From NCBI GenBank assembly GCA_964019135.1, contig OZ025265.1, positions 21,489,143 to 21,553,142 of the forward strand: a DNA stretch of 64,000 nucleotides, in the 5' to 3' direction. The translations under genes were made by a program, and so were the position numbers. Source of the stretch: Arenicola marina (lineage: Eukaryota; Annelida; Polychaeta; Arenicolidae). Shown here piece by piece: positions 1 to 64,000 of the stretch (the first letter of the stretch is position 1; the number at the start of each line of letters is the position of its first letter). The notes beneath the pieces are model-generated. The model did no database searches. It saw only the letters and a list, made by a program, of their open reading frames with translations, and was not told the origin of the DNA.

Positions 1-85
1 TGAGGTTCGAAAAGCTTACAACCGGCGGGCTGGTCTAGGTTCGCTTAACCTGAGCAAAGTGCACTCGCCGCTGCATGGTTGGATC

Positions 86-171
86 AGATTAAGCAGGACT
101 TTCCCATGTCAGAGATAAATGTCAAATATGGCTATCAAGCTGACTAATAGCTGATGGAAAGTGATGGAATG
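86..171 (+). repeat. Dispersed repeat, copy 1 of an 85-bp segment
   Basis: This segment (begins AGATTAAGCAGGACTTTCCC) recurs almost base for base at 3011-3094, with only about two differences. Beyond the ends the two loci are unrelated. It is an interspersed repeat of unknown class, with no coding capacity. Confidence 0.8.
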
Positions 172-2029
172 TAATGTGTATTACGTCACCTATTTGTGTG
201 GGTGGATATATTGCATGAATTTAGAGATGATAAACGGAAGAAACCTTTGTAATGTAATGCTGTAAGGTTTCGGGCCATAAAATGTTGCACAATTTAGACG
301 ATGCCAGGATATTGGCGGAAAGGGGCCGGTCGATAAATTTAAAGTTGGTAGTGAACGGTGTGTTTTGGACTGGGTCCAATATCCTTGTGTGCAGTATTAA
401 TTTGCATCAACTGATAGCAACATCGCTAGACAACCATTATAGCTACAGGTGGCCGCCGTGATCGAGGGTTGCTAGTATGACCCCCCCCCCCCCACCCCCC
501 ACGTGTGTCTGAGACGGTTTAATCCTTGCATATTTTTTAACCCGGAGGGTTCTTTGGGCCTGTTCACCGATGCCCATGTTGTAAAAGGTTCGCTTATACA
601 TCGTGCAAGTACAAGGATTTCTACATGTTCATGCAATAATACTGTATCCGAGACTTTTTTTAGATAAAAATCGCAGCATGTTACTTTGTATTTATGAGCG
701 AGTTATTTCTCAAAGTAAAAAACAAGGTTTGAAAGCTTTTAACAAGACGAAAAGCTGTTAACAGGACAAAACACTTTTAAGAAGACAAAACACTTTTAAG
801 AAGACAAAAAGCTCTTAAAAAACAAATAAGTCTACTGCAAATTCACGCACCGTCGTGTGCTCCGCCCCAAGGTAACGGGGCCTAAGGGGGGTCAATAAAC
901 CCACCAGTTATCGGCAACAAGGAAGCCAAAAGCAGGAGCCAATCACAGGCCAATAGGTAGCTTGGATAGAACGCTCTTGAGCGAACCCTGGGGGTGGCGT
1001 TCGTGTCTAGCACCTGTTGTCATACCACAACGGTCAAGAAATGCGTAGGCGTAAAAATTATGATACTACACATACAGGACTTAAGCTTTATGTGGACATC
1101 AGATTGTAATCGTTTCTTCAGGTGCGAAGCGGCATGTTTGGCGGGGTTTCTAAGGCGAAAGTTTAGGCCTAAGCAAGGGTACTTCTCGTGCGCGTTTATT
1201 GCTGTAGTCTCTCTTAATTTTTTGGCGGTGCGATATCGGATCAGTTCATGGGGTACATCAGTGGTAGATCCAGCCCCTACACACGGCAGGGGGTGGTGGT
1301 TACGTCCCATCCTGCGTCCCATCCTCGGTATTTACGTCAAGAAATTACTGCGGGGGTAGGTGTTGTCAAATGGTATTATTATGAGAATCGTGACCCCCCC
1401 CCCTTCCCTCACTTCATATCTCCCCCGAGAAGGGGTGGGGGGGGGGGGGGTGCCTGTGTATGTCAGTTCTTTTCTTTTTTTTGTCAGTTCAGTTTAGACC
1501 GTCGATTGAAAAGAATTGATGTCGAATCGAAAGTACCACGCTATATAATATATACAATGCATGTCTATTATAATGTGTTTCCTTAGCACATATGAAATGA
1601 TTTCCGATGTAATATAGACGCCTTTTAGCTCTAATATGCGGATGTTTCCATCCGATCATTGCATTAAGGGTCGTCATGTATTGTGTAATAAATCGCCCAA
1701 AACCTGGGACAGTGACAGACCAAATCTCTAATTATTGCTTACAAGTATAAATGTCTTTTCTCGTTCTAATAACATTAAATTTGTTCTTGAGAAGGTAGAA
1801 GCGATACAATAATCCATCCATGTTCTTGATACGATGAGCTTTAAGTCACCCAACGAGATTAGGTGACGATATTCGTGAAATCTTATGCCAACATCAATGT
1901 CATTTTTCGCTATAATGACAATATAGTCAGTTGTTCTGGTTCTCCACGGGTAGAATAGAGAGCAATAATCCAAGCCTCCCGGTCGTGTCATACCAAAGCC
2001 ATGAAACGATATTATATATATATTATGTA
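172..2029. other. Intergenic DNA, no gene recognised
   Basis: I see no credible coding region. The stretch holds a C run near 481-493, a short imperfect tandem array at about 741-822 (unit close to AAGACAAAACACTTTTAAG), and C and G runs at 1395-1405 and 1434-1450. The open frames here are short, overlap on both strands and lack recognisable domains. Confidence 0.6.
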
Positions 2030-2110
2030 TATATTCTATTCTATTCTATTCTATTCTATTCTATTATATTATATTATATTATATTATATTATATTATATT
2101 ATATTATATT
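2030..2110. repeat. Compound pentanucleotide microsatellite
   Basis: A run of (ATTCT)n passes directly into (ATATT)n. The T to A change within the array suggests one pentamer that mutated and then expanded. Confidence 0.95.
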
Positions 2111-2182
2111 GATTTTATTAGGAAAATGAAATGTTGGTGCTTCAGCCAGATTTTGTTTACATGAAAGCCAGCAAACTGAACC

Positions 2183-2437
2183 ATGGAATCTGTTGTTACT
2201 GTTATTATTATCTTGTTGTGTATAGCATGCTTCGTGACTATTTCTGGAGGTGATACCTTTTATTTGCTCGATGTGGCAAATATATATCCACACAACCGTC
2301 AGAGTTCATTTGCACGACACACACGCCAGATTAAGGGTGGTCGTTTCGCAAATATAACTTCCTGGTTGTCCATCAGAGGGCAGGTCCCCTTGGTAAAGGT
2401 GGCTTGTGTCTTGTTGGCGATTCTTCGGCGCAGATAA
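2183..2437 (+). CDS. Possible small secreted protein or first exon (uncertain)
   Basis: An ATG in good translation context (AACCATGG) opens an 84-codon frame. Its N-terminus looks like a signal peptide: MESVVTVIIILLCIACF, a hydrophobic core of about 17 residues, then a small-residue ISGG stretch where signal peptidase could cut. The rest has no cysteines and one candidate N-glycosylation site (NIT), and ends in LRRR. I recognise no family. It could be a real small secreted product, the first exon of a spliced gene, or chance. No neighbouring exon was identified, though an AATAAA lies downstream at about 3863. Confidence 0.25.
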   Translation: MESVVTVIIILLCIACFVTISGGDTFYLLDVANIYPHNRQSSFARHTRQIKGGRFANITSWLSIRGQVPLVKVACVLLAILRRR

Positions 2438-3010
2438 CGTTCCTTCGTACCCAACCACTTATGTCTTAGATATATTGATATGTATAGAATTATCAGTAGG
2501 GACCCTCCACTTAAAGCTGTTTACTCAGTGAACCCACGACACTTGGCGGGACTTGGGTCACATATAATTGGAGATCAATGTGCGATATTATCACACATTG
2601 GTTTGCTCCTCGGCCACGTGACCAACATATATGAGTGTCCTGCATACTCTGCCGCGAGGGGGCGCTACGTAGGTTGACATAAACACGTAGATACATTTGG
2701 AAGTACGCCTTAGCTTCTACTATGGTATTCTATCCTTAATCAGGGTTGAACCAAATGTATCTAAGTGTGTCCAAGCCATAGTTATAATGGAAGGCTTAGT
2801 GATATATATTTCCGTGGGTAGATATGCCATAGATGCAACCTATGCTGGTGTGTCTGGTATTCTGAATCCCTTCGTAGTTCTCGCAACATTTTTCCAAGAG
2901 ACATTTAACAGATACCAATACACGGACGTTGGTGCTCTACGTGCCAATGCAAGTAGTGTGTCGAAGTTTTTATATTTCTCAGTGTCGAATGTCAATTTTT
3001 AAAAATTCTC
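2438..3010. other. Intergenic DNA with a degenerate GTGTCG repeat
   Basis: No gene is recognised. The last ~60 bases (about 2953-3010) carry GTGTCGAA-type motifs resembling the repeat at 3110-3290. This suggests that the 85-bp repeat at 3011 sits inside, or beside, a copy of that family. Confidence 0.5.
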
Positions 3011-3094
3011 AGATTAAGCAGGACTTTCCCATGTCAGAGATAAATGTCAAATATGGCTATAAAGCCGACTAATAGCTGATGGAAAGTGATGGAA
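3011..3094 (+). repeat. Dispersed repeat, copy 2 of the 85-bp segment
   Basis: Near-identical to 86-171, in the same orientation. It is flanked on both sides by GTGTCG-rich sequence, so it may have been inserted there. Confidence 0.8.
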
Positions 3095-3109
3095 TCTCGA
3101 GTTTTCACG

Positions 3110-3290
3110 ACGTTCCGTGTCGGTTTTTGGCTAAAATCTTTGTCATTGTTTTTGCAAAAATCTGTGTCGATGTCGCTTTTTCAATTCCTCAGTGTCAGAA
3201 TTTGGGGGCCAATGTCGAATGTCGATTTTTCAAATATGCCTGTGTCGCCATGTACCCCTTCCAAACCCCTACAGACGGTAGATACAATCG
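3110..3290 (+). repeat. GTGTCG-type dispersed repeat, copy 1
   Basis: Its 3' half matches 10690-10850: shared blocks include GATTTTTCAAATATRCCTGT and then CCCTTCCARACCCCTACA. The 5' half is rich in TGTGTCG/AATCTGTGTC motifs in both copies. It is noncoding and of unknown class. Confidence 0.65.
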
Positions 3291-5383
3291 TCACGAGGTC
3301 TGTAACTGTATTTATGTGCGCGGTAAATCGGCCCCAGTTTTTTGGGTGCCAGCTTACGGAATAATGCGAAAGTAGGTAGAACGAGTCTGGGACAGGCTCA
3401 TATCACTGTATGTAGGCCACGCCGGACATATCTGCTTATAATGGTGTAACACAAACTTGAAACTAAGACGTTGATATCTCACAACTTGTGTTCCTATTAC
3501 GTGAAACTTGCAATGTCGATTCGAGGAGTAACACAAAATGTCATTTATCATAAAAATATTGTATACATTTATTTGACGAATATTGCCTGTAAAATTTGTT
3601 ACACGGCTGTGGTTCTACTTTAAGAATGTTATTATAGCCATTATTTATGTTTCTCGCAAACTGCCGATCAGTTGTTAGGTTAATCCCGTAGATCCCAGGG
3701 TTTTAAACTCATGTGTGAAAGATAAGGATAACAATTATCCAATAGTTAGCATATGTATCAATAATCTTTATATATTTATTGATGTTTATGTATTGTAATA
3801 TTGTTTTACATTGCACGTCAAGTGTTCTGGATCACGACCACTATTTGTGGCCCAGTGATTGTGAATAAATATAATTCTTTGATGTCTGTAAGTCAAAACA
3901 ATAAAAGCAAATCATCTTCATTCTTGCTCAGTTTGGAGTGATCAGTATTCAGCATATTAAGGATGTTAAAGCTGATAATGCAGCTATTTTTAATCTATGT
4001 GAAAACCTCATGAACATAGAAATATGTGTTAAAAATTTACTGTACAATGATCTTATATTGTAAGTACCAACTCTTAAAGAAATGATTGCATTATCTGCTG
4101 TATCTTCCAAGTTACATAGCGAAATACAGGAGCCATGTCCAACTGTTGCTGACGTAGTATACACAAAAGTCACACATTTCCACGCCATGCTGGGAAAAAA
4201 AGTGACCGTACAACATAAATTTTTTATTTAATTTTATTTAATTTTTATTGCACATTGCATATTAGTTTTTTTTGTAATAAGGACCTAAATACATAATGCA
4301 CATTAAAAAATGAACAGTTTAACGAGGGAAACAATGCTGTATGAGTAAAATAACACAAATATTTGTACAGATTGCACACGCACCAAGTGCATCAGGCGCA
4401 CGATCAAAAAGCGAATCCTGTTGACATTATTGTCTTAGCCTTATGTATATTGATGTAACACTAAAGGCTCTTTACACACCTCGACTGGACAAAACTGAAC
4501 CATCTGAACATAAGCCACGCCCGCTTACTGATAATTCTCCTGCGTGATGAGTGACTCGTACTCACGTAGGAGTGACAAGTGGGTTTGACGTACTGTGACG
4601 TCACTGAGGTCTATGATGTCTATAGTCACCCCGACATGACATGACACGAAGCACTACAAGAAGATAACAAATAGTAACCCATTAACATTAATGATATTAA
4701 AACTGAAATAAGCAGGTACAGTATCAATGCGCCATATACCAGCGGCATTTAGGAATTAGACACGAGGAAGAGATAACAACCTCGCAACTGCTCATGGCCT
4801 TAAGTAGGAATGTAACGTTATCTGACCCCAGCTGATTACGTTATCATAAGTAACCTTTTTGCCATTACATGCACTCTGCGCCGTCACGAAGAGTACATTG
4901 ACACCGACCAACAGAATGATAAGCCGATGGCTAAGACCCGATTACGCTTAGCTGAAATCATCCGCCAGTGTATCTATACAAAGCAGCCAGTCGGCTGGTG
5001 GCTCCTTCCAAGCGGCGCACGCGTAATTAAAATGGCTACAGTACGAGTTCATGCAGGCCAATGGTTTAGTTATCGCCATATTTCGCACCTCCATGCACCA
5101 CTTCTGATACGGTTTGTATCAGAGGAATTATTTCGCCATTTATTATGGATATGTTTTTGGTAAAAACAAATATATATATACTTTTAATGCGTAGCGGTTC
5201 GCAGGCCCTGAGATGCCAACCCCACCCAAAAATGGTCGGTGCGTGCTAAAACGCTTCTGTAATTAGCCAAACGGCCAGGGGTCTACGGCCTGCACATGCG
5301 CACCGCATGAACACGCAACGGCGGTTCTACGGTAGTTTAGTATATATAGTATTGTTGAGAACATATACATATCTGAACGAGCA
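3291..5383. other. Intergenic DNA, no firm gene
   Basis: Mostly AT-rich. A polyadenylation-like AATAAA lies at about 3863. On the plus strand at about 3940-4195 a frame broken by one stop reads through some 80 residues (KDVKADNAAIFNLCENLM, later LKEMIALSAVSSKLHSEI). It could be a decayed exon or transposon ORF, but I recognise no family. Nothing else is supported. Confidence 0.45.
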
Positions 5384-5390
5384 GTATATA

Positions 5391-5450
<60 letters not shown>
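5384..5450. repeat. (TA)n microsatellite
   Basis: A nearly pure TA dinucleotide run of about 65 bp with one small interruption. Confidence 0.95.
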
Positions 5451-5452
<2 letters not shown>

Positions 5453-5549
5453 TCACCAAAGCATATTGCTCACAACGACCAGATGCCGATGGGGAGAAAC
5501 AATATATATTAAAAATGATAGAATAATACAAGATAACAGAGATATTTAC

Positions 5550-6082
5550 TTAAAGTGTTCGTGCCACGCCAAAACAACTTTGGCTCATATTAATCTTCTG
5601 TGTTTCCACGCTTATATTATCGAGCTGAAACGCCCCAAATGGTAGAAGGGAATATTTTTTCCATTTGTTTTCGCACCTACCAATTTAACTTCTGCGAGCG
5701 AGGAAAGTGACGTCACGCGGGAATACAAACGCATGTGCTTTTATATTGAGACTCAAATTCTGTCTGCTCATTGGCTTGAACTCAACGAAACGCACTCACC
5801 CATAAAAACAATACACGCCCTCGCCCACAGATGCCTACGCACTGCATCAAAGCTCACCTGTCAATCTTGTGACATCATTGGGGAATTTTCAAATAACGCT
5901 CAGATGCAATGCTCCCAGAAATAAACCCGCCGGATCTCACTTTTGCTACTTTGACGAACGCGTTTATAGTGATATCGCGGAATAAAAAATGTAAACTCCA
6001 ATTAAAACAAGTTGTTATTTGCTTATCTTCCCTAAACCAAGTTAACCGTGAGCAAGACAGAATCGTGGCACGAACACTTTAA
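5550..6082 (+). mobile_element. MITE, TTAA-ended family, copy 1
   Basis: The ends are perfect inverted repeats, TTAAAGTGTTCGTGCCACG at the left and its complement at the right. Two other copies lie at 36953-37484 (inverted) and 47743-48277 (same orientation). If the outer TTAA is the duplicated target, the terminal repeat begins AGTGTTCG. TTAA targets are known for piggyBac and Kolobok elements, but the ends do not match the piggyBac CCC start, so the superfamily is open. It carries no transposase and is non-autonomous. Confidence 0.85.
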
Positions 6083-6141
6083 GGTCTAATTGCGGCCACC
6101 GGACTTCGCACAAAGGATGCGACTCAGTAGGCATACAGAGT

Positions 6142-6315
6142 ATGACAGCACATCAGGCTCACCTTTAATTATTTAAGCGGTACCCCTTAATTATTTAAGC
6201 CATACCCCTTAAATATTTAAAGGGTACCCCTTAATGTTAAGCGGTATCCCTTAACTTTAAGGGGTATCCCTTAATTGTACCCAATCACAGAACGCGTTTC
6301 ATTCAATGCTGTCTG
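6142..6315 (+). mobile_element. MITE with palindromic TTAA/GGTACC core, copy 1
   Basis: The left end is ATGACAGCACATCAGGCTCACC, shown here as ATGACAGCACATCAGG. The core is a chain of short palindromic units (TTAATTATTTAAG joined to GGTACCCC or GGTATCCC). The right end is a degenerate AATGCTGTCTG. An inverted copy with a longer core is at 11144-11437. Noncoding. Confidence 0.7.
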
Positions 6316-6751
6316 TTAATTGAAACACCGGAAATTTCGGCTCAGTGGATTTTGAAAGAGCAAGTGGGGAGCGAAGCAGTGCATGGCCGCTTCACTGCTT
6401 CAGATTTTTGAACAGCTCACACTCTATCAAATATTGTCGTGTCTTCTTTTATGTACAGATATTTGATTCCACGACACGTGTGACATGTATAGTGATGTAG
6501 AATTAGGCGATTATCATATTTTCCTTATTTGATAGCTATTTGAGAAGTGTCAACTGCGAACAGCAAAAGAGCGATAATAGGAGAGAATATGGGCTCACCG
6601 TGGTCGATTGAGTGGAGCATTAGATTTTTTTTGACAGGTTACAGACTGTCCAATGACTGGTGAAATGAAAACAAATTACTTTACTTTGACATGAGAAAAT
6701 TGGCCACAGAAGGCCCAATGACAGGAACTTATACTTATTGGTTGTAATCAC
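6316..6751. other. Intergenic DNA, nothing recognised
   Basis: Mixed-composition sequence with no open frame of note, no repeat match elsewhere in the window and no splice-site pairs that suggest an exon. Confidence 0.55.
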
Positions 6752-6886
6752 AGGCACAGTAAATCGACTGACACAGGAAGGGGGGGCGGGGTGGGGTGGG
6801 TCCGCACGGTCTACTTGTTTATTAATAGGCCGTGCGGACCCTTCCCGCCCCCCCCCCCCACCTGTGTTAGTCGATTTACTGTGCCT
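6752..6886. mobile_element. Foldback (hairpin) element
   Basis: The whole segment folds on itself. AGGCACAGTAAATCGACTG at the left pairs with its complement at the right, then G-rich pairs with C-rich, then GGGTCCGCACGG pairs with CCGTGCGGACCC. The loop is only about 20 bases (TCTACTTGTTTATTAATAGG). This is typical of a foldback MITE. Noncoding. Confidence 0.85.
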
Positions 6887-6942
6887 GAGGGTGTAATAGA
6901 TCTATTTCTGTTATTTTATTCTTTTATTCTTACACCTTTTAA

Positions 6943-7112
6943 TTATTATCCTGTTTTAGGCATTTTTGTGATATGAAAAATATGCGTACGATTGAAAAGA
7001 TACAGGAGCATGCATTGAGGTATGAGATAATTATTATCCTGTTGTAGGCATTATTGTGATATGAAAAAATATGCGTAACATTGAAAAGATACAGGAGCGT
7101 GCATTGAGGTAT
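6943..7112 (+). repeat. Local tandem duplication inside a LINE tail
   Basis: A block of about 85 bp beginning ATTATTATCCTGTTTTAGGC is repeated directly, each copy ending GTGCATTGAGGTATGA or close to it. The duplicated block includes the start of the LINE remnant described next. Confidence 0.75.
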
Positions 7113-7655
7113 GACTTTAGATCAGAATATGCAGAGTTGAGGAAGAGAGCGGGTAAACCATTGCTATATGTTGAACGATTGCGCTGCATAGCATTAGAAG
7201 TTTACAATAGTATCAACAAGATTAGGCCCAGTTTCCTTTAATGTCAGCTTCATGACATGTATAACGTACATTAAAAAAAATGGGCCAAATATATATATGC
7301 CACGCATTAAATCAACAGCTTATGGGTATAATTCAGTGAAGTATCAAGGTAGTAAGCTATGGGACATGCTCAACAAGGAACAAAGTTAGCCAAATCTGCC
7401 AAGGAATTTAAAACAATGCTGTCATCCTCAGATGTGTTCTTGTGTCACTGTAATTCATGCACATTATGCAACATAGCTAATGGATAAGGTTTTATGAGAT
7501 GCAAAGGTTATTATATTTTCATTGTCATATATATACATATATCTTATCCGCTCATGTCATTTTATCATTGTCGGTCAATAGCATATGTGCTAATTTTTAT
7601 TGTGGACTTTTACATACCGACGTTAAATAAAACTTTATCTTATCTTATCTTGATA
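7070..7655 (+). mobile_element. CR1/jockey-like LINE, 5'-truncated 3' end
   Basis: Conceptual translation gives NIEKIQERALRYDFRSEY then LRKRAGKPLLYVERLRCIAL and EVYNSINKI. This is the conserved segment just before the C-terminus of reverse transcriptases in CR1/jockey-type LINEs. Further on the frame has stops and shifts, but AKSAKEFKTML and a Cys-rich tail remain. The 3' UTR ends in AATAAAACTTTATC followed by a short (TTATC)n tail, as these LINEs often do. It is an inactive fossil. Confidence 0.75.
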
Positions 7656-8190
7656 GGTGTGTGTGTGTGTGGTGTCTGGACAGCATTTCCCTATTTGTTG
7701 AGCTCAACTGTCAAAAAGTCAAAATGCCCCACTTCATTTATTTACCAATGAGGTTTTATTAGGATTATATTGGCAAGTATTGAAATAAAAAGATCTTATG
7801 CTTCGGTGCATACCCAGCTACAAAATTAAGTGAATGAAGACTAGCAGCCTATAGAGGAGCAGGGGCTGGGGCTATTTTTATATAAAAAATTGCCCCTGAA
7901 AAAAGGGGATGTTCTGTATATTCTGCTTCAAAAGTAGCTATGCCATTGTTCTTATCCATATAGAATTATATATATCAAAAATATAATATACATGGAATAT
8001 ATAGATCTATAGACTAATCATGTCTTGTATATCTCTACAGTTATCACGTTATAATAATAGACTTCTTGATTACATGCTATAGTTGACTGGGCCTTAGTAT
8101 GTATTGATTAAGGTATTTTATTGATAAAACCTCTCCGAAAATCATATTGCACCTCTAATAATTTATTTCCAAGTATATTTCTTCAGTATG
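7656..8190. other. AT-rich intergenic DNA, nothing recognised
   Basis: No coding, tandem or dispersed-repeat signal that I can support. The right edge is set by the MITE that follows. Confidence 0.5.
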
Positions 8191-8192
8191 TA

Positions 8193-9221
8193 CCGTATTT
8201 CACGTATGTTTTCGGACACTTAAAAATAATTGTTTTTCTGGCTGTCCGAATATTTACAGTCAATAAAATGGACTCCCGCATCTACTGTCCGAAAACATAC
8301 ATACATAACAAAATATCGATTAAGAATTACTACATTGCGAGTCGACTGATGCCGATTATATCACTTAACACCCAGGTATTGCTGCTTCACACCTTAACAG
8401 CGGCTAAGGTGATCAAGAGTATAATATTGTTTTGAAGATACTCGGAGTGCAATCTGCTAGCGTCAGATCTCTCATCTGTTACAGGAGATAAAATATACTC
8501 GATAACTTTAATGTCAATGAAGATCTGGCTTTAGGCAAACAGTGGTTATGAATTGCAATCAGTGGCAATGAACTGCAATCATCGTGCCAAATATAACGGT
8601 AACTTCTGAGAGATAAAACACAGTTACAAGAACAAAGGGGATTCCCATCCGAGAGGTGCCATATATATAGCTGCGCATACGATCCTGTGACAGTTGTTCG
8701 GAAAACGATATAGAGCATGGATCAATTCTTGAGAAACTTTGATTCTGCAGCCGACGCGCCGCAGTCTTCGGTAAAATAAATTAATCAAATACTTTCATGC
8801 ATTCTGTGATTTAAGGCTTGTTTACTTTCGCGGTTTATAAACAACTTCTCCGCCGACTGACTCGTCCGCCGGCCAGCACAATGGAGACCAAAGCCCAGCT
8901 CATTACTTAGCAACCAAGGTGTTGCTCTTTCACACCTGATACACGGCACAAATAACCCCGTAGACAGGGACTTGCCCCTCTCGCCGAAAGCCTGCAATCA
9001 CAAGCAGTGAAGTGCAATCATGGGGGCCGGCACTACGCAATAACAAAGGAGCCTAGACGCATTGTTAATTTAGGTCCGATAGTGTCCGAAAATATACATA
9101 CAATTGAAAAATTATCTTCGTTGGGTGTCCGAAAACTTACAGTACACTAAATTTATCCTATTTCTGCCTTTGAAGGGGTGTCCGAAAACATACAGTGTCC
9201 GAAAACATACCTGAAATACGG
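8193..9221. mobile_element. MITE with TA target duplication (Tc1/mariner-type ends)
   Basis: The ends are inverted repeats, CCGTATTTCACGTATGTTTT at the left and the complement of CCGTATTTCAGGTATGTTTT at the right. TA flanks both sides (8191-8192 and 9222-9223). GTGTCCGAAAACATAC motifs recur inside near both termini as subterminal repeats. A TA duplication is typical of Tc1/mariner and pogo elements. No transposase frame is seen in the 1,029 bp, so it is non-autonomous. Confidence 0.75.
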
Positions 9222-10690
9222 TAGATATGCAAATTGCAAATGTTGTAATATGACGATTAATTATTCAAGCATTGTGGAAATAAACATTTTACCAGGTTTT
9301 ATATTTCTGGATTACATGACATAAACTGTAATGTATGAAAGTATTTGCACTTGCATTTTTAACCACTTTATTCCTTGATTGTTCGACTTCCAGCAAAGTA
9401 ACCATATATTTTCCAACTGGCAGTCTTGCATCTGAGCTATTACATGTTGCCAAACCTAGTTAATTATAAGAACATTCTTTACCAAGTTACTATCATTTAT
9501 TGAATATGTAATGGTGGATAATCAGACCAGTGTCCCAAATGTAACAAAGTGTTCAATTTCTTCACAAATTCTTTTTTTGGGTGAAAATGTGCTCACAAAG
9601 TATGATCAGTTGTTGTGAGTCACTGGAAGTATGATCAATAAAAAGTAATTATTAGCATAACAGACTCATGTCTGTATGCCCATTGCTACATTCTTGAAGG
9701 TATGCAATATAGAAGTTCAATAATGTACCGGTAATCTTTTTTTTAGCATGACTTATCTATGTGTGTTCTCTGTCTCATTTCAATATTATTTGTTTGTATG
9801 TGCTTAATTGTCCATGACAAATATTAGCAACAACAACAAAAATTATAACATTCAGTTGTTGTATCCCTTCATATTAAATTTTTCAAGAAAGTATCTTTTT
9901 TATGCATAACTTACTAATCTGTTGATGGCAATGTTACTTTTTATAATCATTTGCACTATTACGCTTTGGCTAGAGGCAGTTTAATTGGAATATATATTAT
10001 AAATATTATGTGATGTTATTTAGCAAATGGAGTGAAAAAGATAACAGTATTTGAGTTCAGATGGTTGAACTCAGCACATGCCAAACTTTCTGAAGATCTG
10101 TATTTCAGTCATGGATGCATCTTTGTCAATTTTATCTCAAACAAAGCAACAAAGTTATGTATCTGTCTATTTGATTAATATTGAAAAAAATATCTATAAT
10201 TTTTATGAGTTAACTTTGTGTATATTGTACAATGGGCCTAAGGCCATATGTATCAATAAAGTATCTTGTTAATTTTTGTACCTCCTTTGTTATTTTCTGA
10301 TTTCACGTATACCTACTGGTAGTACATTTAGTTTGATAACCTAATCAGGATGTTTGAATTTAATGTTAAATTTTATACATACCGAAGAATGTTAAATCTA
10401 CATTTCTTTTGTAAATAATATACATCTGATAGATGTATATACATATTTATTGATAGATACAATTTAGGATTAATGCACTCACAGTTTACTGAACTTTATC
10501 AGTTCATGTTCAAGAATACTCAATTTACGGTTAGAAATATTCTTGTTAAAAATACTCCCAAGTGTATAAGTTAATAGCCGTGCTGGTTCTGAGCCACCAC
10601 TGAAGATTCCATATCTAGACTAATTATCTTGGTTTAAGGTTGCTGACTTATGTACCTGGTAATATTGTAATCCATGGCCCCAGACTCTAA
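9222..10690. other. AT-rich intergenic DNA with a LINE-like 3' tail near its end
   Basis: No gene is recognised. At 10234-10260 a small hairpin (GGCC-TAAG-GCC type) is followed nine bases later by AATAAA. This resembles the 3' terminus of the LINE at 18838-22465, so the AT-rich DNA upstream may be an old LINE 3' UTR. The short open frame at 10078-10272 overlaps it and is not convincing. Confidence 0.4.
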
Positions 10691-10850
10691 ATATGTCTGC
10701 ACATTTTCTGACATTTAGGGGTCAAAAATCTGTGTCTGTCACTTTTTTAGATCTTCAGTGTCAACTTTGGGGGTCCATGTCCAATGCCGATTTTTCAAAT
10801 ATACCTGTGTCGCATGTTGCCATTTATCCCTTCCAGACCCCTACAATATT
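10691..10850 (+). repeat. GTGTCG-type dispersed repeat, copy 2
   Basis: Matches 3110-3290 over its 3' half (GATTTTTCAAATATACCTGT, then TATCCCTTCCAGACCCCTAC). It lies in the same orientation and is diverged. Confidence 0.65.
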
Positions 10851-11143
10851 TGTTCCTGCACGCACCGTGGTCGGAAATATGTTCAGTTGAAAAAGACGAC
10901 TGTTTACTTTTTCGCAGTATTTTTGGGGGGCGAGTATGACAGGGAATTACTTTTCACAATGGGTCAATCAGATGCATCTGAACCAACTTTCTGCCCCCCC
11001 CCCCCCCCCACCGACTTCAGCCCAATTGCATTTGATCTGTTGCCAGTGTGATACAGATATGTCCGCAGCTTGGTTTCCCCCCGTATCGGGAACGCTAACG
11101 GTTTTTGAACGCAGACGACCCTAGCGCACTCTAGCGTTGGTTC
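10851..11143. other. Intergenic DNA with a C run
   Basis: Contains a run of about 14 C near 10996-11009. Nothing else is recognised. Confidence 0.5.
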
Positions 11144-11437
11144 ATGACAGCACATGTAACTAGTTCTCTCATTGGTCAGAATTAAGAGGTCGGTTAAGGG
11201 GTATCCCTTAAATAATTAAAGCGGTACCGCTTAATTGTTTAAGCGATACCCCTTAAATATTTAAGCGATACCCCTTAAATATTTAAGCGGTACCCCTTAA
11301 ATAATTAAGGGATACCCCTTAACAGTAAGGGATACCCCTCTACTTTAAGCGATACCCCTTAAATATTTAAGGGGTATGGCTTAAATAATTAAGGGGTACC
11401 GCTTAAATAATTAAAGGTGAGCCTGATGTGCTGTCAT
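11144..11437 (-). mobile_element. MITE with palindromic TTAA/GGTACC core, copy 2
   Basis: Inverted relative to 6142-6315. The outer ends are ATGACAGCACATG and CTGATGTGCTGTCAT. The core is expanded to about ten palindromic units of the type TTAAATATTTAAG joined to CGATACCCC or CGGTACCCC. It differs from copy 1 mainly in core length, so the core behaves like a minisatellite within a MITE. Confidence 0.75.
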
Positions 11438-11775
11438 AACAGAGCGCTGAGGCCAGCGCTGCGTGCATGTCAGGGAGTGTTTTCTCTTACTTGAAACATA
11501 TCACCTATTAGCAATATTAGACTTGCCATCAGTCCACATGTCACAGTCATAATTAATAGTGCCAAGGCCCTAGATGAGTTAACCGTAAATCGATCCCTTT
11601 TCAGGTCGTTCTTCCATGTATGCGCTAATCATTATTGCAGCATAGCTCACGTATTACTCACGTCTAACGTTTATTACAACAATACATTTTTTGGCTCCAA
11701 CATGGAATATTCTTCAATACATATCACCTTGCGGCCTAGTGCAGCTAACACCCCCGGTTGGTTGGTTGGTTGTAT
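11438..11775. other. Intergenic DNA, nothing recognised
   Basis: No coding or repeat signal that I can support before the SINE. Confidence 0.5.
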
Positions 11776-11992
11776 ATTCAGGACACTTTAACCACTTTTG
11801 GTCATATCGCGTCAATGGGAGAAGTAAGGGACAGTGGAGCCATGTGGGGGTTACCCCCGGCCTACTCTTTACGAAGAAAGACATGGGATCTTTACCCTGT
11901 GGCCACATAGACATGGCCACAGCAGGACTCGAGCTACCGATCTACGTGCCGTTAGGCTCTCAGGTGGCCAGAGCGCTCAATGCGAGTCAACA
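11776..11992 (-). mobile_element. tRNA-derived SINE, copy A
   Basis: Read on the minus strand it carries the same head and body as the copy at 47470-47657, including GAGAGCCTAACGGCACGTAG, a B-box-like GGTAGCTCGAGTCC, and GGGTAAAGATCCCATGTC. The body continues to GGTCATATCGCGTCAATGGG (plus-strand view), which is shared with 14165-14310. It is diverged, and the A-box end is lost or degraded. Confidence 0.7.
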
Positions 11993-12184
11993 TTACACAT
12001 CAACTCTTGTGGCTCTTGACATGCATCTTGACATGCAGACCGATATTGACATCATACTGACATCATTCTTTCGACTTTATCTCGCTCGCATCGTCTTTCA
12101 CATATTATACGCCAAGTTTTTAATTATCATTTATTTGTTATTATTGTAAGTATTACCAGAACTTAGTATGCCTTGATTAGGTCG

Positions 12185-12452
12185 TGTCGGAGTGTGATAT
12201 CTCGGCCCAGGCCCGCGTTAGGTGTTCGCCCTGGATGCAAAAGGTCGCCGGTTCGAATTCCGGCAGGGGCGGGTAGTAACTTTCGGCGTTCATTCGGGCC
12301 TGGGACCAGAAATACCACAGGATTATTACTTGATTGGCCTCAATGGTACATGATTCAGGATGATTGCAAGCGGGGGATTAAATCTTTTGATTACTTGATT
12401 GGCCTCAATGGTACATGATTCAGGATGATTGCAAGCGGGGGATTAAATCTTT
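12185..12452 (+). mobile_element. SINE-like element with Pol III B box and duplicated tail
   Basis: GGTTCGAATTCCGGCAGGGG at about 12249 is a near-perfect tRNA T-arm/B box (stem GCCGG/CCGGC). I cannot find a convincing A box or acceptor stem. Downstream a 66-bp block (TTACTTGATTGGCCTCAATG to ATTAAATCTTTTG) is present twice in tandem, at about 12325 and 12391. A tRNA-derived SINE with a duplicated body is the likeliest reading. The T loop has 8 bases, so it is not a functional tRNA gene. Confidence 0.5.
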
Positions 12453-12553
12453 TGCTGCAGCGCCCAGGGCGATTTGAGCGCATTATGACGACATTATGAC
12501 TACATTATTCACGAAAATTGAGTCCATGGACAGGAAGGTCGACTAAACGCATT

Positions 12554-12740
12554 TAACCATCAGAATTATCCTGCATAGACAACAATTAAAATGACTCTAA
12601 TCTAAGATATATTCGCAGTTTGGCATCAAACACATAAATGTTCAGCATTTACTTTGCTACTGGTAGATTACCGGACGAATTCATTCGATTTTGATCAATT
12701 ATACGCTATGTTACGTTTGAACTATGTTTTCGAGTTCGAT
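12554..12740 (+). repeat. Dispersed repeat shared with 34252-34430
   Basis: Shares a series of blocks with 34252-34430: TTAACCATYAGAATTATCCT, TTCGCAGTTTKGCATCAAA, then CAGCATTTACT and GACGAATTCATTCGA. At the other site it lies between a LINE coding fragment and a LINE-like tail, so both may be 3' UTR sequence of the same LINE family. Confidence 0.65.
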
Positions 12741-14164
12741 CGAGGTCAAAGGCGTGAAGCGTTTAAACTTTGACCCGATGTTATTTTGTTATATTTGTTA
12801 TCTGTTCTATTGTCATCGTACGACAACGGAATGTGTATATTTTTCACATTTTACATCGAGAAGAAAAACTTCAACCTAAACAACCCTCTAAAACCAATCC
12901 AGACCCCACCACCGTTGAGGCCAATTATTATGCCAGGTGGCTACGTGGGGCAGAGTAGATGTGAGGAACGAGCGCCCCCTGCTGAGAGAGTGGAAGGTCG
13001 GTGGTTATATCCGACGACGGCTTGATGAGCTTTGTCTGACTTTTGTTGGATATGAGTAATTGGCATATATATATACATGTACATACACATCTTTATTCAT
13101 CACGGCTTTGATAATCTTTTTATTCCGAACAAACTTCCTTCTGCTTTAATCTGAAAATTGTGATGAAAGTGGCAAATATAAAAGCGTATCGGCCGCCGTG
13201 TACATTACATTCTCAATAGACATCATAGTGGGAACACGGCCAATAGACCACTTCGCTAATCGTAGTTCCAATTTTTCCACCGTGAGGCGCCACTGCATGT
13301 GCAATGCATTCTGGGTATTATTTTGGTCTTTGCGAGATGTTAAGATGGTGTCATCGCCTGACAACGTATTTTGTAGACATTTAAACATAAAATAGTGTCA
13401 CCTATGTACCAGAAAAGTGACGTAATCTGATGTAAGTTAGATATGCACATTAATTTTATACATGCCTTGCCAATAACGTGGAAATATGGTATTTATCTCC
13501 ATAGAAAAAGTCAAGATAACACCAAAATATTTGCGCAAGTCTCGATTTTTCCAAGATGGCGTATAATTGCGAAGTCGTGTATAGTTAGTAGTGCATGGTA
13601 TGTTTCTATTGGAAGTCTTTAATTACACGAAGGAGCCCATTTCATCCAACCCCATGTCATTGTTACGTGAGGCGTCTGGGCACAATATAAACTTCACATG
13701 CGCCAAAGAAACCTAAACAACAGGCGTTTGATTTCTGGCAGCAAAAGCAATTAGTAATTTCTGTGCATTTTAATATATATTTCACCAATATCACCAAAAT
13801 TACCAAAGGTAAGCAGTTTATATCATACCCAACCCATTATATGTGTGAATGCGATAGTCTTTAATATCCCCCGGTTTAGTTCATTAATCATTAAAATATG
13901 ATTTGCCTTCGTCTTGTCCTCGGTAGTCAGTTAAATGATTTCTTACTAAACAAATTTGAAAACTTCGTCCGAGCGTGACTCCTTAATTCCAGATTAATGG
14001 ATATACACAAATTGAGTGAGTCACGCGAGACAACTTTATTGTAAAGAATATCAATACCTAGATAGTTATAATACTGACGATTAAACACCGTGATGCTAGG
14101 GCGATAAATGGGTTACTTGATGAAGTGCTGACATGAAATGGTTTATTCCGATCAAGGCACCAAA
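12741..14164. other. Intergenic DNA, nothing recognised
   Basis: No gene, exon or repeat is supported. Several short open frames overlap on opposite strands and have no recognisable domain. Confidence 0.5.
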
Positions 14165-14310
14165 CCCAGCGGCTATGTCTGTGTGGTCGCAGGATAAAGA
14201 TCCCATACCCTTCTTGGCAAAGAGTAGGGACTTACCCCCAGGGATATGGCTCCGCTCTTTCCTTCCTTCTCCCATTGACGCGATATGACCAAAAGTGGTT
14301 TAAAGCCTCC
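14165..14310 (+). mobile_element. tRNA-derived SINE body, copy B (partial)
   Basis: Matches the body of the SINE at 11776-11992 in opposite orientation. Shared blocks are GGATAAAGATCCCAT, GGCAAAGAGTAGG, CCCATTGACGCGATATGACC and AAAAGTGGTTTAAA. The tRNA-like head is absent. Confidence 0.7.
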
Positions 14311-16614
14311 TGAATCTGGTATGACAAAAACACACGCGGGTTCGAATTATGTTCAACAGGCTGACACCCCCCACTCTCCAACTCCTCTCCGAAAAATCCC
14401 CCCCCCCTACCTTTGCATAATTGATTACCGTCGGGTACAGACCAAAGGAAGTTATTCTACATTCGAAAGCAGCGTGACGAATTACCCGCGAGCTACTAGA
14501 CGATAAGCTTCAAGCTAGATGTGGGAGTAAGACAAGCCATTTGTATTTTAATTAAAAACACAGGTTTGCTGCCGCGAAACGTAGTTTATAAACATATAAT
14601 CAAGTTCAGCCTCAATTCCACCGCCCCCTCAACCAAGTGGATGTTCAGGAGTAAAGTAAATTTTTTTTTTTGACAATAACCCTTTTCGAGGAAGAGTGAC
14701 GTTATTCATGCGAACATAACGCCAACTATGATGTGCACCCCCCCCCCCCCCCACTCCCTCCTCCCGGTCGCAAAAAAGTCATGGACCCTCCCGATCGCCA
14801 GTTCTCAGAGAACCGAGAGCACCGCCCCCCCTCCCCCCACCTCGGTAGCAAGTTTCGGTGACCCCCGACCCCCTTCCTCTCCATTTTTCAAATTGTGAGA
14901 TCCGCTCCTACGTTCAGTTCGGTTATCACGTGAAATAAATACAAATTTTTATCCACAACACAAAACCGAAGTAACTGCAATACACCGACCTTTCATGTCA
15001 CTGTTAGACACGCAGGGGTTAAACTGGGCCGAGGTACGTCCCTGCATGATGAAGGATGAAAGAATGACACGTAACCCATATTAGGTTAATTCCCTGACCC
15101 AGATTTGATCCCGCCCCAAGACCTCTTGATTTGGCCTTGATCTGGCAAGGACACATTTCATAAGGGGCAATGCACTTACAGATTGGGAATCGCGGAGTGG
15201 TATTCGGGAAAATGACGTTAATTTGCGCATAGGGCCGGTGTCTACGTGACGTACTTCGCCCCGAGGTAACGATATTTCTGGTGTAACATGACCAGCCGCC
15301 CCCACATGGCACCCCCTCCCTCCTTGCAGTTCGGGTATACGCGCGTAGGGCCGCACTAGTTATGGGGGGACACATTGTCATGGGCTGAATATACGTATGG
15401 CAAGGTGCCCCCTTAGTTCATGACCTCAAGGTCATATGGTACCCTTTGGTCTTGGTCCAATGAGTTGGAAGACAACTCACTGCCCGGATTCCGATCAAGC
15501 CTATTAGGGCACGTCCCATTCTGCCGTGAAAGGGGGAGTATGCTTACGGATCGAACGTGCTTCATTTATTTGCAATGTGCATTTAGGAGCTAGAATTTTA
15601 ATTGATGCCTCGGAAACATTGGAATATAAAAGCCAATTATCATAAGATTTGTTGATATTTTACGTCTACACGGAGGGCGTCGCCCGTACCGAAACTGGTC
15701 CAAGTAATGCCAATAGGACTGCCGGCGAGTGAGCAGGTGAGTGACCAATGGTTTGCCTTATTTGGTCAGGTAATGCTCTGACCTATGTTTTCAATTTGTG
15801 TAGACCCTAAACAGAGTTATTCAACTATTCCAGGAAAAGAATATCAGCCATGAGATGATCGCATGTGACGAGTTGGAAGAGTAGTTTTAATATGGCAAAC
15901 TCACTTATCGCTTGCCTCTACCTCATCTCTTTTCCACCTGCCTGGGCGGAAGAGCAGAAGACGTCTTCCAGCAAGACAAGAGGCGAAACAATCGCATGGC
16001 AGGCGTTCTTCTAGAAGAGGTAAAGTTTGGAAGAGGCGAATCGATCACGCTCTAAATCAAATGATGCCTACCCCCCCCCCCCCCCCCCCCCAAATGATTG
16101 GTCTCATTATAGACTGGCAAGTGGCCATGTCAAGGGGGCACACGGGTGGATAGTCTCTTCCACAGCATCACCCCCCCGCCCCCCAACCTGCCCCTCGCTG
16201 CGAGGCCCGCTCTCAGATTAGCACATGGAGCGCGCGGATATTTGGCTGTAGAAGAGCTTAATTGTGTCTAATAATGCTGAAGCTAGCATTGTTCCATATG
16301 CATTTTGTTTGATCAAATCTTTATTGTTAGAGAGAATTTAGTACACGTACATTGGCATAGCTGTGGATAAATGTGTCACGTGTGTGTGATTGACACTTGG
16401 GTGTAGATTTCAAAGTATTGCATATTGATTAGTAGGGTATTGGTAGATGTCGTCTTGTACGGATGAGTTGTGATATGTTACAGTCAGGTGTCATGGTATG
16501 GTGAGTGTTGGGTGTGTCTGAGTTATTCAAATATGGCACGATAGTTTGAATAAGGTTTTTCGAGGTGTGGTTCTGCGACGGGTTAGTTGAAAGATATTGT
16601 ATTGTAAGAAAAGG
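14311..16614. other. Intergenic DNA with long C runs
   Basis: Contains several poly-C tracts (about 14400, 14740-14752, 16071-16091 and 16170-16185) beside diverged GGTCGCAAG/CCCCCGACCCC motifs. Similar motifs occur in the CAGGGG-ended MITE at 25968-26189, so remnants of that family are likely here. No gene is recognised. The two overlapping minus-strand frames at 15019-15381 are not credible. Confidence 0.45.
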
Positions 16615-16685
16615 AGACATTGGGTACGAGAGCTGTATCCCGCTCAAAATGAGGGTTGAAGGGTGGATGAGGCACCAGAGGAATT
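16615..16685 (-). repeat. Dispersed repeat, inverted partner of 24370-24450
   Basis: GGGTACGAGAGCTGTATCCC followed by CAAAATGAGGGTTGAAGGGT and GGATGAGGCACCAGAGG is the reverse complement of 24370-24450, with a few differences. Noncoding. Confidence 0.75.
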
Positions 16686-17170
16686 TACTCGTCCCCGAAT
16701 GGCAATAGATTCAGTTGCTACGCGTTGCTAATGTTATTCAATAATTGTTTCCAAGCAAAGTTATTATGACGTCACTAGAAAGGTGGAGGGGCAATATATA
16801 TACGATATGCGTACTGTATTGGCTCTCGTTTTCCATATCTTGTCCCCCCCCACCCCTCACCCCAATATCTACCGCTAGACAATGGCATCCTGCAAACACA
16901 TAACCTGTGCGGATCCAAGGGTGGGGGGGGGGGTCCAGCCTGTTTGGGTCGTGGACTGCCCCCCACCCCATCCGGTCGCCAATTTGGTTGACTACTGGTC
17001 GCAATTTTGTTCTGAGCCCCCGGCCCCCTCTGTCGCAAGTTTCAAGGGAGCCCCCCCCCCCCCCCGCGATCGATTAACACCTCCACAACTGCTGACAAGT
17101 TTCTATTATCGCCCACGACGAAGCGGGCGAGTGAAGGCCAGTAAATGCATTTACACCTGTGCTAAATAAT
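16686..17170. other. G/C-run-rich intergenic DNA
   Basis: Contains GTGCGGATCCAAGGGTGGGG near 16907, like one terminus of a CAGGGGCGGATCC MITE, and then C-rich stretches with TCGCAAGTTTC. It is probably a decayed member of that MITE group. No gene is recognised. Confidence 0.45.
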
Positions 17171-17781
17171 TGTGAACGGGTTTCTTGTCGGGTTGTTGTA
17201 AATAACAAGTTCCCTGTGGCGAGAGAGTGTCGCTTAGAAGAGACCCCTGTCGGCAGTAGTATTGCGCATGCCCAAGAATTGGCGCGCATTAGCGGCACTT
17301 CTTTGTTTGCTGCCAAAGAGGTAGCACGGCCGATAATCCAAACGCTATTGGGATATCTGGTTTTGGTGTTGAACTGAGACAAGGAGTATACGTCACCACA
17401 GGTACACTTTCATTTATAATCTGCTCATTTAGAATCAATCATATGTCCTAAATACTTAAAGTCGTGTTTGGTATATAATTATAATCAAGACTTATCGTAT
17501 GTATGAAACGAAACGGGTGTAAATGTATGAATTGGTGTGTTGAAGATGCCTGATGTTTCTCATATTTTGTAAGTCATATGTCCTCGAGAAACAAATATTA
17601 TTATTATTAATTGTGTCATTATATTATCGTTACTGGATGCCTTTTTGAATTGCCCACAGGTGTTTATTACGGGCTCGCCTCCTGTCCGGCCCCAGCCCAG
17701 AGGCTGTGTTTAATAAAAGGCGTATTGAAACCAACAACCGTCTCACGTCTTCATTAACACTAGGCCCATGACACTGCTACA
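17171..17781 (+). mobile_element. Solo LTR of an LTR retrotransposon (fossil)
   Basis: A 611-bp insert that starts TGTGAACGGG and ends GCTACA (TG...CA) and is flanked by TAAT on both sides (17167-17170 and 17782-17785). The neighbouring tandem repeat supplies the empty site (GCTAAATAATTATGAAG), which shows where the insertion happened. An AATAAA at 17712-17717 lies near the 3' end, as expected for an LTR. There is no internal coding region, so the family is undetermined. Moderately old. Confidence 0.65.
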
Positions 17782-18075
17782 TAATTATGAAGTTGTAGTC
17801 TTATTATAATCGCTAACAAGCAGCATAATTATCAGCAAGTTAGGGAAACTAGCCCCCCCCCCCAAGTGACACCTGTGCTAAATAATTTTGAAGTCGTAGT
17901 CTTATTATCATCGCTAACAAGCAGCAAAATTATCAGCAAGTTAGGGAGACCAGCCCCCCCTCCCCCACCACCGACACCTGTGCCAAATAATTATGAAGTT
18001 GCAGTATTATTATAATCGATAACAAGCAGCAAAATTATCAGCAATTTAGCAAAACCAGGCCCCCCCCCACCAAAA
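17782..18075 (+). repeat. About 100-bp tandem repeat, three copies
   Basis: Each unit reads TAATTATGAAGTTGTAGTC, then TTATTATAATCGCTAACAAG and CAGCAAAATTATCAGCAAGT, then a C run and GACACCTGTGCTAA. Units start near 17782, 17880 and 17986. The first unit has been split by the solo LTR, and its beginning lies at about 17153-17170. Confidence 0.85.
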
Positions 18076-18837
18076 AAAAACCCCCAAACACAAACAAACA
18101 GTAGACTGCCAGTGAATGACGTTCTCGAAATATATATATATATAACGCCTTGGTGGCACTAACAGCTAGGCCTAATCATTGCCGCATCAACACTACAAAA
18201 TTTCACATATTTAATGTCAAATATACCTGAAAGCATGAAAGGATACCACCAGGCTTTATATCAACTCGATTAATAGCGAACATCGTATTTTTAGTTAACA
18301 GGGCGCCGCTGGTCACGCAGACTGCGTTATCGCCAGCGCAGTGGCAGCCCAACGTTACGCGCTCGCCGCATAGCGGCGCCACTACTCGCCGCATTACACA
18401 TTTTACAATGGGCGCGCGCCGTATGACCTATCTTGGTGTACTAATATCTTTGTTGATACTGCGCAAACATCAAAAGCCTATTAAAGTTGAGGTTCTATAT
18501 ATTTTTCTGCACAGTAGTAATCAGCATACAAAATATTCAATACGAACTGCTGACAGATTTATATCGGACACGCTCTATGAGTCTATCTACAGTTTGTCAT
18601 GGAAACCGTTGTCTTTTCATAAAGTATATCAATTATAATATACAGACGTGAACATGCACTCCTACGTCAGATACCTACGGAAATTATCGGGCACTTATTT
18701 CTGTAAATCTTAATTAAACTGTCCGGCTTGAAGTAAAAATACCCTGCTCGTATCGCATGCATTGCTAAAAGTGTGTCCGCATTCCTTGAAGCCAAATACG
18801 AGACTAACTTCGTCACTATGCTTATCATATACTTTAA
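18076..18837. other. Region upstream of the LINE, no ORF1 seen
   Basis: Could contain the 5' UTR of the following LINE, but I find no zinc-knuckle or coiled-coil ORF1. The short frames at 18203-18394 (minus) and 18408-18638 (plus) have no recognisable domain. A stop (TAA 18835-18837) directly precedes the LINE ATG. Confidence 0.45.
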
Positions 18838-21800
18838 ATGCGGCCTCTCCATAAAGCTCACAGTGAACTGAAGGTGCTTTCTTGGAACATTCAAGGATTA
18901 ATATCTAGGCTGCAGGACACCGACAGTGTTATTTTTAAGAATATATGCTTTAGTCACGATGTAGTTGCTATGTATGAGACCTGGGGTGCTAGCGAAGCGG
19001 TCTTAAACTCTGTCCTAGAGGGGTACGATACTTACTTCAAAGTGTGGGCTCGCAAAGCCACAAGAGGTCGAGTGCCGGGTGGCATAGCAGTTTTTGTTAA
19101 AAAGTCCTTGTCATACTGTGTGTCTGTTATCGATATTGATTGTAAATACGTTATTTGTCTCTTACTTCATAAAGAGTTTGTAGTTGCAAACGACGATATT
19201 GTATTGCTGTGCACGTATCTCCCACCCGAGGGATCGACCTCGTATGAAGAAGGTCAGGGAGATGGGGTCCTTATATTAGAGAACGTCATGGTAGAGCTCG
19301 AAGCTCGATTTCCAAACCTAGCTTGGTGTGTTCTAGGTGACTTTAACGCTCGGTCTGGCTCGTTGAATGATTTTATCAGTGAGGACAACCTTAGTTTTAT
19401 ACTAGACGCAGAAGACTGCTATCCAGCAGATGCATTTAACCCACCACGAAAGTCACAAGACACTGAAGAAAACCCATTCGGCCGGGAACTTATGCATCTT
19501 TGTAAGTCTCATGGTGTGCATATGTTGAACGGTCGCTCACTCAATGATACGGAAGGGGTATTTACCTGCCTAACACATAATGGTAAGAGCCTGGTAGATT
19601 ATGTGTTGTGTTCGACTTCACTGTTCGCAGATCTGTCCCGCCACTTCCAGGTTAAAACAGAAGACATGTCAGACCACTTCCCACTAAGTTTTACTGTCCA
19701 GTGTAAGGGTAAGTCACAAGATGAAGTGGTGAACCACCAGACCCGGGTGCGAATACGGTACAGGTGACGAGACAACTCTAAAGAGGCTTTTCTTTATAAG
19801 TTAACTAATTCTGAGGGTGATTCATTTGTTGTTAGCATCCATAATGCAATTAATACACAAGATGTAAACCAGGCTATTCTCTGCCTGAACCAATTGTATA
19901 GTTATGCATCTGAAGGAATGAAGATTAACCCTACCGGCAAACGGCGAAGTGTCTGTCACAAACCGGCATACTGGGACGCTGAGTTAGAAAATTTAAAACA
20001 TACGAAAAACAGAAAGCTAAATTCCTTCCGGAAAACTAGAGATGACACTGACCTACATGTGCATAGGGATGCCAAGACCCATTTCGTCAAAACTCGCAGG
20101 GAAAAAGAAAAGTCAATGAAAGAAATAAACAAGCAAATGTTGTGGAATAGCGTAAATGACAGTCGCTCATGCTGGCAGACAGTGAAACGTCTGAGTTGCG
20201 GTCGGTCGCAACCGTCCGAGTCTATTAGCCCCAAGAACTGGGAGACATATTTTAAGACCTTACTTAATACAGGTCCCACCCCAGACGTAGAATTCCAGAC
20301 AATGATTGACACCGAAGTAAGAGATCACGTTGGGTCATGTATAGAGTGTAATAGTGGTGTACCAACAGAGTGGTTCAATGTTGATGTAACGCTCGACGAG
20401 GTAAGGTTGGCCATTATACGGTTGCCCAGTAACAAGGCTCCAGGGCTGGATGGTCTTCCAATTGAAATATTAAAGAATAGTGTTGACTTTATTAGCCCGA
20501 TCCTAGCACGTATTTTTAATTATCTCTTGTCTCACGGTGACTATCCTCAGGAGTGGGCTGACGCGATTATCTGTCCCGTACTTAAGAAAGGCTCACATGA
20601 TAATCCTGAAAACTACAGAGGGATTTCCTTGTTGTCGACTGCCAGTAAGGTATTTATGAAGGTACTGAGTACAAGATTAACCGATTGGGCTGAGGAAAAT
20701 GAAAAAATATCTGAATGTCAAGGTGGTTTCAGGAAGGGGCGATCGACTATAGACCAAGTGTTCACTATGCAGGCTGTCATTCATAAGTATTTGTCTAAAC
20801 CTGGCGGCCGCTTTTACTGCCTGTATGTAGATTTTTCTAAAGCCTTTGACCAGGTCCCACATAATCATCTGTGGTATAAATTATTATCCGAAGGGCTTCA
20901 TGGAAGATCGCTTAAGGTTCTGATGTCACTATACCAGCAACTGCGATCATGTGTGCAGTGCTCCAATACCCTGACCGAGCTTTTTACGTGCTCCTTAGGT
21001 ACCAGGCAAGGTTGTTTATTGAGCCCATTGCTCTTCATTTTATATGTGAACGAATATTTCAACTTGTTAACTGTGAATGATTGTAAAGGTATCTTCATAG
21101 ATCAGACCTTTCCAAACTTGATAGCGCTGATGTACGTGGATGATCTGTCGAAGCTCGCCGACTCCGTGGGTAGACTGCAGGCGATAATCAAGACCTTAGA
21201 GGAATATTGCAAGAAATGGGGTATGACTATTAACATGAGCAAAACCAATATTATGGTGTTCCGAAACGGCGGGTGTCTGAGAGGGAACGAAAGATGGTTG
21301 TTCGATGGTCGACAAATACAATGTTCATCGATGTATAATTACTTAGGAATGCATTTCACCCCCAAGATGTTATGGACAGCTACACAAAAGCTTAGGGCAG
21401 ATCAAGCACATAAGGCGGCTACGGTAATAAGACGTATTGATATTCAAACAGGAGGTCTGGATTCTTGTCTATTGTTAAAGCTATTTGACTCCATGGTGCT
21501 TCCTATTCTATTGTATGGCGCAGAAATATGGGGACTTAGCTGCATAGAGGACGTTGAGAAGGTTCACGTTAAGTTTTGTAAATACATTCTGGGAGTTGGC
21601 AAATCCACGTCGAATCTAGCTGTGCTCGGTGAATTAGGCCGTCTACCGATTCAGTATAATAGCGAATTAAAAGTAATCAAATACTGGGTTAAACTGTTAC
21701 AGATGCCAGAAGATAGATTGGCTAAAGCCAGTTATAGACTGTTATGCTCGCATGATGACGTCGGTAGAATAAGAAAAAACTGGGCGTCACAAGTAAAGAA

Positions 21801-22353
21801 TTGATTATTTAAGCACGGATTTGGTGTTGCATGGCTTAGTCAAGAAGTGGGTGACGCGAGGTTTTTTATTCAGGAAGTGTCACAACGAATGAAGGATATT
21901 CACTCACAAATATGGTATACGGACGTATGTGAAAATGGCAAATTATGGAAAGAATATTGCTTTTATAAGACCTTATTAAACCCGGAACGCTATTTAAAAG
22001 TAATTAAGAGTGAACGATTAAGAAAGGCCTATAGTAGATTCAGATGTGGTAACCATGATCTTATGATAGAAAAAGGTAGACATTTAAACATGCCCTTAGA
22101 GGAGAGACTGTGTCCGTATTACCTAGGAATCTGTGTTGACGAAGTCGAGTCTCAAATACATTTCCTACTTAAATGTCATTTATACGCCGATCTTCGACAA
22201 AAGTATATTAGCCCCGTTTATTATAATTATCCATCAATAGACAGTTTTGTGCAATTGATGAGCAGCGAAAATGAGAAGACATTATACGGACTATGTAAAT
22301 TTATCGTCGCTGCCTTGAGAAAGAGAAGGCAAGAGGTGTTATCTCCACATTAG
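18838..22353 (+). pseudogene. LINE ORF2: AP endonuclease + reverse transcriptase, two in-frame stops
   Basis: One continuous frame of 1,171 residues interrupted only by TGA at 19765-19767 and TGA at 21802-21804. Both are single-base nonsense changes with the frame intact on either side. The APE-type endonuclease spans residues 1-290: LSWNIQGL, MYETW, GDFNAR, VDYVL and SDHFPLSF supply the expected catalytic N, E, D/N, D and D/H residues. Reverse transcriptase spans about 480-790: APGLDGLPIE, NYRGISLL, QGGFRKGRSTID, VDFSKAFDQV (motif A), TRQGCLLSPLLF (motif B) and YVDD (about residue 766). Then come LLYGAEIWG and NLAVLGELGR, a C-terminal segment. Last is a decayed zinc finger (CPYY...H...C near 1091). 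The layout and motifs fit the CR1/L2/jockey group; the exact clade is uncertain. It would nick target DNA and copy its own RNA. It looks recent but dead. Confidence 0.93.
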
Positions 22354-22465
22354 CGCACTTTTGTATTTCTTTTTTTGTCGCTGTGTTTCTCTTCTTTTTT
22401 TTGTACTAATTAATTGTACCAGGGCTGGAGGCCAGCCAATAGTACGCAATAAACTACCTATTCTT
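22354..22465 (+). mobile_element. LINE 3' UTR with terminal hairpin
   Basis: Short T-rich 3' UTR. A hairpin (GGCTGG, loop AGG, CCAGCC at 22423-22437) is followed 10 bases later by AATAAA (22448-22453). In CR1/L2-type LINEs a 3'-end structure is the likely recognition site of the reverse transcriptase. The 3' boundary of about 22465 is estimated. Confidence 0.6.
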
Positions 22466-22668
22466 AAATGCGGCCACATACAATAACTAAACTTTGCCTA
22501 CATGGTTATATCATATTTCTTCCCACCACATAAGCTTAAACTCGGTCCACATGCACTAATACTTAGATGTGCACATCACATTTAGACGTTATATGCAGCA
22601 ACACACAATGTTAAAAACCGTCCAGACATACATTTATGCAACCATCCATAATCACACACAAATGTAGT

Positions 22669-22837
22669 CAGTGGCGAATCCAGCGGTGGGGGGGGGCTAC
22701 TGCGGCTTAATCCCCCACCCCCTCATCTCCAATAAAATGGATGCAGTGCCCCCGCCCTCTCTTCTGCCGCCTATGCACTGTAATCGTGAAATTCATGCCC
22801 CCCCCCCCCCGCCCCCTAAAGTCTGGATCCGCCCCTT
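22669..22837. mobile_element. MITE with CAGTGGCGAATCCAG / CTGGATCCGCCCCT ends
   Basis: The ends are imperfect inverted repeats of the widespread CAGGGGCGGATCC type found in non-autonomous hAT elements. The inside is G-rich on the left and C-rich on the right, so the element can fold back. No clear target duplication is visible. The intervening open frame is an artefact of C runs. Confidence 0.6.
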
Positions 22838-23350
22838 TATACCATCTACATAGATATAGATAGCGGTTGATCACTCATCGCGGAAGTACAATGCTATAGA
22901 GTTCACAGAAATAGATACGGGCCTCCAATAATCAGATTTCGCACTGTCCTCCACAAGAGCAGAGCTGTGTACAGGGCAGATTGCCTTGCGGTACTTGCAC
23001 CTACGTGTACAGCCAGTAGCCTTGCAGTTGCACTTGATCAACTCACGGCATGCCTTACATGCCTCTGGAAGTACACTCCACAGAGGATGTCAGTTGTCAC
23101 AAAGCACTGTCTTTGCATGTTTTCCTTGTTCATAACTTTATACTTACAGGTTTACAATGGAAACCAACATATATATTCTAACATTGTCTAGATATTTGCT
23201 CAGATCTGACGAAGAACAATGACAATTTTAATTAGGTTGCTAGTCAAAGAGCAAATAAATGCAGCTTGCAGGTAGATCTACCTAATGGTAATATATATAG
23301 CGCGCACCGTCTGGTCTCGTAAAAGATGTCGTCATAATATGACGTCATAA
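22838..23350. other. Intergenic DNA, nothing recognised
   Basis: No gene is supported. Just before the MITE, TATGACGTCATAATATG resembles a CRE palindrome, but nothing shows that it is used. Confidence 0.5.
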
Positions 23351-24296
23351 TATGGCTATACAGTTCTCGCGATCGGGCCGCGAGACTTCAGTTTTGGGGA
23401 CCAACAAACACACGTGCTCCATGTTGAAGTATAGGCAGCTATAAGTCAATTTCCTTCCAGGTTTATTCTAAAGACTATGAGTAGCGCTATGGGAGATATA
23501 CGTTAAAATATTTGGAGGCGATGAAGCGCAGAACTTTTGGAATATACAAGGAAATCCGTCATCAAAACACTCGAAAGCTAAAAATAACGTTCTAAATTTA
23601 GCCCTGCACCCGGGCTTTCGCAAGTTCACCAAACAGTGAGTGACGTCACAGAGTTTCGCGTGCCTCCGCGGTAACAAAAATGGCGAGAGCAAGTGATCGA
23701 CTTCACCATTCCGCTGTCAAGATATGCAGTGCATGGAGTAACAACACACAGGTGCGTCATTAAACCCCATGGTAAAGATAAAATAAGACCAGTTGGATCT
23801 TTTCGTATCACTTTTGAATCATGAAAAGACCAAGTTTCTTCATTTTTCGTAAGTTTTCTGTTTGATGCGTTGCGCCAACGTTGTCACCGGGGAGAATCCG
23901 TGTGACGTCATAATGCCTCGTTTTCGTAGGAAACGCAAAAAAACGTTAGTTTCTCAGTCGTATTGTCCCGTCGTAACAAATATTCGTCATTGTGATGGCG
24001 CAAACGAATAAAATATATCTCATCTACCAGTGTTGTGGAGCTATATTTTTTAAATATTCTTATTCATAGCGCTATGCTTTCCGCAATGGACCCACCCCTC
24101 GGAGCCTGGCTTTTGCGCAGGTAGTCTGGTTCCCAGTCTCTCTCTTTGCGTAACATACACGTCACCCCTACGTCACAGATAGTCAGGATACCAGTGTGCG
24201 CAGAGATTCTAAACTCGTTCCGAACACGTGCTTCGTTTGTTTGTCCCCAAAATGAGTAAACCGGAAGTCTAATCGAACGAGGCTTTATAACCCTAT
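23351..24296 (+). mobile_element. ~950-bp MITE (GGGCTATA-ended family), copy 1
   Basis: Begins GGCTATACAGTTCTCGCGAT and ends GAGGCTTTATAACCCTAT. The two ends form a long imperfect inverted repeat that includes TTTTGGGGACMAACAAACA and an ACACGTG block. Very similar copies lie at 29298-30252 and 46223-47180. TA or TATA flanks the better-preserved copies. Short minus-strand frames recur in the copies because the DNA is conserved, but no transposase is visible. Confidence 0.85.
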
Positions 24297-24369
24297 GCCT
24301 ATGCTTGGAAACAAATAATGAATAACGTTAGCAACGTGTAGCAACGCGTAGCAACTGAATCTATAATCA

Positions 24370-24450
24370 CAGGAGTGGGACCAAATCCCTCTGGTGCCTC
24401 ATCCACCCTTCAACCCTCATTTTGAGCGGGATACAGTGCTCGTACGAAAT
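24370..24450 (+). repeat. Dispersed repeat, inverted partner of 16615-16685
   Basis: CCTCTGGTGCCTCATCCACC then CTTCAACCCTCATTTTGAGC and GGGATACAGTGCTCGTACG. This is the reverse complement of 16615-16685. Confidence 0.75.
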
Positions 24451-24574
24451 GCCTCCTTTTCTTATCTGAATCAGCGACCCTTAAAACCCCTATATACCAA
24501 TTTTCATGCTTTCCGCCGGAAACGAACATCTTTTGCACATATCGATCCCACTAAATGGAGGTGCAAGGCAGACG

Positions 24575-24787
24575 AGGGCAGAGTGCCGCTGTTAAGGGCT
24601 GAGTGCCGCTGTGAAGGCCTGAGTGCCGCTGTTAAGGGCTGAGTGCCGCTGTGAAGGGCTGAGTGCCGCTGTGAAGGGCTGAGTGCCGCTGTGAAGGGCT
24701 GAGTGCCGCTGTTAAGGGCTGAGTGCCGCTGTTAAGGGCTGAGTGCCGCTGTCGAGGGCTGAGTGCCGCTGCCAAGGGCTGAGTGCC
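24575..24787 (+). repeat. 20-bp minisatellite, about 10 copies
   Basis: The unit is GGGCTGAGTGCCGCTGTTAA, with TTAA/TGAA/CGAG/CCAA variation at the same four positions. The first and last units are incomplete. The 20-bp period shifts the reading frame at each unit, so it is not coding. Confidence 0.97.
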
Positions 24788-25585
24788 AAAACAACTCACG
24801 TAAGTGGCATTAATGTGTTTATATGATTTATTATTTTATATTAAGCTATCTCAATCGGTATGGTTGCTAACCACTGTAATATGATATTCATGTATATATG
24901 AGTATGAATTGAATGGTGATGTATGAATGTGAATATGACCTTTGTATATATTTTATTTGTAGCCGTGATGGTGCAGATCATAATAAAGCTAATGACCTCA
25001 TACAAGACTCGTCTTGCCCGAGACAACGTGACAAAATGAATAAATAAAATCGATATAGCACTACAAAGTAACGACGTCAACACGCCGCTCAGTGTATGAA
25101 TTTTTATTGTATTGTGTCTTACGTTGCTTGGTTAAGAAACCCTTGAGATGTGATCTTAAAAAGAGGCCCACATTTTTGGAATTTCGCACTATTACACTTT
25201 TAAATTTTTCATACATATAGCGCAGATCACACGTAACATTACCATAATTTTTTAGTTCATTTCTTTGCAGGTATAGTACATATATAAAGTAGCTTACAAT
25301 ACTTATTAACGGATAAGGTATCCTGTCACAGTCCATGTGGAATTGTATTTCAATAGCAATGGTGTTCGGTGTACACGGTGTTTCCGCTCCAAAATTGTTT
25401 GCTTGCTAAAAGAGCAAAATAAATTACCGGTTATCCGGCGTTATTAGATCCAGATGGCAACAGTATCTTCGATAATACAGGCTCCACTGCTCGGGGATTT
25501 ATTTCTCAGCCAATCATCGCTTGTAGGGGCGATATCAGATAGCCCCGAGCAGACCGAATGCAATCTCCATCTAGATCTCCGTCAG
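24788..25585. other. AT-rich intergenic DNA, nothing recognised
   Basis: No gene or repeat is supported. Minus-strand frames of 80 and 91 codons at 24841-25336 overlap and show no domain. Confidence 0.5.
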
Positions 25586-26518
25586 ATAGTCTAAAGACCT
25601 AAAGACGATGTTCGGGATGTCATCCATATCTTGGACACGAACAAGGCGACGGGGTATGCCAGGATTGACCCGAAGATGCTAAAAGAAGGTGGTAACGCCA
25701 TAGCTGAATCCTTGTCAATACTCTTTGTCTTATGTCTCGACCAATGCAGGATGCCTCGACTTTGGATTATAGCTAATGTAGTCCCAATACACAAAAAGGG
25801 TCTGCGTTCCCAGGTCAACAACTATTGGCCAGTTTTTTTCTCTCTTAAATTGCGTAGGTAAACTGCTAGGGCGTGTGGTTTTCACGCACACATTCAACTA
25901 CCTAATACGAGATAATAACATTCTCAATAGATTCTAGTCGCGTCAGATCCCGAGGCACAGGACTTTTCAGGGGCGGATCTAGGAATTTGCGAAGGGGGGG
26001 GGAGGGGTTGCTCTCTGAAAACTTGCGACCGGGGGAGGGGCGGGTTGCTCTCTGAAAAAACTTGCGACCGGGGGTGGGGGGGGGCTGCTTGGAGAAGCCG
26101 ACTTTAACAGTGTATGTTCAGGTTCCCAAGGGGGGGGGGGGGGGGGGGTTGCAGCCCCTGTAACCCCCCCCCCCCTGGATCCGCCCCTGACTTTTTGAGG
26201 GATACCGTTTTATTCCTGGGCACCAACTTGTTGAGATATACCATTTGTTTTGAAAAGCCCTAGACAAGAATGAGACGGTAAATGCCGTTTTCTGTGATAT
26301 TTCGAAGGCATTCAGGACGGTATGGCACGACGGTCTCATGAGTTAACTGGTTTAGGAATTACATGTGTGATTGGCAGCAGAGAGTTGTTGTTGATGCAGC
26401 TTACTCCGAGTCCGAGTGGGACTCAATTACAGCAGGGGTACCCCAAGGTTGGATACTGGGACCTCTTTCGTTTCTCGTCCGCATTAATGACTTAACCAAC
26501 GAGCTTGGAAGTAACATA
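25586..26518 (+). pseudogene. LINE reverse transcriptase, 5' half (interrupted copy)
   Basis: Translation gives the fingers and palm of a CR1/jockey-type reverse transcriptase: LDTNKATGYARIDPKMLKEG, WIIANVVPIHKKG, GKLLGRVVFTHTFNYL, then KNETVNAVFCDISKAF (motif A), AGVPQGWILGPLSFLVRIND (motif B) and LTNELGSNIK. There are several stops and shifts, including a TAA just after motif A (near 26343). A MITE (25968-26189) is inserted between motifs 2 and A. A much larger insertion begins right after GSNIK, where the FADD motif should follow. The other half of the gene is at 33381-34140. Endonuclease sequence is not seen upstream, so this copy was probably 5'-truncated. Confidence 0.8.
25968..26189. 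mobile_element. CAGGGGCGGATC-ended MITE (hAT-like) inside the LINE
   Basis: Ends CAGGGGCGGATCTAG and CTGGATCCGCCCCTG are inverted repeats. ACTTTT is present on both sides (25962-25967 and 26190-26195), part of what would be an 8-bp hAT duplication. Inside are tandem TTGCTCTCTGAAAACTTGCG blocks and G/C runs. It interrupts the reverse transcriptase of the surrounding LINE. Noncoding. Confidence 0.8.
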
Positions 26519-26607
26519 AAGCCCAGTACACACCTAAATTTGTTTCAGAAATATCGTCCTCGATTTATTGTTAAGTCAAACCTGTATGAAGCGCATTGTA
26601 ACTTTAT

Positions 26608-27020
26608 GACAGCTGTACAGACAATATGAGATATTTGAGGTGATAACCATCATAATAATCAAAAACCTTCACCACGTAACAATGTGGAATTAACTGGCTA
26701 ACAACCCAGGCCTTATATATAAGGTCTGATATATTATAATTAAACTGTAATGCTTGATAATAAGCCGCTATTGTGTAATAGTTACATTATATATTAACCG
26801 ACCTTAATGTCGCGTTAGCTGTACAAACAAGCTGAGATATTTGAGGTGTTAACCATCATAACAAGCCAAACCTTAAATGACATGAACCTAACAATGACTC
26901 ACCACGGAACAATGTGGAAATAAATGGCTGACAACCCTGACCTTGTAAGGTGTGAATAATTAATATATATTAATTGTAATGTTTGATAATAAGCCGATAT
27001 GGTGTCAAAGTTACACTGTA
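26608..27020 (+). repeat. ~200-bp direct repeat, two copies
   Basis: GACAGCTGTACAGACAATATGAGATATTTG at the first copy (shared core GAGATATTTGAGGTG, TAACCATCATAA, CACGKAACAATGTGGAA, TAATAAGCCG) is repeated from about 26816. It lies inside the left part of the 6.9-kb insertion. Noncoding. Confidence 0.75.
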
Positions 27021-27351
27021 TATTAATTTTTGCTGGGGCCATACGCCTAACAACGTGACAAACGGAAAGACCGGTGGTGATGGGGAAGGCGGTGGGGAAT
27101 TGCGCTCCGCTGCTTATCAGTCAACTTAGATATAACACTGAAGTTCTTCAGAGACAAAAACAGACACGCCCAAGCAAACAGGACACAAAAAGAGCACGAA
27201 TGTGCGAGCGTGAAATATCAACACGTCTTCCTTGCTCGGGAGAGATGTCGTCTGTGTTTGAATACCCGTGGATTTAGACCCCGGCTGCAGCCGAAGAAAA
27301 AATACCGCGATCGCGCGAGTCACATAATCGACCGCAGCATTCCGCGGTCGA

Positions 27352-27532
27352 ATTTTTCCGTCGAAACACTCTGGTGTGTACTGGGATGTTCCCGAGACTT
27401 TGTGCCCGAAGTTCTAGCATGTTTGAATTTGGGAAACAAAGTTTCCACATCATTAGTATTACAACCAATGAGTACTCGACTTACTGTCACGTGGCAGCGA
27501 ATGGGATCATGTGACAACACCAGATTAATACA
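27352..27532 (+). repeat. Internal inverted repeat, left arm
   Basis: Contains GGTGTGTACTGGG, CGAGACTTTGTGCCCGAAG, TTCTAGCATGTTTGAATTTG and GGAAACAAAGTTTCCACATC. The reverse complement occurs at 33068-33249 with scattered differences. Confidence 0.8.
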
Positions 27533-29137
27533 CGGGTTTACACTTTGCGGTAGACGTCACAACAAGCGCGCGTTCCTTCATACTTGATGGCCTGGGGGTG
27601 GGGACACTACCGTTATAATGGTGGGGGGTCATATGCGAGCGAGAGAAATGAACTTGATTTGTTGGTGATCGCGAGAGCAAATTATGGTTCTAAAAGGCAT
27701 CAGCAATCAACAGCAGATTGCATAATCACAATGGGGCGCGAATCCGTGAAACCACCCGGGAGAGCTGCTTTGACGTTTTCGGTTCCGCAAAACTGTCTGT
27801 TTGATCATCACATAAGATTTTGAACATGGGGAAATTGAGAGAAAATACAGGTTTCTGCCCTGGGGAAAGGGAAAAAAGGGGATCATTTGAGTGGTAGATA
27901 TGTGCCTTTATGTAGTGCCCCCCCGTCCTCCCCTCTCCCGGCTTGATGGCTGACGTTTGTGGTTAGTGGAGCTTCATCAAATGACATATTTCTTTTGGAT
28001 ATTGAACAACAACATTATCGCAAAAGAAAGGAAAGTAATGCTGATTTAATTAGAACCTGTCCATTAATTTCGGGGGATCGCTCCAATTGTATAGAATATA
28101 TCTACTAGGCCAGGGTCCTTCTGGGGGAGGGGTGGTTAAATGCAGGCGCGGATCCAAGGGGTGAGGGGGGGGGGGGTGGGGGTGGGGGCACGAATCATGA
28201 GATGGCAAAATATTCAATAAAACAACAGCAGCTACGCAGGCATCGACTGGTCCGCGATTGTCAGCCATTTGATGCTAATGTCCATTGAGACCGACCTCCG
28301 CCGAGGCCTCCTCAGCCCGGGAGAGCCGAAAGAAGACAAGGGAGGGTGGGAGCCACCCCTCGAGGCACTCCCGGAGACGGGGACCGGGAGTGCCTTGGTC
28401 CCCGACGCACGCGTCAGACGGAGACTACCGCCATCGAGATGCCCCCGCCAGTCCCGGCAAGATCGAAGATTCCGATCCCCCAGCCTACCCAGTAGACGGA
28501 CGGACGACAGACAACCCCTAACGCTGACGACCCGGACCCGGACACGGACAACGAACAAGACCACCCCCCCCCCAGGACCTAAGAGAACAATGAAAACCAC
28601 ACCACGGATTATACCCCACCCAATTCGAAACCAACTTTAATAGTAATGGATTACACTCACTATTTGGATAATATTTCACCCGATCAGGACTATAACACAG
28701 GAACGCAGGACTGTAGTGTGTTCACATTTATATGGATAATCGGATTTTCATTTCAGCCCACAGGTAATGTGTTTATAACCAGTGTTGTATGTATTAGTAA
28801 TGTATGTTTAGTTAAGCCCCAGCCCATAGGCCCAGACCTAGCCTGTTCCCATTTGTCTAAACTTCGTAGCACGGTCGCCCTCCTAATATTTCTTTTAACG
28901 CTCAATTTACACGCGCCCACCTTTCAAGCTAAGCACCGCAGGCGTGACCTGCAGTCGAGCCGTGTGCAGCACACGAAGCCCATACCCCCCCTCCCCCTCC
29001 CCTCCCCCGACACCCAACTCCTACGCCGTCTGGCTTTTTCAGACGATGCGACAACGTCATATCTGTTGCCTATGGCAACGCCCTTTTAGCAAGCCAAATA
29101 GTCTAGCATTACGACCTCGGCGTGAACTCCTAAAGCC
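27533..29137. other. Unassigned interior of the 6.9-kb insertion
   Basis: A GC-rich, proline/arginine-rich open stretch at about 28262-28640 is followed by an ATG at 28646 that opens a 147-codon frame (MDYTHYLDNISPDQDYNTGT). The first looks like low-complexity coding or an ORF1/gag-like remnant, but no zinc knuckle or known domain is visible. I cannot assign it. A half MITE end (GCGCGGATCCAAGGGG) is at about 28145. Confidence 0.35.
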
Positions 29138-29297
29138 TAGCTCACACTGTGCCGGTGTTGGCTACGGTTTACCCCGGTCCTCCCCGGTCCTTCCCGGTCT
29201 ATATACCGGGACGAACCGGGGCCATCTCGCAACATTTTGGCGCTAAAACAGTAGGCCACGGTGTTACTACGGTGCTGGTACGGTATGCCACGGTATA

Positions 29298-30252
29298 GGG
29301 CTATACAGTTCTCGCGATCGGGCCGCGAGACTTCAGTTTTGGGGACAAACAAACACACGTGCTCCATGTTGAAGTATAGGCAGCTATAAGTCAATTTCTT
29401 TTCAGGTTTATTCTAAAGACTATGAGTACCATTTCACTACACATGGCTATGGGAGATATACGTTAAAATATTTCGAGGCAATGAAGCGCAGAACTTTGGG
29501 AATGTAACTGGAAAAATCCGTCTTCAAAACACTCGAAAGCTAAAAATAACGTTCTAAATTTAGCCCTGCACCCGGGCTTTTGCAAGTTCCTCAAACAGCG
29601 AGTGACGTCACAGACGTTCGCGTGCCTCCGCGGTAACAAAAATGACGACAGCAAGTGATCGACTTAACCATTCCGCTGTCAAAATGTGTAGCACATGGAG
29701 TAACAGCACACGGATGCGTCATTAAACCACATGGTAAAGATACAATAAGACCAGTTGGATGTTTTCGTATCACTTTTGGATCACAAAAAAAAAGTATCTT
29801 CATTTTTGTAAGTTTTCTGTTTGAAGAGTAGCGCCAACGTTGTCACCGGGGAGAATCCGTGTGACGTCATAATGCCTCGTTTTCGTAGCAAATGCAAAAA
29901 AACGTGAATTTCTCAGTCGTATTGTCCCGTCTTAACAAATATTCGTTATTGTGATGTTGCAAACGAACAAAAAATATGTCGTCTATCCGTCTTGTGAAGC
30001 TATATTTCTTAAATATTCTTAATCATATCGCTGGGCCTTCCGCAATGGACCCACCCCTCGGCGCCTGGCTTTTGCTCAGGTAGTCTGGTTCCCAGTCTCT
30101 CTCTTTGCGTAACATACACGTCACACCTACGTCACAGATAGTCAGGATACCAGTGTGCGCAGAGATTCTAAACTCGTTCCGAACACGTGCTTCGTTTGTT
30201 TGTCCCCAAAATGAGTAAACCGGACGTCTAAGCGAACGAGACTTTATAGCCC
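29298..30252 (+). mobile_element. ~950-bp MITE (GGGCTATA family), copy 2, inside Harbinger
   Basis: Begins GGGCTATACAGTTCTCGCG and ends GACTTTATAGCCC. TATA lies on both sides, consistent with a TA or TATA target duplication. It is highly similar to the copies at 23351 and 46223. Its insertion within the Harbinger left array shows it moved after that element. Confidence 0.88.
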
Positions 30253-30509
30253 TATATCAAGGTGTCACCACGGTAGATGCCGGTACTACTACGGTTTTAC
30301 TAAGAATTGACTACGGATCATCACGGTAGGCTAAGGTTCATCCAGGTACCACTAAGGTATCACCACGGTTTTTCAAGGTGTGACTACGGTTTGTCCCGGT
30401 TTACCAAGGTTATGCCACGGTATACCAAGGTGGTACTACGGTCGTGTCCGGTCGTGCCACGGTTTCACTACGGTCTCACTACGGTGACGCTACGGTAACC
30501 GTGTCAGGG

Positions 30510-31400
30510 CGTTGCCTCATGGATGTCAGCAGGCACTGGAACCTGTGTGCTAGGATGCCGAAAGCGTTCTCAACTATTCTTAGAGCCCTGGACAGCCAAT
30601 AATTAAAGATTCTCTCAACATCAGTGAGTTGCGTTTTGGAGAACGGTTTTCCTTAGCCAGGTCCTCAGGGCGAAGGCGTCATCAGCAGCTATGAAGTATG
30701 GTATGTCCTTGTTATCACCAGACAGTGCATGGGGCGCGGGGAGTCCTATGGTTCCTTCTTCAATGGCCAGAGTTGTTGAATACTTGGGCATCTCCGGAAG
30801 ATCCATTGGCACCAACGTCCACCCAGGTGAATTTGTAGTCTGCGTCCACCACAGCCATGAGGATGATCGCATGGAAGCCCTTGTAGTTATACTAGATTGA
30901 TCCCCCTTTGTTTGGACACCTAATGGCTATGTGTTTGCTATCCAGAGCACCTATACATTTACGGAAGTGCCATCTCTGCCCGAATTTCTCAGCTACAGAT
31001 GTCCATTCTTGGTCAGGTACCCGGAAGCCATACATGAGTAAGTGGTAATGATCACTTGTGGCTAGGTACCTCAGATTTATGGCCAACTTCAACCCAGGTT
31101 CCAGAGCCTTGCGCGACCATGTTTCTTGGTTCGTGATTCTGTTCTCCAGTTGCAGGAGTAGTTGTTTAAACATTTCTGGATTCACACGTAGGAAGTTCTT
31201 AAAGGCTCTCCCATCTTCAACACGCCATTCGTTCATCAGACGTGTGTACTGCCCTAGTGTCACTCGCCTCTCGGCCCAAGGTCTCACCCACACAGTTCTC
31301 TCTTTCCCTCTTTCTTTTCATTATTCTGTTTTGCTGAATAACTTGGAGCATCGCCATGTTGTTTGTAGCCTGCTGTCTGTTCAACTGCAGTTGCCAGTTC
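30510..31400 (-). pseudogene. Harbinger transposase (HARBI1-like), disrupted
   Basis: DDE-type transposase fragments run in order on the minus strand: WVRPWAERR, FLRVNPEMFKQLLLQL, RKALEPGLKLAINLRYLA, LLMYGFRV, FGQRWHFRKCIGALDSKHIA (first D), FHAIILMAVVDADYKF, DVGANGSSGDAQVF (second D), DDAFALRTWLRK, and YWLSRALRIVENAFGILAHR (E). So all three catalytic acids are present in the DNA. The gene is broken by a TAG after KGGSI, by frame changes near VFNN, before the LTDVERIF block and in the N-terminal 30-40 codons, and by an apparent in-frame loss of about 40 residues after YGFRV. It would normally cut and paste the element through the terminal repeats. Confidence 0.9.
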
Positions 31401-31865
31401 ATCAGTTAAAGTCTGTTCCAGTAGTTGTTGACGACAAGATCTAGGATGCGTCTCCTTCCAGGGATGAAGCACCAAGTGATTTGAAACCAATGTTATCCCA
31501 CTTTTATACTACCCTAGTGCTGCCGCCACTCACCGTGGCCCCAGAACGCCACGGTCATCCCCGGTTGCCTACGGATGGCCCCGGTAGCTTGCACGGTGGT
31601 ACTACGGTGAAGTCCGGTTGTACTACGGTGGCACTAAGGTTTCACAAGGTTTGAAAATACCGGGGCTCAGTCCCGGTTCATGCCGGTAGTTTTGAACAGT
31701 TCAAAACCACCGGGGCGACCTACGGTTCACCACGGTACACCCCAGATCACCCCGGATCACCCCGGATTGACTACGGACTCGCTACGGTTGCACAGGGTTG
31801 TCCAAGGTTGTCCCCGGTTTTCAGAACCGGGGTAAACCGGGACCATGAACCGGCACAGTGTGAGC

Positions 31866-32271
31866 TACCCTTTAACGGTGCTTTTAAGATGATGTTATGT
31901 ACAGCCCGAGGCAAGGGAAGGGAAGGGATGTTTAGAAATTATAATAATGGACAGATAAAAAGCAAATCTCACGCCCAATTACTTGCATGGTTCTATTTCA
32001 GAGGCTTAATTTCAGGGAACCAAACTTATTTCCAGTTAATCAAACTGGTCAATCCCAGAGGCTTATTTTCAGGGAAACAAATTTACTTTCAGGGAATCGA
32101 ACTTAAACTTTACAGAGAAACAAGCATGGTCCTTTTCGGAAAAGTGTGCACGTTTGTTTTCAGGGTATTTTTCTTTCAGGGTCCCACTGAAAGTCCTTGG
32201 CAAAGTATGCACGTTTATTTTCAGGGTAGTTTTCTTTCAGGTTTATACTTGGCGCATGCCAACATAACCTA
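31866..32271 (+). repeat. Imperfect repeats around a TTTTCAGGG motif
   Basis: Short units such as GGCTTATTTTCAGGGAAACA recur between about 31995 and 32090. A block near TGCACGTTTRTTTTCAGGGT occurs twice (about 32147 and 32208), about 60 bases apart. Noncoding, class unknown. Confidence 0.55.
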
Positions 32272-32395
32272 ACATGAGAGTTGGAACTTTTAATACGAAC
32301 GGCATAGTTTCGGACAAAATCAGGAGAGAAAACTTATTATAGTTTTTGAAAACTAATAAACTAGACATAGCATGTAAAAAAAAATAGAATGAATT
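32272..32395 (+). mobile_element. L1-like LINE endonuclease, N-terminal scrap
   Basis: ATGAGAGTTGGAACTTTTAA opens MRVGTFNTNGIVSDKIRREN, then a stop, then FLKTNKLDIACKK. This matches the start of L1/Tx1-type ORF2, where the usual form is TFNVNGI...KR...LK....DI..LQET. Only about 40 codons remain before the next repeat. Confidence 0.5.
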
Positions 32396-32464
32396 CGTCA
32401 GGTACGGTTTATTGGGCAAAGAAGTGACCTAAATAAAAATGCTGACACTTTGTCTCGCAGAAAT

Positions 32465-32664
32465 CCAGTAAGTGGACTTCCCTCCAGAGAGAGGGCGAAA
32501 GGTAGAGATAAATACAACTCAAAGAAAAGTTTCGGAAACTTTGTGTCCGAAACCGACCCGTACACATCTGAAGTTTCTGCGACACAAAGTTTCCGAAACT
32601 TCTCTTTGAGTTGTATTTATCTCTACCTTTCGCCCTCTCCCTGGAGGGAAGTCCACTTACTTGG
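32465..32664. mobile_element. Foldback element, 200 bp
   Basis: Arms of about 83 bp (CCAGTAAGTGGACTTCCCTC ... AGTTTCGGAAACTTTGTGTC) pair almost perfectly across a loop of about 33 bases. The loop and inner arms (ACCCGTACACATCTG, CAAAGTTTCCGAAAC) reappear in the right end of the surrounding insertion near 33285-33350, so the foldback and that end are related families. Confidence 0.9.
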
Positions 32665-32666
32665 AG

Positions 32667-32969
32667 TGGGGGGAGGGGGGGGGGGGCAAGGGGTATTTGC
32701 GTTCCTTGGGATGTGGCTTTTCATTTCACCGTGAACTGGGAATGAGGAAAATATTTCTTCGTGAACTGGGAATGTTGTATTAGCCGACCACCGTGAACAA
32801 GGATTTTCATTAATCGTGAGCTGGGAATTTTAATATTGAATGACCGTGAATCCGGAATTTCTCAATTTAGTATCGTGTGTCCGCCCTTCCATTGCATGCG
32901 GCGAGTTCTGCTTGTAATTCATCGTGACCTGGGAATAAAGAAATTATTCTTCGTGATCTGGGAACACGA
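32667..32969 (+). repeat. CGTGAACTGGGAAT-motif dispersed repeat, copy 1
   Basis: A ~300-bp family also present at 44268-44585. Inside each copy the motif CGTGAACTGGGAAT (with variants CGTGATCTGGGAA and CGTGACCTGGGAAT) recurs about eight times at irregular spacing. It starts in a G run. Noncoding; likely a MITE. Confidence 0.8.
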
Positions 32970-33067
32970 CATGGGTCCGTGAGTGGATTCGTAATCGTCC
33001 TCAGCAAGGCGATCGGCAACAACATAACATTGCGTCTCTGAGTCCATTGTCAGGTGGCATGAGTGCG

Positions 33068-33249
33068 TATTAATCTGGTGTTGTCACATGACCCCACTCG
33101 CTGCTACGTGACAGTGAGTCGAGTACTCATTGGTTGTAATACTAATGATGTGGAAACTTTGTTTCCCAAATTCAAACATGCTAGAACTTCGGGCACAAAG
33201 TTTCGGGAATATCCCGGTACACACCAGCGTGTTTCAACGGAAACAAAGT
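33068..33249 (-). repeat. Internal inverted repeat, right arm
   Basis: Reverse complement of 27352-27532 with scattered differences. Right of it, AAGTTTCGGAAAC-type units repeat several times (33300-33355) up to the end of the 6.9-kb insertion. Confidence 0.8.
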
Positions 33250-33380
33250 TTGGGTTTTTTTTTTTAGGTGTGTAAGTTTACTGGGCTTAAGATGTGTACG
33301 GGTCGGTTTTGGGCACAAAGTTTCGGAAACAAAGTTTCGGAAACAAAGTTTTCAAAACTTTTTAGGTGTGTATTGGGCTT

Positions 33381-34140
33381 AGACTTTTCGCTAGACCTAA
33401 CAAAAATAGTAGCGTGGGCCAAAAAGTGGCTTTTAGATTTAAACGCAACAAAGACTATATATCATGAACATTACGAGTAAGCTCAGCCTCGATCCTACCC
33501 AGCTCAGTATGAGTAGAAGTAATCTTGTAAACGTATCCGAGCAAAAACAATTGTGTCTTAATATTCCTATTTACTCTGAGTTACCTTGGTCCCGGCATTT
33601 CAAAGAAATATACAACAAATCTACGAGAAGGGTCGATCTTCTGTCTAGACACAGTCTCAGACTTAGTCGTCGTGCACTTGAAACGATGTACTTCTCTTTC
33701 ATCAGACCAGTACTCGAACATGCATATGTCGTGTGGGCCGGGTGTTCTCAGTATGAGTCGGACTAATTAGAATCGGTACAGATAAGGGCTGGACGTGTTG
33801 TAAGTGGTGCGATCTAATGCGCAAGCCGCACTCCGGTGCATAACGAACTGGGATGGGAAAGCCTGTCACTAAGAAAGGACAGATTCAAACTTTATTTTGT
33901 TTCACAATTTTGTTCATAACCAGGCACCTTCCTATGTGTGAAGCTTACTTCCTATGTCCGTGCCCGACCGCACTCAATATGGTTTACGTACTGCTGGCCC
34001 ACTTAATATTACGCAATTTGACCAGTCACTATACGTAGCTTGCACGACCCAATAGAATTTAAAGTCGCAATTTGTAAAATAAATAAATGGGAGTCGGGAA
34101 ATATAACTTACAACCGCAATGTATATTACTTTGGAAACAG
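33381..34140 (+). pseudogene. LINE reverse transcriptase, 3' half (interrupted copy)
   Basis: Resumes the gene left at 26518. LDLTKIVAWAKKWLLDLNAT is the segment that follows the FADD motif in CR1/jockey-type enzymes. Next come ELPWSRHFKEIYNKSTRRVD, LETMYFSFIRPVLEHAYVVW and LESVQIRAGRVVSGAI, and decayed C-terminal sequence to about 34140. Several stops and shifts are present. About 30-40 residues around the FADD motif are missing between the two halves, so the insertion came with a small deletion or the motif decayed. Confidence 0.8.
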
Positions 34141-34251
34141 AAGACTGAATGTATCGCACGCGCGTATGCGCATGAACTGCAGCTCACTGAACTTGATTTC
34201 CCGGCAGAGGGCCTTACACTTACGCCATAGTCCCTCTGCCCCACGTCAAAT

Positions 34252-34515
34252 TTAACCATTAGAATTATCCTTCATACGCAAAAATTTAAATGAATTTGAT
34301 TGTATAATTTCGCAGTTTTGCATCAAATACACCATTGTTTAGCATTTACTACCGTACCTGACGAATTCATTCGAGTTTGATTAATTAGAAGCCATGTTAT
34401 TTTCGAACTATATTTTTGATTAATAGTTTCTTACAGTGTCTTATAGTGTACTATAATTTATTTTATATAGCTAGAATTTTCTATAATAAAGGTCAGGTCA
34501 TACAAGGTCAGGTCA
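34252..34515 (+). mobile_element. Probable LINE 3' UTR and tail
   Basis: Blocks are shared with 12554-12740. It ends AATAAAGGTCAGGTCATACA followed by AGGTCAGGTCA. An AATAAA with a short pentamer-like (GGTCA)n tail is a common LINE 3' terminus (compare AATAAAACTTTATC + (TTATC)n at 7625-7655). I therefore read this as the 3' end of the split LINE. Confidence 0.5.
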
Positions 34516-35587
34516 GATGGTCTCTATCTGTAAATACTATCGATTATGAGGTTCTTATCTCTATTAAGGTCAGCCACGCAAAAGCGTTGCCATGAAAATG
34601 ACGGTCGGCCAAGGACTGAGAGCATGGTCAGCCGAGGAGGCAGCCTACACAGAAGGTAAGTCCTAAAAGATCGCCGTGGAAACGACACCCTAATGTCTAC
34701 TGCGATAGACCAAGAAAGCCAAAGCTCCATTGGCCGCCCACGACGACGTTTTCCCTTAGTAACAAAGGACGCGGCATATTACAGAACCTCGCTCGTGCAA
34801 GGTGAAGAACAATGGTGCCTCCGTGTCGCTGGCACACAAACACATGGACCTTCTCGCTAAGCAATAGAGGAACCTACGCGGTATCATATAGGACCCCACA
34901 GGATGTGACTCTGCGTCCAGGTATACGGCTGAATACCTTTTGTGTGTGAGCGGAGGGCGGGGTAGGGGGGGGGGGGGTGGAGGGGATGTTGGTAGGCTTG
35001 TTAATGGAAGCTCGCGACTGAAAAGAAATGTAAAAGCAAAGAACTTCTATAAATTCTTTGGTAAAAGGAACCGCAGCACCTGTTATCTATGGAAGGGGAT
35101 CGGGGCCAAAATTTCAAGTCATAAATTTGTATTGCTAAGTTGTCAATGCTTTATTCTAAGTCCTACATTATGGACACTATCTGTTTGATTTTCAATTCTA
35201 AATTTTGTCTAGATGCTCTTAACTCTTATTTCTGAAAGTTGCGTTCTTAGCGCTACATTCATAAGGAACACTTTTGAATGATGCAGCATTGATGGTTACT
35301 TGGTTATGCCATGTACGTTATTTACGTGGCTAGCCAGCGAATGTTACTATGTTGATTTAAAATTAGAGGAAAACTGTCAGATCATCTAATCATGTAGAAC
35401 AATAACCCAAGCATGAAGAACATACAGCTAAGCGTGAGAAATAAGCATATGAAGAACTTAGAAGTATGAAGCAAAAAGCACGAGCAACAAAGAAATAAGC
35501 AGAACAAATGTAGAATTAGGAAAGGAAGCAGATTGACGTCACCTCTACTTCCACAGCTAAATTTTAACGCTAGGTGGCGCTGAAGTT
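34516..35587. other. Intergenic DNA, nothing recognised
   Basis: A G run lies at about 34965-34976. No gene, splice-site pair or repeat match is supported. Confidence 0.5.
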
Positions 35588-36300
35588 TTGAAGATTATGT
35601 GTCTAAAAACGCAAAAAAAAAAAAAAAACATTATGAGGCCGCGTGCTCGCCACCCACGGTTGTTGTGTTTTCTATCGGTGCAACTACAATATCCGCAAAA
35701 AAATAAGTGTATGGCCAGCTTATTGTCCTGTAGAGGTTTGGAAAAAGATCGGCAGAGCTGCTTCTGCTGTCTCGGTGTCTCGGGCCTGCTCGGAGATTCG
35801 AGGTGCAAGTTTGTTTGCGCGGTTCACACGATGCAATACCAACCACCCTCACGACTCAACCTGCTACTCCCAAGCTTCGTCATTCACGGTGCTCACCCCA
35901 GACCACAACCCAAACAAACAATTCTGCCTCTGCTCCCCCCCACCCCTCTCACCCCGCCCCTCTCCCCTTTCCCCATCCCCCTCCCCTGCCTTTCCTCCAT
36001 CTTCGCCCCCTCATCCATCACCGTCACCTTCACCCTCACTGTCGCTCCTCACCCTCACCCTCACTGTCGCCGTCACCCTCATACTCACCGTAGCACCTAG
36101 CCCCATCTCACCACATTAGCATACACAACCACACCAGCCCCCCCCCCCCTTCACCTTGCCCACCCCCTTACTCCCTAACTCATCTACTGGATCCCCACCC
36201 CCTCTCCCCCGTCTGGTCAGCGGTCACCTTGAACCGCAAAGCCCCGGCCCCGGCCCGCCCCACACCCTCAGCTGTTGGCCACTCTGTCTCCCAACGGCGA
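35588..36300. other. C-rich low-complexity DNA (CACCCTCAC-type)
   Basis: Poly-A at 35613-35628, then a C/T-rich strand with short tandem CACCCTCACTGTCGC units (about 36025-36085) and C runs. Three overlapping proline/serine-rich frames (up to 170 codons) result from composition. They have no domain and are not annotated as genes. Confidence 0.55.
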
Positions 36301-36317
36301 CGTCACGGCCGAGGCCG

Positions 36318-36335
36318 GCAATTTATATATATATA
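36318..36335 (+). promoter_or_regulatory. Possible TATA box of the GPCR locus
   Basis: CAATTTATATATATATACAT lies about 460 bp upstream of the candidate signal-peptide exon and about 180 bp upstream of a candidate splice donor (ATCGTGAGTATG near 36500). It could equally be a short TA microsatellite. Confidence 0.2.
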
Positions 36336-36494
36336 CATATGGACCAGGGTCTGGGTCGGCCATTTCAGACAATGTGAGTCGCCTTTAGTAAGGCAGCCAC
36401 AGGTGCAAGGTACAACCGATACACACGTGTTATCGGCACCGCCAACCGTTCCTACAACACCCTTCCACACTCCGAGCCAAGCCCCGTCCAAGTC

Positions 36495-36690
36495 CGTTAA
36501 TCGTGAGTATGAAATTGACAATCAGAGCTGATAAAAAGTGGGGTAAAATTGAGAAGTATTCATGTCTGAAACTGACCAGAAAGTGACTTGCTGCTTTGTT
36601 TGTCGGATTTGTTTGTCGGACATAGCGCATGTGATTAGACAAGTGACGTCACTGAATGATTGACAGCCTGGATCGGTGGACGTGCCTATC
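36495..36690 (+). repeat. Inverted duplicate flanking the GPCR, left copy
   Basis: Shares with the minus strand of 41735-41945 the blocks CGTGAGTATGAAATTGACAA, CTGAAACTGA, TGCTGCTTTG, TTGTTTGTCSGACATG, GTGACGTCA and GATTGACAGCCTGGATCGGT. Diverged, roughly 70-75% by eye. It may be a repeat or the remnant of a local inverted duplication. Confidence 0.65.
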
Positions 36691-36780
36691 TGTCTTACGC
36701 AGCACTTAATTTACAAATGACCTATCAGCTTGAACTTCTTTTGGGTTATAATCGCTTATCTGTAAATGGCATTTTGTTGT

Positions 36781-36867
36781 AGACTTCGACGACGATGAGG
36801 TTCTTGGTTCTGCTTGCGAGTGCCGTCATGCTGTTTGGTCCAACAGGCCGCTGTGAGTCAGCAATAG
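36781..36867 (+). CDS. Candidate signal-peptide exon (5' exon of the GPCR?)
   Basis: A polypyrimidine-type acceptor TTTTGTTGTAG precedes ACTTCGACGACG, then ATG at 36795. The frame encodes MRFLVLLASAVMLFG then PTGRCESAI, a textbook signal peptide. It ends at a consensus donor, ATAG|GTGAGTAC (36867/36868). It leaves a phase-1 intron, the usual phase after signal-peptide exons. The acceptor CAACAAG at 38229 would join it in frame to the open frame that runs into the GPCR. That acceptor is weak (AAG rather than CAG/TAG), so the link is inference. Alternatively the exon belongs to another secreted protein. Confidence 0.4.
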
Positions 36868-36952
36868 GTGAGTACACATAGCACATAACAACTAAACCAT
36901 AACACCAGACACAAGGGCATAACATTAACGGCCATGAGAACGTTAATACTAC

Positions 36953-37484
36953 TTAAAGTGTTCGTGCCACGATTTGGTTTAGCTTAGAGTTAACTTTGTT
37001 TAGGGAAGGGAAACAAATAGGAAATTGTTTTGGTGGGAGTTTACAGTTTCTATTCCATGATATCATTATAAACGCGTTCGTCAAAGTAGTAAAAGTGAGG
37101 TCCGGCGGGTTCAATTCTGGGAGCATTGCATCTGAGCATTATTTAGAAATCCCCCAATGATTTCATCAGATTGACAGGTGAGCTTTGATGCAATGCGTAG
37201 GCATCTGTTGTCCGGAGCGTGTATTGTTCTCATGATTGAGTGTTTTTCGTTGAATTCAAGCCAATGAATATGAAGATTCGGAGTCTCAATGTAAAAGCAC
37301 ATGGGTTTGTATTCCCCTTTGACGTCACTTTCCTCGCTCTCACAATTTAAATCGGCATCGGCGAAAACAAGTGGAAACCGTATACCCTTCTACTATTTGG
37401 GCCGTTATAACCCGATAACATAAGCGTGGAAACACAGAGATTAATATGAGCTAAAGTTGTCTCGGCGTGGCACCAACTGTTTGA
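36953..37484 (-). mobile_element. MITE, TTAA-ended family, copy 2
   Basis: Inverted copy of 5550-6082. The left end TTAAAGTGTTCGTGCCACG is intact; the right end (GGCGTGGCACCAACTGTTTGA) has decayed. It lies in the presumed intron between the signal-peptide exon and the GPCR exon. Confidence 0.85.
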
Positions 37485-38216
37485 TAGCATATCTGCTTGT
37501 AAGCATACGGAAAATAACAGACCGGATTATTTCGTAATTTTAGAACAATTAGAACAAAATGTGCGTTCTGCATCAAGTTTTCCTGCCCAGCCGGATATGA
37601 CGTTTTGCACTGGATGGGGTTTCGAAATGTACAAATAGATATGGAACTAGGGCCTGTGACAGATTCTGCGCTCCTTCGCCTATTTCCGGAGCATTTTCCT
37701 CGGTGTCTTCGCAACAATGTAAGAATCGGTTAGCGAATTCTCCCGCCCACCCTCGCGTATTTCTATTGCATTCGTGACGTGACGTACGTGAGTTAGGTGA
37801 CGTACGTGTTGTACGTGATGAGCGTCATCATGTCAGATTAGAGAGTGGAATGCATAAGTTTGTCATTCGTGCTTTGCCATTTTAAGGAACTTAAAAAACT
37901 TTAAACCGATATATTGATATGTTTGTTGTATGGAGCTTTTTCGTATTATAATGGCGTTCCGATGGATAAGTCTCCAAGTCGCGTTAAATAACATGAAATT
38001 TTTGTGCAAAGCAACTAAAGTTTCGTCTCACAGGAATAGTAATATAATCAAAATTAAAATTGCTGCTCTAAATATGACATAAATACTTCAGGAATAAATA
38101 ACTTTAGAAATCAGAAGTCCTCGCTCGAGCAATGGTTAAGAACGTCTAATACCATTAGTAAAAACTAACAATCAATGATATTTCTGTTTTGAACATAGTT
38201 CTCAATTCTCTTGTGA
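37485..38216. other. Presumed intron/5' flank of the GPCR, nothing recognised
   Basis: AT-rich, apart from a GTGACGTACGTG cluster near 37775-37820 (repeated ACGTACGTG motifs). No exon is supported. Confidence 0.45.
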
Positions 38217-38360
38217 TCCCATCAACAAGGCACAACGTCGACCACTAGAATATGGATCACGCTGACTTCAACATCACCTGACGAGTGGCTCCCTCTGGTG
38301 ACGAAGGCTGACGTCCGAGAGGATGTTGGTGATGATGACGTCACCGCTTCGGCTGTGGAT

Positions 38361-39473
38361 ATGACTAGCGATGCATACACTGATACACTCGAGGAATCAG
38401 GGTCGGGTCAAAGATCATACAGCTTGTTTACCCGCTACACCAACCCAGCTGTTGCATACGTCACCCCCGTCGTCATGGTGATCGGGGTCGTTGGCAACGC
38501 CGTCAGCTTCCTAACGATGGTATCGAGCGGCGTGTGTCGGACGTCGACCACCGTCTACCTGGCTGTCCTCGCCTGGTCCGACTCTCTCTCCCTTGTGTGC
38601 TGGTCCTCCCTCTTCTGGTCACTTCCGGTCTGGGGTACCCACATCCCGGGGCTACTGCGCATGTGCAATGCACGCGAGTTCCTCCTGGCCTTCGGAACCA
38701 TCATGAGCGCTATGCTCGTGGTCTGTGTCACCGTTGATAGGTTCGTGGCCGTCTACTTCCCGTTCAAGGCCAAGCAAATTAACACCCCGAAAAGGGCCTT
38801 TTGTGTGATTTTAACGGTGGTGATGTCCGTGGCTGCTTTCGCCGCCTCCGCGTTGGTAGTTTTCACAGCAGATGAGGGCTGTCGACCGAGTCATCCGCGG
38901 CACATTGCCTACGCGACTCAATTCTTTTACGTGGTCAGCAATATCATGTACGCGTTCGGGCCTATCGCTATTCTCATCCTCTTGAACGCGCTTATAGCGG
39001 TTAAGCTATGCTTGACCTCGCGCCACGCCCATAAGGCGGCAGGCGGGTCGTCCGATAAGAAGGTTTCCAAGGCAACGGCCACTGTCCTGACAGTCTCTAT
39101 TGCTTACATCGTCCTTGAGTTGCCCTTGAATTCCCTCGTGTTAATTAATTCCATTGGTATTCTGCAGCTCCCGAACGCTGAAATATTGCTGACAACTTTC
39201 AGATTGTTTATTATAATGAACCACTCCACCAACTTCTTCTTCTACGTCCTCCTGTCGTCCTCCTTCAGACAAGATCTCGTGAGCCTGTTGAGGAAGTGTC
39301 TCGCGAGACTGTCCTGCGCGCGGGACGCTCTCGCCGACTCCCAAGTTACAAATATGTCCACGACCGCGTCGTTTGTTGACCTCCCCTCTAAGGGGACTCC
39401 CGATTTGGTTAACATGGAAGCCATCACCCCCTACAACCATACAAGCTTGGCTAAACCATGTAAAACAATCTAA
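38361..39473 (+). CDS. Class A (rhodopsin-like) G-protein-coupled receptor
   Basis: A single uninterrupted exon. The frame is open from 38217, and the first in-frame ATG is at 38361, giving 370 residues. Seven hydrophobic segments are seen. TM1 has GVVGNAV (N46), TM2 LAVLAWSDSLSL (D74), and C102 before TM3 can pair with C174 in loop 2. TM3 ends VDRFVAVYFP, a DRF variant of DRY. TM5 has AFGPIAI, and TM6 VLELPLN in place of CWxP. TM7 ends NHSTNFFFY in place of NPxxY, followed by a helix-8-like FRQDLVSLLRKC with possible palmitoylation cysteines. The NHSxNFFxY form is typical of FMRFamide/GPR139-like peptide receptors, so a neuropeptide ligand is a reasonable guess. The N-terminus is acidic. Codon use is GC-rich compared with the surrounding DNA, as expected for a live gene. 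It acts at the plasma membrane. Confidence 0.92.
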   Translation: MTSDAYTDTLEESGSGQRSYSLFTRYTNPAVAYVTPVVMVIGVVGNAVSFLTMVSSGVCRTSTTVYLAVLAWSDSLSLVCWSSLFWSLPVWGTHIPGLLRMCNAREFLLAFGTIMSAMLVVCVTVDRFVAVYFPFKAKQINTPKRAFCVILTVVMSVAAFAASALVVFTADEGCRPSHPRHIAYATQFFYVVSNIMYAFGPIAILILLNALIAVKLCLTSRHAHKAAGGSSDKKVSKATATVLTVSIAYIVLELPLNSLVLINSIGILQLPNAEILLTTFRLFIIMNHSTNFFFYVLLSSSFRQDLVSLLRKCLARLSCARDALADSQVTNMSTTASFVDLPSKGTPDLVNMEAITPYNHTSLAKPCKTI

Positions 39474-39950
39474 ACGAGTATTGCTTAAGCGATTGTGAAT
39501 TGTGAAGTGGTGAAGCCATACGACAAACGAATGTTGTCCAACTTAGGAGTAGTTTTAATGGTATGAACATGTATATCAGTTTTGTTTTGTATGTAAGTTA
39601 GCAATTCGATTCTGCTTATAGCACTGTCAGAACAGAGCAACCTCTCTAAACTGAATCCTGGGTGACTCGAATTTATGGCAAGATTTTAGATGTTTCTGAT
39701 ATCTTGTTATATATTACATGTTTTTTTTGTACCTTGATGAACTGAAAAGCCGAATATGTCGGTTTGTCTTAAGCACCTTCGGTTTATACGGGTTATTCTG
39801 TATTATTTTGATTACTTATCTCTCATGTAAAAGATCGACAACATCCATCCTGCATAGCCCTTGTGAGATAGAAGAACACGTATCTAGTATCATGTATGTT
39901 GTTCGTCTTAATTTATTATACGTTATTAAATAAATATAGAACTGTGACAT
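39474..39950 (+). other. GPCR 3' UTR with polyadenylation signal
   Basis: AT-rich sequence from the stop codon to AATAAA at 39929-39934. The cleavage site would be about 15-25 bases later. The exact end is not visible. Confidence 0.55.
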
Positions 39951-41734
39951 ACTGTTCTTCTTTTCTTGATTTGTGTGCTGAATCCTTGGTATTGAAAGGC
40001 ATGTTCGCTGATCTTCTGATCACTTATTGCTGACACCACTACATACTACCATCGCTGTCTAATATGGTGAGCTCCGCACATAACATGCAACAGCTCAAGT
40101 TCCCCGCACGGTAGCGCTACGCAAGTTAGTTTTTACCGCTGCTGTCGACCGGGGGCAAATTTCAAGTTTCTTGAAAAACGGTCAAATCAGCTGTAATGTC
40201 TTGCAACATCATAGTTTCAAGAATAAGACATAAAAATTACGACCTTTGTGTATTTAATACAGCAAAAAACATCTTGTACTTTTTCGAAAAGTTATAATTG
40301 TTACAGAACTCTTTCTTTTCATCACCTGATTTCATGTGTTATTAGGCTAATTTGTAGAAATGCGCGACACATTTTTCCTATCGATTTGCGCAGCGCCGCC
40401 CTGGCGAGCAAGTGCGAAGATGCATTGTAGACGACAACAGAGATATAATGTCCCAATGGGGCCGATCATTTTTTTTCCGCCATGCGAGGATCGTATGTAA
40501 TAACACATGATTATGCGATCATAGATAATTATCGCTTCAAATTCGAATCCCTGCTGCCTGTTTTAGCAGACCTTTGCGTCATTTACCTCCATTTTAGAAG
40601 ATTTGAATTTGAAGGACAAAAATGAGTTCATATTCCAGCCAAAATATGCCACTATTATTCTTGTTGTCTCTGTTTGTGTGCGTTTCATGGAGCATCCTTA
40701 CATATTGCATTGTCGGTGCAACGCTGTCAAGGACACGAGCACGAAAAATCGATCTTAGTCGGCGGTAGCTCATCACAAAGCCGCAGAGACACCGGTAACA
40801 ACATGGGACTCAATGGCTACCCTCAAAGCATGCAGCGGCCAGCTTCCGCTTGTGGTGCCGAGACCGTCAACCCACCGAGGTCTACGCAATGGATTTAGCC
40901 ATCCCCCGAGCGTTGGGTGCGTAGTTGGGTGCATATCAAAAGGCTCAGAAGTCGGGCTAATTATGGAAGAATTACAGGATGCACCATTTATTTCTACAGG
41001 ATGCACCACTGATTAGGCAGATACGGTAAAAGGCTTTCATGACGAAAATTTGGCCACTTTGGTTACAATGCATGAGTCTATTGCCTTGACATCAAGGTCA
41101 TGGATTGACACCATTACAGGTAGTTCATTGTACCCCACGCCCTGTATATTTAATGTTATTTTTGTTATTAAACAATTTTATTCAATGTTTTTGTTCTCGT
41201 ATTATTATCAATTTTGTAGTGATTCTTTATTGATGGTGTCAATACCATTTATCTCTAAGTCGTCATAATATAAATGTATCATTGCGTCTTTCAGTGCGTG
41301 CTGTTCTGTTTTATTGATGATATTTTTGGACTTGAAGTATGAATTAAAAGCGAAAGTATAATACATAGACTCTGTGAATATTGTGAAATACAGGGTCTGG
41401 GACAAAACTGACCCTTTCGACGGTCTACTAAACTGTTGCGCACCTGTTAACTTCGTTCTTATGCATCCCTGGGCTATTTTGCGTAATGACATACATAGAT
41501 TGTCCCACAATATCAGAATAATTAGACTTTGCAATGGCGAACCTCTTACAACGATATCAAAGCAGCCCACAGTTTCAAGAATCCACGCTGCATATCCACT
41601 CAATTTTCTTTCGTGTGATGTTTACTTGATTAGATTAATTCCTGGTCATTATGTACAATTAGTTGTCCTCGCATCGCCTCCAGGCCTGTCATTACCAGGA
41701 TAATTAACCCACGTGACCAGTCTCCAAGAGGCCT
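39951..41734. other. Intergenic DNA, no firm gene
   Basis: The minus-strand frame 41603-41208 (131 codons) includes KGSVLSQTLYFTIFTESM, which faintly recalls reverse-transcriptase motif B, but flanking motifs are absent and I do not assign it. Nothing else is recognised. Confidence 0.4.
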
Positions 41735-41945
41735 ACCATTAGACCGATCCAGACTGTCAATTATTCACTGACGTCACTGTTGCTTTTATCCAATCATGTG
41801 GTGAAAATAAGTCTTCCACGTGCGTCATGTCGGACAAACAAGTCGGTCAATCAAAGCAGCATGTCGCTTTATTTTCAGTTTCAGAGATGAGTACTAATCA
41901 CAATATCCACCATCAACTATGATTGTCAATTTCATACTCACGAGT
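41735..41945 (-). repeat. Inverted duplicate flanking the GPCR, right copy
   Basis: Minus-strand sequence matches 36495-36690, including the CGTGAGTATGAAATTGACAA block that looks like a splice donor. No matching signal-peptide exon is found beyond it. Confidence 0.65.
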
Positions 41946-42114
41946 AAGGAAAAAAGACTCAAGCGTGGGTAGGGCTTAGTGTCGGAGCCTAGCTGGATCT
42001 TTCTATTAAGGCGACACGTACGTGCTTTATGTATGATACATGTATAGACACTGTGGGTACTGAACGACATGGGATTCGCGAAGAACATTACGACCTCAGG
42101 AGCGAAAAGCTCCA

Positions 42115-42500
42115 GGGGCCGTATTCGTAATCGCCACTTAGGCTACGCCACTAGACTTAGCGCTAAGCTGAAGATTTGTCGAGCGATTATCGGGTTGAAA
42201 ATGCATAAGTTATCACCCAAGAAGTTTATTTTCTAAATTAGGAAAGTGCTAACATGATGACTTACGCACGAAAAGTGCATTTTCGTCTTAGCCTCACCAG
42301 CTCTGTGTGGTGGTGCTCATGATTAAGAAATTCTCTTGAATATAATTTAGCACTTTCTTAATTCAGAAAATCCATTTCTTGGGTGACTATTTTGTATTTT
42401 GAAGCCGATAATCCATCGACAAATCTTCCACTTAGCGCTAAGCTTAGTCTAGTGGTGTAGCCTAAACTCCACTTCTTAGGTGAATGCTTTCAGATAAGCT
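42115..42500. mobile_element. Palindromic MITE (GGGGCCGTATTC end)
   Basis: CACTTAGGCTACGCCACTAG, ACTTAGCGCTAAGC, AGATTTGTCGA and GATTATCGG at the left return as reverse complements at the right (CCGATAATCCATCGACAAAT onwards). The next inner pair is CACCCAAGAA with TTCTTGGGTG. The element is thus a ~385-bp imperfect palindrome. Exact ends are uncertain because the outer right end has diverged. Confidence 0.8.
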
Positions 42501-42855
42501 ATAAACTTAACTTATAACAAGCAACCTAACTGGTCTATAAGCCCAGTTAAACCTAAAATGGCCATGAGATTTCCTTTCTGTGCGCATGTTTTAATCACAG
42601 AATATCTTGTGCAGTTGCTTGTAATACATAGCATAGATGCAGATATGACACATTTGAAAAGGTGAATTTATCGAACAAAATAACCTCCAAGCGGTAAAAC
42701 TCATATAAATACTCCCCATAACGACGACATAAGTAATGAACAAAAACATAATTTTATTCGGCATTGGCAGATCTGGACTGATCTAAACTACTGTTAGACA
42801 TACGTGAAAATATAACGTTACTTTTTATTATTTTGACAATTTTTTTTATTCGAAC

Positions 42856-43462
42856 AAGGTAATAATATTCTCCAACCATGCAACAAGTTGTATAATATGT
42901 TCTCCGGTCACGGCGCCATCCAGCTTAGCAGACTGCGTATGGGCCTAAGTGGTCTCAAGGGCCACAAACACAAATATGGTTTTGTTAGTGATAACATATG
43001 TGAATACTGTCTGACGCAACCTGAAGATACTATCCACTACATACTTAAGTGTCCGGCCTTCACAGCACCCAGAAACCGACTTTGTGAAGACCTATCCTTT
43101 CTAGAACTGTACAATGTAAGACTAATCCCAACTACCAGAATTAATTGTGACATCCTATGCGACCTGCTCCTCCACGGTTCATCTGCATTTACCATTGAAG
43201 ATAACACATCAATGTTTCAATCTATTATTCGCTACATAGTCAGTACCAAACGTTTCTCGTGATAATCTTTTCCTAAGATGTCATACTGATTCTTGCCCTA
43301 CTGTTCAATTATGTCACATGACTGATTTGTTTCTGTATTTGCATTGCTGTTGATCAATTTACATTTCTGTTTGTTCTATCCGAGGTGAACATTAATATGT
43401 GAATTCGCTGTTGTGAACCTCGTAAAATAAATAAAGTTTATATAAAAAATAAATAAAAAAAT
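42856..43462 (+). mobile_element. 5'-truncated LINE: C-terminal finger and 3' UTR
   Basis: The frame from about 42856 to 43262 encodes KLYNMFSGHGAIQLSRLRMG, then LSGLKGHKHKYGF, CEYCLTQPEDTIHYILKCPAF and RYIVSTKRFS. The C-x2-C...H...C pattern is the C-terminal zinc-finger segment that closes many LINE ORF2 proteins. The frame is intact. A ~180-bp 3' UTR ends in AAATAAATAAAGTTTATATA and an A-rich tail. It was probably 5'-truncated at insertion and is fairly recent. Confidence 0.8.
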
Positions 43463-44267
43463 ATTCTGTCTTGACGGGTTACGAATTACAAAAAATTCTT
43501 GTCTTACAGTTTCATAGCGAGAGCATTTTAGGACAAACTGGTATTCGTCTTCAATGACAATATTCCTTGTATCCTCGCAGTCGATTACCCACTCGCCTTT
43601 TGCGCTCCCCGCCCTTATGGCGACCAACTTCAATGTCCAGCCTATGCGCTGAACATCTGAGCCTGCACAGCGCTCACCGCAGTTTCTGTGACGTCAAACA
43701 TCTGAATTCTGGCCCTCGTGCAGGTTTAAATTCACAAGACGCAAAACTGCTCCATCAAACAATTCCTAAATAGTTGATATTTAGTGCCATGTTGTGACCA
43801 TTTTGAGAGGTCATGAGGCTATATTTTTTTAAATGTGAACTTGAACCGTCCCACTAGAACCCCCTTATGAAAACTCAACATTGTCACTTACGGCATTTCG
43901 GGCAATAAGAAAAGAAGTCCCCCCACCCCCCAAAAAAGTTGTATTTAATATTATTAGCTGTTATCTGCATTGGATTAATATTGCGATATCGAAAAGAACA
44001 TGCTCACAAGCTGGAGACATGGTCGCATATAAATAGGACGTAATAGGTGGAGTTACGGCGTCCCCCGCGTACTACCTTAAGAGGTGAGGCTCGTACAGGC
44101 ATTCGATTTTGTAAGTTTTGCCTCGCAAAATGTTTCGAAAAAAAATGAGCAAATGAAGCCAATTCAACACATGGCCAACTTAGCAGCCTTTACGTAGAGA
44201 GCTTATGAGTGTCACACTGAATACATGAATTGTATCATATCGTCTAAAGCTTCTTGCTGTCTTTGAC
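43463..44267. other. Intergenic DNA, nothing recognised
   Basis: No gene or repeat is supported. Short frames overlap on both strands. Confidence 0.5.
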
Positions 44268-44585
44268 GGGGGGGGGGTGGGGGGGGGCAAGAGGTATATC
44301 CGTTCCTTGGGAATGGGGTTTTCATTTCACCGTGAACTGGGAATGGGGCAAATAATTCTTCGTGAACTGGGAATGGGGTATTAGCCGACCGTCGTGATCA
44401 AGGATTTTCTTTAATCGTGAACTGGGAATTTTACTATTAAATAACCCTGAATCGGAAAATTGCTATAAGGAGGATCGTGTATCCGCCCTTCCTATGTATA
44501 ACGGGAGTTATCCTTTTTAATTCAACATGACCTGGGAATAAAGCAATTTATTCTTCGTGATCTGGGAACACGCCCCCCCCCCTCC
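44268..44585 (+). repeat. CGTGAACTGGGAAT-motif dispersed repeat, copy 2
   Basis: Same family and orientation as 32667-32969. Here both borders are visible: it starts in a G run and ends in a C run, so G-rich and C-rich tracts may be its terminal inverted repeats. Confidence 0.8.
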
Positions 44586-44595
44586 TCTTTCATGA

Positions 44596-44655
44596 CAATT
44601 TCTATAGTACCATATGGCCCACTGGCCTCTTAATATAATTAAAGCGAGCAAATTC
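44596..44655 (+). repeat. Short dispersed repeat, copy 1
   Basis: CATGACAATTTCTATAGTAC then GGCCTCTTAATATAATTAAA and GCGAG. Matches 47237-47292. Confidence 0.65.
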
Positions 44656-45224
44656 TTCGTTTAATTATTAATTAGCATGAATTGCAAGTTAATTAATATT
44701 TCGGCATGTGTTGCCTCTGTTTGTATATAATTCAGCAATGAGACAGCCAGCAGCGCTGATCTATGTGGTTTGCTCTTGTTACAACAGTACCGACTTCGAG
44801 CGCCCTCTGCAGTGGTGTTGGGCCAGGATGGGTACTTGTACCAAGCTTGTGACAATGCTCTCTCCGTATGGGTGCGTTATGATCTGATGTAAGGTTAAAA
44901 CTGGGTCAGTGCGTCAGTGCTAACGGGTGATGTCAGAGGTCAAGGGCGCATTTCTTTGGCAGCTCGGTACATCCCTGATGTAACCCGAATACGCATCGGT
45001 ATACTTCTTTCACCCGGGTATGGGTGCGCACGCATCCATTCGGTAAGCCGATGTGCCCCTTTCAAAACAGCACGGGACATTAGGGAGAAGATGGCGGCCG
45101 ATTGAAAGGTGATGAGAATAGGTTGGTTCCAGTGCCCCTATTTGCAGCGGATATGGACGATGTGTGCATTTCATGGAAATAGCCATATCCCTATCGGCAC
45201 ACCCGGTATTTCCCTGTCACAGTT
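44656..45224. other. Intergenic DNA, nothing recognised
   Basis: No gene or repeat is supported. Confidence 0.5.
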
Positions 45225-46150
45225 GCAAATCCCCAATATCGAGCAATATCGAATCTCCAAGATTAGGACATTTTAAAGCTGGGCGTGAAAAAAAACGCCT
45301 TAATGATGATACCGCACATATGGAGGAATTCGCAGACTGCTATAACGGACCGCGGTAAATATAAGGGGAGGGGGGGGGCGGGTCTTCGCGTTGCACCAGC
45401 AATTGTACGGATAACGATCCCCCAAATTGCCAACAGCTAATCGCGAATCTCCAAGAATTCCTGGATGCCAATCGCGGAGATAGAAAAGGGTATCCCCCCC
45501 ACTGTTTATTCAGACTNNNNNNNNNNNNNNNNNNNNNNNNNNNNNNNNNNNNNNNNNNNNNNNNNNNNNNNNNNNNNNNNNNNNNNNNNNNNNNNNNNNN
45601 NNNNNNNNNNNNNNNNNNNNNNNNNNNNNNNNNNNNNNNNNNNNNNNNNNNNNNNNNNNNNNNNNNNNNNNNNNNNNNNNNNNNNNNNNNNNNNNNNNNN
45701 NNNNNNNNNNNNNNNNTTTGGATTTTCGCCCTTATGTCACTTGCATGGTTGAGGTGTTAATAAGTTACACACATACATTGCAACAGCCTGTGTGTCACAG
45801 TCTGTCACAGTTGGTTATCCGGTTAATATTGTAGATTTGTTTCGTTGGGGTTGTATCTGGGGCATAACTCCTAGAGGGGAGGGAATATCTTTTCCGATCG
45901 CCACGATTGGCATCCAGACATTCTTGGAGATTCGCGATTGGCTGTTGGCAATTTTTGGAAATCGTTATCCGTAACAATTTGTAGTCAAACGCGAAGACCC
46001 TTTCCCTATTTATCGCGTTCCGTTATAGCAGCCTGTGAACTCCTCGCTATTTTTTTTGCGCCCGGTCCTGAACAGTCCTCATCTTGAGAGATTTGATATT
46101 ACTCTGCCTACTTATTGGGGATTCGCGATTTATATGGGGTATCTTCCCGC
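45225..46150. mobile_element. Large inverted-repeat element with an assembly gap at its centre
   Basis: The left arm (about 45225-45495) and right arm (about 45868-46150) are diverged reverse complements. Shared blocks include CGGATAACGATYYCC, AATTGCCAACAGCYAATCGC, GAATCTCCAAGAATKYCTGG, ATGCCAATCG and GGGTCTTCGCGTT. No coding sequence is visible. The 200 N at 45517-45716 fall between the arms, so the true length is unknown. Confidence 0.75.
45517..45716. other. Assembly gap (200 N)
   Basis: A run of exactly 200 N. A round number usually marks a gap of unknown size. An open frame that runs through it is meaningless. Confidence 0.99.
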
Positions 46151-46222
46151 CCCCTCTTAGGCATCCCCAGAATACGCACACAACGAATAAGCCGTATGCT
46201 TAGCGACTGAGCCAGTAGAATA

Positions 46223-47180
46223 GGGCTATACAGTTCTCGCGATCGGGCCGCGAGACTTCAGTTTTGGGGACAAACAAACACACGTGCTCCATGTTGAAGT
46301 ATAGGCAGCTATAAGTCAATTGCTTTCCAGGTTCATTCTAAAGACTATGAGTACCATTTCACTAAACATGGCTATGGAAGATATACGTTAAAATATTTGG
46401 AGGCGATGAAGCGCAGAACTTTGGGAATATACAAGGAACAATCCGTCTTCAAAACGCTCGAAAGCTAAAAATAACGTTCTAAATTTAGCCCTGCACCCGG
46501 GCTTTCGCAAGTTCACCAAAGAGCCAGTGACGTCACAGAGTTTCGCGTGCCTCCGCGGTAACAAAAATGGCGAGAGCAAGTGATCGACTTAACCATTCCG
46601 CTGTCAAAATGTGCAGTGCATGGAGTAACAACACACGGGTGCGTCATTAAACCACATGGTAAAGATAAAATAAGACCAGTTGGATGTTTTCGTATCACTT
46701 TTGGATCAAGAAAAGCCCAAGTTTCTTCATTTTTGTAAGTTTTCTGTTTGAAGCGTTGCGTCAACGTTGTCACCGGAGAGAATCCGTGTGACGTCATAAT
46801 GCCTCGTTTTCGTAGCAAATGCAAAAAAACGTTAGTTTCTCAGTCGTATTGTCCCTTCGTAACAAATATTCGTCATTGTGATGGCGCAAGCGAATGAAAA
46901 ATATGTCATCTATCCGTTGTGTGAAGCTATATTTCTTAAATATTCTTAATCATAGCGCTAGGCCTTCCGCAATGGACCCACCCCTCGGCGCCTGGCCTTT
47001 GCGCAGGTAGTCTGGTTCCCAGTCTCTCTCTTTGCGTAACATACACCTCACTCCTACGTCACAGATAGTAAGGATACCAGTGTGCGCAGAGATTCTAAAC
47101 TCGTTCCGAACACGTGCTTCGTTTGTTTGTCTCCAAAATGAGTAAACCGGAAGTCTAAGCGAACGAGACTTTATAGCCTT
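46223..47180 (+). mobile_element. ~950-bp MITE (GGGCTATA family), copy 3
   Basis: Starts GGGCTATACAGTTCTCGCG and ends GAGACTTTATAGCC. TA on both sides fits a TA target duplication. Very similar throughout to copies 1 and 2. Noncoding. Confidence 0.88.
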
Positions 47181-47236
47181 ATCAATCTCTGACTGATGTT
47201 TCAGACTGTATGTGAACCTACATATGCTGCCGTCGA

Positions 47237-47292
47237 TGACACTTTCTATATTACCATGGGCCATTGGCCTCTTAATATAAACAAAGCGAGTT
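47237..47292 (+). repeat. Short dispersed repeat, copy 2
   Basis: GATGACACTTTCTATATTAC then GGCCTCTTAATATAAACAAA and GCGAG. Matches 44596-44655. Confidence 0.65.
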
Positions 47293-47469
47293 GCCACACC
47301 ACTGTCCCGCTGTCTCTGACCACTGCTTCAAGAATGTTTTTGGACCGAACTATATGACGAGTTTAATAAATTGACGATGTCTTCCTCCGTCTGAGTAGCT
47401 GGAACCTCCCCTGCCGAGTCATCGGCATGCAGATTTGGCACCGGGTGCGCATTGGGAGGGGTGCGTTAT

Positions 47470-47657
47470 GATATGGCTCTCACCGTCAGGTTTAACCAAT
47501 TCTACTCTTTGCGAAGGACATGGGATCTTTACCCTGCGACCACACAGACATGGCCACAGCGGAGCTCGAACCAAAAATCCACGTGCCGTTAGGCTCTCAC
47601 GTGACCAGATCACTCAACGCGAGCGCTGTAACCCACTGAGCTATCTGGCCGGCCCCT
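47470..47657 (-). mobile_element. tRNA-derived SINE, copy C (best head)
   Basis: Read on the minus strand: GGCCAGATAGCTCAGTGGGT (A box TAGCTCAGTGG), then TTGGTTCGAGCTCC (B box) and TGTGGCC. GGCCA and TGGCC at the two ends pair as an acceptor stem. The ~98-base head, with a long variable region, resembles a tRNA with an extended arm (Leu/Ser type). The body continues with GGGTAAAGATCCCATGTCC, shared with copies A and B. It would be transcribed by RNA polymerase III from the internal promoter. Confidence 0.8.
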
Positions 47658-47742
47658 TTTACATTTCGAGAAAAAAACGTAACGCAATCGGGGCGGAAGT
47701 CAGCGTCCGCCGCTAATTAGTGGCAACCTTTGAACGTATGTT

Positions 47743-48277
47743 TTAAAGTGTTCGTGCCACGCCAAAACAACTTTAGCTCATATTAATCTTCTGTGTTTCC
47801 ACGCTTATATTATCGAGCTCTCACGCCCCAAATAGTAGAAGGGCATACTTTATCCACTTGTTTTTGCACCTACCAATTTAACTTCTGCGAGCGACGAAAA
47901 TGACGTCAAAGGGGAACACAAACGCACGTGCTTTTACATTGAGACTCAGTTTCTCTCTGCTTATTGGCTTGAACTCAACGAAACGCACTCAACCATAAAA
48001 AACAATACACGCCCTCGACCACTCGATGTCTACGCACTGCATCAAAGCTCACATGGCAATCTTGTGACATCATTGGGGAATTTTCAAATAACGCTCAGAT
48101 GTAATGCTCCCAGAGATAAACCCGACGGATCTCACTTTTGCTAATTTGACGAACGCGTTTATAGTGATATCGTGGAATAATAAATGTAAACTCCCATTAA
48201 AACAAATTGTTATTTGTTTATCTTCCCTAAACCAAGTTTACTCTGAGCAAGACAAAATCGTGGCACGAACACTTTAA
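47743..48277 (+). mobile_element. MITE, TTAA-ended family, copy 3
   Basis: Same orientation and length as 5550-6082, and highly similar. Both ends are intact (TTAAAGTGTTCGTGCCACG and complement) with TTAA at each border. Confidence 0.9.
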
Positions 48278-48720
48278 GCAGCGTGCCTAGATGTGTCCGT
48301 CAAACGGCAAAACGGGGGCAAGGATTTGGCCGATGTCCCATTGTTTTTGTCGTTCAGGCTGAACAGATGACATGACAGTGATGAAGAAGCGTGAATTACG
48401 CCATGAAAGTCATGCTGTCGTGCAATGATTTGTCGTTATGGACGATGGTTATTGTCCGACGTATCCGTGGTTGTCAGTTTCTCAACTTATTTACAACATG
48501 TTATATGAGTTTTCCTATTAAAGATAAATCCCGAAAACACGTTGAGATAATTATATGTAGCCTGATGGAAGATATGATGACGTCAATGGAAGAAGGATGA
48601 GAGGGTCCCATTTCTTTGCAAAGTTGGAGATTTTGGACGTGCCCTTTTTCTAATTTATAATGATACATAATAGTGTTTTTAATACCGATACAATTCGGAG
48701 CTATATTCGTCCATTTACAT
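48278..48720. other. Intergenic DNA, nothing recognised
   Basis: No gene is supported. It may include the 3' UTR of the minus-strand LINE that follows. Confidence 0.45.
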
Positions 48721-50082
48721 CTATATATATATACTTCTTAGTATACAATAAATCAAACTATAAAAGACTACGAAATTTCGATCTACATGATGTTGCTGTA
48801 CGAACGTTTCCCAACCGAATAAATTTCCGTTGTCATCAACAAGATCATTAATAAACATCACGCCACATCTAATTAGCTCGTGTTTTCGCCTTCGAAGATT
48901 ATCGTTTTTCATCAAGTACGAGTTCCAAAGTGGATATTCAGAAACCGTTTGCACCTCATTTAAGCTCGACCTGTATTTATATAATGCCATAAAGACTTCG
49001 GCCCAGAAAGGATTTGATGCCGTTGTAAACTTTTTCCAGTTCCCAACACATTCGACGTTCACTACATATACTAGTCTCACAAAAGAGTTCTTGCCATGAA
49101 CCTTCGTTGGATATTAGTCTTTTTATCCATATTATCTCAAGAGCTTGTATCTTCAGTTATATTAGAGGCAGGTTTACTCCGCCATTTTCGAAAGATTGGG
49201 TCATTCTATTCAGATATATTCTGGGCTTTTTGTTGTTCCACACAAACTTACGAATGACATTGTTTATTCTATCATGTTATTGTTTCCTGGGCGTTGGAAG
49301 TCCGGTTAAGACAACAATAAGTTTTGGCAAGGCGTTCACTTTAACAACAGTCACTCTCCATCGTACAGAGAGACTTTTCTTGCCATATATCGTTAAAACC
49401 TTTTCATATTCCGCTAACTTGTGGCTATAATTAATGCTAATAATATCTTTCAGATTTACACAAAATTTAAAACCCAGCAAGGTAAGCTCTTCTCCCCATG
49501 AAATTGGTAGCTCCTAACATATAACTTTTCTTTCTGGATCTCTCTTCCCCAGCCAGACAGCTTTATTTTTTTCTACATTAACCTTTAAAACCGAATACAT
49601 GCCAAACTTATCCAATAGGTGTAAAGCATTTCTAACAGACAGCTCACTGCCGTCGAGTAACAGAAACGTATCATCAGCATATGGTCTCATTTTATACTCC
49701 CTTTCTTTCCAACACCGTAATGCCCTTAATCCCCTTGTCACGTTTTAGCGCCTTCGCGAGCGGTTCAATACAGAGTATAAACAGGTAAGGTGACAACGGG
49801 TCGCCCTGTCGGCAACCTCTGCCCAAGGAGAAAAAACGGGAGAAAAAGCCATTGTTGATAACACAACTAGACGCACCATTGTACAGAATATTAACGAACC
49901 TGGAGACCATATAAATGAAGCACCTCATTTACATACTTCCAGCTTAACTATCAAAAGCCTTTTCGAAATCTATTAGAAGTAACATTCCAGACCTTTTGTT
50001 CTCTATTAAATAATGCATGATGTCATACACCATCCTGGTGTTTTCACCTGTGTATCTACCTTTCAAGAAGCCAATGGAAGAT
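48721..50082 (-). pseudogene. L1/Tx1-like LINE reverse transcriptase, 3' portion
   Basis: Minus-strand translation gives GFLKGRYTGENTRMVYDIMH, LLLIDFEKAFDS (motif A), SLGRGCRQGDPLSPYLFILC (motif B), YADDTFLLLDGS (motif C) and KVNVEKNKAVWLG. Then come ALPKLIVVLTGLPTP and a C-terminal region (FWAEVFMALYKYRS, YPLWNSYLM). The RGCRQGDPLSPYLF and ADDT forms are typical of the L1/Tx1 group, distinct from the CR1-like LINEs elsewhere in the window. There are at least two frame changes, a stop after KAFDS and a short deletion before RFVNILYNG. The gene stops abruptly at 50082, where the 21-bp satellite begins just N-terminal to the GFLKGRY block. Confidence 0.85.
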
Positions 50083-52530
50083 ATAATGACGTCGATATGA
50101 GATATGATGTCGCTGGGAGGTATGATGACGTCGATGGTAGATATGATGACGTCGATGTGAGATATGATGACGTCGATGGGGGATATGATGACGTCGATAG
50201 GAGATAAGACGACGTCGAGGGAGATATAATGACGTCGATGGGAGCTATGATGACATAGATGGAGATATGATGACGTCGATGGGACGTATGATGACATCGA
50301 TGGGAGATATGATGACGTGGGCAGAGATATGATGTCGCTGGGAGATATGATGACGTCGATGGTACATATGATGACGTCGATGTGAGATATGATGATGTCG
50401 ATGGGAGATATGATGACGTCGATGGGAGATATGATGACATCGATGGTAGATATGATGACGTCGTTGGGAGATATGATGACGTCGATGGCAGATATGATGA
50501 CGTCGATAGGAGATATGATGTCGCTGGGAGATTTGATGACGTCCATGGTAGATATGATGACGTCGATGTGGGATATGATGACGTCGATTGGAGATGAGAT
50601 GACATCGATGGTAGATATGATGACGTCGTGAGGAGATATGATGACGTCGATAGGAGATATGATGACGTCGAGGGAGATATGATGACGTCGATGGGAGATA
50701 TGATGACATCGATGGAGATATGATGACGTCGATGGGACATATTATGACGTCGATGGGAGATATGATGACGTATAAGGAGATATGATGACGTCGAAGGAGA
50801 TATGATGACGTCGAGGGAGAGATGATGACGTGGAGGGAAATATGATGTCGATGAAAGATATGATGATGTCGACAGAAGATATGATGACGTCGATGGGAGA
50901 TATGATGACGTCGATGGTAGATATGATGACGTCGATAGGAGTTATGATGACGTCGAGGGAGATATGATGACGTCGACGGGAGATATGATGACGTCGAAGG
51001 AGATATGATGACGTCGAGGGAGATTTGATGTTGGTGAAAGATATGATGATGTCGATGGAAGATAAGGTATCGATGGGAGATATGATGACGTCGATGGAAG
51101 ATATGATGACGTCGAGGGAGATATGATGACGTCGATGGGAGATATGATGATATCGATGGAGATATGATGACGTCAAGGGGACGTATGTTGACGTCGATGG
51201 GAGATATGATGACGTCGAAGGAGATATGATGACATCGATGGGAGATATGATGACGTGGAGAGAGATATGATGTCGCTAGGAGATATGATGACGTCGATGG
51301 TAGATATGATGACGTCGATGGTAGATATGATGACGTCGATGTGAGATATGATGACGTCGATGGGAGATATGATGACATCGATGGTAGATATGAAGACGTC
51401 GTTGGGAGATATGATGACGTCGATGGAGGATATGATGACGTCGATAGGAGATATGATGTCGCTGGGAGATATGATTACGTCCATGGTAGATATGATGACG
51501 TCGATGGGGGATATGATGTCGTCGATGGGAGATGTGATGACATCGATGGGAGATATGATGACGTGGAGAGAGATATGATGTCGCTGGGAGATATGATGAC
51601 GTCGATGGTAGATATGATGACGTCGATGGTAGATATGATGACGTCGATGTGAGATATGATGACGTCGATGAGAGATATGATGACATCGATGGTAGATATG
51701 AAGACGTCGTTGGGAGATATGATGACGTCGATGGGGGATATGATGACGTCGATAGGAGATATGATATCGCTGGGAGATATGATGACGTCCATGGTAGATA
51801 TGATGACGTCGATGGGGGATATGATGTTGTCGATGGGAGATGTGATGACGTCGATGGGAGATATGATGACATCGATGGTAGATATGATGACGTCGTTGGG
51901 AGATACGATGACGTCGAGGGAGATATGATGACGTCGATGGGAGATATGATGACATCGATGGAGATAGGATGACGTCGATGGGACATATTATGACGTCGAT
52001 GGGAGATATGATGACGTCGAAGGAGATATGATGACGTCGATGGGAGATATGATGACGTCGAGGGAGATATGATGTTGATGAAAGATATGATGATGTCGAT
52101 GGAAGATAAGGTATCGATGGGAGATATGATGACATCGATGGAGATATGATGACGTCGATGGGACATATTATGACGTCGAGGGGAGATATGATGACGTCGA
52201 AAGAGATATGATGACGTCGATGGGAGATATGATGACGTCGAGGGATATATGATGTTGATGAAAGATATGATGATGTCGATGGAAGATAAGGTATCGATGG
52301 GAGATATGATGACGTCGATTGGAAATATGATGCGTCGATGGGAGATATGATGACGTCGATGGTAGATATGATGACGTCGATAGGAGATATGATGACTTCG
52401 ATGGGAGATATGATGACGTCGAGGGAGATATGATGTTGATGAAAGATATGATGATGTCGATGGAAAATAAGGTATCGATGGGAGATATGATGACGTCGAT
52501 TGGAGATATGATGACGTCGATAGGAGATAG
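50083..52530. repeat. 21-bp satellite array, left block (about 117 units)
   Basis: The unit core is GATATGATGACGTCGATG followed by a variable GGA-type trinucleotide. Units vary mainly at the last positions (GGGA, GGTA, TGTGA, AGGA, AGGGA) and sometimes lose 3 bases (GATATGATGTCGCTGGGA). Variant units recur in set order, so there is higher-order structure. The 21-bp period keeps two plus and all three minus frames open, giving apparent proteins such as repeated PSTSSYL, SHRRHHI, DVIISPI, MMTSMGD and YDDVDGR. These are not credible genes. Confidence 0.97.
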
Positions 52531-52896
52531 CACAGGCGCTCAGATCTGCTGACAGAACCACCGAAGTAAATAAACAACGCCCCCCTCTCAGGCACCGCCT
52601 ATAATAGAAAGAAAGGTACCGCTCTTGGTTTGCAGCGCCACAGACAGGCCCTCGCTACAACCGGCCCTAGCGACCCACACACAACATTCACAACGCATCT
52701 ATCACCTCAAATCAACTCCATAGAACTTTAACTCTCACCACATCTACTTTCTGATGCCTGACATGTCCAAAACTTAGCACAAATCGGACATTTTCCCAAC
52801 AACTTGTAAAACAACAACACACTCGGACAGTTACCTCGACCACTTTCGCCAGAAACGTACCAGTGCGCAACTCAGAGCGAGCATTCCGGTGACGTC
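52531..52896 (+). repeat. Left terminal inverted repeat
   Basis: 366 bp, from CACAGGCGCTCAGATC to GAGCATTCCGGTGACGTC. Noncoding. Confidence 0.95.
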
Positions 52897-53610
52897 TTTA
52901 CTTCCGGCCTGTGCAGAAGGCGTGTGATTGGCTGTGACTTATTTCTGGCGGGGGCATTTGAACAGGTTAAATTTTACACAGGCAAATCCACATAAATCTG
53001 CCTTCTAGCGCTGTTGTACAATATCTTCATTCGAAAAAATTACGTATCGGTATGCGTCTTTGCAAGTTTCCTCCTTATTTCTGTTCTTAAAATAAGATAA
53101 TCGATATTATTTCAGTTCATCTGACAGCTTTCACCGTAAAGAGTATAAAGGGGGCCACTTCTTCGATCAAGTCTCGGTATTCTCTTACAGGTTACGCCGT
53201 GCGTCGTGGCACTGAAATAATTTAGTTTCACTTCATACTACACATGCAGTTGGTATTCCTGATACCAATGCTTATTTAATATGACCGCACTATTGCATAT
53301 AAATATATATACTAAAGTGAAGCAATTAAATCCATATAAATATTTCAATCATACTTCAATTCCACATGTATGGTGACATCGCATGATTAGCAGTTTCCCA
53401 GAATATCCCAAATATATTTATATCATTGAAATTTCCTAAACGAAGATTAAATCTGTCTCAAGTATTCTGTGCCTGGCAGCCCTGAACTCTTTATCGTCTT
53501 ACACCAAGTCCCATATCCCGGCATCACTATATCTGCGATAATTATGAGGGTATTAGCCACATACGCCGGGCACTTTTGGCGGGCAGTTTCAAGCTTCTGA
53601 CGGCGGGCAC

Positions 53611-53814
53611 TCAGGTGCTGTTTAGCCGCTCCAAAATAATGCCACTTGATGCCGTCACAGCCACTGTCTTTCCTCCTTGTTTTTGAAGACGACGTACAGC
53701 TTGCCGCAAATAGAATGTCTTGCCTATCCCGGCTTGGCGGGTAATACATACATTATGGCTGCCTAAAATTAGGTCCAGCGCGGTTTCCATTTGTTCCATT
53801 ATTCGATTTGCCAT
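53611..53814 (-). pseudogene. PIF1-type helicase fragment (N-terminal ATP-binding part)
   Basis: From an ATG at 53814 the minus strand encodes 67 residues: MEQMETALDLILGSHNVCIT, RQAGIGKT, FYLRQAVRRLQKQGGKTVAV and TASSGI. This matches the start of PIF1/RRM3 5'-3' DNA helicases, with the usual order EQ..AL.L, NVFITGQAGTGKT (Walker A), LR.....L...G, VAVTASTGIA (motif Ia). The first Walker A glycine is replaced by arginine, and the frame ends soon after motif Ia, where the DE-box motif II should come. So only the first two helicase motifs survive. It is either a captured host gene piece or the remnant of an element-encoded helicase. The upstream in-frame codons to 53859 lack an ATG. Confidence 0.7.
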
Positions 53815-54233
53815 GCATGACTTGTTGATGTTTACATCTTTTATTAAATACAAAGACACGTGATCAGAGGAGTTTCAATAAAATATATAGGTCGTGGGTC
53901 ACCGGAAGACACTGAATGAGGGGGTTACTAGTATTATCATGTTCGAGAGGGAAAGTCCACTGACTATTTATTTACATTATGGCTTCTTCGTGTAAGTTTG
54001 TATAGTGTGCACGTGTCCACAACGGCCCTATACCAAGCAGCAAAAACAACCTTTGACATCAGGCAACTGTTTGTGTCTACAAATTAAAAAAAAAATGGGC
54101 GAAAACACTTAAACTGTTTGTGCCAAAAATCCAATTCGAGATCTCTACAAATATTTAACTTTTATGAACCACACCCCTGTTTGCGAAGATGGGGGTGTAG
54201 CGCCCCTAACCCAATGTGTGACACGATTTCAGT

Positions 54234-54599
54234 GACGTCACCGGAATGCTCACTCTGAGTTGCGCACTGGCACGTTTCTGGCGAAAGTGGTCGAGGGATC
54301 TGTCCGAGTGTGTTGTTGTTTTGCAAGTTGTTGGGAAAATGTCCGATTTGTGCTAAGTTGTGGACATGTCAGGCATTAGAAAGTAGATGTGGTAAGAGTT
54401 AAACTTCTATGGAGTTGATTTGAGGCGATAGATGCGTTGTGAATGTCGTGTGTGGGTCGCTAGGGCCGGTTGAAGCGAGGGCCTGTCTGTGGCGCTGCAA
54501 ACCAAGAGCGGTACCTTTTTTTCTATTATAGGCGGTGCCTGAGAGGGGGGCGTTGTTTATTTACTTCGGGGGTTCTGTCAGCAGATCTGAGCGCCTGTG
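54234..54599 (-). repeat. Right terminal inverted repeat
   Basis: Reverse complement of 52531-52896, about 96% identical by eye. Confidence 0.95.
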
Positions 54600-54607
54600 G
54601 GAGATAG

Positions 54608-57600
54608 GATGAGGTCGATGGGAGATATGATGACGTCGATGGGAGATATGATGACGTCCATGGAAGATATGATGACGTCAATGGGACACATGATGACGTC
54701 GATGGGAGATATGATGACGTCGATGGGGGTAATGATGACGTCGAGGGAGATATGATGACGTCGATGGGGGTAATGATGACGTCGAGGGAGATATGATGAC
54801 GTCGATGGGAGATATGATGACGTGGAGGGAAATATAATGTCGATGAAAGATATGATGATGTCGATGGAAGATATGATGACGTCGATGGGAGATAAGATGA
54901 CGTCGATGGGAGATATGATGACGTCGAGGGAGATACGATGACGTCGATGGGAGATATGATGACGTGGATGGAGATATAATGACGTCGATGGGGGCAATGA
55001 TGATATCGATGGAGATATGATGACGCCGATGGGCCGTATGATGAGGCCGATGGGAGATATGATGACGTCGAAGGAGATATGATGACATCGATGGGAGATA
55101 TGATGACGTGGATAGAGATATGATGTCGCTGGGAGATATGATGACGTCGATGGTAGATATGATGACGTCGATGTGAGATATGATGACGTCGATGGGGGAT
55201 ATGATGACGTCGATGGGAGATATGATGACATCGATGGTAGATATGATGACGTCGTTGGGAGATATGATGACGTCGATGGGGGATATGATGACGTCGATGG
55301 GAGATATGATGACGTCGATGGGACATATGATCACGTCGATGGGAGATATGATGACGTCGATGGGAGATATGATGACGTCGAGGGAGATATGATGACGTCC
55401 ATGGGAGATATGATGACGTGGATGGAGATATAATGACGTCGATGGGACCTATAATGATATCGATGGAGATATGATGACGTCGATGGGACGTATGATGACG
55501 TCGATGGGAGATATGATGACGTCGAAGGAGATATGATGACATCGATGGGAGACATGATGACGTCGATGGTAGATATGATGACGTCGATGGTAGATATGAT
55601 GACGTCGATGTGAGATATGATGACGTCGATGGGGGATATGATGACGTCGATGGGAGATATGATGACATCGATGGCAGATATGATGACGTCGTTGGGAGAT
55701 ATGATGACGTCGATGGGGGATATGATGAAGTCGATAGGAGATATGATGTCGCTGAGAGATATGATGTCGCTGGGAGATATGATGATGTCCACGGTAGATA
55801 TGATGACGTCGATGGGGGATATGATGACGTCGATAGGAGATATGATGTCGCTGGGAGATGCGATGACGTCCATGGTAGATATGATGACGTCGATGTGGGA
55901 TATGATGACGTCGATGGGAGATCAGATGACATCGATGGTAGATACGATGACGTCGTGAGGAGATATGATGACGTCGATAGGAGATATGATGACGTCGAGG
56001 GAGATATGATGACGTCGATGGGAGATATGATGACATCGATGGAGATATGATGACGTCGATGGGACATATTATGACGTCGATGGGAGATATGATGACGTAT
56101 AAGGAGATATGATGACGTCGAAGGAGATATGATGACGTCGAAGGAGAGATGATGACGTGGAGGGAAATATGATGTCGATGAAATATATGATGACGTCGAT
56201 GGTAGATATGATGACGTCGACGGGAGATATGATGACGTCGAAGGAGATATGATGACGTCGAGGGAGATATGATGTTGATGAAAGATATGATGATGTCGAT
56301 GGAAGATAAGGTATCGATGGGAGATATGATGACGTCGATTGGAGATATGATGCGTCGATCGGAGATAGGATGCCGTCGATGGGAGATATGATGACGTCGA
56401 TGGGAGATATGATGACGTCGATGGAAGATATGATGACGTCGAGGGAGATATGATGACGTCGATGGGAGATATGATGACGTGGAGGGAAATATGATGTCGA
56501 TGAAATTTATGATGACGTGGAGGGAGATATAATGACGTCGATGGGAGCTATGATGATATCGATGGAGATATGATGACGCCGATGGGTCGTATGATGACGT
56601 GGAGAGAGATATGATGTCGCTGGGAGATATGATGACGTCGATGGTAGATATGATGACGTCGATGTGAGATATCATGACGTCGATGGGGATATGATGACGT
56701 CGATGGGAGATCTAATGACATCGATGGTAGATATGAAGACGTCGTTGGGAGATATGATGACGTCGATGGGGGATATGATGACGTCGATAGGAGATATGAT
56801 GTCGCTGGGAGATATGATGACGTCCATGGTAGATATGATGACGTCGATGGGGGATATGATGTCGTCGATGGGAGATATGATGACGTCGATGGGAGATATG
56901 ATGACATCGATGGTAGATATGATGACGTCGTTGGGAGATATGATGACGTCGAAGGAGATATGATGACGTCGAGGGGAGATATGATGACGTCGATAGGAGA
57001 TATGATGACGTCGAGGGAGATATGATGACGTCGATGGGACATATGATGACGTCGATAGAAGATATGATGACTTTGATGGGAGATATGATGACGTCGAGGG
57101 AAATATGATGTCGATGAAAGATATGATGATGTCGATGGAAGATATGATGACGTCGATGGGAGATAAGATGACGTCGATGGGAGATATGATGACGTCGATG
57201 GGAGATATGATGACGTCGAGGGAGATATGATGACGTCCATGGGAGATATGATGACGTGGATGGAGATATAATGACGTCGATGGGAGCTATGATGATATCG
57301 ATGGAGATATGATGACGTCGATGGGACGTATGATGACGTCGATGGGAGATATGATGACGTCGAAGGAGATATGATGACATCGATGGGAGATATGATGACG
57401 TGGAGAGAGATATGATGTCGCTGGGAGATATGATGACGTCGATGTGAGATATGATGACGTCGATGGGGGATATGATGACGTCGATGGGAGATAGGATGAC
57501 ATCGATGGTAGATATGATGACGTCGTTGAGAGATACGATGACGTCGATATGGGATATGATGACGTCGATGGGAGGTATGATGACGTCGATGGGAGATATG

Positions 57601-60600
57601 ATGACGTCGATGGGAGATATGATGACGTCGAGGGAGATATGATGACGTCGATGGGAGATATGATGACGGGGATGGAGATATAATGACGTCGATGGGACCT
57701 ATAATGATATCGATGGAGATATGATGACGTCGATGGGAGATATCATGACGTGGAGAGAGATATGATGTCGCTGGGAGATATGATGACGTCGATGGTAGAT
57801 ATGATGACGTCGATGTGAGATATGATGATACCGATGGTAGATATGATGACGTCGTTGGGAGATATGATCACGTCGATGGGGGATATGATGACGTCGATAG
57901 GAGATATGATGTCGCTGGGAGATATGATGTCGCTGGGAGATATGATGACGTCCATGGTAGATATGATGACGTCGATGGGGGACATGATGACGTCGATGGG
58001 AGATGTGATGACGTCGATGGGAGATATGATGACATCGATGGTAGATATGATGACGTCGTTGGGAGATATGATGACGTCGAGGGAGATATGATGACGTCGA
58101 TGGGAGATATGATGACATCGATGGAGATATGATGACGTCGATGGGATATATTATGACGTCGATGGGAGATATGATGACGTTGAAGGAGATATGATGACGT
58201 CGGTGAGATATATGATGACATCCAGGGAAATATGATGTTGATGAAAGATATGATGATGTCGATGGAAGATAAGGTATCGATGGGAGATATGATGACGTCG
58301 ATTGGAGATATGATGCGTCGATGGGTGATATGATGACGTCGATGGGACATATGATGACGTCGATGGGATATATGATGACGTCGATGGGAGATATGATGAC
58401 GTCGAGGAAGATATGATGACGTCGATGGGAGACATGATGACGTGGAGGGAAATATGATGTCGATGAAAGATATGATGATGTCGATGGAAGATATGATGAC
58501 GTCGATGGGAGATATGATGACGTCGATGGAACATATGATGACGTCGATGGGACACATGATGACGTCGATGGGAGATATGATGACGTCGATGGGAGATATG
58601 ATGACATCGATGGTAGATATGATGACGTCGTTGGGAGATATGATGACGTCGAAGGAGATATGATGACGTCGAGGGGAGATATGATGACGTCGATAGGAGA
58701 TATGATGACGTCGAGGGAGATATGATGACGTCGATGGGACATATGATGACGTCGATAGGAGATATGATGACTTTGATGGGAGATATGATGACGTCGAGGG
58801 AAATATGATGTCGATGAAAGATATGATGATGTCGATGGAAGATATGATGACGTCGATGGGAGATAAGATGACGTCGATGGGAGATATGATGACGTCGATG
58901 GGAGATATGATGACGTCGAGGGAGATATGATGACGTCCATGGGAGATATGATGACGTGGATGGAGATATAATGACGTCGATGGGAGCTATGATGATATCG
59001 ATGGAGATATGATAACGTCGATGGGACGTATGATGACGTCGATGGGAGATATGATGACGTCGAAGGAGATATGATGACATCGATGGGAGATATGATGACG
59101 TGGAGAGAGATATGATGTCGCTGGGAGATATGATGACGTCGATGTGAGATATGATGACGTCGATGGGGGATATGATGACGTCGATGGGAGATAGGATGAC
59201 ATCGATGGTAGATATGATGACGTCGTTGAGAGATACGATGACGTCGATATGGGATATGATGACGTCGATGGGAGGTATGATGACGTCGATGGGAGATATG
59301 ATGACGTCGATGGGAGATATGATGACGTCGAGGGAGATATGATGACGTCGATGGGAGATATGATGACGGGGATGGAGATATAATGACGTCGATGGGACCT
59401 ATAATGATATCGATGGAGATATGATGACGTCGATGGGAGATATCATGACGTGGAGAGAGATATGATGTCGCTGGGAGATATGATGACGTCGATGGTAGAT
59501 ATGATGACGTCGATGTGAGATATGATGAAGTCGATGGGGGATGTGAGGACGTCGATGAGAGATATGATGATATCGATGGTAGATATGATGACGTCGTTGG
59601 GAGATATGATCACGTCGATGGGGGATATGATGACGTCGATAGGAGATATGATGTCGCTGGGAGATATGATGTCGCTGGGAGATATGATGACGTCCATGGT
59701 AGATATGATGACGTCGATGGGGGACATGATGACGTCGATGGGAGATGTGATGACGTCGATGGGAGATATGATGACATCGATGGTAGATATGATGACGTCG
59801 TTGGGAGATATGATGACGTCGAGGGAGATATGATGACGTCGATGGGAGATATGATGACATCGATGGAGATATGATGACGTCGATGGGATATATTATGACG
59901 TCGATGGGAGATATGATGACGTTGAAGGAGATATGATGACGTCGGTGAGATATATGATGACATCGAGGGAAATATGATGTTGATGAAAGATATGATGATG
60001 TCGATGGAAGATAAGGTATCGATGGGAGATATGATGACGTCGATTGGAGATATGATGCGTCGATGGGTGATATGATGACGTCGATGGGACATATGATGAC
60101 GTCGATGGGATATATGATGACGTCGATGGGAGATATGATGACGTCGAGGGAGATATGATGACGTCGATGGGAGACATGATGACGTGGAGGGAAATATGAT
60201 GTCGATGAAAGATATGATGATGTCGATGGAAGATATGATGACGTCGATGGGAGATATGATGACGTCGATGGAACATATGATGACGTCGATGGGACACATG
60301 ATGACGTCGATGGGAGATATGATGACGTCGATGGGAGATATGATGACGTCGAGGGAGATATGATGACGTCGATGGGAGATATGATGACGTGGAGGGAAAT
60401 ATGATGTCGATGAAAGATATGATGATGTCGATGAAAGATAAGGTATCGATGGGAGATATGCTGCCGTCCATTGGAGATATGATGCGTCGATGGGAGATAG
60501 GATGACGTCGATGGGAGATATGATGACGTCGATGGGAGATATGATGACGTTGATGGGAGATATGATGACGTCGATGGGACACATGATGACGTCGATGGGA

Positions 60601-63120
60601 GATATGATGACGTCGATGGGGAATATGATGACGTCGAGGGAGATATGATGACGTCGATGGGAGATATGATGACGTGGAGGGAAATATGATGTCGATGAAA
60701 GATATGATGATGTCGATGGAAGACATGATGACGTCGATGGGAGATAAGATGACGTCGATGGGAGATATGATGACGTCGATGGGACATATGATGACGTCGA
60801 TGGGAGATATGATGACGTCGATGGGAGATATGATGACGTCGATGGAGATATAATGACGTCGATGGGAGCTATGATGATATCGATGGAGATATGATGACGT
60901 CGATGGGACGTATGATGACGTTGATGAGAGATATGATGACGTGGAGAGAGATATGATGTCGCTGGGAGATATGATGACGTCGATGGTAGATATGATGACG
61001 TCGATGTGAGATATGATGACGTCGATGGAGGATATGATGACGTCGATGGGAGATATGATGACATCGATGGTAGATATGATGACGTCGTTGGGAGATATGA
61101 TGACGTCGATGGGGGATATGATGACGTCGATAGGAGATATGATGTCGCTGGGAGATATGATGACGTCCATGGTAGATATGATGACGTCGATGGGGGATAT
61201 GATGACGTTGAGGGAGATGTGATGACGTCGATGGGAGATATGATGACTTGGAGGGAAATATGATGGCGATGAAAGATATGATGATGTCGATGGGACATAT
61301 GATGACGTCGATGGAAGATAGGATGACGTCGATGGAAGATATGATGACGTAGATGGGACATATGATGACGTCGATGGGAGATATGATGACGTCGATGGAA
61401 GATATGATGACGTCGATGGGACACATGATGACGTCGATGGGAGATATGATGACGTCGATGGGAGATATGATGACGTTGATGGGAGATATGATGACGTCGA
61501 TGGGAGATATGATGACTTGGAGGGAAATATGATGGCGATGAAAGATATGATGATGTCGATGGGACATATGATGACGTCGATGGAAGATAGGATGACGTCG
61601 ATGGAAGATATGATGACGTAGATGGGACATATGATGACGTCGATGGGAGATATCATGACGTCGATAGGAGATATAATGACGTCGAGGGAGATATGATGAC
61701 GTCGATGGGAGATATGATGACGTGGAGGGAAATATGATGTTGATGAAAAATATGATGATGTCGATGGGACATATGATGACGTCGATGGAAGATAGGATGA
61801 CGTCGATGGAAGATATGATGACGTAGATGGGACATATGATGACGTCGATGGGAGATATGATGACGTCGATGGGAGATATGATGACATCGATGGAGATATG
61901 ATGACGTCGATGGGATATATTATGACGTCGATGGGAGATATGATGACGTCGAAGGAGATATGATGACGTCGATGGGAGATATGATGACATCGAGGGAGAT
62001 ATGATGTTGATGAAAGATATGATGATGTCGATGGAAGATAAGCTATCGATGGGAGATATGATGACGTCGATGGGAGATATGATGACGTCGATGGGAGATA
62101 TGATGACGTTGAGGGAGATATGATGACGTCGATGGGAGACATGATGACGTGGAGGGAAATATGATGTCGATGAAAGATATGATGATGTCGATGGAAGATA
62201 TGATGACGTCGATGGGTCACATGATGACGTCGATGGGAGATATGATGACGTCGATGGAAGATATGATGACGTTGAGGGAGATATGATGACGTCGATGGGA
62301 GATATGATGACTTAAAGGGAAATATGATGGCGATGAAAGATATGATGATGTCGATGGGACATATGATGACGTCGATGGAAGATAGGATGACGTCGATGGA
62401 AGATATGATGACGTAGATGGGACATATGATGACGTCGATGGGAGATATGATGACGTCGATGGAAGATATGATGACGTCGATGGGACACATGATGACGTCG
62501 ATGGGAGATATGATGACGTCGATGGGAGATATGATGACGTTGATGGGAGATATGATGACGTCGATGGGAGATATGATGACTTGGAGGGAAATATGATGGC
62601 GATGAAAGATATGATGATGTCGATGGGACATATGATGACGTCGATGGAAGATAGGATGACGTCGATGGAAGATATGATGACGTAGATGGGACATATGATG
62701 ACGTCGATGGGAGATATCATGACGTCGATGGGAGATGTGATGACGTCGAGGGAGATATGATGACGTCGATGGGAGACATGATGACGTGGAGGGAAATATG
62801 ATGTTGATGAAAAATATGATGATGTCGATGGGACATATGATGACGTCGATGGAAGATAGGATGACGTCGATGGAAGATATGATGACGTCGATGGGACATA
62901 TGATGACGTCGATAGGAGATATGATGACGTCGATAGGAGATATAATGACGTCGAGGGAGATATGATGACGTCGATGGGAGATATGATGACGTGGAGGGAA
63001 ATATGATGTCGATGAAAAATATGATGATGTCGATGGAAGATAAGGTGTCGATGGGAGATATGATGACGTCGATGGGAGATATGATGACGTCGATGTAGAA
63101 AAATATGATGACATCGATTA
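54608..63120. repeat. 21-bp satellite array, right block (about 405 units)
   Basis: Same unit and orientation as 50083-52530. It includes a ~1.7-kb higher-order duplication (56870-58580 and 58570-60330) and, from about 61260 on, a shorter higher-order block marked by GACGTAGATGGGACATATG that recurs several times. Open frames of up to 1,073 codons are produced by the 21-bp period; opposite-strand and overlapping frames are equally open, which argues against coding. Confidence 0.97.
56870..60330. repeat. Higher-order tandem duplication within the satellite (~1.70/1.74 kb)
   Basis: Rare variants recur at a fixed offset of 1,700 bases: CTTTGATGGG at 57071 and 58771, GGAGGTATGA at 57571 and 59271, GACGGGGATGG at about 57666 and 59366. 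After about 57830 the offset becomes 1,742, because the first copy lacks two 21-bp units. The duplication is therefore recent. Confidence 0.92.
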
Positions 63121-63600
63121 AGATAAGGAAGATAATGCTCTGGTGCCAGATAATTCGCTGTTGGTAGACGCCAGGGAAGACTCTGGTGCAGGACGTGGTG
63201 CGTCAGAGACAAGCGCCAGTGTTGTACTCTGGTAAGAATATTGGTTTCAAAAGGGACACCATAACCTAGGAATTTACTTGCACATTATGGTGGGGAGGGG
63301 GGGGAGGGGGCAGGGGCTGACAAGGACAGACTTGAACCACGTTTTACCTTGAGTAACCCCACACTTTCTTGAAAAAGGACATGGCATACGTACCCAGTGA
63401 AGCCCGCCACACCGGCCCGACGGCTGACGTATCAGGGCCTAACTGGCTAAAACCGCCGGGCGCGTCGTCCCCCAGGTAATACTCTCCGCTTGCGGGAATA
63501 TACATATGCCTGCATGCCCACGACGCTCGCACGGTTCCTTGGCACTGACAGAACCCTGGTTGCGGCTATAGCCAGCGTGGCCCTGGTGAGAAAAAAAAGA
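63121..63600. other. Satellite flank, nothing recognised
   Basis: G run at about 63292-63310. The rest of the truncated L1-like LINE is not found on this side of the array. No gene is supported. Confidence 0.5.
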
Positions 63601-63605
63601 GATAT

Positions 63606-63800
63606 CATGGTAATTATCCTATTATTTATCATGGCAATTAACCTATTATTTATCATGGTAATTATCATATTATTTATCGTGGCAATTCCCCTATTATTTA
63701 TCATGGTAATTATCATATTATTTATCATGGTAATTCTCAGATCATTTATTATGGTAATTACTAATTATTTATCACGTAATTACCATATTGTTTATCACGG
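63606..63800. repeat. 24-bp AT-rich minisatellite, about 8 copies
   Basis: The unit is close to ATCATGGTAATTATCATATT plus ATTT, with C/T changes. It gives an apparent MINNRIIT protein repeat on the minus strand that is not a gene. Confidence 0.93.
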
Positions 63801-64000
63801 TAAATATCATGATGTTTTTGCGGTGGTCAATATCATGATGTTTTTGCAGTGGTCAATATCATGATGTTTTTGCGGTGGTCAATATCATGATATTTTTGCG
63901 ATGTTAAATATCATGATGTTTTAGCGGTGGTTAATATAATGATGTTTTAGCGGTGGTCAATATCATGATGTTTTTGCAGTGGTCAATATCATGATGTTTT
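63801..64000. repeat. 26-bp minisatellite, continuing past the window end
   Basis: The unit is ATCATGATGTTTTTGCGGTG followed by GTCAAT, about 7-8 copies with G/A and T/C changes. It follows directly on the 24-bp array and shares the ATCATG motif, so one may have seeded the other. Confidence 0.93.

Follow-up and report, generated by a model that had tools for sequence, protein, structure and literature searches.

Our analysis indicates that the element at positions 52531-54599 of the window (the whole 64,000-nucleotide stretch of Arenicola marina DNA that was analysed) is highly likely to be an internally deleted, non-autonomous DNA transposon of the P superfamily, derived from a large parent type that carries three genes, among them one for a PIF1 helicase. 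The element belongs to a dispersed family, A, and the parent type is represented by three families of longer relatives, B, C and D. On our best reading, a P-superfamily lineage combining PIF1, a transposase and a second gene has gone unreported; in the literature covered, which took in few subscription papers and had Repbase outside it, we found no description of a P element that carries PIF1.

Between its flanking duplications the element measures 2,069 bp. Its two terminal inverted repeats of 366 nt each (52531-52896 on the plus strand, starting CACAGGCGCTCAGATC, and, by arm comparison, 54234-54599 on the minus strand, the helicase-side end) are 96% complementary with 14 differences and are spaced 1,337 nt apart. 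The 8-mer GGAGATAG was read directly at both 52523-52530 and 54600-54607, an exact duplication. The target DNA on either side is a satellite in which TRF finds period 21, with the same unit and one orientation throughout (120.5 copies at 50074-52529 on the left and 415.1 copies at 54598-63095 on the right), and the rejoined empty site, ...GTCGATAGGAGATAGGATGAGGTCGATGGGAG..., gives an in-phase 21-bp unit with a few changes. The arms of about 96% identity, the 8-bp duplication, the satellite in one orientation and a centre with N-terminal PIF1 motifs had all been described in an earlier note on this DNA, whose range of 52523-54607 takes in both duplications, and our measurements bear that description out. 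The interior at 52897-53420, of no known origin, would correspond to that end of the deleted parent which held the transposase; it falls within the interior matched genome-wide and gave no convincing protein match against B, C or D sequence. Elsewhere in the window, a GPCR gene lies at 38217-39473.

The helicase remnant at 53611-53814 on the minus strand was placed by translation and by comparison with the family B PIF1. It is an exon 1 remnant running from MANRIMEQ to a stop and containing GSHNVCITRQAGIGKT and TVAVTASSGI, which we take to be the PIF1 helicase motifs I and Ia. It matches Pfam PF05970 at E 6e-4 (19.8 bits, below the cut-off of 25.9) and the family B PIF1 at 51% identity (E 1e-10). 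A decayed motif-II exon (RILETDLIFV*EISMI; 53421-53480, minus strand) emerged when the family A consensus was compared with B PIF1 at L069:3563-3622 (50% identity over 20 aa, E 1e-4), and the two exons stand in order within A. Since full-size A copies elsewhere carry the same remnant, it is a family trait rather than a capture at the window site. Among the other PIF1 matches, none bar A-type remnants exceeded about 50% identity to A's fragment. Of the two origins that the earlier note had allowed, capture or retention, it is most likely that the piece was retained from a gene still present in the larger relatives.

The interior of A was found at at least 40 places, the window included, and window positions 52523-52888, covering the left arm, gave at least 41 matches genome-wide, their own included; 40 of 94 candidates were scored for the interior and 40 of 331 for the arm, so that these counts are lower bounds. 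The 25-bp end motif of A, allowing at most 3 mismatches, occurs 642 times in the genome and never in a reversed control, and thus the ends do not arise by chance (the places covered are 100 of the 642, and 100 of 167 in a second search; these counts too are lower bounds). Exact 8-bp duplications, with 8-mers that differ between copies, flank 26 of the 31 complete A copies taken from loci L001-L066 and are missing in the other five. Arms, duplications and helicase fragment are therefore not confined to the window, and the earlier view of the element as a non-autonomous DNA transposon other than a Helitron agrees with the arms, the duplications and the dispersed copies. That it is young needs qualifying: at 2.9% from the consensus of the 31 copies it is among the older half, and a recent group of A copies has nearest-neighbour distances of 0.15-0.7%. 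Here age was judged against the consensus, and arm-to-arm divergence was not taken alone as a clock.

The insertion sites carry a further signature. We collected 31 distinct A sites chosen for exact duplication (in 28 of them the element is 1.8-2.3 kb long, in one 2.7 kb and in two 147-148 bp), and they read ATG-N8-CAT. For the Drosophila P element, the palindrome targeted is ATRGTCCGGACWAT (PMC10299278). Against this 14-bp target the sites match on average at 6.94 of 14 positions in the true register and at 3.74-5.19 at 24 other offsets; shuffled sites reach 4.44 +/- 0.29, with 0 of 2000 shuffles attaining 6.94, and scoring W as Y gives a mean of 6.71. The A insertion sites thus match the P target as a preference, not as an identity.

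Families B, C and D have 8-bp duplications and arms of 280-380 bp; elements of D and C measure 9.5-10.2 kb. The ends of all four families fit CA[CT][AG][AG]GCGC: A and C have the terminal 9 bases CACAGGCGC in common, B ends CATGAGCGC and D ends CACGAGCGC. At least 5 copies of C, 10.2 kb long, are bounded by both termini, 4 of these 5 having exact duplications, which also flank both B copies (2/2) and the one D copy (1/1). The arms are 99.3% identical in C, in a copy that has no exact duplication, and 100% identical in D. In the full-length relatives PIF1 lies just inside one arm and reads inward. At least 11 loci hold all three genes, namely PIF1, a second conserved protein of about 430 codons and a convergent P-type transposase; in C and D, PIF1 and the second protein were identified from the matches of the genome search. 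After 79 of 108 PIF1 matches had been assigned to family A remnants by identity and excluded from the co-location count, 12 of the remaining 29 had a transposase at a distance of at most 15 kb, and at 11 of these all three genes were present. The second protein was within 15 kb of 25 of the 47 transposase matches, some of which are pieces of one place, and was convergent in all 25. Under uniform placement about 0.05 co-locations would be expected per pair type. The second protein, which may come from a gene of its own or from a 3' exon of the PIF1 gene, is without a known family (best Pfam E 0.02, zinc-ribbon/RING-like; NCBIfam E 0.07; nothing in PDB).

The transposases of B and C match PF21787 above its cut-off and have D, D, DxxH and E motifs in common. 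For the 569-aa C frame, the Drosophila P transposase (6p5a) was the sole PDB match at E up to 10, with E 4.9e-4; the alignment spans SRLNSDVVENFF and SRLNQDIVEHFF, respectively, and the motif SRLN.D.VE.FF is common to both proteins. Two pieces of the B transposase searched singly in PDB gave nothing credible, and the GTP-binding model PF21788 had no match in the B and C transposase searches. An intron-blind scan for the C2CH (THAP) pattern in a 15.7-kb B copy found none on the transposase strand and one match in the second-protein frame, where Pfam had no THAP match; none of the THAP candidates scored in the genome, 150 of 682, lay near the 12 PIF1-transposase loci. The superfamily, which the earlier note had left undetermined, is very probably P for family A also, judging by its larger relatives. 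No transposase encoded by A itself was found, and longer relatives with a transposase between similar arms exist in B, C and D, with none bearing A's own arms. Most of the 92 inner arm ends of A pair at about 2 kb, and no full-length parent was found among the places examined from them; six unpaired or odd arms (C182, C244, C9, C1, C2, C14) ran into partial copies or repeats of other kinds, and no P transposase was seen there. A candidate 7.4-kb parent at C5:14184490-14191931 proved to be a copy of A interrupted by 5.4 kb of inserted DNA with 202-bp tandem repeats. With a full-length A missing, the family is tied to P by its ends, duplication, target motif and helicase rather than by its own transposase.

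How else might such an element arise? Large inverted arms within a repeat array could reflect a local inverted duplication inside the satellite, with no transposon involved, but the recurrence of the interior at 40 or more places and the differing exact 8-mers around 26 of 31 copies leave that reading practically no credence. A Helitron or Helitron derivative is exceedingly improbable. The usual Helitron helicase is a PIF1-type domain, and A does carry a PIF1 fragment; yet its 366-bp inverted arms and exact duplications are unlike Helitrons, its relatives hold a P-type transposase, and the B helicase scores up to 121 bits against PIF1 chains (7otj, E 5e-34) and 28.7 bits against Helraiser. By sequence, the helicase resembles the PIF1 of cells and not that of Helitrons, and with the arms and duplications this led us to reject a Helitron.

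That A belongs to a different superfamily which also makes 8-bp duplications (hAT, Zisupton/KDZ, Merlin or MuDR) is improbable, even though neither such duplications nor long arms are peculiar to P. These two features made Zisupton/KDZ the candidate considered first, and the transposase search, which among these four superfamilies covered KDZ, does yield 34 KDZ matches in the genome. It was set aside: none lies near the PIF1-transposase loci, the nearest on a shared contig being 3.5 Mb from the 12. Moreover, the ATG/CAT flanks and the palindromic duplication fit the P target, and the ends of A match those of family C, whose transposase is of P type. Nor do we think it likely that A acquired its piece of helicase from the host in a chance, Pack-type capture, its superfamily then being unrelated to the helicase. 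In favour of such a capture, the fragment is short, often frameshifted and, with 26/17/21 variable sites at the first, second and third codon positions, free of third-position bias, and 17 of the 29 non-A PIF1 matches have no transposase match within 15 kb. However, B arms accompany three of those 17 (C3:58163140, C3:44711104, C348:132728) and a C terminus lies 1.7 kb from a fourth (C12:24137726); the large relatives hold PIF1 at the same position, inside one arm and inward; and A retains remnants of both PIF1 exons, in order, and has its terminal 9 bases in common with C. A one-off capture was rejected, as both the A remnants elsewhere and the three-gene relatives carry PIF1.

We therefore return to descent from a three-gene parent. 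Such a parent would have the genes for PIF1 and the second protein on the same strand, pointing inward from one of its ends, and a gene for a P-type transposase pointing inward from the opposite end. This transposase would bring the two ends together, cut the element out and insert it at the palindromic ATG-N8-CAT, where the target is cut with an 8-bp stagger; gap filling would then leave the 8-bp duplication, a course of events established for the Drosophila P element. Family A would have arisen by internal deletion, possibly while a gap left by excision was being repaired, of everything from the transposase-side end up to PIF1 exon 2, and, keeping both ends, would be moved in trans, presumably by a transposase of its relatives. 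Cellular PIF1 helps break-induced replication, and our guess is that, once an element of such unusual length has been excised, its PIF1 helps repair synthesis to copy it. Both PIF1 and the second protein have been kept despite the divergence between B and C (34% identity in the second protein, about 45-53% in the transposase), which suggests that they aid transposition or the subsequent repair. We give somewhat better than even chances to the wider proposal of an undescribed P lineage of large three-gene elements, several families of it recently active to judge by the near-identical or identical arms of the C and D copies, in which both proteins are working parts of transposition and the helicase drives gap-repair or replicative copying of the 10-kb element after excision. 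Such help would make an old question testable, namely copy-number gain by gap repair of a cut-and-paste element, and likewise what makes internally deleted copies so frequent. The lineage also offers an origin for the many short elements in this genome whose inverted repeats have these ends.

Few transposons have been studied as thoroughly as P elements, which are regarded as carrying a single gene. The families described here have PIF1 and a second conserved protein, unlike known P elements, with no THAP domain seen so far; they have arms of 280-380 bp, compared with 31 or 13 bp, and a length of about 10 kb, compared with 2.9 kb for the P element. In other respects there is likeness: the P superfamily (Drosophila P, zebrafish Pdre2/THAP9) has 8-bp duplications and a palindromic target (PMC10299278), ends starting CA as in A, B, C and D (Pdre2 ends CATACCTGTCAAC; PMC10983969), and internally deleted copies (PMC7776569), as A is here. 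Helitrons and Helentrons have a PIF1-type helicase, as here, but one clearly more distant in sequence; they are rolling-circle elements without inverted arms or duplications. Other superfamilies do offer precedents for a DDE transposon coding for both a transposase and a helicase. AcademH is one, although duplications in the Academ lineage are 9-10 bp (PMC10045372) compared with 8 bp here. KolobokH and Kolobok-1_CCri are others, with a Kolobok transposase and a RecQ helicase, which one of them has on the complementary strand (PMC9587614), where the present families pair PIF1 with a P-type transposase.

Family A, which comprises the 2,069-bp non-autonomous element at 52531-54599 and its copies across the genome, is a pointer to a lineage of the P superfamily that carries three genes, one of them a helicase, and this lineage is more interesting than the helicase fragment that led to it. 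What the earlier note reported at 52523-54607 is real and was correctly seen. A direct comparison of the left arm (52531-52896, 366 nt) with the right arm (54234-54599, 366 nt) gives 96% complementarity, identical 8-mers, GGAGATAG, border both arms (52523-52530 and 54600-54607), and a 21-bp satellite with an identical unit in one orientation lies on either side, its unit still in phase when the element and one 8-mer are deleted in silico. The window copy is 2.9% diverged from the family A consensus, and its arms differ from each other at 14 positions, versus 2 in the consensus.

The earlier note had proposed looking for the arm and for 8-bp duplications elsewhere, and both are found genome-wide. 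Across 867 Mb in 762 contigs, and with the best 40 candidates scored for each query, the arm gives at least 41 match rows and the interior at least 42, at 40 or more places including the window, and identity is 92-97% in nearly all of these rows. The 25-bp terminus has 642 matches at up to 3 mismatches (reversed control, 0), versus 92 for the inner end of the arm, so that most termini come from shorter or truncated relatives; two such short relatives, read end to end, measure 147 and 148 bp. Loci L001-L066 yielded 31 complete copies of 1,880-2,110 bp, each with sufficient flank and no more than 4 mismatches at either end, and the 8-bp duplication is exact in 26; among the other five, L038 has a one-base difference, and L026 and L055 touch or contain other family A ends. 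Nearest-neighbour distances of 0.15-0.7% mark a recent group. Copies nested in or abutting other A ends, at L011, L048 and L055 (about C5:27381400-27385300) and L026 (C6:12904465-12906615), suggest that these ends may be favoured insertion targets; in one case the 8-mer that is duplicated exactly, CTCGGACA, is itself arm sequence. A further copy (L067, C5:14184400-14191000) is interrupted by a 5.4-kb insertion (L067:436-5808) whose inverted ends measure about 70 bp and which holds a tandem array of fifteen 202-bp units that are 97% alike; the accompanying duplication is short and, given an ambiguous boundary, reads either TCA or CTCAG.

Within the window copy, an 87-aa frame ending at 53611 on the minus strand weakly matches PIF1-like families. 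Of 108 genome rows for this helicase fragment, 79 were assigned to family A and 29 are non-A PIF1 rows. As to whether other copies hold the fragment, it is present at dozens of family A places and hence belongs to the full-size family. Many copies have stops or frameshifts in it, and its variable sites fall 26/17/21 by codon position with no third-position bias; by these measures we saw no sign of upkeep as a protein. The consensus keeps the motif-II exon (50% to family B over 20 residues), so the remnant covers the first part of a helicase gene including an intron.

The next-best helicase rows, 40-50% identical to the family A fragment, pointed to larger elements, and the search for longer relatives with a transposase that the earlier note had proposed leads to families B and C, whose ends resemble those of A and whose transposase is P-type. 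Family B has a 3.97-kb copy (C3:58162546-58166514; arms 310 bp, ends CATGAGCGCTTAAA, duplication GTTCTGAT) and a 15.7-kb copy (L070, C3:2893486-2909218; duplication GTGTGGTG). In the long copy PIF1 is in pieces, with the motifs GQAGVGKT, DEISM, GDFYQL and TIHKCQG and with Pfam matches to PF05970 (twice) and Pif1_2B, all above cut-off; a second conserved protein of about 430 codons lies at L070:576-1925, and the transposase (PF21787, E 3e-8) is on the strand opposite these two. Inserted into the same copy is a non-LTR retrotransposon that encodes an endonuclease and a reverse transcriptase (L070:3800-7075). Family C has at least 5 copies of 10.2 kb with CACAGGCGCCGTAAATCAGCAGG at both ends; duplications are exact in 4 of 5, the exception being the one copy whose arms (about 280 bp, 99.3% identical) were compared. 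A family D copy (C1:11509809-11519357, 9.5 kb) has 381-bp arms that are 100% identical and the duplication GTTGGAGT.

The family C transposase is a 569-aa frame in all five copies, with PF21787 above cut-off (6.8e-10) and PF21789 weak and below it. At E up to 10 this frame has a single PDB match, the Drosophila P transposase (6p5a, E 4.9e-4), and the aligned stretch includes the motif with the catalytic glutamate. Two family B transposase pieces, each searched alone in PDB, gave no credible match; the B and C transposases have GGI(I/V)xDEM, FDGASANR, D(C/A)KH and ENFF in common. Neither a THAP nor a GTP-binding domain was established by Pfam in B and C, nor THAP by a C2CH pattern in B or by the best 150 of 682 genome THAP candidates, none of which lies near the 12 PIF1-transposase loci; the sole C2CH-type match in B falls in the second-protein frame, where Pfam gives no THAP. 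Five P-type transposase fragments (C6:8240106, C20:12117386, C4:1727096, C7:8243402 and C6:25125206), of equal span with a 144-aa frame and one stop apiece, and without the second protein within 15 kb, are perhaps another deleted subfamily; a THAP match from those best 150 of 682 lies 7.8 kb from the last.

Using the family B proteins and the family A helicase fragment as queries, with a 15-kb limit, we found the second protein near 25 of 47 transposase rows, on the opposite strand in every case, and a transposase near 26 of 30 second-protein rows. A transposase accompanies 12 of the 29 non-A PIF1 rows, and at 11 of these 12 the second protein is present too; uniform placement would give about 0.05 per pair type. 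Three of the 17 PIF1 rows lacking a transposase neighbour have B arms and one a nearby C terminus. Since identity of the second protein drops to 28-37% among genome rows, the three-gene arrangement is probably old. The helicase gene itself could derive from cellular PIF1 or from a Helitron, and bit scores, which are a comparison of scores and not a tree, make the cellular source more likely: the best PDB matches of the joined family B exon pieces are chains named ATP-dependent DNA helicase PIF1 (7otj, 121 bits; 5o6b, 114; 6hph, 97), whereas Helraiser, the sole Helitron protein among the matches, reaches just 28.7.

The earlier note had called the window element a non-autonomous DNA transposon of undetermined superfamily; the first part stands, and the superfamily is very probably P. 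Four lines tie family A to it: the tip bases, the 8-bp duplications, the target palindrome and the placement of PIF1. Families A and C have the tip bases CACAGGCGC in common, and the ends of A, B, C and D all fit CA[CT][AG][AG]GCGC. A set of 31 distinct family A insertion sites, chosen for an exact duplication, forms the palindrome ATG-N8-CAT, and these sites match the Drosophila P target motif, as given in PMC10299278, only at the true register (mean match 6.94 of 14 vs 3.74-5.19 at other offsets; 6.71 with W read as Y), a match that 0 of 2000 shuffles reached. PIF1 has the same position and direction in A as in the larger relatives. The helicase rows, the 92 inner arm ends and the odd places examined yielded no family A parent that encodes a transposase.

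Excision and integration in the manner of Drosophila P would be the natural inference. Family A would be mobilised in trans, and the agreement of A and C in their outermost bases suggests that a C-type transposase may do this. Internally deleted copies are described as typical of P elements in PMC7776569. For PIF1 we prefer, as a conjecture, a role in aiding extended DNA synthesis during repair of the donor site. DDE transposons that encode a helicase have been described in Academ (AcademH; PMC10045372) and in Kolobok (RecQ; PMC9587614). No description of a P element with PIF1 was found in the literature searched, outside which lie Repbase and most subscription papers, and a prior description may exist.

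KDZ-type transposases also occur in the genome (34 match rows, the longest open frame being 595 aa), none of them near the PIF1-transposase loci. Elsewhere in the window, 18838-22353 holds a non-LTR retrotransposon with three long open frames in succession, the middle one a reverse transcriptase by Pfam, and 38217-39473 holds a Rhodopsin-type GPCR in a single 418-codon open frame.
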